Below are positions 1-44,005 of a stretch of 44,005 nt of DNA, in pieces. Positions within the stretch are counted from its first letter, which is position 1, and each line of letters begins with the position of its first letter. Position numbers and translations under genes: made by a program. Origin of the DNA: an uncultured bacterium. Lineage in GTDB: Bacteria > Bacteroidota > Bacteroidia > CAILMK01. The DNA lies in the NCBI GenBank assembly GCA_903829945.1, contig CAIKRV010000040.1, positions 1 through 44,005 on the forward strand, written 5' to 3'. The notes beneath the pieces were generated by a model. That model saw only the letters and a program-made list of their open reading frames with translations. It searched no databases and was not told the DNA's origin.

Positions 1-40
1 TTGACAAGGGGAGGTGGACGCGAAGCGGACGGAGGGGATC
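1..40. repeat. GC-rich repeat-like fragment at the left edge
   Basis: This 40-base stretch is about 65% G+C (26 of 40), while its surroundings are strongly AT-rich. It contains the core GTGGACGCGAAGCGGAC, with a small CGC-GAA-GCG stem. No ORF of note covers it. G-rich or C-rich scraps of this type recur between genes in many bacterial genomes, so it is probably one copy of a dispersed intergenic repeat. Only one copy is visible here, so the repeat status is inferred. The rest of 41-146 is AT-rich with nothing recognisable. Confidence 0.35.
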
Positions 41-146
41 AATCATATAGAGAAACAGAGAGAATGAGAAACAGGCAACGCTAGAACAAGAAATAAATAA
101 TAAAATTAAAAATTCCTAACTTATTATCCTACTAAAATAAATCTTA

Positions 147-575
147 TCAAACCAAACTTTTATGCAAATAGGCAAAGGAGCTTTCTGTTTCATGAATTTT
201 TACTGCAAGGGATTTAATTTTTTTACTTTGTAAAAAATCGGAATGATGTTCCAATAAGGTATCTACAAAAAATTTGCACAAATTCTCTGCCGTACTCGGA
301 TAAGGCAATAAAAAGTATTTCCATGATTTCAAATCAAACATCTCGCGCAATTCCATATCATCCGCCGCTATAATAGTGGTATGATCCAATTGCGCTATAT
401 ACGGACTAATAATTTGTTTAATTTCATTAAAATCTACAACCATCCCATAAGCATCTAAGTCCCCTTCCAATTCCATACTCATATGATAGGTATGACCATG
501 CAAATGCCTGCATTTACCCTGATGCAAATGGATTCTGTGAGCGGCATCCCATTTAAATTCTTTCGATACTATCAT
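147..575 (-). CDS. queD: 6-carboxytetrahydropterin synthase (QueD/PTPS family)
   Basis: This enzyme of the 6-pyruvoyl-tetrahydropterin synthase fold converts dihydroneopterin triphosphate to 6-carboxytetrahydropterin in the cytosol, the second step of queuosine and 7-deazaguanine synthesis. The 142 residues show the zinc ligands H13 (AAHR), H26 and H28, with the catalytic C22 in the C-xxx-HGH motif. VDFNEIK, LDHT, PSTAENL and the C-terminal HETE substrate motif are all present and in order. The length is normal for the family. The start ATG at 575 gives the standard MIVSKEFKWDAAHR opening. It stands alone, about 120 bases downstream of the end of the TonB receptor gene on the same strand. A pterin-pathway role instead of queuosine cannot be fully excluded from sequence, but the C-xxx-HGH form favours QueD. 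Confidence 0.93.
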   Translation of the reverse strand: MIVSKEFKWDAAHRIHLHQGKCRHLHGHTYHMSMELEGDLDAYGMVVDFNEIKQIISPYIAQLDHTTIIAADDMELREMFDLKSWKYFLLPYPSTAENLCKFFVDTLLEHHSDFLQSKKIKSLAVKIHETESSFAYLHKSLV

Positions 576-693
576 AATATTTCTTAATTAAAAAAATAAT
601 CCACTAAAACCAATTTCAAAATTACTACATTTATTTTACCTGAATGAACTTACCACATCACTTAAAATTATACTCATGCCCCTCCTGCTATTT

Positions 694-3141
694 TTAAAAT
701 TCAAATATAATTCCAATGGCAGGAATGATGGTTTGATCCACATTTTTAATCAAAACCGGAATCGCATTAGAGCCATCTGCCCGCAATGGTTTTCCATCCG
801 TAGTAGCATAAGTATTATCCTTATTTCTTTGGAAAGTATAATAATCTTTATTTACATTTTTGGCCATACCGGCATTTTGAAAATCAAAGTAAACATCCAA
901 GAAAGATTTTTTGAAATTTATTTTTTTATCAATTCTAAGATCGAGTTCATTAAAGGCCGGCAATCGGGCTTGATTGAGTCGGGAATAATCAGGTACACCT
1001 TGGCCGGTCAAGGTATAATTCATTTGAGAAGCCACCATATCGTATGGCGTATATGGCGTACCTCCGGATAAACGATATTTTAAGCCTATTTCCCAACCAC
1101 GATTAAATTTATACCCGAGGATAATACTTAATAATTGTTTCGCATCCCAGGAGGAAGGAATATAAGTATTATTATCTCCCGTAAATTCACTTTGAAATAA
1201 AGTATAGGATGCCGTCACAAATAAACGTTTGATTAATTTTTGCTGAACAAAAAATTCTACGCCGTAGGCCCTACCCTTTCCTATACTTTTAACTAATTCA
1301 TTACCGATGGTTCCATAGTCAGCACCTTCATTGGCAATGGAAGTATTGGTCGCCACAGAAACCGGATAGTTTTGATAACTTTTATAAAAACCCTCTACCG
1401 TTATGCGCAAAGAATTGGCAGGCAAAAATTCAAAACCGCCTACCAGATGATCGCAAGTAATGTACTTCGTATCCTTATTAGGAAAGGCACCGTTTTCATC
1501 CTTAAAGCCCAAAATGGTATATACCGGCAATTTGGCATATCGTCCTACGGTAGCATTAATATTGATCCCCGGACTTAAAACATACGAAAGCGTTAGGCGT
1601 GGCGAAAATGCATTTAACGGATTAAAGCCATTTTTCTGATAAGAATTAACATCTGTACGGGCCGCCAGCGTTATAGATAAAAGATCATTAAATGCTTTCC
1701 TGTTTAAAGATGCAAAAGCACCATATTTTTCAAAATCAATGGCCGTTAAAAAATTTACATTTATTTGCGGTTGGATAATGGCCCCGGTGGAATCCAGTAA
1801 TTGCCTTCTGACCACTGCAAAAAAATTATTGTTGTACTTTACATATTGCGCAGAAAGTCCGTAAGATAATTTCCATGCACCGAAATATTGATTTACATCC
1901 CAGCGCAATTTGTTTTCAATTTCCTGAGAATAGGATTTGAAGGTACGTTTACTTTCATTACCGAATTCCGCATTTTCAAATTGGTCCAATTTATTGCTAA
2001 ACATATTGCGGCTGGCAGTAATATTATAGTAACCGTGTGCAATTAATCGCTTCAAAGTAAAACCAACGGTATAGTTCCATTGGTTAATGGTAGGCAAAGA
2101 GCGAATAATATATTCTTTCGTTAAGTCGGAATTTTTAGGCGCGGCAAAAGAAAATTCGTCAATGGCGCCAAGCCCGATGGCCGTTAAAGTAGTTTTATCA
2201 TCGATTTTATGGGTGACCTTATATTGAAAATCCCAGTAATTTGGACGAATAGGCAAATCAATTAATTGGAAAAAATATTGCAAATAGGAACGGCGCGCGG
2301 AAGCAAGAAAGGTGGTATTTTTATCAATCGGACCTTCCAAGGTACCGGCAAATTCGGTACTGCTTACCCTCAAATTGCCTTGCAGTCGGTCGGGATTTCA
2401 GTCACGCTGCTTGATTTGCAAAACAGAGGAAAGGGCATTATCGTACTTCGCGGCAAAGCTGCTGGTGCTAAGGGTTACATCCTCAATAAAGGATACATTC
2501 AATATCCCTTGCGGACCACCGGAGGCGCCTTGGGTGGAAAAATGATTGATTTGTGGAACTTCCACACCATCCAAATAATAAACATTTTCGCTGGGCGCCC
2601 CACCGCGAATAATGAGATCATTTCGGGCTGCGCCGGCACTGGTACCTCCTACGCCGGGCAAGGCCTGAATCACCCGGGAAATATCGTAATTCCCACCCGG
2701 ATTACTTTTAATTTCCTCAGTGGTAAGGCTCTGAACTGATAAAGGCGTTTCAATGCGCTTACCGTAAGAATTGCCTCTTATAACAACTTCCTTGAGTTGA
2801 GCGCTATTCTCTAACTCGATGTTTAATATTAATGCATTGCCGTTGGAAATAATAAGATCGAATAAAGTTTGTTCTTTGTAACCGACATATTGCACCACCA
2901 AATTATAGGTTTGAGGCGGAATATTCGTAAACTTAAAACGTCCATTGCTGTCGGATTGGGCTTTAAAGTTGGTGCCTTGCAAAATAATAATGGCACCTTC
3001 AATTCTTTCTTGGGTTTCCTTGTCCTTAACGGTTCCAATAATGGTTCCGTTTAAAGATTGAGCATGCACATGAGCAGCTCCGAAACTGAATATAAATATG
3101 ATAAACAGAACATTAAAACGTAATGAAGCTTTTATTCCCAT
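694..3141 (-). pseudogene. TonB-dependent outer-membrane receptor interrupted by one in-frame TGA
   Basis: Outer-membrane active transporter driven by TonB; the substrate cannot be read from sequence and no SusD partner is adjacent. Starting at ATG 3141 there is a signal peptide (MGIKASLRFNVLF to HAQ), a carboxypeptidase-regulatory-like beta-sandwich (GTVKDKETQERIEGA onward), and a plug domain (RVIQALPGVGG, IIRGGAPSENVYYLDGVEVP). After LSSVLQIKQRD comes a TGA at 2400-2398. The same frame then continues without a break as NPDRLQGNLRVSSTEF, TLEGPIDKNTTFLASARRSY and a full beta-barrel ending in the typical terminal Phe (IIFEF). Family members normally have a Gly here (QRDGNP or QREGN type), so GGA to TGA, one base, explains the stop. 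Everything else is intact, so this is a recent nonsense mutation, a base-call error, or readthrough. A longer TTG start at 3180 adds no plausible sequence. Confidence 0.85.
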
Positions 3142-3177
3142 AAAAATTAAAATTAGAACATCTTGCAAATGATGCCG

Positions 3178-3185
3178 CAAAATTA
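3178..3185 (-). promoter_or_regulatory. Candidate -7 element for the TonB receptor gene
   Basis: On the minus strand this reads TAATTTTG, an exact match to the Bacteroidota TAnnTTTG -7 element, 36 bases before the ATG at 3141. It lies downstream of the hairpin at 3211-3234, so the hairpin would not be part of this transcript. A clear -33 element was not seen. Chance matches are common in AT-rich DNA. Confidence 0.4.
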
Positions 3186-3210
3186 GGACTAAAAAGCATA
3201 TAAAAACATA

Positions 3211-3234
3211 GCCCGCAATCTTTCAATTGCGGGC
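3211..3234 (-). terminator. Perfect 9-bp stem hairpin in the divergent intergenic region
   Basis: GCCCGCAAT and ATTGCGGGC pair perfectly around a 6-base loop. Read on the minus strand the stem is followed by T-rich sequence (TATGTTTTTATATG), as in a rho-independent terminator. It lies just upstream of the TonB promoter candidate, between two divergent genes. It therefore either insulates the receptor gene from minus-strand transcription or ends a short unseen minus-strand RNA. The remaining 3235-3542 is AT-rich with no ORF or known riboswitch fold that I could recognise. Confidence 0.5.
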
Positions 3235-3502
3235 CATTCATAGGCAGTTTTATGAAAAAACTACAAAAAACTAGTGTGAGCGGATATACATTTTAAGCGC
3301 CGTTTTTAGCTCTATTAAATTATATTCAACAGAATTAAAAACATTTTTTTCTTACCCCCTAAAACAAATACCGAGGCGAAATTAAAACAATTTATGTTTA
3401 AAACAAGGGCAAATTGCAAATTCACTATATATAGGGATAGCGCTAATAACGCTAAATTGTTGAGATATTGTAAAATGAAAACAAATTATCCTTGAAAAAA
3501 AT

Positions 3503-3510
3503 TAAATTTG
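3503..3510 (+). promoter_or_regulatory. Candidate -7 element for the 3543-8758 gene run
   Basis: TAAATTTG matches TAnnTTTG exactly and sits 33 bases before the ATG at 3543. No convincing -33 element was found at the expected distance, so this is only a candidate. Confidence 0.35.
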
Positions 3511-3542
3511 AAAATAATTAGCAGAACAAAAATTTTACGATT

Positions 3543-5471
3543 ATGAAAAAAATTGCTTTATATATTTGTATTTGGGTGATTTGTAGTGTTCAAATAGCCA
3601 AGGCTCAGCACTTTCCCACCTATGCTTCCATCAATAAATATTTCCATAATAAGTATATCGCTCCGAGTAATGATAATTATTCCCTCACCTTTGCAAAAAA
3701 GAAAGGCGGTTGGTATGTATATGAGCTCAATGCCAATGCAAGTCCTGCCAAAAGCATCAATGAGCAATTATTCTGTTCGGCGGAAACCCATAAATTTTAT
3801 GTCCTGAACTATAAAATAAAAAACAGGAAATCACCGGAGGATTCCAATGAAGATTGGAAAAACGAAATAAATTCCGAATCCTATAATTATGATCGAATCC
3901 CCTATTACGGATATTCCGGTTGGGATCAAGATGTAATTAAAGATTTCGGAAATCAAAAAAACTTAAAAGATACCTTATTGGAAGGATTGGGCAGGGCGTA
4001 CTCGAGTTATAGTATGGCATTTTTGTGGGGCCAATACAGTTATATGAGCGAAATTCCCGATCAAAAAGAAATACCATCTTCCGAGCCATATGCTGAAGAA
4101 CGTATTAATAATTTTATAAAATATGCGGATTTAGGGATAGAGGTCTATCACCAATTGGAACAAAAATTTCCGGAATACGAAATGATGTTGGGCAAGGCAC
4201 AAATTTCCTACGCCGATGAAATCATGTATAAATATTCTACGCTGTGCATCGCCGGAAAATACAAGCTCGCCAAAGCATCCCTGAAGAGCGGATTGTTTAA
4301 TCCGATGTTATTAACGATGGCCAGGAATTATTTAAACAGTATGGCACCAAATGCCATATTATTTACCACCGGCGATAATGATACCTACCCGCTATGGTAT
4401 GTACAGGAAACGGAAAATTATCGCAAAGACGTAACGGTGATTAATTGCAGTTTATTGAACTTACCGCGATATATCAATTTATTAAAATCCGGAAATTACA
4501 GTTATTACAAAAAAATAAAAATGGCCTGGGATGAAAATATTATGATGAATGATTCGCTATCCTATGCCATCTTAGATTCAAAATTGGATGGGAAACAACT
4601 ATCAATAAATGCACTCATTAACGAATTATCCAATACGCATGCCATACAAAAAACCGATGGAAAATCTCAGCTATATGCCAGCGGTAATAAGTTTTTTATC
4701 AAAGCTCCGGAATTGGAAATTAATACTTACAAAGTATTGGATGATACCGATAAAATAAATTTAATCAAGCAATTAAGCTTTAATCTGGAAATTACTTATT
4801 TACTTAAAGGAGACATTGCCATTTTAGATATAATAGCGCAAAACAGATGGGAAAGGCCTATTTATTTTACGATAGGCTCTGATAATGCCATTGCTCTAGC
4901 CTTAAAACCATATTTGCAATTGGAAGGATTGGTTTGCCATTTGTTGCCAAAAAAGATTACCATAGAAGAACATGAAGAAGAAAATGAAACCAAACTCTAT
5001 AATACTACCATCCTCTATGGAATATTAATGGATAAAATAAAATGGGTAGATAATTATTCGGCCAAGCCCCAAAAAGATAAATTGAGCATTAGAGAAATGC
5101 AAACGATGAAAAGTGCCTATATGGAATTGCTTAGAGCTTTAATCGCTGAGGGCAATTTAGAAAAAGCCAAAAACGTCATTACCCGAGTTTATAACCTGTT
5201 CCCCTTGGAAAGTTATCCTTATGGCATATATGATTTGAGTGTGGTAGAAGCTTATTTCAAATTTGAGGAATATGATAAGGCCTTATCAATTTTAGATCTG
5301 GCCGTAAATAATGAAAGTAAATTGTACAAAAATGCTTCAGAAGAGGATAAAGCTGTGTGCAAGGAAAACCTTAGTAAAACCTTAGATTATGCTAAGGAAA
5401 TTTGTTTTGAAAAAGGATTAATATTACATAGCAGAAAATATTTTGCCCAGCTCAATGCACTACAGCCATAG
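3543..5471 (+). CDS. Secreted protein resembling the C-terminal soluble domain of DUF2723 proteins
   Basis: Function unknown. The 642-residue product begins with a Sec signal peptide (MKKIALYICIWVICSVQIAKAQ) and has no later membrane segment. The middle carries ARNYLNSMAPNAILFTTGDNDTYPLWYVQE (about residues 260-290), then KDVTVINCSLLNLPRYI. That signature is typical of the soluble C-terminal part of the large Bacteroidota DUF2723 membrane proteins, where it follows a multi-spanning N-terminal half. Here the membrane half is absent and a signal peptide replaces it. The C-terminal 120 residues (EGNLEKAKNVITRVYNLFP, FEEYDKALSILDLAVNN) look like helical TPR-type repeats. It precedes the first propeller gene by 35 bases on the same strand, suggesting co-transcription. 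The DUF2723 link is from recognised motif wording, not a search. Confidence 0.65.
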   Translation: MKKIALYICIWVICSVQIAKAQHFPTYASINKYFHNKYIAPSNDNYSLTFAKKKGGWYVYELNANASPAKSINEQLFCSAETHKFYVLNYKIKNRKSPEDSNEDWKNEINSESYNYDRIPYYGYSGWDQDVIKDFGNQKNLKDTLLEGLGRAYSSYSMAFLWGQYSYMSEIPDQKEIPSSEPYAEERINNFIKYADLGIEVYHQLEQKFPEYEMMLGKAQISYADEIMYKYSTLCIAGKYKLAKASLKSGLFNPMLLTMARNYLNSMAPNAILFTTGDNDTYPLWYVQETENYRKDVTVINCSLLNLPRYINLLKSGNYSYYKKIKMAWDENIMMNDSLSYAILDSKLDGKQLSINALINELSNTHAIQKTDGKSQLYASGNKFFIKAPELEINTYKVLDDTDKINLIKQLSFNLEITYLLKGDIAILDIIAQNRWERPIYFTIGSDNAIALALKPYLQLEGLVCHLLPKKITIEEHEEENETKLYNTTILYGILMDKIKWVDNYSAKPQKDKLSIREMQTMKSAYMELLRALIAEGNLEKAKNVITRVYNLFPLESYPYGIYDLSVVEAYFKFEEYDKALSILDLAVNNESKLYKNASEEDKAVCKENLSKTLDYAKEICFEKGLILHSRKYFAQLNALQP

Positions 5472-5506
5472 GACTTGGCAAGGAATTTGTGCATGAATAA
5501 TATACC

Positions 5507-6226
5507 ATGAATGGGCATAAATATATCCTTTTACTTTTATTACTGACGGTATCCTTCCGTCAGAACAATACAAGTCCCCTGGTCATACAGAGCAAAAGCG
5601 TTATTAATATACCTGAGCCTTCAGATATATGTTTAAGTGCCGACGGGAAAAATTTATATATCGTTTCGGATCGGGGTTATTTATACATTACCGATTTGAA
5701 TTTAGTTAATATTAAAAAAATAAATTTACATAAGAAAGATGCCGAAGCCGTTTTTGCCAATGAAAAATATATTTACATCATGGAAGAAAGGAGCAGAACC
5801 ATCAGTGTATATGATGCAAAAACGTATGATTCCTTATGGAGTAAAAAATTATATTTTGAAGGCAAATATAAAAATCATGGCTTTGAATCCTTGACCTATA
5901 ATCCCATCAGAAAAATATTTATTGCCGTATCAGAAAAGCATCCTATGCAAGTATGGGAATTAGACGAAGAACTTAATCAAATAAAAATAATACCCATCAG
6001 TGGTGCCAAAGATATTTCATCTGCCACATGGTATCAAAATAAGCTTTATTTTTTGAGTGATGAAGATAGTAAAATTATGGAAGTTGACCCGGTAAATTAT
6101 ACTATTAAAAAGGAATGGTACTTGGGAATTGAAAATCCCGAAGGTATTTGTTTTTTAAGTTCCGGACAATTTATTATAGTATGCGATGAAATCAGTACGA
6201 TGTATAAGTATAGTCAATTGCCTTAA
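5507..6226 (+). CDS. SdiA-regulated/YjiK-like beta-propeller protein, copy 1
   Basis: The 239-residue product has an N-terminal hydrophobic export signal (MNGHKYILLLLLLTVSF) and no lipobox Cys. The rest resembles the SdiA-regulated (YjiK, esterase-like phytase-related) propeller family: IPEPSDICLSADGKNLYIVSDRG, KDAEAVFANEKYIYIMEE, GFESLTYNP, FLSDEDSKIMEVDP and NPEGICF are repeated blade motifs with acidic residues that could bind metal. Role unknown; such proteins are periplasmic or surface-exposed and some relatives act on phosphoesters. It is closely paralogous to the gene at 6913-7623, with the same motif order and length. The lamin-tail lipoprotein gene lies between the copies. Catalytic activity cannot be assigned from sequence. 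Confidence 0.75.
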   Translation: MNGHKYILLLLLLTVSFRQNNTSPLVIQSKSVINIPEPSDICLSADGKNLYIVSDRGYLYITDLNLVNIKKINLHKKDAEAVFANEKYIYIMEERSRTISVYDAKTYDSLWSKKLYFEGKYKNHGFESLTYNPIRKIFIAVSEKHPMQVWELDEELNQIKIIPISGAKDISSATWYQNKLYFLSDEDSKIMEVDPVNYTIKKEWYLGIENPEGICFLSSGQFIIVCDEISTMYKYSQLP

Positions 6227-6310
6227 AATTATTTCAATAATAATTTAGTAACATTCTCATAACAATAGAAATGTTTCAAGATTTAACCTTTGCAGCAAAC
6301 ATCCCAATTT

Positions 6311-6892
6311 ATGCAAAAGTTAACCATACCCCTCCTATTAGGAGTTTTATTGCTACTCAATTCATGCGTTAAGGACAGGACCTTTGCCCCTCAAAATTCA
6401 ATTAATACAGCTTCCAGTGGAGAAATTGTAATTAATGAATTTATGGCCAATGAAACCATTGCTCCTTCTATTAATGAATTTGGAACGGCATCTGACTGGA
6501 TAGAATTGTATAATAATACAGATTATACCATAAATATTAAAAGCAACCAATGGTATATTGATACCATAAGTGCACTAGGAAATGCAGGACCGGCCTATGC
6601 TTTACCTCCAATGGCTTTAGCCTCTCACCAATTTATTTTGGTGTGGTGCGATAAACTAAATGAAGTAAGTTCTAATCCGGATATTTTGAAGAGTATTCAT
6701 TCAAATTTCACTTTAAAGAAATCAAGTGGACACCTTATCCTGACCCAAAAAAACAGTTCAGGAATCATGACTACTTCGGATGAAATTTACTATGGCGCAC
6801 AAACTACGGATGTAAGTTATGGCAGACAACCAGACGGTAGTACCGTATGGAAATCCTTTACCAAACCAACACCCGGCACTTCAAATAATTAA
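6311..6892 (+). CDS. Lamin-tail (LTD) domain lipoprotein
   Basis: A surface or periplasmic lipoprotein of about 193 residues. ATG 6311 gives MQKLTIPLLLGVLLLLNSC, a signal peptide with lipobox LNSC, so this start is preferred over an upstream TTG at 6290. One lamin-tail domain follows: GEIVINEFMANE, DWIELYNNTDYTINI, a central HQFILVWCDK strand, and the closing DVSYGRQPDGSTVWKSF and PTPGTSNN, all LTD hallmarks. Bacterial LTDs are beta-sandwich modules on exported proteins, often beside nucleases, phosphatases or adhesins; here the domain stands alone. TAACCTTTG just upstream (6284-6292) is a near match to the -7 element with one extra base, so it may have its own promoter. It is flanked by two paralogous propeller genes. 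Confidence 0.85.
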   Translation: MQKLTIPLLLGVLLLLNSCVKDRTFAPQNSINTASSGEIVINEFMANETIAPSINEFGTASDWIELYNNTDYTINIKSNQWYIDTISALGNAGPAYALPPMALASHQFILVWCDKLNEVSSNPDILKSIHSNFTLKKSSGHLILTQKNSSGIMTTSDEIYYGAQTTDVSYGRQPDGSTVWKSFTKPTPGTSNN

Positions 6893-6912
6893 ACAAAATA
6901 AACACCTAAACA

Positions 6913-7623
6913 ATGAAATATATATTAACTATTCTTTCTGTAATTTTATTCTTGTCATTCAAGAATGATAATACAGAATTACTTCAGGTAGAACAAAAAT
7001 TTAAATTACATGTTCCGGAACCTTCTGATATTTGCCTTAGCGCAGATAAACAAAAATATTATGTAGTCAGTGACAATGGATATTTATTCGTAACCGATTT
7101 GCAATTTAATGTTATCCGTAAAGCAAAATTTAAAGGCCTGGATTGCGAAGGGGTTTATGCAGATGAAAAATACGTTTATGTAATGGATGAAAGCTTAAGA
7201 AAAATAAGCGTATTTGATGTGGAAAATCTTACAGAAGTTAAAGGTAATACATTAACTTACCTTGGCGGAAGAAATAAAAGCTTTGAATGTTTGACCTATA
7301 ATAGTCAGAAGAAAAGATTTATAACTGTAGTAGAAAAAAATCCGATTGCCATTTGGGAGTTGGATGAAAATTTAAATAAAGTTATAGAATATCCGTTTAC
7401 TGCTGCACATGATATATCCGGTGCATGTTATCACAATGGACATTTGTATTTATTAAGTGATGAAGATAGAAAGGTAATGGAAGTTAATCCTGAGAATTAT
7501 TCAGTCATACAAAGCTGGAGAATTCCCGTATTAAATCCGGAAGGCATCACATTTTCACCGGAAGGAAAACTTGTCATTTCCAGTGATGACATGAGCGAAG
7601 CATTTATTTTCAAAGCACTTTAA
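6913..7623 (+). CDS. SdiA-regulated/YjiK-like beta-propeller protein, copy 2
   Basis: A 236-residue exported protein (MKYILTILSVILFLSF signal), paralogous to the gene at 5507-6226. Shared landmarks in the same order are VPEPSDICLSADKQKYYVVSDNG, LDCEGVYADEKYVYVMDE, FECLTYN, LYLLSDEDRKVMEVNPENY and NPEGITFSPEGK. By eye roughly half the aligned positions are identical, so the duplication is not very recent. It starts 20 bases after the lamin-tail gene and ends 10 bases before the porin gene, so co-translation with both is likely. Substrate and activity are unknown; an extracellular phosphoester-binding or hydrolysing role is only a suggestion from relatives and the porin neighbour. Confidence 0.75.
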   Translation: MKYILTILSVILFLSFKNDNTELLQVEQKFKLHVPEPSDICLSADKQKYYVVSDNGYLFVTDLQFNVIRKAKFKGLDCEGVYADEKYVYVMDESLRKISVFDVENLTEVKGNTLTYLGGRNKSFECLTYNSQKKRFITVVEKNPIAIWELDENLNKVIEYPFTAAHDISGACYHNGHLYLLSDEDRKVMEVNPENYSVIQSWRIPVLNPEGITFSPEGKLVISSDDMSEAFIFKAL

Positions 7624-7633
7624 TTTAACTACC

Positions 7634-8758
7634 ATGAGAAAAATTTATTTAAGCATATTACTTTCATTATTTGCACTTGCCGGGCAAGCACAGGTAAGCT
7701 TTAGCAATGGTAATGTAGTGACGGAAATTCACACAGCTACCGTTGTGATGTTCAATCAAAGATTTTATGATTCTACCGAAAGAAATCATAAAAAGAATGG
7801 TTTTGGTTTGGATGATGCACGTATTGGCATTGAAAGCAGATCTCCAAATATGGAATTCAAATTTGAGTTTGATTTATCAGTTTTGGGTTCTGCCGTTCAA
7901 GACCCAACCGCCCCTCCTATTACCGAGGCCTATTTTACGTATAAGGGTTTAGAATATTTTAATATTAAAAGTGGATTTCAAAAAGTTCCTTACTCCAGAG
8001 ATAATTTGGAAGAACATTTTGATATGCCATTTATGCAAAGACCGGAATTAGATAAAGGAACTATTTTCAATAGAAGAGATGTTGGTGTTACCTTATATCG
8101 CACATTTTGGGATGAAAAGATTAATGCCTACGCCGGGTTATATAGCGGTCAGGGAGGCAGCGTGCTCACAAACATTAATGATGCATCCGGCTCTGCCGAA
8201 TATGCAGGACGTATAGATATTGCTTATCCATGCAAATATAAATATATCCAAATTGATGAAACGCATACACCTATTCCTATTGTGCAATTAGGATTAAATG
8301 CAAGATATATCCAAAAACCATTGTCAACCGGTTTTGGAAATAATATTTATTTAGGATTAGAACATCAAAAATCGGTGTACGGATTTGATATTGCTGCGGC
8401 ATACCAAGGTTTGAGTTTCCAATTTGAATTGGATCGCTCAAAAGTAGTTCCAAATAATCCTTCGGAACTATTAGGATTGCCAACCACTTATTTCCTTCAA
8501 GGAGGAGCATCGGCGCAATTAAATTATCATTCTAAAAAATTGCGTTCAGTATTTTGTATCCGATATGATGAATTAAATCCAAATGATTTATCACCGAATG
8601 ATACTTACAAAGCTTTGAGCTTTGCTTATAATTATTTGATTAATGGATATCGTTGTGTTTTAAAAATACAATATACTAACCCGATTAAAGGTACTGATAC
8701 CGTGCTTGCACCATTCGACCCGCAAATGCGCATTGGGTGGCAGTATTGGTTTAAATAA
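7634..8758 (+). CDS. Outer-membrane porin of the phosphate-selective porin O/P type
   Basis: The 374-residue product has a Sec signal peptide (MRKIYLSILLSLFALAGQAQ) followed by a beta-barrel with alternating amphipathic strands and a C-terminal aromatic-rich end (QMRIGWQYWFK). LDDARIGIESRSPNMEFKFEFDLS, EAYFTYKGLEYFNIKSGFQKVPYSRDNLE and FNRRDVGVTLY are typical of the O/P family (OprO/OprP-like), which in Bacteroidota is broad and not always phosphate-specific. It is the last gene of the 3543-8758 run, 10 bases after propeller copy 2, and is followed by a strong terminator. Anion or phosphate uptake is therefore plausible but not shown. Confidence 0.8.
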   Translation: MRKIYLSILLSLFALAGQAQVSFSNGNVVTEIHTATVVMFNQRFYDSTERNHKKNGFGLDDARIGIESRSPNMEFKFEFDLSVLGSAVQDPTAPPITEAYFTYKGLEYFNIKSGFQKVPYSRDNLEEHFDMPFMQRPELDKGTIFNRRDVGVTLYRTFWDEKINAYAGLYSGQGGSVLTNINDASGSAEYAGRIDIAYPCKYKYIQIDETHTPIPIVQLGLNARYIQKPLSTGFGNNIYLGLEHQKSVYGFDIAAAYQGLSFQFELDRSKVVPNNPSELLGLPTTYFLQGGASAQLNYHSKKLRSVFCIRYDELNPNDLSPNDTYKALSFAYNYLINGYRCVLKIQYTNPIKGTDTVLAPFDPQMRIGWQYWFK

Positions 8759-8785
8759 ACCACCGGGGTCTAAAAATTAAATTAT

Positions 8786-8824
8786 GGGAAGGCATCTTAA
8801 TGGATGCTTTCCCTGATTTTTTTA
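8786..8824 (+). terminator. Rho-independent terminator after the porin gene
   Basis: GGGAAGGCATC (8786-8796) pairs with GATGCTTTCCC (8803-8813) over 11 positions with one G-U wobble and a 6-base loop. It is followed by TGATTTTTTTAT. The placement 28 bases after the porin stop makes it the end of the 3543-8758 transcription unit. Confidence 0.85.
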
Positions 8825-8886
8825 TAGAAGCATTAATTGGTGGTATTTTTTGCTTAGCTTTGAAGGTTATATTTTCTGAGTGAATT

Positions 8887-11859
8887 GTGAAAGTTGATTC
8901 TTCAAAACCATATGTGCTCGTTTATTCACTTCATCCTGATTCTGAATTAGGGGCAGTAATAGAGCCATATGTCGTGCAACTTAATGATAATAAGACACTT
9001 TCTCTAAGTTATCAAAAAGTATATCCCACTACTACAGATACTTTTATTAGTGCGATTGACCGGACCGATATAGCCATCATTAAGTTATGTTCGGAATATA
9101 CCCCGGAGGTCATCACTAAGAAATTCTGCAAGAAGGACATTAAGCCGCCGGAATTCTTTAGCCGATACATGGATGAGAAAATGCTTAAAACGCTCATTCG
9201 CCCATATATTGAAGAAAGATTAGGGAGAATAATTGAGCTTCTTATTGATAAGCCATTGTATTTGCGCGGTAAAAGCGGAAATCCGGCCCATGTACCCCTG
9301 CAAGTAAGTGATACGGTTGTTAGTGTTCATTTTCATTTTCAAAAAAATGAAGAAGGCACCAAATATTACCCCACTTTCCGTCATGGAGGAGAAAAGTTGA
9401 CCCTGCTAAATAAAAGTGTGTCGCTTTTAACCTTACAGCCTTGTCGGATTTTAATGGATGAAAAAGTTTATTCTTTTGAGGATAATGTAGATGGTAAAAA
9501 GCTTACCCCATTTTTTACCAAGTTTAATATACATATACCTAAAGCCTCAGAAGCAGAATATTATAAAAAATTCATCAAGCCCTTAATAGAAAATCACCCT
9601 GTTATTGCACAAGGCTTTGATGTAATTGATGTAGAGGAGAAACCGACACCGATTCTTCGTTTTGAAATTGATTGGAATAATAATCCTGCCTTACAACTAT
9701 TATTGGACTATGGCATGGAAAAAATACCATTAAACGATCCAAAACCTAATCATGTAAAATTAGAATTGGTAGGTGATAAATATACCTATTATAAAATAAT
9801 GCGACAACCTGAATTGGAAAGTCATTTTATTAGTAGCTTAAAAAAAACAGGTTTAGTAAAAAAAGACGGTTCATTTTTTATTCCGACGGAACAAGATAAT
9901 GGTACCGCAATTATGACTTCAAGCGTTATAGAATGGGTAGCTAATAATAGAGCAAAATTGGAAGACGAAGGGTTTACCATAACTCAAGATGTATCTACTG
10001 AAAAATACTATATCGGCCAGCCATTTTTAGACATGAAAATTGAAGAAAAAAATGATTGGTTTGATGTATATGCCATGGTTCATTTCGGAGAATTTAAAAT
10101 CCCATTTTTGAAGCTGAGGAAATATATATTAAGTGATATCAGAGAATTTGTATTGCCCAACGGTAAAATTGCCATACTTCCTGAATCATGGTTTACAAAA
10201 TATAAAGACTTATTATTATTAGCCGGAGAGCAAAATACTGAAACATTAAAATTCAAAAAACATCATTTTAGTTTAATCGATAGCATACTTGATCATAACC
10301 AAAGTGAGGCCAGAGGCGTTAATAATATAAAGGATGCCATTGATAAATTTAACTCGAAGGATATTCCATTGCCGGATGGATTTAATGAGATATTACGCCC
10401 CTATCAAAAAAAAGGTTTTAGATGGTTGCACTTTTTAAAGCAGAATAATTTTGGGGGTTGCTTGGCGGATGATATGGGATTAGGAAAAACAGTGCAGGCC
10501 ATAGCATTATTAACCTCGTTGAGAAATACAAATGCCTCTCCTGCCCCATTATTGCCAAGAAGTTCCGGACAGATGTCCATATTTGATATGGTAGAAGGAA
10601 TGAAATCAAATGCGCCGAGCCATTTACCACATATGATTGTGATGCCTACTTCCTTAATTCATAATTGGGAATTTGAATTTAATAAGTTTTCTCCGGGATT
10701 GAGAATTATTACCTATACCGGATTGGACCGGGCAGATAAAGTAAAGTATTTGCATACCGCTGATATAGTATTAAGTACCTATGGTACCGTTAGGAATGAT
10801 ATCGATATTATTGAAAAGCAAAATTTTGAATATATTATTTTAGATGAAAGTCAGGTAATTAAAAATCCTCACTCTAAAATATCACAGGCGGTGAAACGCT
10901 TACGGGCGCAACATCGATTAAGCCTGACCGGTACACCAATAGAAAATTCATTGACGGACTTATGGTCTCAAATGAGTTTTTTAAATCCGGGCATGCTTGG
11001 TTCTTTTCAATTATTTAAGGACGAATTCGTTCTACCCATTGAAAAGAAAAACGACCAAGAACGAAAAAATAAATTAAGAAGCCTTATTCAGCCTTTTGTT
11101 TTGCGCCGAACCAAAGAGGAAGTTGCTCAAGAACTGCCTCCAATGACTGAAAACGTTTACTTCAGTGAAATGAGTGCAGAACAAAAGCAATTGTATGAAG
11201 ATACGCGGAATTTTTACCGTAAGAGGATTTTAGAAAATATTGAGAAAGTGGGAGAAAGCAAATCTCAGTTTTTTATACTTAAGGGCTTGATGCAATTGCG
11301 ATTAATTGCAAATCATCCACGATTGCAAGATGCTACTTTTGAAGGGGAAAGTGGAAAATTTACCGATATTATTAATACCCTCCAAGAGGTAATTGATAGC
11401 GGACATAAAGTTTTAGTCTTTTCACAATTTGTAAGGCACCTGGAACTAATTAGGTTACATTTAAATAAGCATTCAATTCCTTTCAGTTTACTCACCGGAG
11501 AAACAGTAAGACGAAGAGAAGCCGTTGATGAATTTAGAAACAATCAGGATTGTAAAGTATTTCTCATCTCCTTGAAGGCAGGTGGTGTTGGATTAAATCT
11601 TACAGAAGCGGAATATGTATTTTTATGTGATCCTTGGTGGAACCCGGCTGCTGAAAAACAAGCAATTAATAGGGCACATCGGATAGGACAAGACAAAAAG
11701 GTATTTAGCTATAAGTTTATATCCAAGGATACCGTTGAGGAAAAGATTTTGCAATTGCAAGAAAAGAAATTACGTTTGAGTGCTGACTTTATTCAGCCGG
11801 AATTAAGCGCTACTCATCTTATTTCGAAAGAAGATGTAGAAGAATTATTTGGGATGTAA
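8887..11859 (+). CDS. SNF2-family DEAD/DEAH helicase-like ATPase
   Basis: A 990-residue cytosolic Swi2/Snf2 double-stranded-DNA translocase. The C-terminal half has the full motor: LADDMGLGKTVQ (Walker A, Lys about residue 533), VMPTSLIHNWEFEF, the Walker B box DESQ (about 652, where DEAQ or DEAH is usual), LTGTPIENSLTDLWSQ, and motifs V-VI in SLKAGGVGLNLTEAEYV and INRAHRIGQDKKV (about 930). The N-terminal 490 residues have no motif I recognise. The start is GTG at 8887; a stop directly upstream in frame (TGA 8881) rules out a longer protein. It is a single gene in its own interval. Such proteins remodel protein-DNA complexes or RNA polymerase; no defence, methylase or nuclease partner is adjacent, so a housekeeping RapA/HepA-like role is likely. 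Confidence 0.9.
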   Translation: MKVDSSKPYVLVYSLHPDSELGAVIEPYVVQLNDNKTLSLSYQKVYPTTTDTFISAIDRTDIAIIKLCSEYTPEVITKKFCKKDIKPPEFFSRYMDEKMLKTLIRPYIEERLGRIIELLIDKPLYLRGKSGNPAHVPLQVSDTVVSVHFHFQKNEEGTKYYPTFRHGGEKLTLLNKSVSLLTLQPCRILMDEKVYSFEDNVDGKKLTPFFTKFNIHIPKASEAEYYKKFIKPLIENHPVIAQGFDVIDVEEKPTPILRFEIDWNNNPALQLLLDYGMEKIPLNDPKPNHVKLELVGDKYTYYKIMRQPELESHFISSLKKTGLVKKDGSFFIPTEQDNGTAIMTSSVIEWVANNRAKLEDEGFTITQDVSTEKYYIGQPFLDMKIEEKNDWFDVYAMVHFGEFKIPFLKLRKYILSDIREFVLPNGKIAILPESWFTKYKDLLLLAGEQNTETLKFKKHHFSLIDSILDHNQSEARGVNNIKDAIDKFNSKDIPLPDGFNEILRPYQKKGFRWLHFLKQNNFGGCLADDMGLGKTVQAIALLTSLRNTNASPAPLLPRSSGQMSIFDMVEGMKSNAPSHLPHMIVMPTSLIHNWEFEFNKFSPGLRIITYTGLDRADKVKYLHTADIVLSTYGTVRNDIDIIEKQNFEYIILDESQVIKNPHSKISQAVKRLRAQHRLSLTGTPIENSLTDLWSQMSFLNPGMLGSFQLFKDEFVLPIEKKNDQERKNKLRSLIQPFVLRRTKEEVAQELPPMTENVYFSEMSAEQKQLYEDTRNFYRKRILENIEKVGESKSQFFILKGLMQLRLIANHPRLQDATFEGESGKFTDIINTLQEVIDSGHKVLVFSQFVRHLELIRLHLNKHSIPFSLLTGETVRRREAVDEFRNNQDCKVFLISLKAGGVGLNLTEAEYVFLCDPWWNPAAEKQAINRAHRIGQDKKVFSYKFISKDTVEEKILQLQEKKLRLSADFIQPELSATHLISKEDVEELFGM

Positions 11860-11963
11860 AGATATAGTAATTAACAATTTACAATTTATCATTATTCAAT
11901 TTTTATCGAATATTTTAAGCCTAAAGCTATAAATAGTAGTAACTTGCAAAAAAAATTAACACT

Positions 11964-12428
11964 ATGAAAAAGATACTCCTGCTTCCAATTGCATTGGTCA
12001 TCTTTAGTACCTCAGGTTTTACGCAAATTCGCAAATTAAAATCTACACAAGTTCCTGAAATTTTAGCGGAAGGGTTTAGAATAAAATTTGGCAACATAAA
12101 GCCTACAGATTGGATATATGATTCATCCTGTATATGTTACAAAGCACATTTTATTAAAAAGACCAATGAATGCTCCGCATCATTTACAGAAGAAGGTAGA
12201 TGGCTCCGCAGTGAAACAGAATTAGATGAATCAACTATTCCACAAGTGATAATGGATGCCTTTAAATCAAGTGATTACAAAGATTGGAGCATAGCTAGCA
12301 TTATGCGGGTGGAAACAATTAATATCAGTTCTGGTTGTCAGTTCAATTTGAAGAAGAAAAAAGAGCAATACTACCTGATTTTCGATTTAAATGGCAAGTT
12401 ATTAAGTCAAGGTAAACTCCGCAATTAG
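11964..12428 (+). CDS. PepSY-like (BLIP-like fold) secreted protein
   Basis: A 154-residue protein with a Sec signal (MKKILLLPIALVIFSTSGFTQ). The mature part follows the Bacteroidota PepSY-like pattern: a helix starting VPEILAEGFRIKFG, a strand with W (PTDWIYDSSCICYKAHF), then a second unit FTEEGRWLRSETELDESTIPQVIMDAF and a closing FDLNGKL. These are small periplasmic proteins of unknown role, related in fold to beta-lactamase inhibitor protein. Two Cys in SSCIC plus C at NECSA and SGCQ could form disulfides. It is monocistronic, with 100 AT-rich bases upstream and a 321-base gap downstream. Confidence 0.65.
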   Translation: MKKILLLPIALVIFSTSGFTQIRKLKSTQVPEILAEGFRIKFGNIKPTDWIYDSSCICYKAHFIKKTNECSASFTEEGRWLRSETELDESTIPQVIMDAFKSSDYKDWSIASIMRVETINISSGCQFNLKKKKEQYYLIFDLNGKLLSQGKLRN

Positions 12429-12749
12429 TCGTTTTTTGCAAAACTATTTGCGATTTTTATCACATTTTGGGGGAAAACTTTAAGATTTCCTGAAAAAACA
12501 ATTGTGGATATCCACCGTACCAATTGCTAAAAAGTGAAAAAAGTAAGAATTAAAATGAACAAAAACAAGGCAACGCAAAGCCTATAAATTATGTATATCA
12601 ATTATTTATAAAAATGAAAATTACAAATTCAATAAGATGTGGATACCTATTTAAAATGATTTCAAATAAGAATTCACGAATCTTCATTGATAATTTTTTT
12701 CAAGAAATTGAGAACATCACATTAACTTTGCGCCCATAATACTCAAAAT
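12429..12749. other. 321-base gene-free leader upstream of the cytochrome oxidase operon
   Basis: AT-rich and without an ORF of note. It holds a perfect 12-base palindrome GTGGATATCCAC (12504-12515), flanked by CAATTG on the left and CAATTG again at 12521-12526. A second GTGGATA half-site follows at 12639-12645. The operon promoter candidate is at 12723-12730. The repeated GTGGATA suggests a regulator site; TGTGGATA is also 8 of 9 bases of a reverse DnaA box, so either reading is possible. Confidence 0.4.
12723..12730 (+). promoter_or_regulatory. -7 element of the cytochrome oxidase operon promoter
   Basis: TAACTTTG is an exact TAnnTTTG match, 20 bases before the ATG at 12750. The predicted start would leave a very short leader. 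No downstream match of similar quality exists inside the tightly packed operon. Confidence 0.6.
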
Positions 12750-14204
12750 ATGTTGCGAACGCTTAGAACCGCATTGAGCAGGATTTTAATTGCCCTGTTC
12801 CTTGTTTTTTCTTTTTCAGGCCTAAAGGCCGCACCAAATCTGGATAACGGTAAAAAAGTATTTGAACAAAACTGTACTTCCTGTCACAAATTGGGAGGCG
12901 TTTTAGTTGGACCAGACCTATCCGGCGTTAAAAAGAGATGGCCGGATCAAAAGAAACTCCATGATTTTGTAAAAAATCCTGCAGCTTACATTGACAAGGA
13001 TCCTTATATCAAAGGATTACAAGCAAAGTATAACGCTGTCATGGCTGTAGCGCCACTTAAGGATGATCAAATTGATGATGTATTGGCTTATGCTGATGCA
13101 GGTGGAACTGCCGCTGCTGCAGCACCTGCTGCCGCTACAGGAGCTCCGGCTCAAGTATATGCTCCGGTACCACAGGACAATTCATGGTTGCGTTACATGT
13201 TTTATGGCATCGTAATTTTATTAATCGTTTCTTTCTATTATACTAATAAGTTAATCAGAAATCTTACTAAAAATAGCAAGGATAACGAAGATAACAAACC
13301 TGAAGAACCATTTACCAAAAGCGGTTTACAAAAAATAAACGCAGTACTTGCGCCATTATTTTTGATCGTTTGGTTCGGCTTAATCTTATATGAATCAAGT
13401 ATCCATAGCAAATTCTTACTTCCTGAATCAGCTTCTGATGTAGGCGTAGAAATTGACCGCTTATTTAATATTACCGCCATGGTAACGGGTATGGTATTTG
13501 TAATTGTACAAATAGTACTATTTATATATACTTTCAGATTCCGTCATAAAGATGGTCAAAAAGCATATTTTTATTCTCATAACAATAAAATTGAATTTGT
13601 TTGGACCATCATTCCTGCAGTGGCTATGGCTGCTTTAGTTTTGTATGGTTTCAAAACATGGCAAAAAGCAACCAGTAATCCGGAAGACCATCCGGTATTG
13701 GTAGAATGTTATGCTTATCAATTTGCCTGGGAATTCCGTTATCCGGGTCCTGATGGCAAATTGGGTAAAACTGATTTCCGTTTAATTGATATGGCAACCA
13801 ATCCTTTTGGTATTGATTTTAAAGATCCTGCTTCAAAGGATGACTTTATTACCAAAGAACTACATATGCCTGTAAATAGGGATGTTAAGCTTGTTTTACG
13901 TTCTCGTGATGTAACTCATGGTGCCTACTTACCGCATTTCCGTGCACAAATGTATGCTCAGCCGGGTATGGAAAATCGTATCAGATTCAAACCAATCATT
14001 ACCACAGCTCAGATGCGTGAAAAATTACATAAACCAACCTTTGAATATGAAATGGCTTGTAATCAGCTTTGCGGATCAGCACATTTTAATATGAGAAGAG
14101 TAGTGGTAGTAGAAAGCGACCAAGAATTTGATGCTTGGCAAAAAACTTTCAAACCTTTTTACGCTACCTATTCTGAAAACAATAAAATTACTGCTTTAAA
14201 ATAA
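12750..14204 (+). CDS. Cytochrome c - cytochrome c oxidase subunit II fusion
   Basis: Electron-entry subunit of an aa3-type oxidase in the inner membrane, 484 residues. After a signal segment (about 1-28) comes a mono-heme cytochrome c domain: C42-TS-C45-H46, likely axial Met98. An Ala/Pro-rich linker follows (about 112-137), then Bacteroidota CoxII with membrane spans near 148-166, 198-215, 240-265 and 290-310. The periplasmic cupredoxin carries the complete CuA site: H390 (DVTHG), C437, C441, H445 and M448 in CNQLCGSAHFNM. In classical caa3 oxidases the cytochrome c domain is C-terminal; here it is N-terminal. The heme domain probably takes electrons from complex III or a soluble carrier and hands them to CuA. 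It is the first gene of the operon, 21 bases ahead of coxI. Confidence 0.92.
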   Translation: MLRTLRTALSRILIALFLVFSFSGLKAAPNLDNGKKVFEQNCTSCHKLGGVLVGPDLSGVKKRWPDQKKLHDFVKNPAAYIDKDPYIKGLQAKYNAVMAVAPLKDDQIDDVLAYADAGGTAAAAAPAAATGAPAQVYAPVPQDNSWLRYMFYGIVILLIVSFYYTNKLIRNLTKNSKDNEDNKPEEPFTKSGLQKINAVLAPLFLIVWFGLILYESSIHSKFLLPESASDVGVEIDRLFNITAMVTGMVFVIVQIVLFIYTFRFRHKDGQKAYFYSHNNKIEFVWTIIPAVAMAALVLYGFKTWQKATSNPEDHPVLVECYAYQFAWEFRYPGPDGKLGKTDFRLIDMATNPFGIDFKDPASKDDFITKELHMPVNRDVKLVLRSRDVTHGAYLPHFRAQMYAQPGMENRIRFKPIITTAQMREKLHKPTFEYEMACNQLCGSAHFNMRRVVVVESDQEFDAWQKTFKPFYATYSENNKITALK

Positions 14205-14225
14205 CCTTCAAATTAACTTTTAATA

Positions 14226-16094
14226 ATGAGTGCAGCAAATTTAGCCGGCCATACCCAAGAAACTCAACATCATCACGAAGAGAGTTTTTTCACCAAGTAT
14301 GTCTTCAGTCAAGATCATAAAATGATTGCCCGTCAATTCCTTATTACAGGGATTATTATGGGTGTAGTTGGAGGACTATTATCAAGCTTATTCAGAATTC
14401 AATTAGGATTTCCAAATGCAGATTTAGGATTCCTTCGTCCACTATTAGGTGGTTGGATTAACGAAAGCGGTAACCTAGACCCTAGTTTTTATATGTCATT
14501 GGTAACCATACATGGTACCATCATGGTATTTTTTGTACTAACGGCTGGATTATCCGGTACTTTCAGTAATTTACTTATTCCATTGCAAATTGGCGCCAGA
14601 GATATGGCCGCTCCTTTTATAAACATGTTATCTTACTGGTTCTTCTTTTTATCCAGTGTTATCATGTTTGGTTCATTGTTTATTTCTACCGGTCCGGCAG
14701 CAGCAGGATGGACCATTTATCCTCCATTAAGTGCCCTACCTAAAGCTATGGCAGGTTCCGGCTTAGGAATGACGCTTTGGTTAATGTCAATGGCCTTATT
14801 CGTTGCCTCTGCTTTAATGGGTGCCCTTAACTACGTTGCAACCGTACTAAATATGCGTACCCGCGGTATGCACATGACTCGTATGCCTTTAACAGTTTGG
14901 GCATTTTTAGTAACTGCTATCTTAGGTATTCTTTCCTTCCCGGTATTATTTGCAGCAGTTATCCTGCTCATCTTTGACCGTGGCTTTGGAACCAGTTTTT
15001 ACCTATCTGATATTTATTTAAACATGACTGACGGTATTGTACACGTTGGTGGTAGCGGTGTTTTATTCCAGCACTTATTCTGGTTCTTAGGTCACCCGGA
15101 AGTATATATTGTGTTATTACCTGCCTTAGGATTAACTTCTGAGGTAATGGCTACCCACGCTCGTAAACCGATTTTCGGATATAGAGCAATGGTTGGTTCT
15201 ATTTTAGTCATTGGATTTTTATCTTTCTTAGTATGGGGTCACCATATGTTTATTACAGGTATGAATCCATTCTTAGGTTCTGTATTTTTAATTGCAACAT
15301 TAATTATTGCCGTACCTTCTGCCGTTAAAACCTTCAATTACTTAGCAACCTTATGGAGAGGTAATCTTCGTTTAAATACACCAATGTTATTTTCCATCGG
15401 GGTAGTTAGTTTATTTGTTTCCGGTGGTTTAACAGGTTTATTTTTAGGTAATGCTGCCATTGATATTCCTTTACATAATACCTACTTTGTAGTGGCTCAC
15501 TTCCATATTGTAATGGGTAGTGCTGCCATCTTCGGTATGTTTGCCGGCGTTTATCATTGGTTCCCTAAATTATTCGGTCGTAAAATGGACGAAAAATTAG
15601 GTTCTATTCACTTTTGGATAACCTTCGCTTGCGTATATGCCGTATTTGTTCCAATGCACTTTATGGGTATGGATGGTGTACCAAGAAGATACTATTCTTT
15701 AACTGCATTTACTGAATTCTCCAACTGGGTAGAATTAAACAAATTCATTTCAGTAGCGGCATTTACAGGCATGGCAGTACAATTTGTATTTTTATATAAC
15801 TTCTTCAATAGCATTTTCAATGGTCGCCGTTCCGGTCGTAACCCTTGGGAGGCTAATACTTTAGAATGGACTACCCCTGTAGAATTTGTACATGGTAACT
15901 GGCCTGGAGAAATCCCGGTAGTATATCGTTGGCCATATGATTACAGCCGTCCTGATATTGAGTTGGATTGGTTGCCGCAAACCATGAGCGATGCTGATGT
16001 AATGAATAAAGTTAATTACAATACTGAAGCTTATGAACCTACTGCTACTGATGAAAAAGTAGTTTATGAACATAATCATTCACATAGTCACTAA
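14226..16094 (+). CDS. Cytochrome c oxidase subunit I
   Basis: Catalytic heme-copper subunit, 622 residues, with twelve or more membrane spans. Metal ligands are all visible: H96 (IHGTIMVFF) for low-spin heme a, H290 of GHPEVY with the cross-linked Tyr for CuB, H339-H340 (WGHHMF) for CuB, and H425 and H427 (VVAHFHIV) for the two hemes. ARDMAAPFINMLSYW marks the D-channel loop in its Bacteroidota form. Both ends are His-rich (HTQETQHHHEE near the N-terminus, HNHSHSH at the C-terminus), which is not needed for catalysis and may help capture metal. It reduces oxygen to water and pumps protons. Second gene of the operon. Confidence 0.97.
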   Translation: MSAANLAGHTQETQHHHEESFFTKYVFSQDHKMIARQFLITGIIMGVVGGLLSSLFRIQLGFPNADLGFLRPLLGGWINESGNLDPSFYMSLVTIHGTIMVFFVLTAGLSGTFSNLLIPLQIGARDMAAPFINMLSYWFFFLSSVIMFGSLFISTGPAAAGWTIYPPLSALPKAMAGSGLGMTLWLMSMALFVASALMGALNYVATVLNMRTRGMHMTRMPLTVWAFLVTAILGILSFPVLFAAVILLIFDRGFGTSFYLSDIYLNMTDGIVHVGGSGVLFQHLFWFLGHPEVYIVLLPALGLTSEVMATHARKPIFGYRAMVGSILVIGFLSFLVWGHHMFITGMNPFLGSVFLIATLIIAVPSAVKTFNYLATLWRGNLRLNTPMLFSIGVVSLFVSGGLTGLFLGNAAIDIPLHNTYFVVAHFHIVMGSAAIFGMFAGVYHWFPKLFGRKMDEKLGSIHFWITFACVYAVFVPMHFMGMDGVPRRYYSLTAFTEFSNWVELNKFISVAAFTGMAVQFVFLYNFFNSIFNGRRSGRNPWEANTLEWTTPVEFVHGNWPGEIPVVYRWPYDYSRPDIELDWLPQTMSDADVMNKVNYNTEAYEPTATDEKVVYEHNHSHSH

Positions 16095-16132
16095 TAAAAA
16101 TTAATGACAGTTTTATACCAACTGTCTTTACA

Positions 16133-17038
16133 ATGAATCAAAATTTAAATATAACACACAGTGCCTCTTTTGGCTACAAAGCCAAACTGAGGGATTTTAG
16201 TCAACTTATAAAAGTTAGACTAAACCTTACTGTGGTGTTCTCTACATTTATTGGATTTTTATTGGGCATGCAAGGGCATGTACAATGGATGGATTTATTA
16301 ATTGTATGCGCAGGCGGTTTTTTAACGGTAGGTGCAGCCAATGGAATAAATCAAATTATTGAACGAGATAGCGATAAATTGATGCGCAGGACAGAAAATC
16401 GTCCTTTGGCACAAAACAGAATGGGTGTAACGGAAGCCGCCATTATCTCTTTGGTTTTAGGCGCTGCCGGTGTTATATTAATTGCCTATTTCCTCACCCC
16501 TTTATGCGGAATCTTATCTTTCTTATCTTTAATTACCTATGGCTTTATTTATACTCCGTTAAAGAAGGTTACTCCTTTGGCAGTATATATTGGAGCGTTT
16601 CCGGGTGCAGTATCTCCCATTATCGGATATGTTGCATCTCATGGTCATTTGGATATTTTGGCACTATGCTTATTTATTATTCAATTTGCATGGCAGTTCC
16701 CGCATTTTTATTCTATTGCTTGGTTATTAGATGATGACTATAAAAGAGCCGGTTTAAAAATGATGCCGCTCTTTGCACAAAAGGATAAAGCAGGTGCTTT
16801 ACAAATAGTATTCTTTACCGGAATATTATTACCTTTATCTTTTTTAACCTATTATTTAGGAATAGGAAGTATTTGGAGTAACATTATACTTGAATTATGT
16901 AGCTTATATTTCTTTTACAGAAGTGTTATGCTTCTAAAGGATTTAAGTAATACCTCTGCTAAAGGATTAATGTTTACCTCCTTCTTTTACTTGCCTTTGG
17001 TTTTTGTAATCATGTTAATTGATAAATTAATAAGATGA
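16133..17038 (+). CDS. ctaB: Protoheme IX farnesyltransferase (heme O synthase)
   Basis: UbiA-family membrane prenyltransferase that adds a farnesyl group to heme B, the first step to heme A. The 301 residues contain the first Asp-rich motif NGINQIIERDSDKLMRR followed by TENRPL, the conserved YIGAFPGAVSPIIGY, and the second Asp-rich loop WLLDDDYKRAGLKMMP. About eight hydrophobic spans are present. It lies inside the oxidase operon and overlaps the next gene by ATGA (stop at 17038, next start at 17035), so translation is coupled. The heme A synthase (ctaA) is not in this window and must be encoded elsewhere. Confidence 0.95.
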   Translation: MNQNLNITHSASFGYKAKLRDFSQLIKVRLNLTVVFSTFIGFLLGMQGHVQWMDLLIVCAGGFLTVGAANGINQIIERDSDKLMRRTENRPLAQNRMGVTEAAIISLVLGAAGVILIAYFLTPLCGILSFLSLITYGFIYTPLKKVTPLAVYIGAFPGAVSPIIGYVASHGHLDILALCLFIIQFAWQFPHFYSIAWLLDDDYKRAGLKMMPLFAQKDKAGALQIVFFTGILLPLSFLTYYLGIGSIWSNIILELCSLYFFYRSVMLLKDLSNTSAKGLMFTSFFYLPLVFVIMLIDKLIR

Positions 17039-17619
17039 GTACTGCAAATTTAAAAATGGCAAACCCGGAAAGAGAGCAATACCCTGTTCATCCAAAGAAA
17101 TTTATGCTTTGGGTATTTTTGGTATCTGTAACGATGCTTTTTGCAGCTTTTACTTCAGGAATGATTGTTAGAAGAGGCGATGGGAATTGGACTTATTTTA
17201 TCATTCCCGGCATTTTTACTTTTACTACCATTGTTGCAGCCTTAAGTTCTGTAACCATGCAATGGGCATATTTTGCAGCTAAGAAAAATAATTTACAAGC
17301 ATTAAAAATAGCTTTGTTTTTAACCTTAGCCTTGGGAATCACTTTTTCCATTGGTCAATATTACGGTTACAAAGCATTGGTAGCCATGCATGTATTTTTA
17401 GTAGGAAATCCGTCTGAATCATTCTTCTATGTGGTTACGGGCGTACACTTACTACACATTATCGGTGGAATACTTTATTTGGCCTATGTACTTATTAGAT
17501 CTTTACAGAACAAAGTACACGCCGGAAATATGTTGTCTATAAATTTATGTACTACCTATTGGCATTTTGTAGGCGGCTTATGGATTTATTTATTTATAAT
17601 TTTAAACGTTTTAAGATAA
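17035..17619 (+). CDS. Cytochrome c oxidase subunit III, first of two
   Basis: A 194-residue heme-copper oxidase subunit III-family membrane protein with about five spans. It opens with PEREQYPVHPKKFMLWVFLVSVTMLFAAFTSG, has a central GITFSIGQYYGYKAL, and ends with VTGVHLLHIIGGILYL and LCTTYWHFVGGLWIYLFIIL, the HxxHxxxG and YWHFVDxVW-like signatures of the family. Bacteroidota oxidase operons typically carry two adjacent CoxIII-like genes, as here. It overlaps ctaB by four bases and is followed 10 bases later by the second copy. It stabilises subunit I and lies in the proton-uptake region in known oxidases. Confidence 0.92.
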   Translation: MSTANLKMANPEREQYPVHPKKFMLWVFLVSVTMLFAAFTSGMIVRRGDGNWTYFIIPGIFTFTTIVAALSSVTMQWAYFAAKKNNLQALKIALFLTLALGITFSIGQYYGYKALVAMHVFLVGNPSESFFYVVTGVHLLHIIGGILYLAYVLIRSLQNKVHAGNMLSINLCTTYWHFVGGLWIYLFIILNVLR

Positions 17620-17629
17620 ATTATTAACA

Positions 17630-18331
17630 ATGTCAGTTGAAGCAACAGCAAATGTAGAAAAAGGCAATGCCTGGTCTGGTGGAAGAGTTCCATTAGGCTC
17701 AAGTTATGGCAAACTTATGATGTGGATGTTCCTCCTATCAGATGCCTTCACCTTTTCATCACTACTGGTAACTTACGGTTATCTTCGAGTAACTGCCCTA
17801 CCGGGTTGGGTGGCTCCTGAAGAAGTATTCCATGGCATTCCTTTCTTAGTGGAAGAAGGATTACCATTGGTATTCGTAGGTATCATGACCTTCATTCTCA
17901 TTGCATCCAGCGTAACTATGGTACTTGCCGTAGAAGCGGGACATAGAATGGATCAAAAAAACGTAGCTCGTTATATGATTCTTACCATTATTGGTGGATT
18001 GATGTTCCTAAGCTGTCAAGCTTTAGAATGGACCCACTTAATTGAAAATGGATTGACTTTAACTTTTAATCCTTTCAAGGTACCGCTAGGACCAAATGCC
18101 GGACAAAATGCAAGTACCATGTTTGGTGATTTGTTTTTTGTAATTACCGGATTCCACGGTTTCCACGTATTTAGCGGGGTAGTTATTAATATTATCATTT
18201 ATTTCAAAACCATTGCCGGTGATTTCCAAAAAAGAGGTCATTATGAAATGGTAGAAAAAGTTGGATTATATTGGCACTTTGTGGATTTGGTTTGGGTATT
18301 TGTATTTACCGTATTTTACCTTATCTACTAA
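17630..18331 (+). CDS. Cytochrome c oxidase subunit III, second of two
   Basis: A 233-residue CoxIII-family protein with six to seven spans. Markers are YGKLMMWMFLLSDAFTFSSLLVTYG near the N-terminus, CQALEWTHLI (the conserved QxxEW), VITGFHGFHVFSGV and the C-terminal VGLYWHFVDLVWVFVFTVFYLIY, a textbook subunit III ending. It is more canonical than the preceding 194-residue copy, which lacks the QALEW segment in this form. ATG 17630 lies 10 bases after the previous stop, and the CoxIV gene begins 36 bases further on. Confidence 0.94.
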   Translation: MSVEATANVEKGNAWSGGRVPLGSSYGKLMMWMFLLSDAFTFSSLLVTYGYLRVTALPGWVAPEEVFHGIPFLVEEGLPLVFVGIMTFILIASSVTMVLAVEAGHRMDQKNVARYMILTIIGGLMFLSCQALEWTHLIENGLTLTFNPFKVPLGPNAGQNASTMFGDLFFVITGFHGFHVFSGVVINIIIYFKTIAGDFQKRGHYEMVEKVGLYWHFVDLVWVFVFTVFYLIY

Positions 18332-18367
18332 TAATAATTTTTTAAGCATTTTAAAGAGTAAACAATT

Positions 18368-18745
18368 ATGTCAGAAAATATTGCACATACCTCCGAAGCA
18401 CATGATCATGAAGAACATCACTTCGAAATCATAGAACAAGGACTTCATGAAATTCATTCTACAAGAAAAGAAATATGGAGAGTATTTTTTATACTGCTTG
18501 CCATTACTGTTCTTGAATTTTTAATTGCATTAACTCCTGCTATTAAAGACGGATTAGGTAAAAGTAAAGTAGTAGGTATATTCTTCTTCCTTACTGTTTT
18601 AAAAGCATTTTACATTGTTGGATATTTCATGCACTTAAAACATGAAAAATTAAATATGGCTTATACCATTCTTATTCCTCTAATGTTTATTGCTTACCTA
18701 ATTACATTATTATTATTTGAAGGAAGCCATCAAATTCATATATGA
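18368..18745 (+). CDS. Cytochrome c oxidase subunit IV (Bacteroidota/proteobacterial CyoD-like)
   Basis: A 125-residue small oxidase subunit. A His/Glu-rich cytosolic N-terminus (HTSEAHDHEEHHFE) precedes three hydrophobic spans: WRVFFILLAITVLEFLIAL, VVGIFFFLTVLKAFYIVGYFMHLKHE and AYTILIPLMFIAYLITLLLF. The AFYIVGYFMHLKHE stretch is the usual family signature. The stop overlaps the next start in ATGA (18742-18745), so SCO1 translation is probably coupled. The role is in assembly or stability of the oxidase. Confidence 0.88.
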   Translation: MSENIAHTSEAHDHEEHHFEIIEQGLHEIHSTRKEIWRVFFILLAITVLEFLIALTPAIKDGLGKSKVVGIFFFLTVLKAFYIVGYFMHLKHEKLNMAYTILIPLMFIAYLITLLLFEGSHQIHI

Positions 18746-19416
18746 GGAATCGAAATAGGCTAGTTCTTGGCATTTTAATTCTTGTACCTGTATTGTTTTA
18801 TTTAGTATTTCAATTAGGTAGTAAGAATAAATATAAAGAACTTCCTCATTTTGGGACTCCAAAAGGAATAACTGAAAAAGGAGACACAGTGTATCACACA
18901 CTGCCTCCTTTTTCCTTTTATGATCAAAACCATAAATCCTATGGTAGTACCAATATGAAGGGAAAGATTTGTGTTGTAGATTTCTTTTTTACCAGGTGTC
19001 CTAGTATTTGTCCGATTTTATTGGGCAACTTAAAAAAAGTGAGTGAAGCTTTTCCGAAATCATCTGAAAATGAATTAAATCTTATCTCCTTTTCAGTTGA
19101 CCCGACACATGATTCAGTAGAAGTTTTACAAAAGTATATTGCTAAGCATAAAATCACTGATAAACGCTGGCATTTTATCACCGGAAATAGGGATTCTATT
19201 TATGATTTAATGAATACTAAAGGATTTCTGGTTTACAAACCCGAACCTAATGATGAGCCGGGTAAATTTAATCATACCGGTATTATTTGTTTAATAGATC
19301 CGGAAGGTTGTATACGAGGCCAATACAATGGAACTCAAGATGAAGAAATTGATAGATTAATTGGAGACATTCAAGTTTTAAGAGTTAAATATGTTAAAAA
19401 TAGAGCAAATAAGTGA
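18742..19416 (+). CDS. SCO1/SenC-type copper chaperone for the CuA site
   Basis: Membrane-anchored thioredoxin-fold protein that delivers copper to CoxII, 224 residues. An N-terminal anchor (LVLGILILVPVLFYLVFQLG) is followed by the copper-binding FFFTRCPSICPILLGNL (CxxxC, about residues 87 and 91). Downstream are SFSVDPTHDSVEVLQKY and the third ligand His in FNHTGIICLIDPEG (about 177). All three copper ligands are present. Position in the oxidase operon matches its job. The following gene starts 26 bases before its stop. Confidence 0.93.
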   Translation: MRNRNRLVLGILILVPVLFYLVFQLGSKNKYKELPHFGTPKGITEKGDTVYHTLPPFSFYDQNHKSYGSTNMKGKICVVDFFFTRCPSICPILLGNLKKVSEAFPKSSENELNLISFSVDPTHDSVEVLQKYIAKHKITDKRWHFITGNRDSIYDLMNTKGFLVYKPEPNDEPGKFNHTGIICLIDPEGCIRGQYNGTQDEEIDRLIGDIQVLRVKYVKNRANK

Positions 19417-19978
19417 ACGTAAGTGGTTAAGAGGTATTGCTGTTTTATCCATTGTAATAGTAGCAGCCGTAGCCTTTTTAATATATAATGCTCAGAGTAA
19501 TAGCACATATAATCCTAAAATTTATATGCTGCCTAAATTGAATGCCTTTCTCAATTCATCCGTTTTCGTATTATTACTGGCCGGCTTTTTCTTCATTAAA
19601 AACAAGAATATCAGGATGCATAGAGCCAGCATGCTGACTGCCTTTATATTCTCATCCTTGTTTTTAGTTTCGTATGTAGCATATCATTTTGGAGCACCGG
19701 AAACCTATTTTGGAGATATAAACCATGACGGTACCCTCAGTGCCGAAGAATTAAGCAAGGTGGGTTCCTTACGAACTGTCTATTTAATATTATTGAGTAC
19801 CCATATTATTTTATCAACGATCATTGTTCCATTGGCATTAATATCCTTATTTAGAATATTTAATATGCAAGTAGAACATCATAAAAAAATAGCGAGAATC
19901 ACTTTACCGATTTGGCTTTACGTAAGCCTCACGGGAGTTATTGTATATTTCTTAATTTCAAATTATTATCCTGCATAA
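19391..19978 (+). CDS. DUF420 membrane protein with an EF-hand-like loop
   Basis: A 195-residue membrane protein of the DUF420 family, commonly encoded with cytochrome oxidase in Bacteroidota and probably an assembly factor. Hydrophobic spans are visible near 14-32, 50-66, 79-97, 127-150 and 170-190. Conserved His residues appear in RMHRASMLTAF, YVAYHFG and LSTHIILSTIIVPLAL. Between spans 3 and 4, residues 109-120 form DINHDGTLSAEE, which fits the canonical EF-hand calcium loop spacing (D1, N3, D5, G6, E12). ATG 19391 gives a 26-base overlap with the SCO1 gene; no later start would keep the first span. Calcium binding is inferred only. Confidence 0.85.
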   Translation: MLKIEQISERKWLRGIAVLSIVIVAAVAFLIYNAQSNSTYNPKIYMLPKLNAFLNSSVFVLLLAGFFFIKNKNIRMHRASMLTAFIFSSLFLVSYVAYHFGAPETYFGDINHDGTLSAEELSKVGSLRTVYLILLSTHIILSTIIVPLALISLFRIFNMQVEHHKKIARITLPIWLYVSLTGVIVYFLISNYYPA

Positions 19979-20229
19979 TGAAAAAGTTAATTATTTGTTT
20001 TAGTATTTTATTGGTACTTGCGGCAAGTACTAAAGTTCATGCACAATGTGCTATGTGTACAAAAGCTGCAGCTGAAGCAACCAAAAATGGCAAAAAAATA
20101 GGCTTAGGATTAAATTCAGGAATTCTTATGTTATTAGCTATGCCTTATTCAGCCATAATGGTTATTGGAGGGGTATGGTATTATAATAACAAGAATAAGA
20201 AAACTAAGTATGTAAAATTCTATAATTAA
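19978..20229 (+). CDS. Small CAMC-motif membrane protein of the oxidase operon
   Basis: An 83-residue protein starting at ATG 19978, overlapping the previous stop by one base (TAATG). It has a signal-like N-terminus (MKKLIICFSILLVLAASTKVHAQ), then immediately C24-AM-C27, an Ala/Lys-rich helix (KAAAEATKNGKK) and one membrane span (about 47-70, LNSGILMLLAMPYSAIMVIGG), with a basic tail NNKNKKTKYVK. The longer in-frame opening from 19912 lies inside the upstream gene and is rejected. Function unknown. A CxxC directly after the signal peptide in an oxidase operon suggests copper or redox handling during assembly. Confidence 0.75.
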   Translation: MKKLIICFSILLVLAASTKVHAQCAMCTKAAAEATKNGKKIGLGLNSGILMLLAMPYSAIMVIGGVWYYNNKNKKTKYVKFYN

Positions 20230-20236
20230 ATTTTAT

Positions 20237-20638
20237 ATGGACTCACATAAATCCTCCACCGACAGTGCTTTTATATCAATTATCAAATGCAAATGCCCTA
20301 AATGCCATAGTGGAAAAATGTTCAAATATGGTATATACCACCCTAAGTTTATGAATATGCCTGAGCAATGCAGCAATTGCCATCAAGTATTCGAAATAGA
20401 ACCGGGTTTTTATTGGGGAGCCATGTACATAAGTTATGCCTTTACTGTAGGTATCAGTATTACAGCTTCCATCCTATTTTATTATTTATTTAATGACCCT
20501 CCGGTCATGGATTATGTTTACATGCTGGGAATCATATTTGTAGTCTTATCTCCTATTATATTTAGATATAGTAGAGTATTGATGCTATATTTATTCGGTG
20601 GCCTACACTACGATCCAAGTTTATACAAAAGATCCTAA
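20237..20638 (+). CDS. DUF983 zinc-ribbon membrane protein
   Basis: A 133-residue protein of the DUF983 family. The N-terminal cytosolic part forms a zinc ribbon (C20, C23, C45, C48 in CPKC and CSNC). FEIEPGFYWGAMYISYAF, the family signature, leads into two membrane spans (about 66-87 and 95-112). It is commonly linked to oxidase operons in this phylum and is the last gene here, 7 bases after the CAMC gene. The exact role is unknown; an assembly function fits the context. A bidirectional terminator follows 30 bases later. Confidence 0.88.
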   Translation: MDSHKSSTDSAFISIIKCKCPKCHSGKMFKYGIYHPKFMNMPEQCSNCHQVFEIEPGFYWGAMYISYAFTVGISITASILFYYLFNDPPVMDYVYMLGIIFVVLSPIIFRYSRVLMLYLFGGLHYDPSLYKRS

Positions 20639-20667
20639 AGTTTAAGACTTTAATGGTACACAACAAA

Positions 20668-20694
20668 AAAAGCGGCTCGCAAGCCGCTTTTATA
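20668..20694. terminator. Bidirectional terminator between the oxidase operon and the convergent small gene
   Basis: AAAAGCGGCT (20668-20677) pairs perfectly with AGCCGCTTTT (20682-20691) around a 4-base CGCA loop. A-rich sequence flanks the left side and T-rich sequence the right, so it works in both directions. It ends the rightward oxidase operon and the leftward transcript from 24388. Confidence 0.9.
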
Positions 20695-20712
20695 TTTTAA
20701 ATAAGTAAATGC

Positions 20713-21117
20713 TTAGTTTAAAGTTAAAGTACCTAATCCAGGGTAGTTTAAAGTACCTGCAGTGATGGTAGTATCTTTAGCAGTATAAGTAGTTCCATTA
20801 CCGGAATAAGTAGCTCTAAAGTGATAATCTTTATTAATAATCAAATTAGTAAACATTACAGTACCTGTGGCATCAGAAACTTTGTAGGAAGTGCTGTTTT
20901 TTACACTATCAGAACTTAAACCGATATATACAAGTACATATTTAGTAGGTTGATTACCTACTACGGTAGAAAGTTCAATTGCACCTTGAGGAGCACCTAC
21001 GGCAGCAGGATTGCCAGCGGTACCCGGAATGGTATATGGGTCACGTTTTGAACAGTTTTGAGCTGTAAATGTGAAAAATGCTACTGCTAGCACAAAAAAG
21101 GTTCCTAATTTCTTCAT
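20713..21117 (-). CDS. Small secreted beta-sandwich protein, possible lipoprotein
   Basis: A 134-residue exported protein of unknown function. The N-terminus (MKKLGTFFVLAVAFFTFTAQNC) is a signal peptide; the Cys after AQN is a poor lipobox because Asn at -1 is unusual, so acylation is uncertain. A Gly/Pro/Ala-rich linker (YTIPGTAGNPAAVGAPQG) leads to an Ig- or transthyretin-like domain (IELSTVVGNQPTKYVLVYIGL, GTVMFTNLIINKDYHFRATYSGNGTTYTAKD), similar in style to carboxypeptidase-regulatory beta-sandwiches. It is the last gene on the minus strand of the serC-serA-DUF1015 group, 26 bases after the DUF1015 gene. Confidence 0.6.
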   Translation of the reverse strand: MKKLGTFFVLAVAFFTFTAQNCSKRDPYTIPGTAGNPAAVGAPQGAIELSTVVGNQPTKYVLVYIGLSSDSVKNSTSYKVSDATGTVMFTNLIINKDYHFRATYSGNGTTYTAKDTTITAGTLNYPGLGTLTLN

Positions 21118-21143
21118 AGCAAAAATTTTTACAAATATAATAT

Positions 21144-22340
21144 TTAAAACGAATGTATTACTAATCCACTTCTTAATTTTGGTTCAATCCATGTAGATTT
21201 TGGCGGCATGGTTTCCCCAATATCGGAAATATCTATTACATCTTTAATATCCAATGGATAAAGTGCAAATACTGCCCTTACTCGCTTTTCTTCTAGCAAA
21301 TATTTGATTTTTTCCGGACTTTCCATGCCATTTAGGAAATAAATTCTTTCACTGGAACGGGTATCCTCAATTTTAAGAATATTTTTAAAGACTAAATTTT
21401 CTAATATAGCAACATCCAAACGAGCTTTCGGATCATTGATTTCCTTATACTTAGATGGAATTTTAAGTTTATAATACTTATTTTTCATCAACAAATGGAT
21501 AATGCCGGGTGCCTCCGGAAGGGCATATTCTTCTAAACGTTCTATTTCAAAAATTTGTGATAAGGCTTCCAGCAAATCACTTCTTTTTAAATCCCCCAAG
21601 TCGGTAACTAATCGATAAAAACTCTGGATATTGAGTTGAGAAGACGGAATAATACAAGCCATCAAGCCCGGCGGCGGATTATCATTAATGGCTAAATATC
21701 CTTCACAGCGATGATGACCATCAGCAATATAAAAATCCTTTACGGCAGCCAATTTTGTGTTTATCGTTTCAATCATTTTCTTGTCATCCACTTGCCAAAG
21801 AAAATGCTCGGTATGTGAACTGGTTATAAAATGATATAAAGGCGCAGGTGCCACTATTTGTTGAATAATCAATTCAATTTCAGGAACTTCTTCATAAGTT
21901 AAGAGTACCGGACTACCACTTACTCTTACCTCATTGCTATAGGCTGCAATTTCGCTTTCTCTATCTTTTCTGGTCTTTTCATGTTTTTTAACATGACCAT
22001 TTCGATAATCATCTAAAGATACCAAGCCAATAAAACCTGTATAAACATGGTTGCCTTTTACTTGCCGGTAAACATATAAAGATTCCTTGTCATCCCATAC
22101 CAATACCCCTTGCTTTACAATTTCTCGAAGCATAGCCCTGGATAGCTCGTAAGTTTCCTTGCTTTCCAAGACGTGAGTAGTAAAGTTAGATGGATTCTCA
22201 ATCCTAAAATAACTGATAGGATTAAAATCAGATGCAGATACCTCCCCGCCTTGTGCCGGATTATTATAGGCAGAAATAGAGAATTGCTCCACATACTGTG
22301 GCAATGCTCTACAAGCGCGAAAAGGAATTAATGCTGGCAC
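21144..22340 (-). CDS. DUF1015 family protein
   Basis: A 398-residue soluble protein of the DUF1015 family. Family signatures are IPFRACRALP at the start, TYELSRAMLREIVKQGVL, VKKHEKTRKDRESE (about residues 117-130) and the highly conserved FYIADGHHRCEGYLAI (about 203-218). The His-His-Arg motif suggests a phosphate- or nucleotide-handling active site, but no reaction is established that I can state. It starts 6 bases after the serA stop. Its location behind serC and serA is a recurrent association, suggesting a link to serine metabolism; some homologues have been proposed to act as phosphoserine-related kinases, which I cannot confirm here. Confidence 0.85.
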   Translation of the reverse strand: MPALIPFRACRALPQYVEQFSISAYNNPAQGGEVSASDFNPISYFRIENPSNFTTHVLESKETYELSRAMLREIVKQGVLVWDDKESLYVYRQVKGNHVYTGFIGLVSLDDYRNGHVKKHEKTRKDRESEIAAYSNEVRVSGSPVLLTYEEVPEIELIIQQIVAPAPLYHFITSSHTEHFLWQVDDKKMIETINTKLAAVKDFYIADGHHRCEGYLAINDNPPPGLMACIIPSSQLNIQSFYRLVTDLGDLKRSDLLEALSQIFEIERLEEYALPEAPGIIHLLMKNKYYKLKIPSKYKEINDPKARLDVAILENLVFKNILKIEDTRSSERIYFLNGMESPEKIKYLLEEKRVRAVFALYPLDIKDVIDISDIGETMPPKSTWIEPKLRSGLVIHSF

Positions 22341-22346
22341 GCTCTA

Positions 22347-23309
22347 TTAATTATTTTTAACCTTGTCTATAATAACTTGTGCCACTTCCAGGCTTATTCT
22401 ATCTTGTCCCTCACGGGTAGATGCTCCAATATGTGGAGAAACGGATATTTTATCATGATTTAATAAAGCTTCGCGAACCTTAGGTTCACTTTCAAAAACA
22501 TCCAAACCGGCAAAAGCAATTTTCCCGGAATCTAAAGCTCTGATCAGTGCTTCTTCATCAATAACCCCACCTCTTGCACAATTAACAATGCCGGCACCGT
22601 TTTTCATTTTGGCAAAAGTATCATCATTAACCATTGGAGCCATACCCTCTTTGAAAGGTACATGCAAGGAAATAAAGTCTGCATTTGCAATTACCTCCTC
22701 AAAAGGATGCATTTTAATTTCTAAGGTAGGCGTAGGCGTAAATGGCAAATGATCGAATCTTAATTTTGCCTGGGTCATGAAAGGATCATGCGCCATTATT
22801 TTCATTCCTAATCCTACTGCAATTTTTGCAGTTTCCTGCCCTATTCTTCCAAATCCGATAACGCCTAAAGTTTTACCTCTTAGCTCCACACCATCGGAAT
22901 ATTTCTTCTTTAATTCATTGAATTTTTCTTTGCCGTTTTGAGGCATTTGCCTGTTGGACAAATGCAAAAATCTGGACATACTGAACAAATGCGAAAAAAC
23001 CAACTCTGCTACTGATAAAGAAGAAGATTGAGGCGTATTAGCTACTTCAATTTCTTTTTCCTTAGCATAGGCAATATCAATATTATCCACACCAACGCCT
23101 GCACGGACCACTAATTGCATCCGTTTACTGTTTTCCATCACATCGCGATTCACTTTTGTAGCACTGCGAACGATAAGTACATCATATTCATTAATATGAT
23201 CTTTGAGGTGCTCTTGTGGAATTTTAGAAGTGCTCACTTCGAAACCCGCCTGTTCCAGCATTCTTTTGCCGTCTTCAGCAATTCCATCATTGGCGAGGAT
23301 TTTCTTCAT
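22347..23309 (-). CDS. serA: D-3-phosphoglycerate dehydrogenase, short form
   Basis: NAD-dependent oxidation of 3-phosphoglycerate to 3-phosphohydroxypyruvate, first step of serine synthesis. The 320 residues contain the substrate-domain VRSATKVNRDVME, the NAD-binding GVIGFGRIGQETAKIA (Gly-x-Gly-x-x-Gly), catalytic Arg in NCARGGVIDEEAL, Glu in DVFESEP and H293 in SPHIGAST. It stops right after the substrate-binding helix, so it lacks the C-terminal ACT regulatory domain of longer SerA proteins. Direct serine feedback through ACT is therefore not expected. It lies 11 bases after serC on the same strand. Confidence 0.93.
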   Translation of the reverse strand: MKKILANDGIAEDGKRMLEQAGFEVSTSKIPQEHLKDHINEYDVLIVRSATKVNRDVMENSKRMQLVVRAGVGVDNIDIAYAKEKEIEVANTPQSSSLSVAELVFSHLFSMSRFLHLSNRQMPQNGKEKFNELKKKYSDGVELRGKTLGVIGFGRIGQETAKIAVGLGMKIMAHDPFMTQAKLRFDHLPFTPTPTLEIKMHPFEEVIANADFISLHVPFKEGMAPMVNDDTFAKMKNGAGIVNCARGGVIDEEALIRALDSGKIAFAGLDVFESEPKVREALLNHDKISVSPHIGASTREGQDRISLEVAQVIIDKVKNN

Positions 23310-23320
23310 AGGTTTATTTA

Positions 23321-24388
23321 TTAAAATGTCTTTTCAAATTCTTGCATTACACTCACTAAATACTCTACGCTGCTTAATGGTAATGCATTATATAAGGATG
23401 CTCTAAAACCACCCACGGAACGATGTCCTTTCAGTCCATTACATCCTCTTTCTTCGGAAAATTTATCAAATCGATCTTCTGCTTCTTTATTATTGGCAAT
23501 AAAAGTAACATTCATTAAAGAACGATCTTCTACGGCAGTTGTTCCCGCAAATAATGGATTTCTATCAATTTCATTATATAATAAAGCAGCTTTTTGCTGA
23601 TTTAGCTTTTGAATACCTGATACCCCTCCTTGCTTATTTAACCATTTTAAAGTTAAATAAGAAAGATATATTGGGAATACAGGAGGTGTATTATACATGG
23701 ATTCCTTATCAATATGGGTACGATAATCCAACATGGTAGGAATATTTCTTCCCGTTTTACCCAGCCAATCCTTTTTTATAATCAATAAAGTAACTCCGGC
23801 AGGACCCATATTTTTTTGAGCACCTGCATATATTAATCCATATTTTTGAATATCAATCGGTCGGCTGAATACATCAGAGGACATATCAGCTATAATTGGA
23901 ACCGGCGAATCCGGAATATGATGCATTTCTGTTCCAAAAATGGTATTATTAGTAGTTATATGAAAATAAGCAGCATCTGAAGGAATTTCATAACCTTTAG
24001 GAATGTAATTAAAGTTTTTATCTTCAGAACTTGCCACTACATGCACCTTTCCCCAGAATTTGGCTTCCTTGGTAGCATTGCTGGCCCAGGTCCCGGTTTT
24101 TAGGTAAGCAGCCATTCCACCTTCAGGTAATAAATTTTGTGGGATTTGCGTAAATTGCATACTGGCACCACCGCCTAAGAAAATTACTGCATAATCCGAT
24201 GGAACACCGTATAACTCACAAATAAGGTTTTCCATTTCTACCATAGTTTCTTCCCATTGCGGACTTCTGTGCGATATTTCCACCACGGATAAACCGGTAT
24301 TTTTAAAATTTCTTAAGCCTTCTATTGATTCTTCAATGGCCTCTTTTGGAAGGATCGAAGGGCCTGCGCTAAAGTTATGAACAGTCAT
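23321..24388 (-). CDS. serC: Phosphoserine aminotransferase
   Basis: PLP enzyme that converts 3-phosphohydroxypyruvate and glutamate to phosphoserine and 2-oxoglutarate. ATG 24388 gives MTVHNFSAGPSILP, the standard family opening, 355 residues; the longer TTG opening at 24421 is rejected. K192 in GAQKNMGPAG is the Schiff-base lysine. ISHRSPQW, LGGGASMQF, DMSSDVFSRPID and the closing GHRSVGGFRASLYNALP are all conserved. It is the first gene of serC-serA-DUF1015. A near-consensus -7 element TTACTTTG lies at 24417-24410 on the minus strand. Confidence 0.95.
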   Translation of the reverse strand: MTVHNFSAGPSILPKEAIEESIEGLRNFKNTGLSVVEISHRSPQWEETMVEMENLICELYGVPSDYAVIFLGGGASMQFTQIPQNLLPEGGMAAYLKTGTWASNATKEAKFWGKVHVVASSEDKNFNYIPKGYEIPSDAAYFHITTNNTIFGTEMHHIPDSPVPIIADMSSDVFSRPIDIQKYGLIYAGAQKNMGPAGVTLLIIKKDWLGKTGRNIPTMLDYRTHIDKESMYNTPPVFPIYLSYLTLKWLNKQGGVSGIQKLNQQKAALLYNEIDRNPLFAGTTAVEDRSLMNVTFIANNKEAEDRFDKFSEERGCNGLKGHRSVGGFRASLYNALPLSSVEYLVSVMQEFEKTF

Positions 24389-24710
24389 GATTAGGTATAA
24401 TAATTTGCGCAAAGTAACCAATAATATTTGAAAAATGATTGCTCATGCGGGTAAAATTAATTCATGGGTGATATTTTTTTAATGATACTTCAATAACTTT
24501 CAATATTCTTTAAAAAGTTTATCCACAATTTTTAATTTTACATTTTAGAGTATAAAGCTAAATAATTTGCACAACATGTTAATAACTAATTAATTGTGAA
24601 TAAAAATTATAAAATAGTGGAAAACTCGGGCTTTAATTGTGGGTAAACTCTTGAAATGTACTTGTTTTAATCTAAATCAGGAATATACCATCTATACTAT
24701 TTATTATCTG

Positions 24711-24746
24711 TTTCACTTCAATATTATAAGTGATGATAAAGTGAAA
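24711..24746. promoter_or_regulatory. Inverted-repeat operator candidate ahead of the M1 peptidase
   Basis: TTTCACTT (24711-24718) and AAGTGAAA (24739-24746) form an 8-bp dyad spaced by 20 bases. An additional AAGTG (24728-24732) makes three half-sites in 36 bases. It abuts the -7 element at 24756, so a bound protein would overlap the promoter. Confidence 0.4.
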
Positions 24747-24755
24747 TAGCGTTCG

Positions 24756-24763
24756 TAACTTTG
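24756..24763 (+). promoter_or_regulatory. -7 element of the M1 peptidase gene
   Basis: TAACTTTG exactly matches TAnnTTTG and ends only 6 bases before the ATG at 24770. Transcription would begin at or next to the start codon, so the mRNA may be leaderless or nearly so. Confidence 0.5.
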
Positions 24764-24769
24764 CTCTTT

Positions 24770-26716
24770 ATGCTGAAAGTAACTGTCCTATTTTTAAGTT
24801 TATTGATGCTACTTAGTTCTGCACAATTGCATGGACAGGATTCGAGTGCTATATGTAAATATCCGCTATCACAGCTTAAAAATTTACAATTAAGGCAACA
24901 GGCTTCTAATAAAGCCTTGGCTCGCGAATTTAATTATGATGTAAAATATTACAAAACCAATTGGTATATAGACCCTTCTCAGGATTCCATCCGTGGTTCG
25001 GTACTGACGGTATTTAAAGTGGTGGATCCATATTTTAGCGTTATTGCTTTTGATATGGATACTGCCTTGCATGTGGATTCAATTATATACCACGGGGCAC
25101 CATTATTTAATTACTCCTTCCCTAATTATGGGCCAATTCATATTACTTTTCCGATGGCTCCTTTAAAAAATACCCTTGATAGTATCGCTATATTTTATCA
25201 TGGCCAACCAAATAAAGCGCATCGTGGATTTGTACAAGATTATCATAATAATATACCGATTATTTGGTCACTTTCTGAACCATATTACGCCAATGATTGG
25301 TGGCCTTGTAAGCAAGACCTGGATGATAAAGCAGATTCCGTTGATATTACCATTACCGTTCCTCAATATTGCAAGGCAGCCAGTAATGGTAAATTACTTT
25401 CTGTCACTAAAAAAGATACTTTTTCTGTCTATCATTGGCATCATAATTATCCGATAACCCCATATTTAGTAGGGATTTCTGTAACCAAATACAATGAATT
25501 TTCTGATTATTTACCTTTGGAAAATAACGATAGTATGTTGGTACTAAACTATGTATTTCCGGAAAGCGAAACAGAATGGCATAATAATGAATGGGGCCTG
25601 ATACCTGCTTTGCAAACCTATGGTAAATTATTTGGCCGATATCCTTTTTGGAAAGAAAAATACGGTAATGCACAATTTACTTTCAGAGGTGGGCAGGAAC
25701 ATCAAACCATGAGTTTTGTATTACATATCGGCTTTGGATTAATGGTCCATGAAATGGCGCATCAATGGTTTGGTGATAAAGTAACGTGTCATTCCTGGCA
25801 GGACATATGGTTAAATGAAGGATTTGCCACCTATTGTGAAGTTTTATCTACTGAAAATATTCTTAGTCACGAATTATATTTAATGGTAAAGCATAGCAAA
25901 TTGCTGGGCGGCTTTTACCTGCCTGACCAAAGTGTAAGCGTGGATGACACCACTTCCGTCAGTAGAATTTTCAGTTCGCCTACCACTTATGATAAGGCCA
26001 GTATGGTATTGCATATGCTTAGGAAAAAACTTGGAGATGAAATATTTTTTAAAAGCATTCAAGAATATTTAAATGATTCCTTATTGGCCTATTCCTTTGC
26101 ACAGACCATAGATTTAAGAAGACATTTTGAACAGAATGCAGGTTACAGTTTATCCAAATATTTCGATGATTGGATTTATAAAAAGGGATATCCGTATTAT
26201 AAAATAAATTACCAACAAGATGCGGCATTAAATTTACATATTGATTTTACTGAAACGCCCTACGACCCAAGTGTAACACATTACGAAATACCGCCAATGC
26301 CCTTGCGGGTTTGGAGCAATGGTGTGGCTACGGATTATAAATTAAATGTGGATAGTGCTACCAAAAAAATTATATTACCATTGCCGGGCGCTATTGATTC
26401 CTTAAAAATAGATGCTGAAGAAGATATTTTATTTAAGTATGAACTACATCATCTGGATAGTGGAATGACAGGTAAAGTATATCTGTCACCGAATCCGGCC
26501 AGCACTTATATTACTTTATTTATTAATGATATAAATCTTAGAAGCGAAGGCAATTATTCCATAACGGATGCCACAGGCAGAAATATTTTAAGTGGAAATT
26601 ATTCCCATGCTTCCGAATTAAAAATCAATATTCAAAACTTGAGCAACGGCGTATATATTTTTAATATGCATTCCGGAACCTATACGCTGACAAAGAAATT
26701 TGTAAAGGGTTTATAA
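24770..26716 (+). CDS. M1-family zinc metallopeptidase secreted by T9SS
   Basis: Exported aminopeptidase-like enzyme, about 648 residues from ATG 24770 (the TTG at 24761 would spoil the signal peptide). The signal peptide MLKVTVLFLSLLMLLSSAQLHGQ is followed by the N-terminal beta domain. The catalytic region has GGQEHQTMSF (exopeptidase motif, where GGMEH or GAMEN is usual) and HEMAHQW with H327, H331 and the third zinc ligand E350 in NEGFA, the exact HExxH-18-E spacing. The last 80 residues, from VYLSPNPAS through YSITDATGRNIL and LSNGVYIFNM to TKKFVKGL, are a T9SS sorting domain, so the enzyme is secreted or attached to the cell surface. Likely role: peptide scavenging. Confidence 0.93.
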   Translation: MLKVTVLFLSLLMLLSSAQLHGQDSSAICKYPLSQLKNLQLRQQASNKALAREFNYDVKYYKTNWYIDPSQDSIRGSVLTVFKVVDPYFSVIAFDMDTALHVDSIIYHGAPLFNYSFPNYGPIHITFPMAPLKNTLDSIAIFYHGQPNKAHRGFVQDYHNNIPIIWSLSEPYYANDWWPCKQDLDDKADSVDITITVPQYCKAASNGKLLSVTKKDTFSVYHWHHNYPITPYLVGISVTKYNEFSDYLPLENNDSMLVLNYVFPESETEWHNNEWGLIPALQTYGKLFGRYPFWKEKYGNAQFTFRGGQEHQTMSFVLHIGFGLMVHEMAHQWFGDKVTCHSWQDIWLNEGFATYCEVLSTENILSHELYLMVKHSKLLGGFYLPDQSVSVDDTTSVSRIFSSPTTYDKASMVLHMLRKKLGDEIFFKSIQEYLNDSLLAYSFAQTIDLRRHFEQNAGYSLSKYFDDWIYKKGYPYYKINYQQDAALNLHIDFTETPYDPSVTHYEIPPMPLRVWSNGVATDYKLNVDSATKKIILPLPGAIDSLKIDAEEDILFKYELHHLDSGMTGKVYLSPNPASTYITLFINDINLRSEGNYSITDATGRNILSGNYSHASELKINIQNLSNGVYIFNMHSGTYTLTKKFVKGL

Positions 26717-26725
26717 TTTAAAAAA

Positions 26726-26929
26726 ATGAATTGGAAAATACTACTGGGAACCTTATTGATTTTTATATCCTTTAAAGCATTTCTGAATGCTTTTATAGAA
26801 TTTGAAAGCAATAAAGGTGAATTAATATTTCCCTATATGGCCTGCTTTGCCAGCCTACTGATTTTTATAGCAGGAATACTATTTATTATATTCGGCATTA
26901 AGGCAAGAAAGCAGTCAAAAAAAAGTTAA
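26726..26929 (+). CDS. Small two-span membrane protein
   Basis: A 67-residue protein I do not recognise. It has two hydrophobic segments (about 5-22 and 36-58) and a basic C-terminus (KARKQSKKS), predicting both ends in the cytosol. It starts 9 bases after the M1 peptidase stop and is probably co-transcribed with it. Its stop is only 3 bases from the end of the convergent enoyl-CoA hydratase gene. Confidence 0.6.
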   Translation: MNWKILLGTLLIFISFKAFLNAFIEFESNKGELIFPYMACFASLLIFIAGILFIIFGIKARKQSKKS

Positions 26930-26932
26930 GAA

Positions 26933-27706
26933 TTACTTACCCTTAAATTCAGGTGTTCTTTTTTCAATAAAAGCAGCCATACCTTCCTTCTGGTCTTCGG
27001 AAGCAAATAGCATATAAAAGTTTTTACGTTCAAAAAACAATCCCTCTTGCAAAGGCATTTCAAATGCTTTATTAACACTTTCCTTAGCCATTTGAACGGC
27101 GATAGGAGATTTATCAGCAATATCCTTTGCCAATTTCAAGGCCTCCATTAAATACAACTCTTCAGGCACTACCCTATTAACTAAGCCGTATTTTAGTGCT
27201 TCCTCCGCGGAAATAAAATTGCCGGTCAAAACCATTTCCATGGCCCTGGCTTTGCCCACGGCGCGGGTTAAGCGTTGGGTACCGCCGGCGCCCGGCATTA
27301 CGCCAATTTTAATTTCAGGCTGTCCAAATTTAGCCGATTCAGAAGCTACAATCATATCACAAATCATGGCCAATTCGCAACCGCCACCCAAAGCGAACCC
27401 CGATACGGCTGCAATAATAGGCTTCTTTGTTTTTCGTATTTGATCCCAAGTAGAAAATTGATCAATTTTAAGCATATCAATAGCTGAGCGCCCGCTCATT
27501 TGCTTGATGTCCGCACCGGCGGCAAATGCTCGTTCATTGCCGGTTAGTATAATTACTCGAACTTCATCGTCTTCATCTAAAGCTTTAAGTGAATCCCTCA
27601 ATTCATTCATTAACTGAAGGTTTAATGCATTTAATTCTTTTGGGCGATTTAAACGAACCAAGGCAATGTGCTTGGCATAATTTGGTTCTACAAGTATAAA
27701 TTCCAT
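26933..27706 (-). CDS. Enoyl-CoA hydratase/isomerase family protein
   Basis: Crotonase-fold enzyme of 257 residues, probably short-chain enoyl-CoA hydratase of beta-oxidation or amino-acid degradation. AFAAGADIKQM supplies the oxyanion-hole backbone. The two catalytic glutamates are E111 in GGGCELAM and E131 in FGQPEIKIGVMPGAGGTQRL, 20 residues apart as in true hydratases. The C-terminus EGMAAFIEKRTPEFKGK is typical. It follows rimM by 35 bases on the same strand, in the place often taken by trmD, and may be transcribed with rpsP-rimM. The precise substrate is not readable. Confidence 0.9.
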   Translation of the reverse strand: MEFILVEPNYAKHIALVRLNRPKELNALNLQLMNELRDSLKALDEDDEVRVIILTGNERAFAAGADIKQMSGRSAIDMLKIDQFSTWDQIRKTKKPIIAAVSGFALGGGCELAMICDMIVASESAKFGQPEIKIGVMPGAGGTQRLTRAVGKARAMEMVLTGNFISAEEALKYGLVNRVVPEELYLMEALKLAKDIADKSPIAVQMAKESVNKAFEMPLQEGLFFERKNFYMLFASEDQKEGMAAFIEKRTPEFKGK

Positions 27707-27741
27707 AAATTTAAGTAATCGCTATATTATTTAATGAGAGA

Positions 27742-28281
27742 TTAATTGATTTCCATTAATCCTTGGGGCAAATCTACAATGAGAATTTTTTCATCGGTCA
27801 GGACATCCAAAATAATATTTTCATGAATGGGAATGAGATAGGTTTTATTTTGATAACTCACCTCCAATAAGGGCTGTATGGCTTGATCAATCATTGCCTC
27901 CACGATACCCAGAGACTGCCCATGTTCATCTCTGATTTCAAAACCTTCAAACTCAGATGAATTCATAAGAATCCTTTTTAACAATTTGGACGGGATATCT
28001 TTTTTAGAGATGAAAACATTCCGGTTCCTTAAATTTTCAGCGGATATATCTGAATTAACATCCGCAAATTTGATGAGGGCTGCGGTATCATTGAGCCATT
28101 GTACGGATTCAATGTAGAAAGGTACAGGCTTACTCATAAATTCTATGAATAAGAATTTCTTAGGACGGATTACTTGATCCAATCCATTAAATAAAATAGC
28201 TACCTTGACGGAGCCAAGGTAGCTATGTGGTTTTATAATCTCACCTAAGTGGAGGCTATCATCAAGCGACCACAACGGCAT
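27742..28281 (-). CDS. rimM: Ribosome maturation factor RimM
   Basis: A 179-residue protein needed for 30S assembly; it binds ribosomal protein S19. The N-terminal beta-barrel includes LHLGEIIKPHSYLGSVKVAIL, and the C-terminal PRC-barrel has FEGFEIRDEHGQSLGIVEAMID, PLLEVSYQNKTYLIPIHENII and the closing ILIVDLPQGLMEIN, all characteristic. The start at 28281 lies 3 bases past the rpsP stop, so translation is probably coupled. Bacterial operons usually continue with trmD; here a hydratase follows. Confidence 0.93.
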   Translation of the reverse strand: MPLWSLDDSLHLGEIIKPHSYLGSVKVAILFNGLDQVIRPKKFLFIEFMSKPVPFYIESVQWLNDTAALIKFADVNSDISAENLRNRNVFISKKDIPSKLLKRILMNSSEFEGFEIRDEHGQSLGIVEAMIDQAIQPLLEVSYQNKTYLIPIHENIILDVLTDEKILIVDLPQGLMEIN

Positions 28282-28283
28282 AA

Positions 28284-28826
28284 TTAATCGTTGTTATTTT
28301 CTTCAGTTGCTTCAGCAGTAGCTTCGGCACCATCTTCAGCTGTAGCCGCTGCAGCTTCAGCAGCAAGTGCTGATTTTTTAGCAAGAATATCTTGAGAACG
28401 CTTGTGCGCCACTGCTGCTTCTGCTTCCATACGGGAACGCATACTTGCATCAGCATCTTTAGCAAGCTTAGATACCTTTTCATCAATTTTATTGGCTTTT
28501 CCTTCCAACCATTCAGCATATTTTTTATCGGCTTCATCTTGGTTGAACGCACCTTTTTTGATGCCTCGTGCCAAATGTTTACGATAAAGTACGCCTTTGT
28601 AAGAAAGGATTGCACGCATTGTGTCGGTAGGCTGTGCGCCTTTTTCTACCCATGACAACGCTTTCTCTGTATCCAAATCAATGGTTGCAGGATTCGTGTT
28701 CGGGTTGTAGGATCCAATTCTCTCGATAAATTTGCCATCACGTGGCGAACGAGAATCCGCTACTACGATATGGTAGTACGGTTGTTTTGCGCGACCATGG
28801 CGCTGAAGTCTAATTTTTACTGCCAT
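28284..28826 (-). CDS. rpsP: Ribosomal protein bS16 with C-terminal extension
   Basis: Small-subunit ribosomal protein. Residues 1-80 are the conserved core: MAVKIRLQRHGRAKQPYYHIVVADSRSPRDGKFIERIGSYNP in order, then IDLDTEKALSWVEKGAQPTDT. The full length of 180 is about twice that of the E. coli protein. The additional part (about 85-180) is helical, Lys/Glu/Ala-rich and ends in a low-complexity acidic tail (AAAATAEDGAEATAEATEENNND). Extended bS16 is known in Bacteroidota. It is first in the rpsP-rimM unit. Confidence 0.96.
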   Translation of the reverse strand: MAVKIRLQRHGRAKQPYYHIVVADSRSPRDGKFIERIGSYNPNTNPATIDLDTEKALSWVEKGAQPTDTMRAILSYKGVLYRKHLARGIKKGAFNQDEADKKYAEWLEGKANKIDEKVSKLAKDADASMRSRMEAEAAVAHKRSQDILAKKSALAAEAAAATAEDGAEATAEATEENNND

Positions 28827-28873
28827 TTTTTAAATATTTAAGACCTATCAAAGGTCAATATTTTTTGTGAGTG

Positions 28874-28881
28874 CAAAGGTA
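28874..28881 (-). promoter_or_regulatory. -7 element of the rpsP-rimM promoter
   Basis: The minus strand reads TACCTTTG, an exact TAnnTTTG match, 47 bases upstream of the rpsP ATG at 28826. It is the best candidate in this interval. Confidence 0.55.
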
Positions 28882-28968
28882 GGCAAAATTTATCATTTTA
28901 TATGGTTATGCTGATCTTTTATCCTTGATGCCCTTCCAACTATACTTATGTGCTTAAAACTTTTGCAA

Positions 28969-28996
28969 GGCCTGAAGCATCATTATGATTCAGGTC
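28969..28996. repeat. Inverted repeat between rpsP and dinB
   Basis: GGCCTGAAGCAT (28969-28980) pairs with ATGATTCAGGTC (28985-28996), 10 of 12 positions, around the loop CATT. It is between divergent genes and has no strong T-run, so it is more likely a regulator site or structured leader than a terminator. The rest of 28827-29126 holds only the two promoter candidates. Confidence 0.4.
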
Positions 28997-29102
28997 ATGA
29001 TTATTTTATATACTTGTTTATCAATGATTAATACCTGAAATATACACCTCAAAGGTTCAAAATATTAAGGAAAATAAAGAAATAAAAATGACAAATATTT
29101 TG

Positions 29103-29110
29103 TACATTTG
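29103..29110 (+). promoter_or_regulatory. -7 element of dinB
   Basis: TACATTTG exactly matches TAnnTTTG and ends 16 bases before the dinB ATG. No LexA-type box could be recognised. Confidence 0.5.
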
Positions 29111-29126
29111 AGCATTATTTTGTCAC

Positions 29127-30338
29127 ATGAGCAAAGAATCTTCATTTTTACATATTGATTTAGACACTTTTTTTGTTTCGGTAGAACGATTGAAAGAGCC
29201 CAAACTGATCGGCAAACCGGTTATTGTAGGAGGAAAAAGTAATCGAGGGGTGGTAGCAGCATGTTCTTACGAAGCCCGAAAATTTGGAGTACATTCAGCC
29301 ATGCCGATTACCCTGGCGCGACGGCTATGTCCGAATGGTATTTATATTTCCGGGGATATGGATGCGTATAGTCAGTACAGCAATATGGTTACTGAAATCA
29401 TCGCAGAACGAGCGCCATTGTTTGAGAAAGCCTCCATAGATGAGTTTTATTTGGATGTGAGTGGTATGGATCGTTTTTTCGGCACACAGAAATGGGCCTG
29501 GGAATTGAGAGAAACCATAAAAAAAGAAACCGGACTACCGCTATCTGCCGGATTATCCATTAATAAAACTGTTTGCAAAATAGCCACCGGAGAAGCGAAG
29601 CCGGACAATAAACTATTTATACCGGAAGTAGCAGTAAAGCCTTTTTTACAACCATTAGCCGTAGGTAAAATGCCTATGATCGGACAAAAAACGGAGCATC
29701 TGCTCAAAGACCTTGGCATTACCACCATTGGCATGCTGATGGATTTTCCTGCCAAGGTTTTAATTCGTCTTTTCGGAGAAAATGGCCTGACCATGTGGAA
29801 GCGTGCCAATGGCATAGATACCTCGCAGATTATTCCCTATTCCGAAGCTAAAAGTATGAGTACGGAACGAACTTTTGGGGAAGATACCTCTGACCTGAAG
29901 TACTTACGTTCCATTTTTACGGCCATGACCGAACAGCTTGGATATGATATGCGCAAGGACAATAAAATGACCGGATGCGTAAGTATAAAAATCCGCTATT
30001 CCGATTTTGAAACCACTTCGCATCAGCAAAGAATCAGCTATACCAATAGAGATGATATTTTAATAAATACCGTATTGGAGCTTTTTAAAAAATCTTATGA
30101 ACGTAGAGTGCTTATACGTTTGATCGGGGTTCGTTTTACTCATTTAATACATGCCAATTATCAATTGCAACTTTTTGATGCTTCCGAAAAGAATGTACAC
30201 TTAATGTTTGCGATGGATAAAATAAAAAATAAATACGGCGCTGATAAAGTATCCAGAGCCAATGGCTTATTTACACTGCATGTACCGGGAAAAAGTTTGA
30301 TGCTTAAAGGTCCGAATAAAAATAAAGGTAGAAAATAG
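29127..30338 (+). CDS. dinB: DNA polymerase IV (Y-family translesion polymerase)
   Basis: Error-prone DNA polymerase of 403 residues. Catalytic acids are D11 in FLHIDLDTFFVSVE and D105-E106 in ASIDEFYLDVSG. The palm/finger motifs SYEARKFGVHSAMP, the thumb helix-hairpin-helix (VGKMPMIGQKTEHLLKDLGITTIGMLM) and the little finger (KSMSTERTFGEDTSD) are present. The C-terminal region ends with a basic tail (KSLMLKGPNKNKGRK). QLQLFDASEKN near residue 350 looks like a sliding-clamp-binding peptide (QLxLF). Monocistronic, convergent with the small gene at 30348. Confidence 0.96.
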   Translation: MSKESSFLHIDLDTFFVSVERLKEPKLIGKPVIVGGKSNRGVVAACSYEARKFGVHSAMPITLARRLCPNGIYISGDMDAYSQYSNMVTEIIAERAPLFEKASIDEFYLDVSGMDRFFGTQKWAWELRETIKKETGLPLSAGLSINKTVCKIATGEAKPDNKLFIPEVAVKPFLQPLAVGKMPMIGQKTEHLLKDLGITTIGMLMDFPAKVLIRLFGENGLTMWKRANGIDTSQIIPYSEAKSMSTERTFGEDTSDLKYLRSIFTAMTEQLGYDMRKDNKMTGCVSIKIRYSDFETTSHQQRISYTNRDDILINTVLELFKKSYERRVLIRLIGVRFTHLIHANYQLQLFDASEKNVHLMFAMDKIKNKYGADKVSRANGLFTLHVPGKSLMLKGPNKNKGRK

Positions 30339-30347
30339 TGCTAAAAA

Positions 30348-30887
30348 CTATTTAACTTCAATTTTAATTTTATCCGTATCATCCGGAGTAGCGGATGGCC
30401 CATCTCCTCCCATATCAATCAAAGGTTCAAGTTTTTTACTGACAATACTGAAAACAAAAATTTCAGCACCTTCCTTTACATATACAATACTGATATTGGA
30501 GTTTTTGTTTTGCCATTGCTTTTTAAACTTATTATTTTCCGCAATGGTTGAATCCCTACTTGGACCATACGCTTTAGTTAAGGAATCGCTCAATTTTAAA
30601 TACGCTTGATGAATTTTATCCTTCATGGCGCCGGCATCTTTAGGAATATACACTGCCGAAGCAAACTGACTATCGGCAAAGATATAACCTAACTGCATAG
30701 GAACGCCAAAAAGGTCCTTGCCATACACATATACGTTCTTATCTGAGGAATCATCAGGAGCTCTGCCCTCTTTTTTAATAATTTGAGAAGGACGATCACC
30801 CCATTTTAAACCCTGAAAATCAGAATCATCCTTCGGTGTACAACGACACAAAAGAGCAATGGTCAGAAAGAAAACGAAATATTTCAT
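30348..30887 (-). CDS. Hypothetical exported protein, possible lipoprotein
   Basis: A 179-residue protein of unknown family. The N-terminus MKYFVFFLTIALLCRC is export-like; Cys14 and Cys16 could be acylated but neither fits the lipobox well. The mature part begins DFQGLKWGDRPSQIIKKEG, the opening pattern of small periplasmic proteins that carry a DUF-like GLxWGDxxxxI motif. It ends in an acidic DDTDKIKIEV tail. It is convergent with dinB, with 9 bases between them, and divergent from folC. Confidence 0.55.
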   Translation of the reverse strand: MKYFVFFLTIALLCRCTPKDDSDFQGLKWGDRPSQIIKKEGRAPDDSSDKNVYVYGKDLFGVPMQLGYIFADSQFASAVYIPKDAGAMKDKIHQAYLKLSDSLTKAYGPSRDSTIAENNKFKKQWQNKNSNISIVYVKEGAEIFVFSIVSKKLEPLIDMGGDGPSATPDDTDKIKIEVK

Positions 30888-30944
30888 TATGCAATTTTAC
30901 GAATTTATTTATTTCAATTGCATCTTTGCACAACACTTTTATAA

Positions 30945-32264
30945 ATGATGAACTATACTGAAACCATTTCATATATGTACGATAAGCTGCCTATGTTCAC
31001 GCGCATTGGAGAGGCAGCCATCAAAAAAGACCTGACCAATACCTTAGCCCTTTGCCAAGCTTTAGGACAACCTCAGGAAGCATTTAAAACCATACATATT
31101 GCCGGCACCAATGGTAAAGGTTCTGTAAGTCATTTATTGGCCTCCATACTGCAAAGCACCGGATTAAAAGTAGGCCTATACACCTCCCCTCATTTATTGG
31201 ATTTCAGAGAACGAATGCGGGTCAATGGCCAAGTCATCCCGGAAAGCTCGGTTATAAAATTTATAGCGGAAAACCAAACGAATATAGAAAACATAGCACC
31301 TTCTTTTTTTGAACTGACGGTAGCTATGGCCTTTGATTTTTTCAGAAATGAAAAAGTAGATATTGCCGTTATAGAAACAGGTTTGGGAGGACGACTGGAC
31401 TCTACCAATATTATTTTGCCTGAATTATCCATTATCACCAATATTTCATTTGACCATCAAAATTTATTGGGCAATACCCTACCCGAAATAGCCTTTGAAA
31501 AAGCAGGCATTATAAAAGAAGGGATTCCGGTAGTGATAGGAAAATCCTCCCCGGAAACAGCTCCGGTATTTATTGAAAAAGCCAAAGCATGCCATAGCAA
31601 TATCACATTTGCAGAACCAAGCTTCCCTGTAATTAATTATAATTATCAGGAGGGTATGCTGCATATTAATTATCAAAACGGAGATGAGCAAATTCATATA
31701 AGCTCCGTATTGGCCGGTTTATATCAAATTGAAAATATAGCTACCGTCTTAACTGCCGTAAAACAATTAAACGCCATCAATATTCCCATCAGTGATGCGG
31801 CGACCATCGAGGGCATTAAAGAAGTTAAAAAAAATACGGGTTTTTTAGGACGCTGGGAAATTATTAGGCAAAATCCACTTATTATTTGTGATGTAGCCCA
31901 TAATGAAGCCGGACTGAAAGCCATTTTTGATCAATTAAAATCAATTCCTCATGCTCATTTACATTTTGTTTATGGCATGGTAAAAGATAAAGATATTGAA
32001 AAAGCTTTGCAACTATTACCGAGGGAAGCAACATACTATTTTACCCAACCCCAACTCCCCAGGGCATTGGATTATTTATCATTGCATGAATATGCAACAA
32101 ACAAAGGTTTGCAGGGGAATGCCTATCCCAATATAGCCGAAGCATGCGCCGCAGCCCTGGTCCGGCAAAAACCTGATAATATATTATTGATCTCCGGAAG
32201 TATATTTGTGGTTGCCGAAGCATTGGAATATTTTCAAAATATGAAAATGTATCAAACCAACTAA
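30945..32264 (+). CDS. folC: Folylpolyglutamate/dihydrofolate synthase
   Basis: ATP-dependent ligase that makes dihydrofolate and adds glutamates to folates. The 439 residues have the P-loop HIAGTNGKGSVSH (K58), TSPHLLDFRERMRVNG, the Mg-binding AVIETGLGGRLDSTN and ITNISFDHQNLLGNTLPEIAFEKAGIIK. C-terminal domain marks are FLGRWEIIRQNPLIICDVAHNEAG and ILLISGSIFVVAEAL. Two adjacent ATG codons begin the gene (30945 and 30948). It is followed by the YigZ-family gene after one base, so the two are co-translated. Confidence 0.95.
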   Translation: MMNYTETISYMYDKLPMFTRIGEAAIKKDLTNTLALCQALGQPQEAFKTIHIAGTNGKGSVSHLLASILQSTGLKVGLYTSPHLLDFRERMRVNGQVIPESSVIKFIAENQTNIENIAPSFFELTVAMAFDFFRNEKVDIAVIETGLGGRLDSTNIILPELSIITNISFDHQNLLGNTLPEIAFEKAGIIKEGIPVVIGKSSPETAPVFIEKAKACHSNITFAEPSFPVINYNYQEGMLHINYQNGDEQIHISSVLAGLYQIENIATVLTAVKQLNAINIPISDAATIEGIKEVKKNTGFLGRWEIIRQNPLIICDVAHNEAGLKAIFDQLKSIPHAHLHFVYGMVKDKDIEKALQLLPREATYYFTQPQLPRALDYLSLHEYATNKGLQGNAYPNIAEACAAALVRQKPDNILLISGSIFVVAEALEYFQNMKMYQTN

Positions 32265-32265
32265 T

Positions 32266-32889
32266 ATGTCTTTTTTAAGCATTGCTACACCTGAAACCGC
32301 AGAGTTTTCCGAGAAAAAAAGCAAATTCATAGCGTATGCTTTACCTATACAAAGCGAGCAGGAAGTAAAGCCCATTATTGAAAAACTACATCAGGAACAT
32401 CCACAAGCAAGACATATATGTTATGCCTTTCGCTTGGGGGCCAAGAAAGATATTTGGAAGGCCAATGATGACGGTGAGCCCTCTAATTCCGCAGGCCAGC
32501 CCATTCTTGGGCAAATTAAAAGTTATGATTTGACCAATATAATAGTTTTGGTGGTTCGCTATTTTGGTGGCGTAAAATTAGGGGTAGGCGGATTGATGAA
32601 TGCCTATAAGGAGGCTGCGCATTTAGCCTTAAGTCAGGCGGAAAATATAGAGGATTTTGAGAAAGAAAGCTTAATTTTTGAAGTCCCCCTTTCCTCGGTT
32701 GACCATGCCCGATACCTTTTAAAAAGAGAAGGTGTGAAAGATTATACTGAAGAATTTGGCCTCCAATGTATATTTAAAGTATTGGTTTCCAAAGAAAATT
32801 TTAGTAACTTTGTTAAAGCACTTGATGCTTTACCTGAAAAACACATTGCCACCCATGAAAAGAATAACCCTACTTTTCCTCTTTCTTAG
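32266..32889 (+). CDS. YigZ/IMPACT family protein
   Basis: A 207-residue cytosolic protein of the UPF0029/IMPACT family. The N-terminal domain carries the family signatures FSEKKSKFIAYALPI, ARHICYAFRLG, DDGEPSNSAGQPILGQI and VVRYFGGVKLGVGGLMNAYKEAA; a C-terminal ferredoxin-like domain follows. Bacterial members have been linked to protein or translation regulation but have no firm reaction. It starts one base after the folC stop, and its 3' end overlaps the start of the metalloprotease gene by 35 bases in another frame. Confidence 0.9.
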   Translation: MSFLSIATPETAEFSEKKSKFIAYALPIQSEQEVKPIIEKLHQEHPQARHICYAFRLGAKKDIWKANDDGEPSNSAGQPILGQIKSYDLTNIIVLVVRYFGGVKLGVGGLMNAYKEAAHLALSQAENIEDFEKESLIFEVPLSSVDHARYLLKREGVKDYTEEFGLQCIFKVLVSKENFSNFVKALDALPEKHIATHEKNNPTFPLS

Positions 32890-34708
32890 TTTGCAAATAT
32901 TGCATTTAAATGCGCAAAGCAATTGGAATGATCATTTTATTAATGAATTACCTTTTAGAAATGAATTAGGCACCCGAGTGCTTGGTGAGGATGCCCCAAT
33001 CGTGGTTTCCAAGTTTCTTTTTAAGAATATACCTAATCTTAATGCAACGGATGCCGGATTGATGCTGAGTTTCCAAAACCAAAGTCCGATTGGTAAGCAT
33101 TATGATTTTATACAAACTTGGAAAGGCGTTAAAATTTTTGGTACTGAAATAAAAATAAATATATCCAATACCGGGAAGGTGATGAGTTGTTTCGAAAAAA
33201 CGATGGCTTGCAATGATTGGAATTTAGGTCAGGTAATAGCCATAAATCAAGATAAAATAAATACATTATTAAAAGAAGAAGGTAAAAAAGCATCTACACT
33301 GGAAAATGTCATATTTATAAAAGGAGAAGGCCAGCCTATCCAAGCCATTAAAGTAGAATATGCATCTTTAGCAAGTAGTGGAGGTACGGGATGTATTATT
33401 ATAGATCATGATTATAATTTCCTGTACAGACAGGATTACACCATGCATTATTCCAGCTTGAGCGCTAAAGACAGTTTGGTCAAAGCAATGGTATTTTTGC
33501 CTGACCCGCTGACTACGGCCAATAGAACCTACGGTGCACCGTATATGGATTATAATGATTCTGCCGTTCCGGCCTTAGATTCGCAACGCAAGGAAGTAAA
33601 TGTAGTAGTAACCTATGATATCAGTCCCGGCGGGAAGGATTCCTTTTATTTATTAAGCAAGCATATGCAATTGGTAGAATGGGATGTGCCTTATACAGGG
33701 GTTACTTGGTCCAACGTGCCCATGTTTGACTATAACAGACATCAATACGGATTTGAGGATATTAATTCCTTTTATCACATCAATACGCACCAGCAACATT
33801 TACATAATTTAGGATTTGACAGTTTGGCAAATTATGTATTAAAGGTAGATGCCCATTGTTCCAGTGCGGGTGATAATTCATCCTTTGTGCCGGGTGCTAC
33901 CCATGCTGATGATAAATTGATGTTTGGAACCGGTGGTGTGGATGATGCAGAAGATGCGGATGTAATTATCCATGAATATTCACATTGTATTCGGAATAGT
34001 GCTTGTCCCAATACTTTTTCCGGAGAAGAACGAATGGCCTCTGAAGAAGGTTTTTGCGATTATTTTGCTTGTTCCTATTCAAAAATGCTCAGCTTAAATC
34101 AATGGAAATGGTGTTTTAATTGGGATGGTCATAATGAATTTTGGCCGGGACGAACTTGTGCGGGATCAAAAATGTATCCTAAAGATTTAGACGGAGAAAT
34201 ACATGATGATGGAGAAATAATGTCATCCGCCCTTATGGAAATAGCTGATGATATCAGTAGAGATACTGCGGATAAAATAATGCTTGCAGCGATGTATTCC
34301 CTTGCTAATAATTTACGCATGCCGCAAGTAGCAAGCTTATATTTAGCAGCAGATAGTGCGTTATACCATGGTGTCCATACAAAAAATATCAGATGCCATT
34401 TCACGGCACATGGATTAGATTCTTTTAAGGGGCTTTGCAAAACGGGTATCGCATCCATCGCAAAAGCAAATAAAGTAAAAATCAATAAAAGTTATTTTAC
34501 GGACCGCGGTATATTAAATATTAATTTTGAAGATGCACAAAGCGGGAGCTTACATTTATATGCCATCGACGGGAAATTATTACTTCGCTCAGATTTTCAA
34601 AATAAAGTTAACCTAACCTATGAAGTTAATGAACTTGCACCGGGCATTTATATTGTACAAATCATTACGAAAGATGGAATGAGTAATGAAAAATTATATA
34701 AGCGTTAG
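32855..34708 (+). CDS. Secreted zinc metalloprotease (M36-like, FTP domain) with T9SS sorting domain
   Basis: An exported protease of about 617 residues. ATG 32855 gives the signal peptide MKRITLLFLFLSLQILHLNAQ; the longer reading from 32756 lies inside the upstream gene. The N-terminal part (about 60-180) resembles an FTP/PepSY propeptide that inhibits the enzyme until secretion (HYDFIQTWKGVKIFGTEIKINI). The catalytic motif is HEYSH (H373, H377) with E397/E398 in SEEGFCDYF as the third ligand, the pattern of gluzincin proteases near M36. The last 80 residues (ILNINFEDAQSGSLHLYAIDGKLLL to YIVQIITKDG) form a T9SS sorting domain. Substrate unknown. Its stop overlaps that of the convergent kinase gene. 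Confidence 0.82.
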   Translation: MKRITLLFLFLSLQILHLNAQSNWNDHFINELPFRNELGTRVLGEDAPIVVSKFLFKNIPNLNATDAGLMLSFQNQSPIGKHYDFIQTWKGVKIFGTEIKINISNTGKVMSCFEKTMACNDWNLGQVIAINQDKINTLLKEEGKKASTLENVIFIKGEGQPIQAIKVEYASLASSGGTGCIIIDHDYNFLYRQDYTMHYSSLSAKDSLVKAMVFLPDPLTTANRTYGAPYMDYNDSAVPALDSQRKEVNVVVTYDISPGGKDSFYLLSKHMQLVEWDVPYTGVTWSNVPMFDYNRHQYGFEDINSFYHINTHQQHLHNLGFDSLANYVLKVDAHCSSAGDNSSFVPGATHADDKLMFGTGGVDDAEDADVIIHEYSHCIRNSACPNTFSGEERMASEEGFCDYFACSYSKMLSLNQWKWCFNWDGHNEFWPGRTCAGSKMYPKDLDGEIHDDGEIMSSALMEIADDISRDTADKIMLAAMYSLANNLRMPQVASLYLAADSALYHGVHTKNIRCHFTAHGLDSFKGLCKTGIASIAKANKVKINKSYFTDRGILNINFEDAQSGSLHLYAIDGKLLLRSDFQNKVNLTYEVNELAPGIYIVQIITKDGMSNEKLYKR

Positions 34709-37389
34709 GCGGCAATAACTTGATTACTGACTACCTTATTAGGAAGGAAAACTTTAAATATAGAGCCTTTACCTAATTTAGAGTTGAGTTGAATGGTTCC
34801 TTTTAAATTATCCAGGATTTCCTTAACCACATATAAGCCTAAACCATCACCCGGAGCTGCATTGGAGGCACGGAAAAACATATCAAATACTTTACTGTGG
34901 TATATATTATCTATTCCAATCCCATTATCCTCAATAGTAAATTCTAAACCTTCCCGAGACGCATTTACTTTTAAAATAATATACTTTTGAGGTTTATTTT
35001 TATCGGCATATTTAATGGCATTGGATAACAAATTTTCCAATATTATTTTTAATCGATCCTTATCATTATAAAAGCTATCCTGAAGATTAAAATCATAACT
35101 AATATCAATATCACCAGAAAAATGTTTCATGGAATGAATTGTATTTTTAAATAAATTCTCAAGCTCTATCGGTTGATTATTAATTTGAGAATGGACATTC
35201 CTGGCAATGCTGGTCATATTTTTAAGAGTAGCATCCAATTTATTAATGGTCGTATTTATCATATCAAAATACTCCAGTAATTGTGTGTTTTCCGTTTCAA
35301 ATCTGGATACTTCCAATAAACCGAGAATAGAAGTTAGCGGCGCACGCAATTCATGAGAGGCACTATAAATAAAACGATCCATTTCCGAATTCTTTTTCTT
35401 TAATGCCTCATTAGATTCTGATAAATTAGCATTAGACTTACTTAATTCCTCGGCATAACGAATTAATTTATTTTCATTTTCTATTGATTCAGTTATATCT
35501 CTAATACTTATACATATACCAACAATATTTCCATCAGTTATCACGGGATTAAAGATACATTCCAAAGACAAATAAGTGTTTTTAGTAGATTGCATGGAAC
35601 GTTTTACACTTACGGTTTCTCCGTTTAAGCAGCGATGTAATTTTTGAAAAAATTCATCCTTAAACATTGGATTAATAACGTCTAATATTTTATCTCCATC
35701 ACAAATGACACCAAAATCCATAAGGTTCCATAAATCTTCAATAAGTTTATTTTTAATTAAAACCCTACCTTCTTTATCCATCAAACAATATCCCTGACCG
35801 CTATTATCTAAGGTAGTTCGTAAATTAGCTTCGCTTTTCTTTAGATTTAATTGGTAATTTTTTCTATCCGTAATATCAGTAACTAAAATACATGCACCTG
35901 TAATTTGTCCTTCTTCAATTTTTACGGGATAATAAATTATTTCAGTCCACATGGATTCACCGACGGGCGTAATAAACTCCCTTTCCACAACGATGTGTTC
36001 TCCATTTAAAACTTTGGAAAGATTTTGCAAATAATATAATTTTAACTCGTCTATTACAAAGTTTTCCAAAGGAACATTTCTGACCAAATGATTGTGATGG
36101 CCTAGATACCATAAATCTTCAAATCGGGTATTAAATAAAATAATTTTGCCATTATTATCCACAAAACAACATCCGGAGGTAGAACTTTGTAAAACTGAAT
36201 TTAAGTTAGCGCGTTCCGCTTCTAACATGTGAATATTTTTCACATTTTCAGTAACATCCTTTAAAGTATGACAAACGCCAATAACAATATTATCGGAATT
36301 AATAATTGGATTATATCCGATTTCAAACCAAATATCTTTGCCGTCTAATGTTTTCCAATGCGTATCGTAGGAAATTTCTTTCCCTTGACTAGCATATAGC
36401 AGGCTTGCTGTTAATGCCTCCTTCCTGATGCCTTCAAATGCATTTACAAAAACATCTCCTTCCAATATTGGATTTTCAATAATTTTAGACCATATCTGCT
36501 CAATGACTTTATTTTTAGTCACTACATGTCCATCCAAATCCAATAAGCAATAACCTTGGGAAGAGTGATCCATCATGGAGCGGATGCGAGCTTCATCATC
36601 CTTATAATTCAGTTCAGCATAAAATCGCTCAGAGACATCTACACTTGCCAATAAACAATAATGTTTATCATCTTTAAATATAATTGAACTTCTTAAATCA
36701 GCATAAAAATATGTTCCATTGGAGCGACGATGTTTTCTTACAAAACTTCTATCCGAGCCTTCAAGAATTATAGTATAATTTTCTTGCAAAGTTTCACTGT
36801 CTGCATCTGCATCCAACTCATGAATATTAAGATGTAATATACTTTTATTATTAAAACAATATTGTTTCTCTGCGGCATGATTCATTGAGATAATCAAATG
36901 GGCATCTAAATCCACAATAAGGAGCGGAATAGGATTATTTTCAAATAAAATTTTATTCCAGGAGGTAGTTTCACGAACTTTTTTAGCACGCTTTAAAGCA
37001 AGGATACAGTAACGCATACTAGCTGCTAAATGATGCTTATCAAAATTATTTTTTACCAGATAATCCTGTGCACCGCTTTCCAATGCCTCTTCTATTAAAT
37101 TTTGATTAACCTTAGAAACATGCAACAATATGGCAGAATCCGGGCAAAGTCGCTTTAAATGATGAAGCATACGCAAAGCATCCATACCCTCCTGATCAAA
37201 ATCTAGTATAATTACATCAAAATGTTTAAAAGTAACTATAGACTCATAATCTTCCCTACTGGAAAGAATGGTAATTTCAGAAACAAAATTTAAAGTTTTG
37301 AGTTGCTCTTGCAAGTAAGAACAACTCTCTAGATCATGATTTAGGATTAGTGTGGAAACAATTTGGTTGATACCAATGGGCAATTTCAC
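34705..37389 (-). CDS. Multi-PAS sensor histidine kinase with N-terminal receiver domain
   Basis: An 894-residue cytosolic signalling protein without membrane spans. Residues 1-130 are a receiver domain (phospho-acceptor D63 in VIILDFD, Lys in YLVKNN). About four PAS domains follow, the last three strikingly alike: SSQGYCLLDLDGHVVTKNKVIEQIW, SGQGYCLMDKEGRVLIKNKLIEDLW and STSGCCFVDNNGKIILF each open one. A coiled-coil (ELSKSNANLSESNEALKKK) leads to the HisKA box SASHELRAPLTS (H679), then the ATPase with NLLSNAIKYAD (N box), EDNGIGID (G1) and GDGLGLYVVKEI (G2). No partner regulator is adjacent. The receiver fused at the N-terminus suggests input from another kinase. Signal unknown. Confidence 0.9.
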   Translation of the reverse strand: MKLPIGINQIVSTLILNHDLESCSYLQEQLKTLNFVSEITILSSREDYESIVTFKHFDVIILDFDQEGMDALRMLHHLKRLCPDSAILLHVSKVNQNLIEEALESGAQDYLVKNNFDKHHLAASMRYCILALKRAKKVRETTSWNKILFENNPIPLLIVDLDAHLIISMNHAAEKQYCFNNKSILHLNIHELDADADSETLQENYTIILEGSDRSFVRKHRRSNGTYFYADLRSSIIFKDDKHYCLLASVDVSERFYAELNYKDDEARIRSMMDHSSQGYCLLDLDGHVVTKNKVIEQIWSKIIENPILEGDVFVNAFEGIRKEALTASLLYASQGKEISYDTHWKTLDGKDIWFEIGYNPIINSDNIVIGVCHTLKDVTENVKNIHMLEAERANLNSVLQSSTSGCCFVDNNGKIILFNTRFEDLWYLGHHNHLVRNVPLENFVIDELKLYYLQNLSKVLNGEHIVVEREFITPVGESMWTEIIYYPVKIEEGQITGACILVTDITDRKNYQLNLKKSEANLRTTLDNSGQGYCLMDKEGRVLIKNKLIEDLWNLMDFGVICDGDKILDVINPMFKDEFFQKLHRCLNGETVSVKRSMQSTKNTYLSLECIFNPVITDGNIVGICISIRDITESIENENKLIRYAEELSKSNANLSESNEALKKKNSEMDRFIYSASHELRAPLTSILGLLEVSRFETENTQLLEYFDMINTTINKLDATLKNMTSIARNVHSQINNQPIELENLFKNTIHSMKHFSGDIDISYDFNLQDSFYNDKDRLKIILENLLSNAIKYADKNKPQKYIILKVNASREGLEFTIEDNGIGIDNIYHSKVFDMFFRASNAAPGDGLGLYVVKEILDNLKGTIQLNSKLGKGSIFKVFLPNKVVSNQVIAA

Positions 37390-37483
37390 AAGATGGTTAG
37401 TTTAAGCTTCAAACAAAGTTTCACCTAATTATCTTGATATATAGCTATCAAAAGTCAGTACTACGCGTGATTTATATCAGTTT

Positions 37484-37726
37484 TCAAACCTGGTTTTTAT
37501 TCCTGAATAAATTAATAATTGCAATGAGGCACCAGAAAATATTAACAAGCATAAATGAATAAGCCGATAAATAATATGCATTTACCAAAAGCAATAATGA
37601 ACTGAATAGATTAATGAGTTGAAATAATTTGGAATTACTTTTAAGGTATGAGAAACTCAAAAGCAAATAAGCACTCAATAAACCGAGAGCACCAATCCAA
37701 CCTAAAATTATACAAATGTTTCCCAT
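37484..37726 (-). CDS. Small three-span membrane protein, CBU_0592-like
   Basis: An 80-residue hydrophobic protein with three spans (about 4-26, 34-54, 57-75) and short polar ends (RNKNQV). The pattern ILGWIGALGLLSAYLLLSFSYL, QLINLFSSLLLLVNAYY and LVNIFWCLIAIINLFRN matches the CBU_0592-type family of small bacterial membrane proteins of unknown function. It starts 15 bases after the S24 repressor stop on the same strand and is probably co-transcribed with it. Whether it belongs to the prophage-like element or to the host chromosome is unclear. Confidence 0.55.
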   Translation of the reverse strand: MGNICIILGWIGALGLLSAYLLLSFSYLKSNSKLFQLINLFSSLLLLVNAYYLSAYSFMLVNIFWCLIAIINLFRNKNQV

Positions 37727-37741
37727 GATAAATAACTTCTT

Positions 37742-38452
37742 TTATTCTGCCGGCGCATACACAATTTCACCCACCTTAAACATACATAATACGTCTGCCA
37801 GTTGTACATTGTATTCTTCAGGCGTTAAGGAATTATCAGCTTTTAAGGTAATCACCATATTTGTATTGCGAATAATACGTTTAATGGTAAACATATTTTG
37901 TTTGATGCTAACGGCATGCACCCCTGTTGCATATTCCCATCTTCCGTTGGGTACCTCACGAACAATAACAATAGTACCCGGTTTATAAGTAGGGTACATA
38001 CTTTCCCCTTCTATTTCCATGGCGTAGGCATTTTCATAGGAATGTCCGAAAACTTTTAAAACCGGATATTTCTTTAAAGTAGCCACTTGCGACAAGTCTT
38101 GGTAAATATTATCGGTAAAGCTTGCAGCAGCCTTAGCGTCAATCATTGGCAACTCTATAATTTCCATATCAGAGAGGCGACCCACCATCTTAGCGCCGGA
38201 CTCTTCTGCTAAAATATCCCTATCATCTAAAAACATAGGACCTTCATCGCGCATAAGCCAATCATTGCTAACTTTAGTTTTCATTAGTATATTATCGAGC
38301 ACATCAAAACCGGGCTTACTGGTACCCTTCGTTATTTTTGCAATGGCTGCAGGAGATACACCAATTAATACGGCAAATTTTCTATCACTGATATTTAGAT
38401 GTTTTCGCAAGGCTTCAATGCGCTCACCAATGGTACTTTTTCCGTTCATCAT
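37742..38452 (-). CDS. XRE-S24 phage-type repressor
   Basis: A 236-residue cI/LexA-like transcriptional repressor. The N-terminal helix-turn-helix is visible in STIGERIEALRKHLNISDRKFAVLIGVSPAAIAKITKG (about 6-43). The C-terminal half is an S24 self-cleaving peptidase: S151 in EIEGESMYPTYKPG and K191 in FTIKRI form the Ser-Lys dyad. The linker contains AKAAASF as a possible cleavage region. It diverges from the 38559 gene across a 106-base interval with an inverted repeat, the usual lysogeny-switch layout. It probably controls the element downstream and may be inactivated by RecA-dependent self-cleavage. It is not the host LexA, since the HTH is the XRE class. Confidence 0.88.
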   Translation of the reverse strand: MMNGKSTIGERIEALRKHLNISDRKFAVLIGVSPAAIAKITKGTSKPGFDVLDNILMKTKVSNDWLMRDEGPMFLDDRDILAEESGAKMVGRLSDMEIIELPMIDAKAAASFTDNIYQDLSQVATLKKYPVLKVFGHSYENAYAMEIEGESMYPTYKPGTIVIVREVPNGRWEYATGVHAVSIKQNMFTIKRIIRNTNMVITLKADNSLTPEEYNVQLADVLCMFKVGEIVYAPAE

Positions 38453-38497
38453 TTTATTTAATTGGGGTAAAGCAATTTAAATATTTTTTAGCTTATT

Positions 38498-38515
38498 TGA
38501 AAACTTTTGTTTTCA
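38498..38515. promoter_or_regulatory. Operator candidate for the XRE-S24 repressor
   Basis: TGAAAACTTTTGTTTTCA is a perfect 7-bp dyad around TTTT in the gap between the divergent repressor and element genes. Location and symmetry fit a repressor site; the sequence is AT-rich, so chance is possible. Confidence 0.45.
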
Positions 38516-38558
38516 TTTTTTAGTTAATCTCTTTACAAATCAACATTACAAAGTTACA

Positions 38559-38810
38559 ATGAAATCTATAATTTACAAAAATATCTCGAAAAAAGACATT
38601 TATCTAATTAATAGGTGCAAACCAGAGTTTGCAAAAAATGCTCTACAAGAACAACTTAATCAATTTGCTAAGGATATTATTAGCAATATATTCAGTACTC
38701 ATCATAAGGTATCCTGTGATACGATACGTGATTATCACCTACATAAAATTTTAAACATTAGTAATCAATATATAAACATAAGTCAATCCCATGATGAAGC
38801 GAAACATTAA
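38559..38810 (+). CDS. Small hypothetical protein of the prophage-like element
   Basis: An 83-residue protein that I do not recognise. It is Lys/Ile/Asn-rich and mostly helical (EFAKNALQEQLNQFAKDIISNIF), with no signal peptide or membrane span. It is the first rightward gene after the repressor and overlaps the next gene by 20 bases. It could be an early regulator, antirepressor or small terminase, but no motif decides. Confidence 0.5.
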   Translation: MKSIIYKNISKKDIYLINRCKPEFAKNALQEQLNQFAKDIISNIFSTHHKVSCDTIRDYHLHKILNISNQYINISQSHDEAKH

Positions 38811-39186
38811 ACACTTTAATACTAATGGTGTGATCGAAATATCACATTCATTCATCCCCTATAAAATTCATTTACGAAAATATATAGAACACATTTTTGG
38901 CAAAGCAAACGATAATGTTCTTCCCAACTTGGAACAAGAAATTATCAGAAATTATAAAGCTCATTTTCCTTGCAACAATAAACATGTATTGAACGGGGCT
39001 TTAATTTACTGGACACCCTCCTATTTTATTTTTGGTATTTATGATGCGAATGGCATAAAGATATCCGAAGGAAGAATTCCAAGATTTCAAATCATGTCGT
39101 TCTTGAAAAAAGAATGTGAATCTCTGAAAACAAATAAAACATGCTTCACTGCATTTCCAATTTCCCGTTATGAAAAGACATTATAA
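38791..39186 (+). CDS. Hypothetical protein of the prophage-like element
   Basis: A 131-residue unknown protein. It has two possible starts, ATG 38791 or 38794. Visible stretches are HLRKYIEHIFGKAND, LEQEIIRNYKAHFPC and ALIYWTPSYFIFGIYDANGIKISEG, a short alpha/beta-like fold. It overlaps its neighbours on both sides (20 bases left, 17 bases right), showing a tight operon. No function is evident. Confidence 0.55.
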   Translation: MMKRNIKHFNTNGVIEISHSFIPYKIHLRKYIEHIFGKANDNVLPNLEQEIIRNYKAHFPCNNKHVLNGALIYWTPSYFIFGIYDANGIKISEGRIPRFQIMSFLKKECESLKTNKTCFTAFPISRYEKTL

Positions 39187-39697
39187 ACTTAATTTACGGA
39201 AAAACATTCCGAATCAAAACCACTTAACTTTAAGTGAACAAATATATTCCTTGCATCAGGAAATATATGATTGGGCATTTAAATTTTGTCATACGGCACA
39301 AGATGCCCGGGATATATGCCATGATGTTTTAATAAAAGCAATCACCAAACAACATGAATATAAAAGAGACACTAATCTTAGTGCCTGGCTAAGGACTTTA
39401 TGCAGAAATCATTTTATTGATTTACAAAGGCAGAAAGAGCGTAGAAGAACCATTAAGTTATCGGATTACACCCCTGCTGAACCTTCAAAACTACATACTA
39501 TTGATAAGGACTTAATTCGTCAGTGTATTTATCAATTACCTATCAAGGAAAGAAATATTTTAACCTTATACTTATATGGCTATACACCAAAAGAAATCAG
39601 TCAGGAATTAAATATGAAATATGGATTAACGCGACAATACCTCATGACCGGAAAAAACAAATTGTATTTTAAGCTTCAAGAACTCAAGAACCTTTAA
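39170..39697 (+). CDS. ECF-like sigma factor of the prophage-like element
   Basis: A 175-residue sigma-70-family protein. Region 2 spans about 25-95: IYDWAFKFCHTAQDARDICHDVLIKAI (the core-binding DARDICHDVL form) and LSAWLRTLCRNHFIDLQRQKERR. Region 4 spans about 113-170: IYQLPIKERNILTLYLYGYTPKEISQELNMKYGLTRQYL, an HTH that binds -35 DNA. No anti-sigma gene is adjacent. It starts within the previous gene and lies 54 bases before the terminase gene, so it probably directs transcription of the element's structural genes. Confidence 0.85.
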   Translation: MKRHYKLNLRKNIPNQNHLTLSEQIYSLHQEIYDWAFKFCHTAQDARDICHDVLIKAITKQHEYKRDTNLSAWLRTLCRNHFIDLQRQKERRRTIKLSDYTPAEPSKLHTIDKDLIRQCIYQLPIKERNILTLYLYGYTPKEISQELNMKYGLTRQYLMTGKNKLYFKLQELKNL

Positions 39698-39734
39698 TGT
39701 TCTACATCCGAACTACACTCAACGTTATATTTTA

Positions 39735-39746
39735 CTAATTAATTAG
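39735..39746. promoter_or_regulatory. 12-base palindrome before the terminase gene
   Basis: CTAATTAATTAG is a perfect palindrome ending 5 bases before the terminase ATG. It is AT-only apart from its ends and could be a regulator site or chance. Confidence 0.25.
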
Positions 39747-39751
39747 ACATC

Positions 39752-41071
39752 ATGTTAGCTTATCCAACCATTAAACAACATATATGCTTAAAGCTCCTTG
39801 ATTTGCCGGACGTAAAATACGTGGTCTATGGAGGAGCAGCGGGTGGCGGTAAATCATGGTTAGGGTGTCAATGGATATTGTTTAATTGTATTTACTACCC
39901 GCGTAGCCGCTGGTTTATTGGAAGAGCTGAATTAAAAAAATTAAGGTTTACCAGTTTAAAAACATTTTTTAAAGTAGCCGACAGCTTCGGCTATGTCAGC
40001 GGTGTAGATTATCATTATAATTCCACTTTAAATACCATCCATTTTCCGGATACACAAGCAGAAATTATTCTGATGGATTTAGCCTTTAAGCCTTCCGATC
40101 CTGAATACTCTTCGTTTGGCTCCTTGGAGTTTACAGGAGGATTTATTGATGAAGCCGGAGAGATAGATTTTAATGCCTTTGATACCTTAAAATCAAGAAT
40201 TGGGCGACAAGAAAACAAAGAACAAAACATTCCGCCACGCATTCTCATGACCTGTAATCCGATAAAAAATTGGTTATATCAACATTTTTACCAACCCTAT
40301 AAAAAAGGAAAATTAATGCCGGATTCTGTTTTTATCCCTTCCTTACCTTCGGATAATCCGCATTTATCCAAAACTTATAGAGAGCAATTAAACAGTATCA
40401 GCAATCCCATTAAAAAAGCCAGATTAATGCTGGGCGATTGGGAATACGATGATAGTTCCAATGAATTGTTTAATTATCAATCTCTATTAAATTTATTTAC
40501 CAATGCATTTGTCCTAAACGGTAAATCATACATAAGTATTGATGCAGCCAGAATGGGCTCCGACAAAGCAGTATTAATCCGTTGGAGCGGATTTAGGGTA
40601 CTTGAAATATTTGAATTTGAAACCTGTATGCTTACTGAAATAGTAGCCAAGGTGAATGACTGGTCCTTGCAATATGCCATACCTCGATCACAAATTATTT
40701 GTGATGAGGACGGCGTTGGCGGAGGCGTCGTGGACATGCTGCAATGTATAGGATTTCAAAACAATAAGAAATTAGAAAAAATAAGAGGAAAGGAAGAAAA
40801 TTATGCCAACCTCAAGGCCCAATGTTATTATCGATTTGCCAGGAGGGTAAACAATAATGAAGTATTTATTGTACCTAAAATGTACCAAGAAGAAATTATT
40901 AAACAATTGGACTTCACCCGAAGGCGTCATCCTGATGGCGACGGGAAACTAAATATTATCAGTAAGGAAGAAATTAAAAGACAATTAGGACATTCTCCGG
41001 ATTATGCGGATGCCTTAATTATGAGAGAATACTTTGAACTCAACACTAAAATTATACACCTCGGAATTTAG
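39752..41071 (+). CDS. Phage terminase large subunit
   Basis: The DNA-packaging motor and nuclease, 439 residues and apparently complete. The ATPase part has Walker A GGAAGGGKSW (K34) and Walker B GGFIDEAGE (D133, E134), followed by the coupling motif ILMTCNP. The RNase H-like nuclease has D264 in ISIDAARMGSDK, D318 in ICDEDGVGGG, and D417/D420 in HSPDYADALIM, so all acidic residues of the active site are kept. In tailed phages it cuts concatemeric DNA and pumps it into the capsid. No typical small subunit gene precedes it. It is followed directly by tail-type genes and not by portal and capsid genes. Confidence 0.93.
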   Translation: MLAYPTIKQHICLKLLDLPDVKYVVYGGAAGGGKSWLGCQWILFNCIYYPRSRWFIGRAELKKLRFTSLKTFFKVADSFGYVSGVDYHYNSTLNTIHFPDTQAEIILMDLAFKPSDPEYSSFGSLEFTGGFIDEAGEIDFNAFDTLKSRIGRQENKEQNIPPRILMTCNPIKNWLYQHFYQPYKKGKLMPDSVFIPSLPSDNPHLSKTYREQLNSISNPIKKARLMLGDWEYDDSSNELFNYQSLLNLFTNAFVLNGKSYISIDAARMGSDKAVLIRWSGFRVLEIFEFETCMLTEIVAKVNDWSLQYAIPRSQIICDEDGVGGGVVDMLQCIGFQNNKKLEKIRGKEENYANLKAQCYYRFARRVNNNEVFIVPKMYQEEIIKQLDFTRRRHPDGDGKLNIISKEEIKRQLGHSPDYADALIMREYFELNTKIIHLGI

Positions 41072-41092
41072 CAATCAAACTCAACACACGAT

Positions 41093-41755
41093 ATGGAAAA
41101 ATTAATACTAGCCAATCAAGAATTTAACATTTACACCCATTGGCATGAGATGCCATTAAAAAATTATATCTCCTATAATTTACTCATAGAAAATAGACCG
41201 GAGCCAAATAAACTATCCACTAAAGCCATACGCTGGCAAGAGCAATTATTTTATTGCATTACAGATGTTCCACGAAGCTTAGCCAAAGAAATAGAGATAG
41301 GAATCATTGCAAAAAGCATTGCCCTGTTTTTAAAATTAACAGCTGTTAAGCCCGTGCTCGAAGAAAAAATGGCCTACTTCGAATTTAAGGGGACGCAATA
41401 TTATTGTCCATTTGGACGTAAACAAGCAGATGGCAACTATATCCCCATGGCCAAAATGACCGTCGAGGAAATGTGTGATATTATGCGACTATTGGAACTA
41501 AATGAAGGCAATAAAATTGCATCCATGAATAAAATTCCGCTGATTCTAGCCACTTTATTTAGGCCGCTGGGAGAAGAATACGATGAAGAAAAGGCAGCCG
41601 AACGAGCAGAAGAATTTTTACAATTGCCTGCCACCATTGCTATGGGAGCCTATTTTTTTTTAATTACACGTACCACTTCATTCAAAGGCATTACAGAATT
41701 ATCTGGGAGCACAGCGGTAGTACCGGTTCGGAAGAAAAAAAATATGATGAAATAA
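41093..41755 (+). CDS. Tail assembly chaperone-like protein (G-type)
   Basis: A 220-residue protein. It is helical, with MTVEEMCDIMRLLELNEGNKIASMNKIPLILATLFRP and YDEEKAAERAEEFLQLPATIAMGAYFFLIT, features that recall phage tail assembly chaperones, whose C-terminal part ends in a decoding slip. The gene ends in cgg-aag-aaa-aaa-aat-atg-atg-aaa-taa, with eight A at 41735-41742. The ORF at 41755 lies in the -1 frame and is open back through this tract. The last base of the stop is the A of the next ATG, so translational coupling is the alternative to frameshifting. Identification as chaperone rests on position, composition and the overlap. Confidence 0.62.
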   Translation: MEKLILANQEFNIYTHWHEMPLKNYISYNLLIENRPEPNKLSTKAIRWQEQLFYCITDVPRSLAKEIEIGIIAKSIALFLKLTAVKPVLEEKMAYFEFKGTQYYCPFGRKQADGNYIPMAKMTVEEMCDIMRLLELNEGNKIASMNKIPLILATLFRPLGEEYDEEKAAERAEEFLQLPATIAMGAYFFLITRTTSFKGITELSGSTAVVPVRKKKNMMK

Positions 41756-41757
41756 TG
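41735..41757 (+). promoter_or_regulatory. Candidate -1 programmed frameshift site (A8 tract)
   Basis: Zero-frame codons are AAA AAA AAT, giving the heptamer A-AAA-AAT at 41737-41743. A -1 slip continues as TAT GAT GAA ATA ATG CAG, with no stop until 41911-41913. The fused product would have about 273 residues. The zero-frame stop (41753-41755) overlaps the ATG of the -1 ORF. The layout copies the lambda G/GT site. Confidence 0.55.
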
Positions 41758-41913
41758 CAGCCATTTTCTTGGTATGCATCTATTTTACTTTATGCCAACA
41801 ATGAGCCGATGAAAATACCGGCCGCATTAAAAATGAATGCCTATGATTTTCTTGATTATTTAAAATTTGAAAAAGCAAAAAGCCTTGCCCAAAGGTATTG
41901 CACTAAATCCTAA
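41755..41913 (+). CDS. Small -1-frame ORF, T-like extension of the tail chaperone
   Basis: A 52-residue ORF, too short for most gene callers. It reads MQPFSWYASILLYAN, then EPMKIPAALKMNAYDFLDYLK, then FEKAKSLAQRYC. This resembles the short T part of G/GT fusions: a conserved Trp near the start and a helix with hydrophobic and basic residues. It is in the -1 frame relative to the gene at 41093 and contiguous with it through the A8 tract. Its own ATG overlaps the previous stop (TAATG), so separate translation is also possible. The next gene starts 3 bases after its stop. Confidence 0.6.
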   Translation: MQPFSWYASILLYANNEPMKIPAALKMNAYDFLDYLKFEKAKSLAQRYCTKS

Positions 41914-41916
41914 AAT

Positions 41917-42381
41917 ATGAAACAACTGAAAGACCTTATTCAACATATTAAAAATATTGCCATCAGCCAAGGCATTGAAGAGGTAAATTATGGCTTAGAA
42001 CACGAAATAAATACATTAGCAAGTACTACATTCCCCTGTTTGTGCATACAATCGGGAAAGCCACATTTTTATATTAATCAAACGGATATATTAAAAGAAG
42101 CTGCATACGAGTATCACAATTTAGAATTAATACTTTGGGATAGTTTTCCAATGTCACAAATAAAAAATGAAGGCACTGCCCATAAATTCTCCGAGATGCA
42201 TTTAAAGCTCATTCAATTATTGCAAGCTTGTTTTAATCAAAATCATATTACTCATTATGTGCTGATGCCAAATTTGCATGCCAAAGGATTTAATACGATT
42301 AAACAAAAATCAAAACAATTGGCAGAAACCAGAATAACGATTTGTGTTAGAATTTTTCATGGTCATTCTCTAAATATATAA
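41917..42381 (+). CDS. Hypothetical phage-type structural protein
   Basis: A 154-residue protein I cannot name. It opens MKQLKDLIQHIKNIAISQGIEEVNYGLEHEINTLAS and contains PCLCIQSG, YEYHNLELILWDSF, HKFSEMHLKLIQLLQACF and a beta-rich end ETRITICVRIFHG. The size and the succession of a helix, beta strands and a final strand recall tail-completion or connector proteins, but this is a guess from location between the chaperone pair and a probable tail protein. No membrane span or signal peptide. Confidence 0.5.
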   Translation: MKQLKDLIQHIKNIAISQGIEEVNYGLEHEINTLASTTFPCLCIQSGKPHFYINQTDILKEAAYEYHNLELILWDSFPMSQIKNEGTAHKFSEMHLKLIQLLQACFNQNHITHYVLMPNLHAKGFNTIKQKSKQLAETRITICVRIFHGHSLNI

Positions 42382-42386
42382 TTATT

Positions 42387-43649
42387 ATGTCACTCACATC
42401 CTTAATCAGTCCCGGTGATTTAAGTCCCTCCCGTAACCCGGTCTATTGGAAATTTAGTTCCTCAAATATTAATACGGAATATATTTTACTCGAAACCAAA
42501 TTGGATGGTATTACCTATCCGATCGAAATATATCCTAAAGCGCCTGACGGATATTTTTACGTAAATATACAAAGGCAAATAGAATCCTGCTTTGCTGGAA
42601 AAGAAAAAATAAATAATTGGTTTCCGGCAGCTCCTGGATTAAGCGTTGTTAAAAATGAAACCGATGCACTTTTAGTATATTTCAGCGTTAAAGCTTGGGA
42701 AGTTATTATTAGCGGCTCAAGTATTGCCAATCACTACATCGGAGATGCAGGCCCCGGCACAGGTACGCCGGATTATACATCAGGAAGCGATCATTTATAT
42801 TGTATCAGAGCTGCCCGTCAACATGAAGACCTTCCTGACCTAAGCGCATATAAGCAATTATCAGAAAATAAATTTCTGACTCATATGCCATTATCCAGAA
42901 GTATCCTTCCTAATGTACCCCATTGCCTATATTATTACTTAAAAAGCAATGTACTGGTAGGAACACAAATCAACCTTAGGATTAATTACGTTTTAAATAA
43001 TGGTAGCACCGGAAGTATTACGATTCCTCAGTCGGGAATGTTAACACAAGGTTTATATAATATCCCGGTTGGTACAAATAATATAAAAAATATGGCCGCC
43101 AATATAGGATCATATATAAATTTTAATACTTCCGGTACGGGTATCCGAGAATATAGTATATTTTTATTAAGTACTCAACCAAGCAATCCAGGAATACCGC
43201 CGATACTAATTTCCGAAACCAGAAAATTCATTCCCGATTATACTGACTATCCGGTACAATTTCATTTGATTTGGCAAAATCCATTGGGAGTTTATGATGC
43301 GCACACATTTATTGGCTCCTATAAAAAGAATGATACCGGAGAAAAAGAGATGTACTTACGCAGTAAAGATTGGGAACAAGATTTTCCACAGCTTGGATAT
43401 ACGGATATAAATAACAAACATACCATTATCCATGAGGTATTGAGTGAATTTGTATCCAAAGAGATGTTGGATGTATTATGGGAATTACGAAAATCGCTAC
43501 GTGTTTGGCATTTAATTACTGCTGAAAACAAAGATAAGGTTTGGAATCCCATCAATCTGATAGCGGAAGAAAGACCCCGAGAGCAATTCGGACAGCATCT
43601 GTACGAAATGAGTTTTAAATTTATTCCATCACAAGCACAAATTATTTAA
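42387..43649 (+). CDS. Probable phage structural (tail-associated) protein
   Basis: A 420-residue, beta-rich protein. The opening SPGDLSPSRNPVYWKFSSSNINTEY resembles the beginnings of Bacteroidota prophage proteins of the tail region, in which a SRNPVxWKF-type motif starts a beta-sandwich module. A Gly/Asn/Ser-rich centre (LNNGSTGSITIPQSG, NNIKNMAANIGSYI) and a C-terminal NPIN-type part (DKVWNPINLIAEERPREQFGQHLYEMSFKF) follow. No export signal. The gene overlaps the next ORF start by one base (TAATG). It may be a tail tube, distal tail or baseplate protein; the class cannot be fixed by reading. Confidence 0.55.
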   Translation: MSLTSLISPGDLSPSRNPVYWKFSSSNINTEYILLETKLDGITYPIEIYPKAPDGYFYVNIQRQIESCFAGKEKINNWFPAAPGLSVVKNETDALLVYFSVKAWEVIISGSSIANHYIGDAGPGTGTPDYTSGSDHLYCIRAARQHEDLPDLSAYKQLSENKFLTHMPLSRSILPNVPHCLYYYLKSNVLVGTQINLRINYVLNNGSTGSITIPQSGMLTQGLYNIPVGTNNIKNMAANIGSYINFNTSGTGIREYSIFLLSTQPSNPGIPPILISETRKFIPDYTDYPVQFHLIWQNPLGVYDAHTFIGSYKKNDTGEKEMYLRSKDWEQDFPQLGYTDINNKHTIIHEVLSEFVSKEMLDVLWELRKSLRVWHLITAENKDKVWNPINLIAEERPREQFGQHLYEMSFKFIPSQAQII

Positions 43650-44005
43650 TGATGACCAACTTTAAAAAAAATAACGATGCTTCTAATAATGACCCTGAAG
43701 CAGGCGTCGATATAAATTCTCAGTTTTCAGATTTTCGAAACAACATAGGAAATTTTAAAGAAGAGCTTAAAAAATGGGAACAAGAAAACAATCGAAGTAT
43801 TCAAAATTCAATATTAAAATTAAAAGAATATCAGAAGGTACTAAGCGATATTTCTAAAGAATTTAGTCAAAACAGTTCCGATCAAAAAAACAATGAAGGA
43901 CCATTAAGTTTTTTAAGTTTAAAGAGTAGTGACCAAAGTAAAATATTAAATCAGTGGAAGAGTTTACGAAACGAACTAAAAAAAAGTAGTTCGGAATATT
44001 ATCAA
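43649..44005 (+). CDS. Partial coiled-coil ORF, possible tape measure protein N-terminus
   Basis: The ORF starts at ATG 43649, overlapping the previous stop by one base, and stays open to the window end (119 codons seen). The residues are rich in Lys, Ser, Asn and Gln and form long helices (FRNNIGNFKEELKKWEQENN, KLKEYQKVLSDISKEF). Position after a tail chaperone pair and a tail-type protein is where phages place the tape measure gene, and coiled-coil helix is typical of its N-terminal part. The right end is missing, so identity is an inference. Confidence 0.5.
   Translation, partial: MMTNFKKNNDASNNDPEAGVDINSQFSDFRNNIGNFKEELKKWEQENNRSIQNSILKLKEYQKVLSDISKEFSQNSSDQKNNEGPLSFLSLKSSDQSKILNQWKSLRNELKKSSSEYYQ

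Follow-up and report, generated by a model that had tools for sequence, protein, structure and literature searches.

A run of nine T's as the candidate recoding site of a tail-chaperone-like gene in a Bacteroidota prophage

In the 44,005-nucleotide stretch of DNA analysed here (the window), a complete contig (C40) from a draft genome of 2.9 Mb, a prophage gene at 41093-41913 (+ strand) is predicted to encode a 220-residue tail-assembly-chaperone-like protein and, as a minor fraction, a 273-residue fusion extended in the -1 frame. The recoding site is almost certainly a run of nine T's (T9) at 41653-41661. Crossing at this run through RNA-polymerase slippage, in a recoding arrangement like that of lambda G/GT, is likely to be the best explanation of the sequence data. 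In the proposed mechanism, the polymerase would slip on the nine T's, a length equal to its 9-10 bp RNA-DNA hybrid, and part of the transcripts would gain an extra U. Translated in the normal way, such a U10 mRNA would lead into the -1 frame, giving ...GAYFFFNYTYHFIQRHYRIIWEHSG...PFSWYAS..., and the two products would act on the tape measure like lambda gpG/gpGT. Production of the fusion, slipping by the polymerase rather than the ribosome, and this action on the tape measure are what we infer from the comparisons below.

The prophage gene and its conserved T run

The prophage genes lie at the right part of the window in the order repressor, sigma-70, terminase, two ORFs, tail genes, contig end. 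The assignment of the host to the Bacteroidota is based on the relatives of the gene. The left edge of the prophage is an S24/CI-like repressor gene (37742-38452, - strand; Pfam Peptidase_S24 and HTH_3, PHROG 4), and the remaining genes are on the + strand. A sigma-70-like factor (39170-39697; Pfam Sigma70_r2/r4_2) is followed by the upstream neighbour of ORF1, the terminase large subunit (39752-41071; Pfam Terminase_3, PHROG 2), which gave no match when used as a query against the viral contigs. Beyond the two ORFs come a 154-residue protein placed by position as the next tail-region gene (41917-42381), a 420-residue protein (42387-43649) related to the tail-region protein at L058:6872-8077 (BLASTP E=2e-6), and the start of a probable tape measure (43649-44005), which is cut by the contig end, was assigned by position and low-complexity helical sequence, and had no family match in Pfam or PHROG. 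Nonlabens phage P12024L also has a sigma-70-like gene (L140:3460-3939) a short way 5' of its terminase, as in the window, and it is possibly a late-gene sigma factor.

The first-pass annotation of this DNA had proposed that programmed recoding with a shift to the -1 phase fuses two ORFs in a prophage, 5' of its tail genes, and these elements are supported. ORF1 (41093-41755, 220 residues), the G-like unshifted product, and ORF2 (41755-41913, 52 residues, -1 phase) are both present, the ATG of ORF2 overlaps the TAA of ORF1 by one base, and the two frames allow a 273-residue fusion, which homology supports. T9, which that annotation did not mention, lies inside the frame overlap in the context GCC TAT TTT TTT TTA ATT, and it is the sole run of at least nine in the 44-kb window.

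To locate the crossing, a profile was made from relatives, leaving out the window, and was then scored against the window. ORF1 matched with E=8e-15 as far as T9 and the -1 frame with E=3e-7, and the two alignments meet at T9. When the window was fused at every possible codon and scored with the same profile, the scores stayed level at 79-82 bits as far as T9, where the crossing scored 81.2 bits. The predicted -1-frame extension, the T-like part of the fusion, spans 41659-41913 (FNYTYHF...AQRYCTKS). The peptide IIWEHSGSTGSEEK is predicted by the T9 crossing only. ORF2 is probably just the end of this extension, the -1-frame homology of the relatives reaching far upstream of 41755. In the first two viral relatives (L002 and L003), a T9 is found at the residues aligned to the window T9, and downstream of it the -1 frame stays open to the end. 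Four further lineages (L005, L006, L008 and L011) carry T9 in the same codon phase, always 84 nt 5' of the ORF1 stop. Several relatives have a stop codon in the -1 frame only 0-3 nt 5' of the T run, and therefore a crossing upstream of the run is excluded in them.

The run was conserved throughout the collected relatives. All 161 distinct sequences, which group into 41 clusters when cut at 60% identity and into 25 when cut at 50%, have 9-12 T's at the homologous junction (T9 in 143, T10 in 17 and T12 in 1), with no run of 7 or 8. The searches used patterns from peptide stretches outside the T run, so the run played no part in the choice of sequences. With the L057 protein as query, T9 was present in 80/80 loci, while a P12024L-based search returned 80 far more distant loci, mostly at 27-35% identity, whose runs of 9 (61 loci), 10 (18) and 12 (1) cover codon phases 0, 1 and 2. 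T9 was found in viral contigs (L023, L025-L028), in Dysgonomonas capnocytophagoides (L015) and three genomes (L056-L058), and the T9 junction also occurs in the isolated Nonlabens phages P12024L and P12024S and in orphan chromosomal copies. A P12024L-type profile gave no match in the genome, and the window itself was likewise missed by that profile. Across the relatives the run occupies all three codon phases (0, 1 and 2), the clades showing the forms xxT TTT TTT TTr, xTT TTT TTT Txx and TTT TTT TTT, and the residues flanking the constant FF differ (VFFY, LFFW, AFFL, SFFL, FFFL). Because both phase and flanking residues vary, what is kept appears to be the length of the run and not the peptide or the codon register.

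Slippage by the polymerase or by the ribosome

Since both mechanisms would yield an identical protein, the choice between them rests on what selection keeps. We compared run counts in 374 sampled host genes, about 605 kb of the genome (L222-L261 and window 1-38450), with the counts expected from synonymous-codon shuffles. Runs of at least nine were nearly absent: no T run was seen against about 15 expected, and one A run against about 32, or 1 against about 47 for both combined. Runs of eight were only mildly depleted (T8, 21 seen and 33 expected; A8, 39 seen and 62 expected). A break at nine has been described as a sign of a slippage-prone polymerase (Baranov et al. 2005, PMC1088944), and a 2016 review gives efficient slippage at nine A or T, with an RNA-DNA hybrid of 9-10 bp (PMC5009743). 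The frame junction of the phage genes holds an A/T homopolymer of at least nine, free in codon phase, of a kind that host coding sequence avoids. It is this combination of run length and free phase that favors transcriptional slippage.

The alternative that survives best is a programmed -1 ribosomal frameshift at the same T9, with tandem tRNA-Phe slipping on U_UUU_UUU (or, in the window, U_UUU_UUA) according to the lambda G/GT paradigm. An in-phase heptamer is available in every relative, the direction of the shift is the usual -1, and most studied phage tail chaperones use this mechanism, several of them without a stimulatory structure (PMC5009743). Seven in-phase T's would suffice for it, yet at least nine are present in 161/161 sequences and in three phases, and conservation is neither limited to the heptamer nor phase-locked on it. 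In the 374 host genes, in-phase U_UUU_UUU occurs 50 times (35 in T7 and 15 in T8) and never in a longer run, and all 30 occurrences in the other genes of the phage loci are T7. Comparable heptamers elsewhere thus never exceed T8, whereas at the junction the in-phase heptamer lies within a run of at least nine in 138/138 genes, and two T7 sites in these genes are away from the junction. No structure stands out on either side of the run: pseudoknot-free single-sequence folds upstream and downstream of T9 gave no signal, with z-scores of -0.8 to +0.6 for the 80 nt downstream in nine sequences. Ribosomal frameshifting at T9 therefore seems to us unlikely, although it retains appreciable weight.

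Polymerase slippage at T9 is favored with no more than fair confidence because the sequences are related and the DNA around the run is doubly coding. Every run of at least nine also holds an in-phase U_UUU_UUU, which counts against a polymerase-only reading. The run codes in both frames, and amino-acid constraint could help to keep the extra T's; longer runs might aid ribosomal slippage too. It seems reasonably likely, beyond this one gene, that tailed phages of many Bacteroidota lineages adjust the ratio of their two chaperones through polymerase slippage on a conserved run of at least nine T's, not through ribosomal frameshifting, and so exploit the polymerase of a host that keeps its own genes clear of such runs.

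Crossing at the A tract, or no crossing

The first-pass annotation had placed the recoding at an A8 tract (41735-41742), 82 nt 3' of the start of T9, as a -1 ribosomal slip on A-AAA-AAT at 41737-41743, and had the -1 frame opening only from there. The tract is present and reads AAA AAA AAT with the heptamer correctly phased, and beyond it the -1 frame, in which the tract encodes the KK of EEKKYDEI, is open. That frame is already open from 41587, 148 nt 5' of A8, and runs through to 41913, and A8 is thus one of several possible crossing points. A fusion crossed there scores 68.3 bits with the window-free profile, 13 bits lower than at T9, and the -1-frame homology reaches upstream of A8. The KKN-YDEI junction peptide that had been offered as a marker of the fusion is not supported, the crossing being placed at T9; the peptide GITELSGSTAVVPVR is expected from unshifted translation as well as from a fusion made at A8. 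Nor did the homologues bear out a conserved A tract, and a broken tract in them is what the first-pass annotation had itself named as refuting its model. The relatives have no A run there ahead of the ORF1 stop, and the T9-T12 run is always found upstream, at the homologous junction. Most close viral homologues have an A run coding KK, matching EKKY of the window, about 30 nt past the ORF1 stop, where it cannot be the slip site because it is beyond the stop, and L005 has no A run near the position matching A8. As a feature A8 is unremarkable, since eight such runs occur in the window and 39 in the 374 host genes. Slippage at A8 is thus very improbable.

It is just as improbable that no recoding takes place and that the split reflects a decayed gene, a sequencing error dividing one ORF, or two separately started proteins: homopolymers are error-prone and ORF2 could start at an ATG of its own that overlaps the TAA, but an identical division into two ORFs, with this phase relation and the T run, recurs in about 160 independently sequenced contigs and two isolated phages, by which sequencing error and gene decay are excluded, and the -1-frame homology begins far upstream of the ORF2 ATG.

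Comparison with known chaperones and slippage systems

Programmed ribosomal frameshifting has a textbook example in the lambda G/GT switch, which many tailed phages share. As with lambda gpG/gpGT, the frames of the window predict one gene giving a short product and a small C-terminal extension in the -1 frame, and the gene lies just 5' of tail genes and of a probable tape measure. Unlike lambda, the slip site here would be a run of at least nine T's in any codon phase and not a G_GGA_AAG-type heptamer, the gene directly follows the terminase, and chaperone matches in sequence or fold are lacking. We found no chaperone match in Pfam or PHROG for the gene products and no fold match in the PDB, using models of moderate confidence (pLDDT 69.5 and 80), while the L003 fusion matched a PHROG 'membrane protein' family (E=2e-4). 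The small second part carries a tryptophan (PFSW, KPFGW or KWGWY), the next gene in L003 matches a tail terminator, and in L058 a PHROG tape measure lies near the chaperone-like gene. Position and architecture suggest a tail-chaperone role in the manner of lambda G/GT, to which no match shows the gene to be homologous.

The closest described gene order is that of the Nonlabens phages P12024L (ORFs 40/41) and P12024S (ORFs 38/39), of the genus Inhavirus, in which sigma-70, terminase, two overlapping ORFs and the tail region follow one another and the junction is a T9; their run differs in codon phase from that of the window (cTT TTT TTT Tat). Both ORF pairs are annotated as two hypothetical proteins, with recoding unmentioned. 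Transcriptional slippage at A9/T9 in Thermus dnaX, in Shigella mxiE and spa13 and in IS elements resembles the proposed mechanism in its homopolymer of nine A or T, in a host that avoids runs of nine, and in one extra nucleotide leading to a -1-frame fusion, whereas these known cases are bacterial, secretion-system or transposon genes. The tail chaperones of T4-like phages also come as more than one product, the two being made without frameshifting according to a reference in PMC10885494; their route to these products is another one, a distinction drawn here by description and not by sequence. A survey of frame transitions reported 6-7% frameshifting in HK97-like chaperones (PMC3711429). A literature search that drew mostly on papers outside subscription turned up no tail chaperone attributed to polymerase slippage.

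If polymerase slippage at T9 is true, the two-product logic of these phages would have been kept while the switch moved from the ribosome to the RNA polymerase, so that the product ratio and not the mechanism would be conserved. In annotating Bacteroidota phages, the feature to seek would be a T9-T12 run close to where the first ORF of the tail module ends.

Several chromosomal loci of the family have neighborhoods of their own. The chaperone-like genes of D. capnocytophagoides (L015:4647-5389) and of L056:8581-9329 have an intact T9 and are surrounded by chromosomal genes, among which neither a tail gene nor a terminase was recognised; judged from sequence, they may be remnants or pieces of a dispersed phage-derived element. 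In a chromosomal tail module at L058:1488-10048, the T9 chaperone gene is on the + strand, opposite to the tape measure and two tail genes, which are encoded on the - strand; the module adjoins iscS/iscU-like genes, and no terminase was found within 19 kb. A tblastn match to Flavobacterium phage laban6-1 (E=5) was set aside as chance. The same phage carries an A10 run (L014:7884-7893) close to the 3' end of gp013, a small hypothetical gene, and immediately ahead of the gene that follows; this run could be another slippage site, unrelated to the T9 chaperone-like family.
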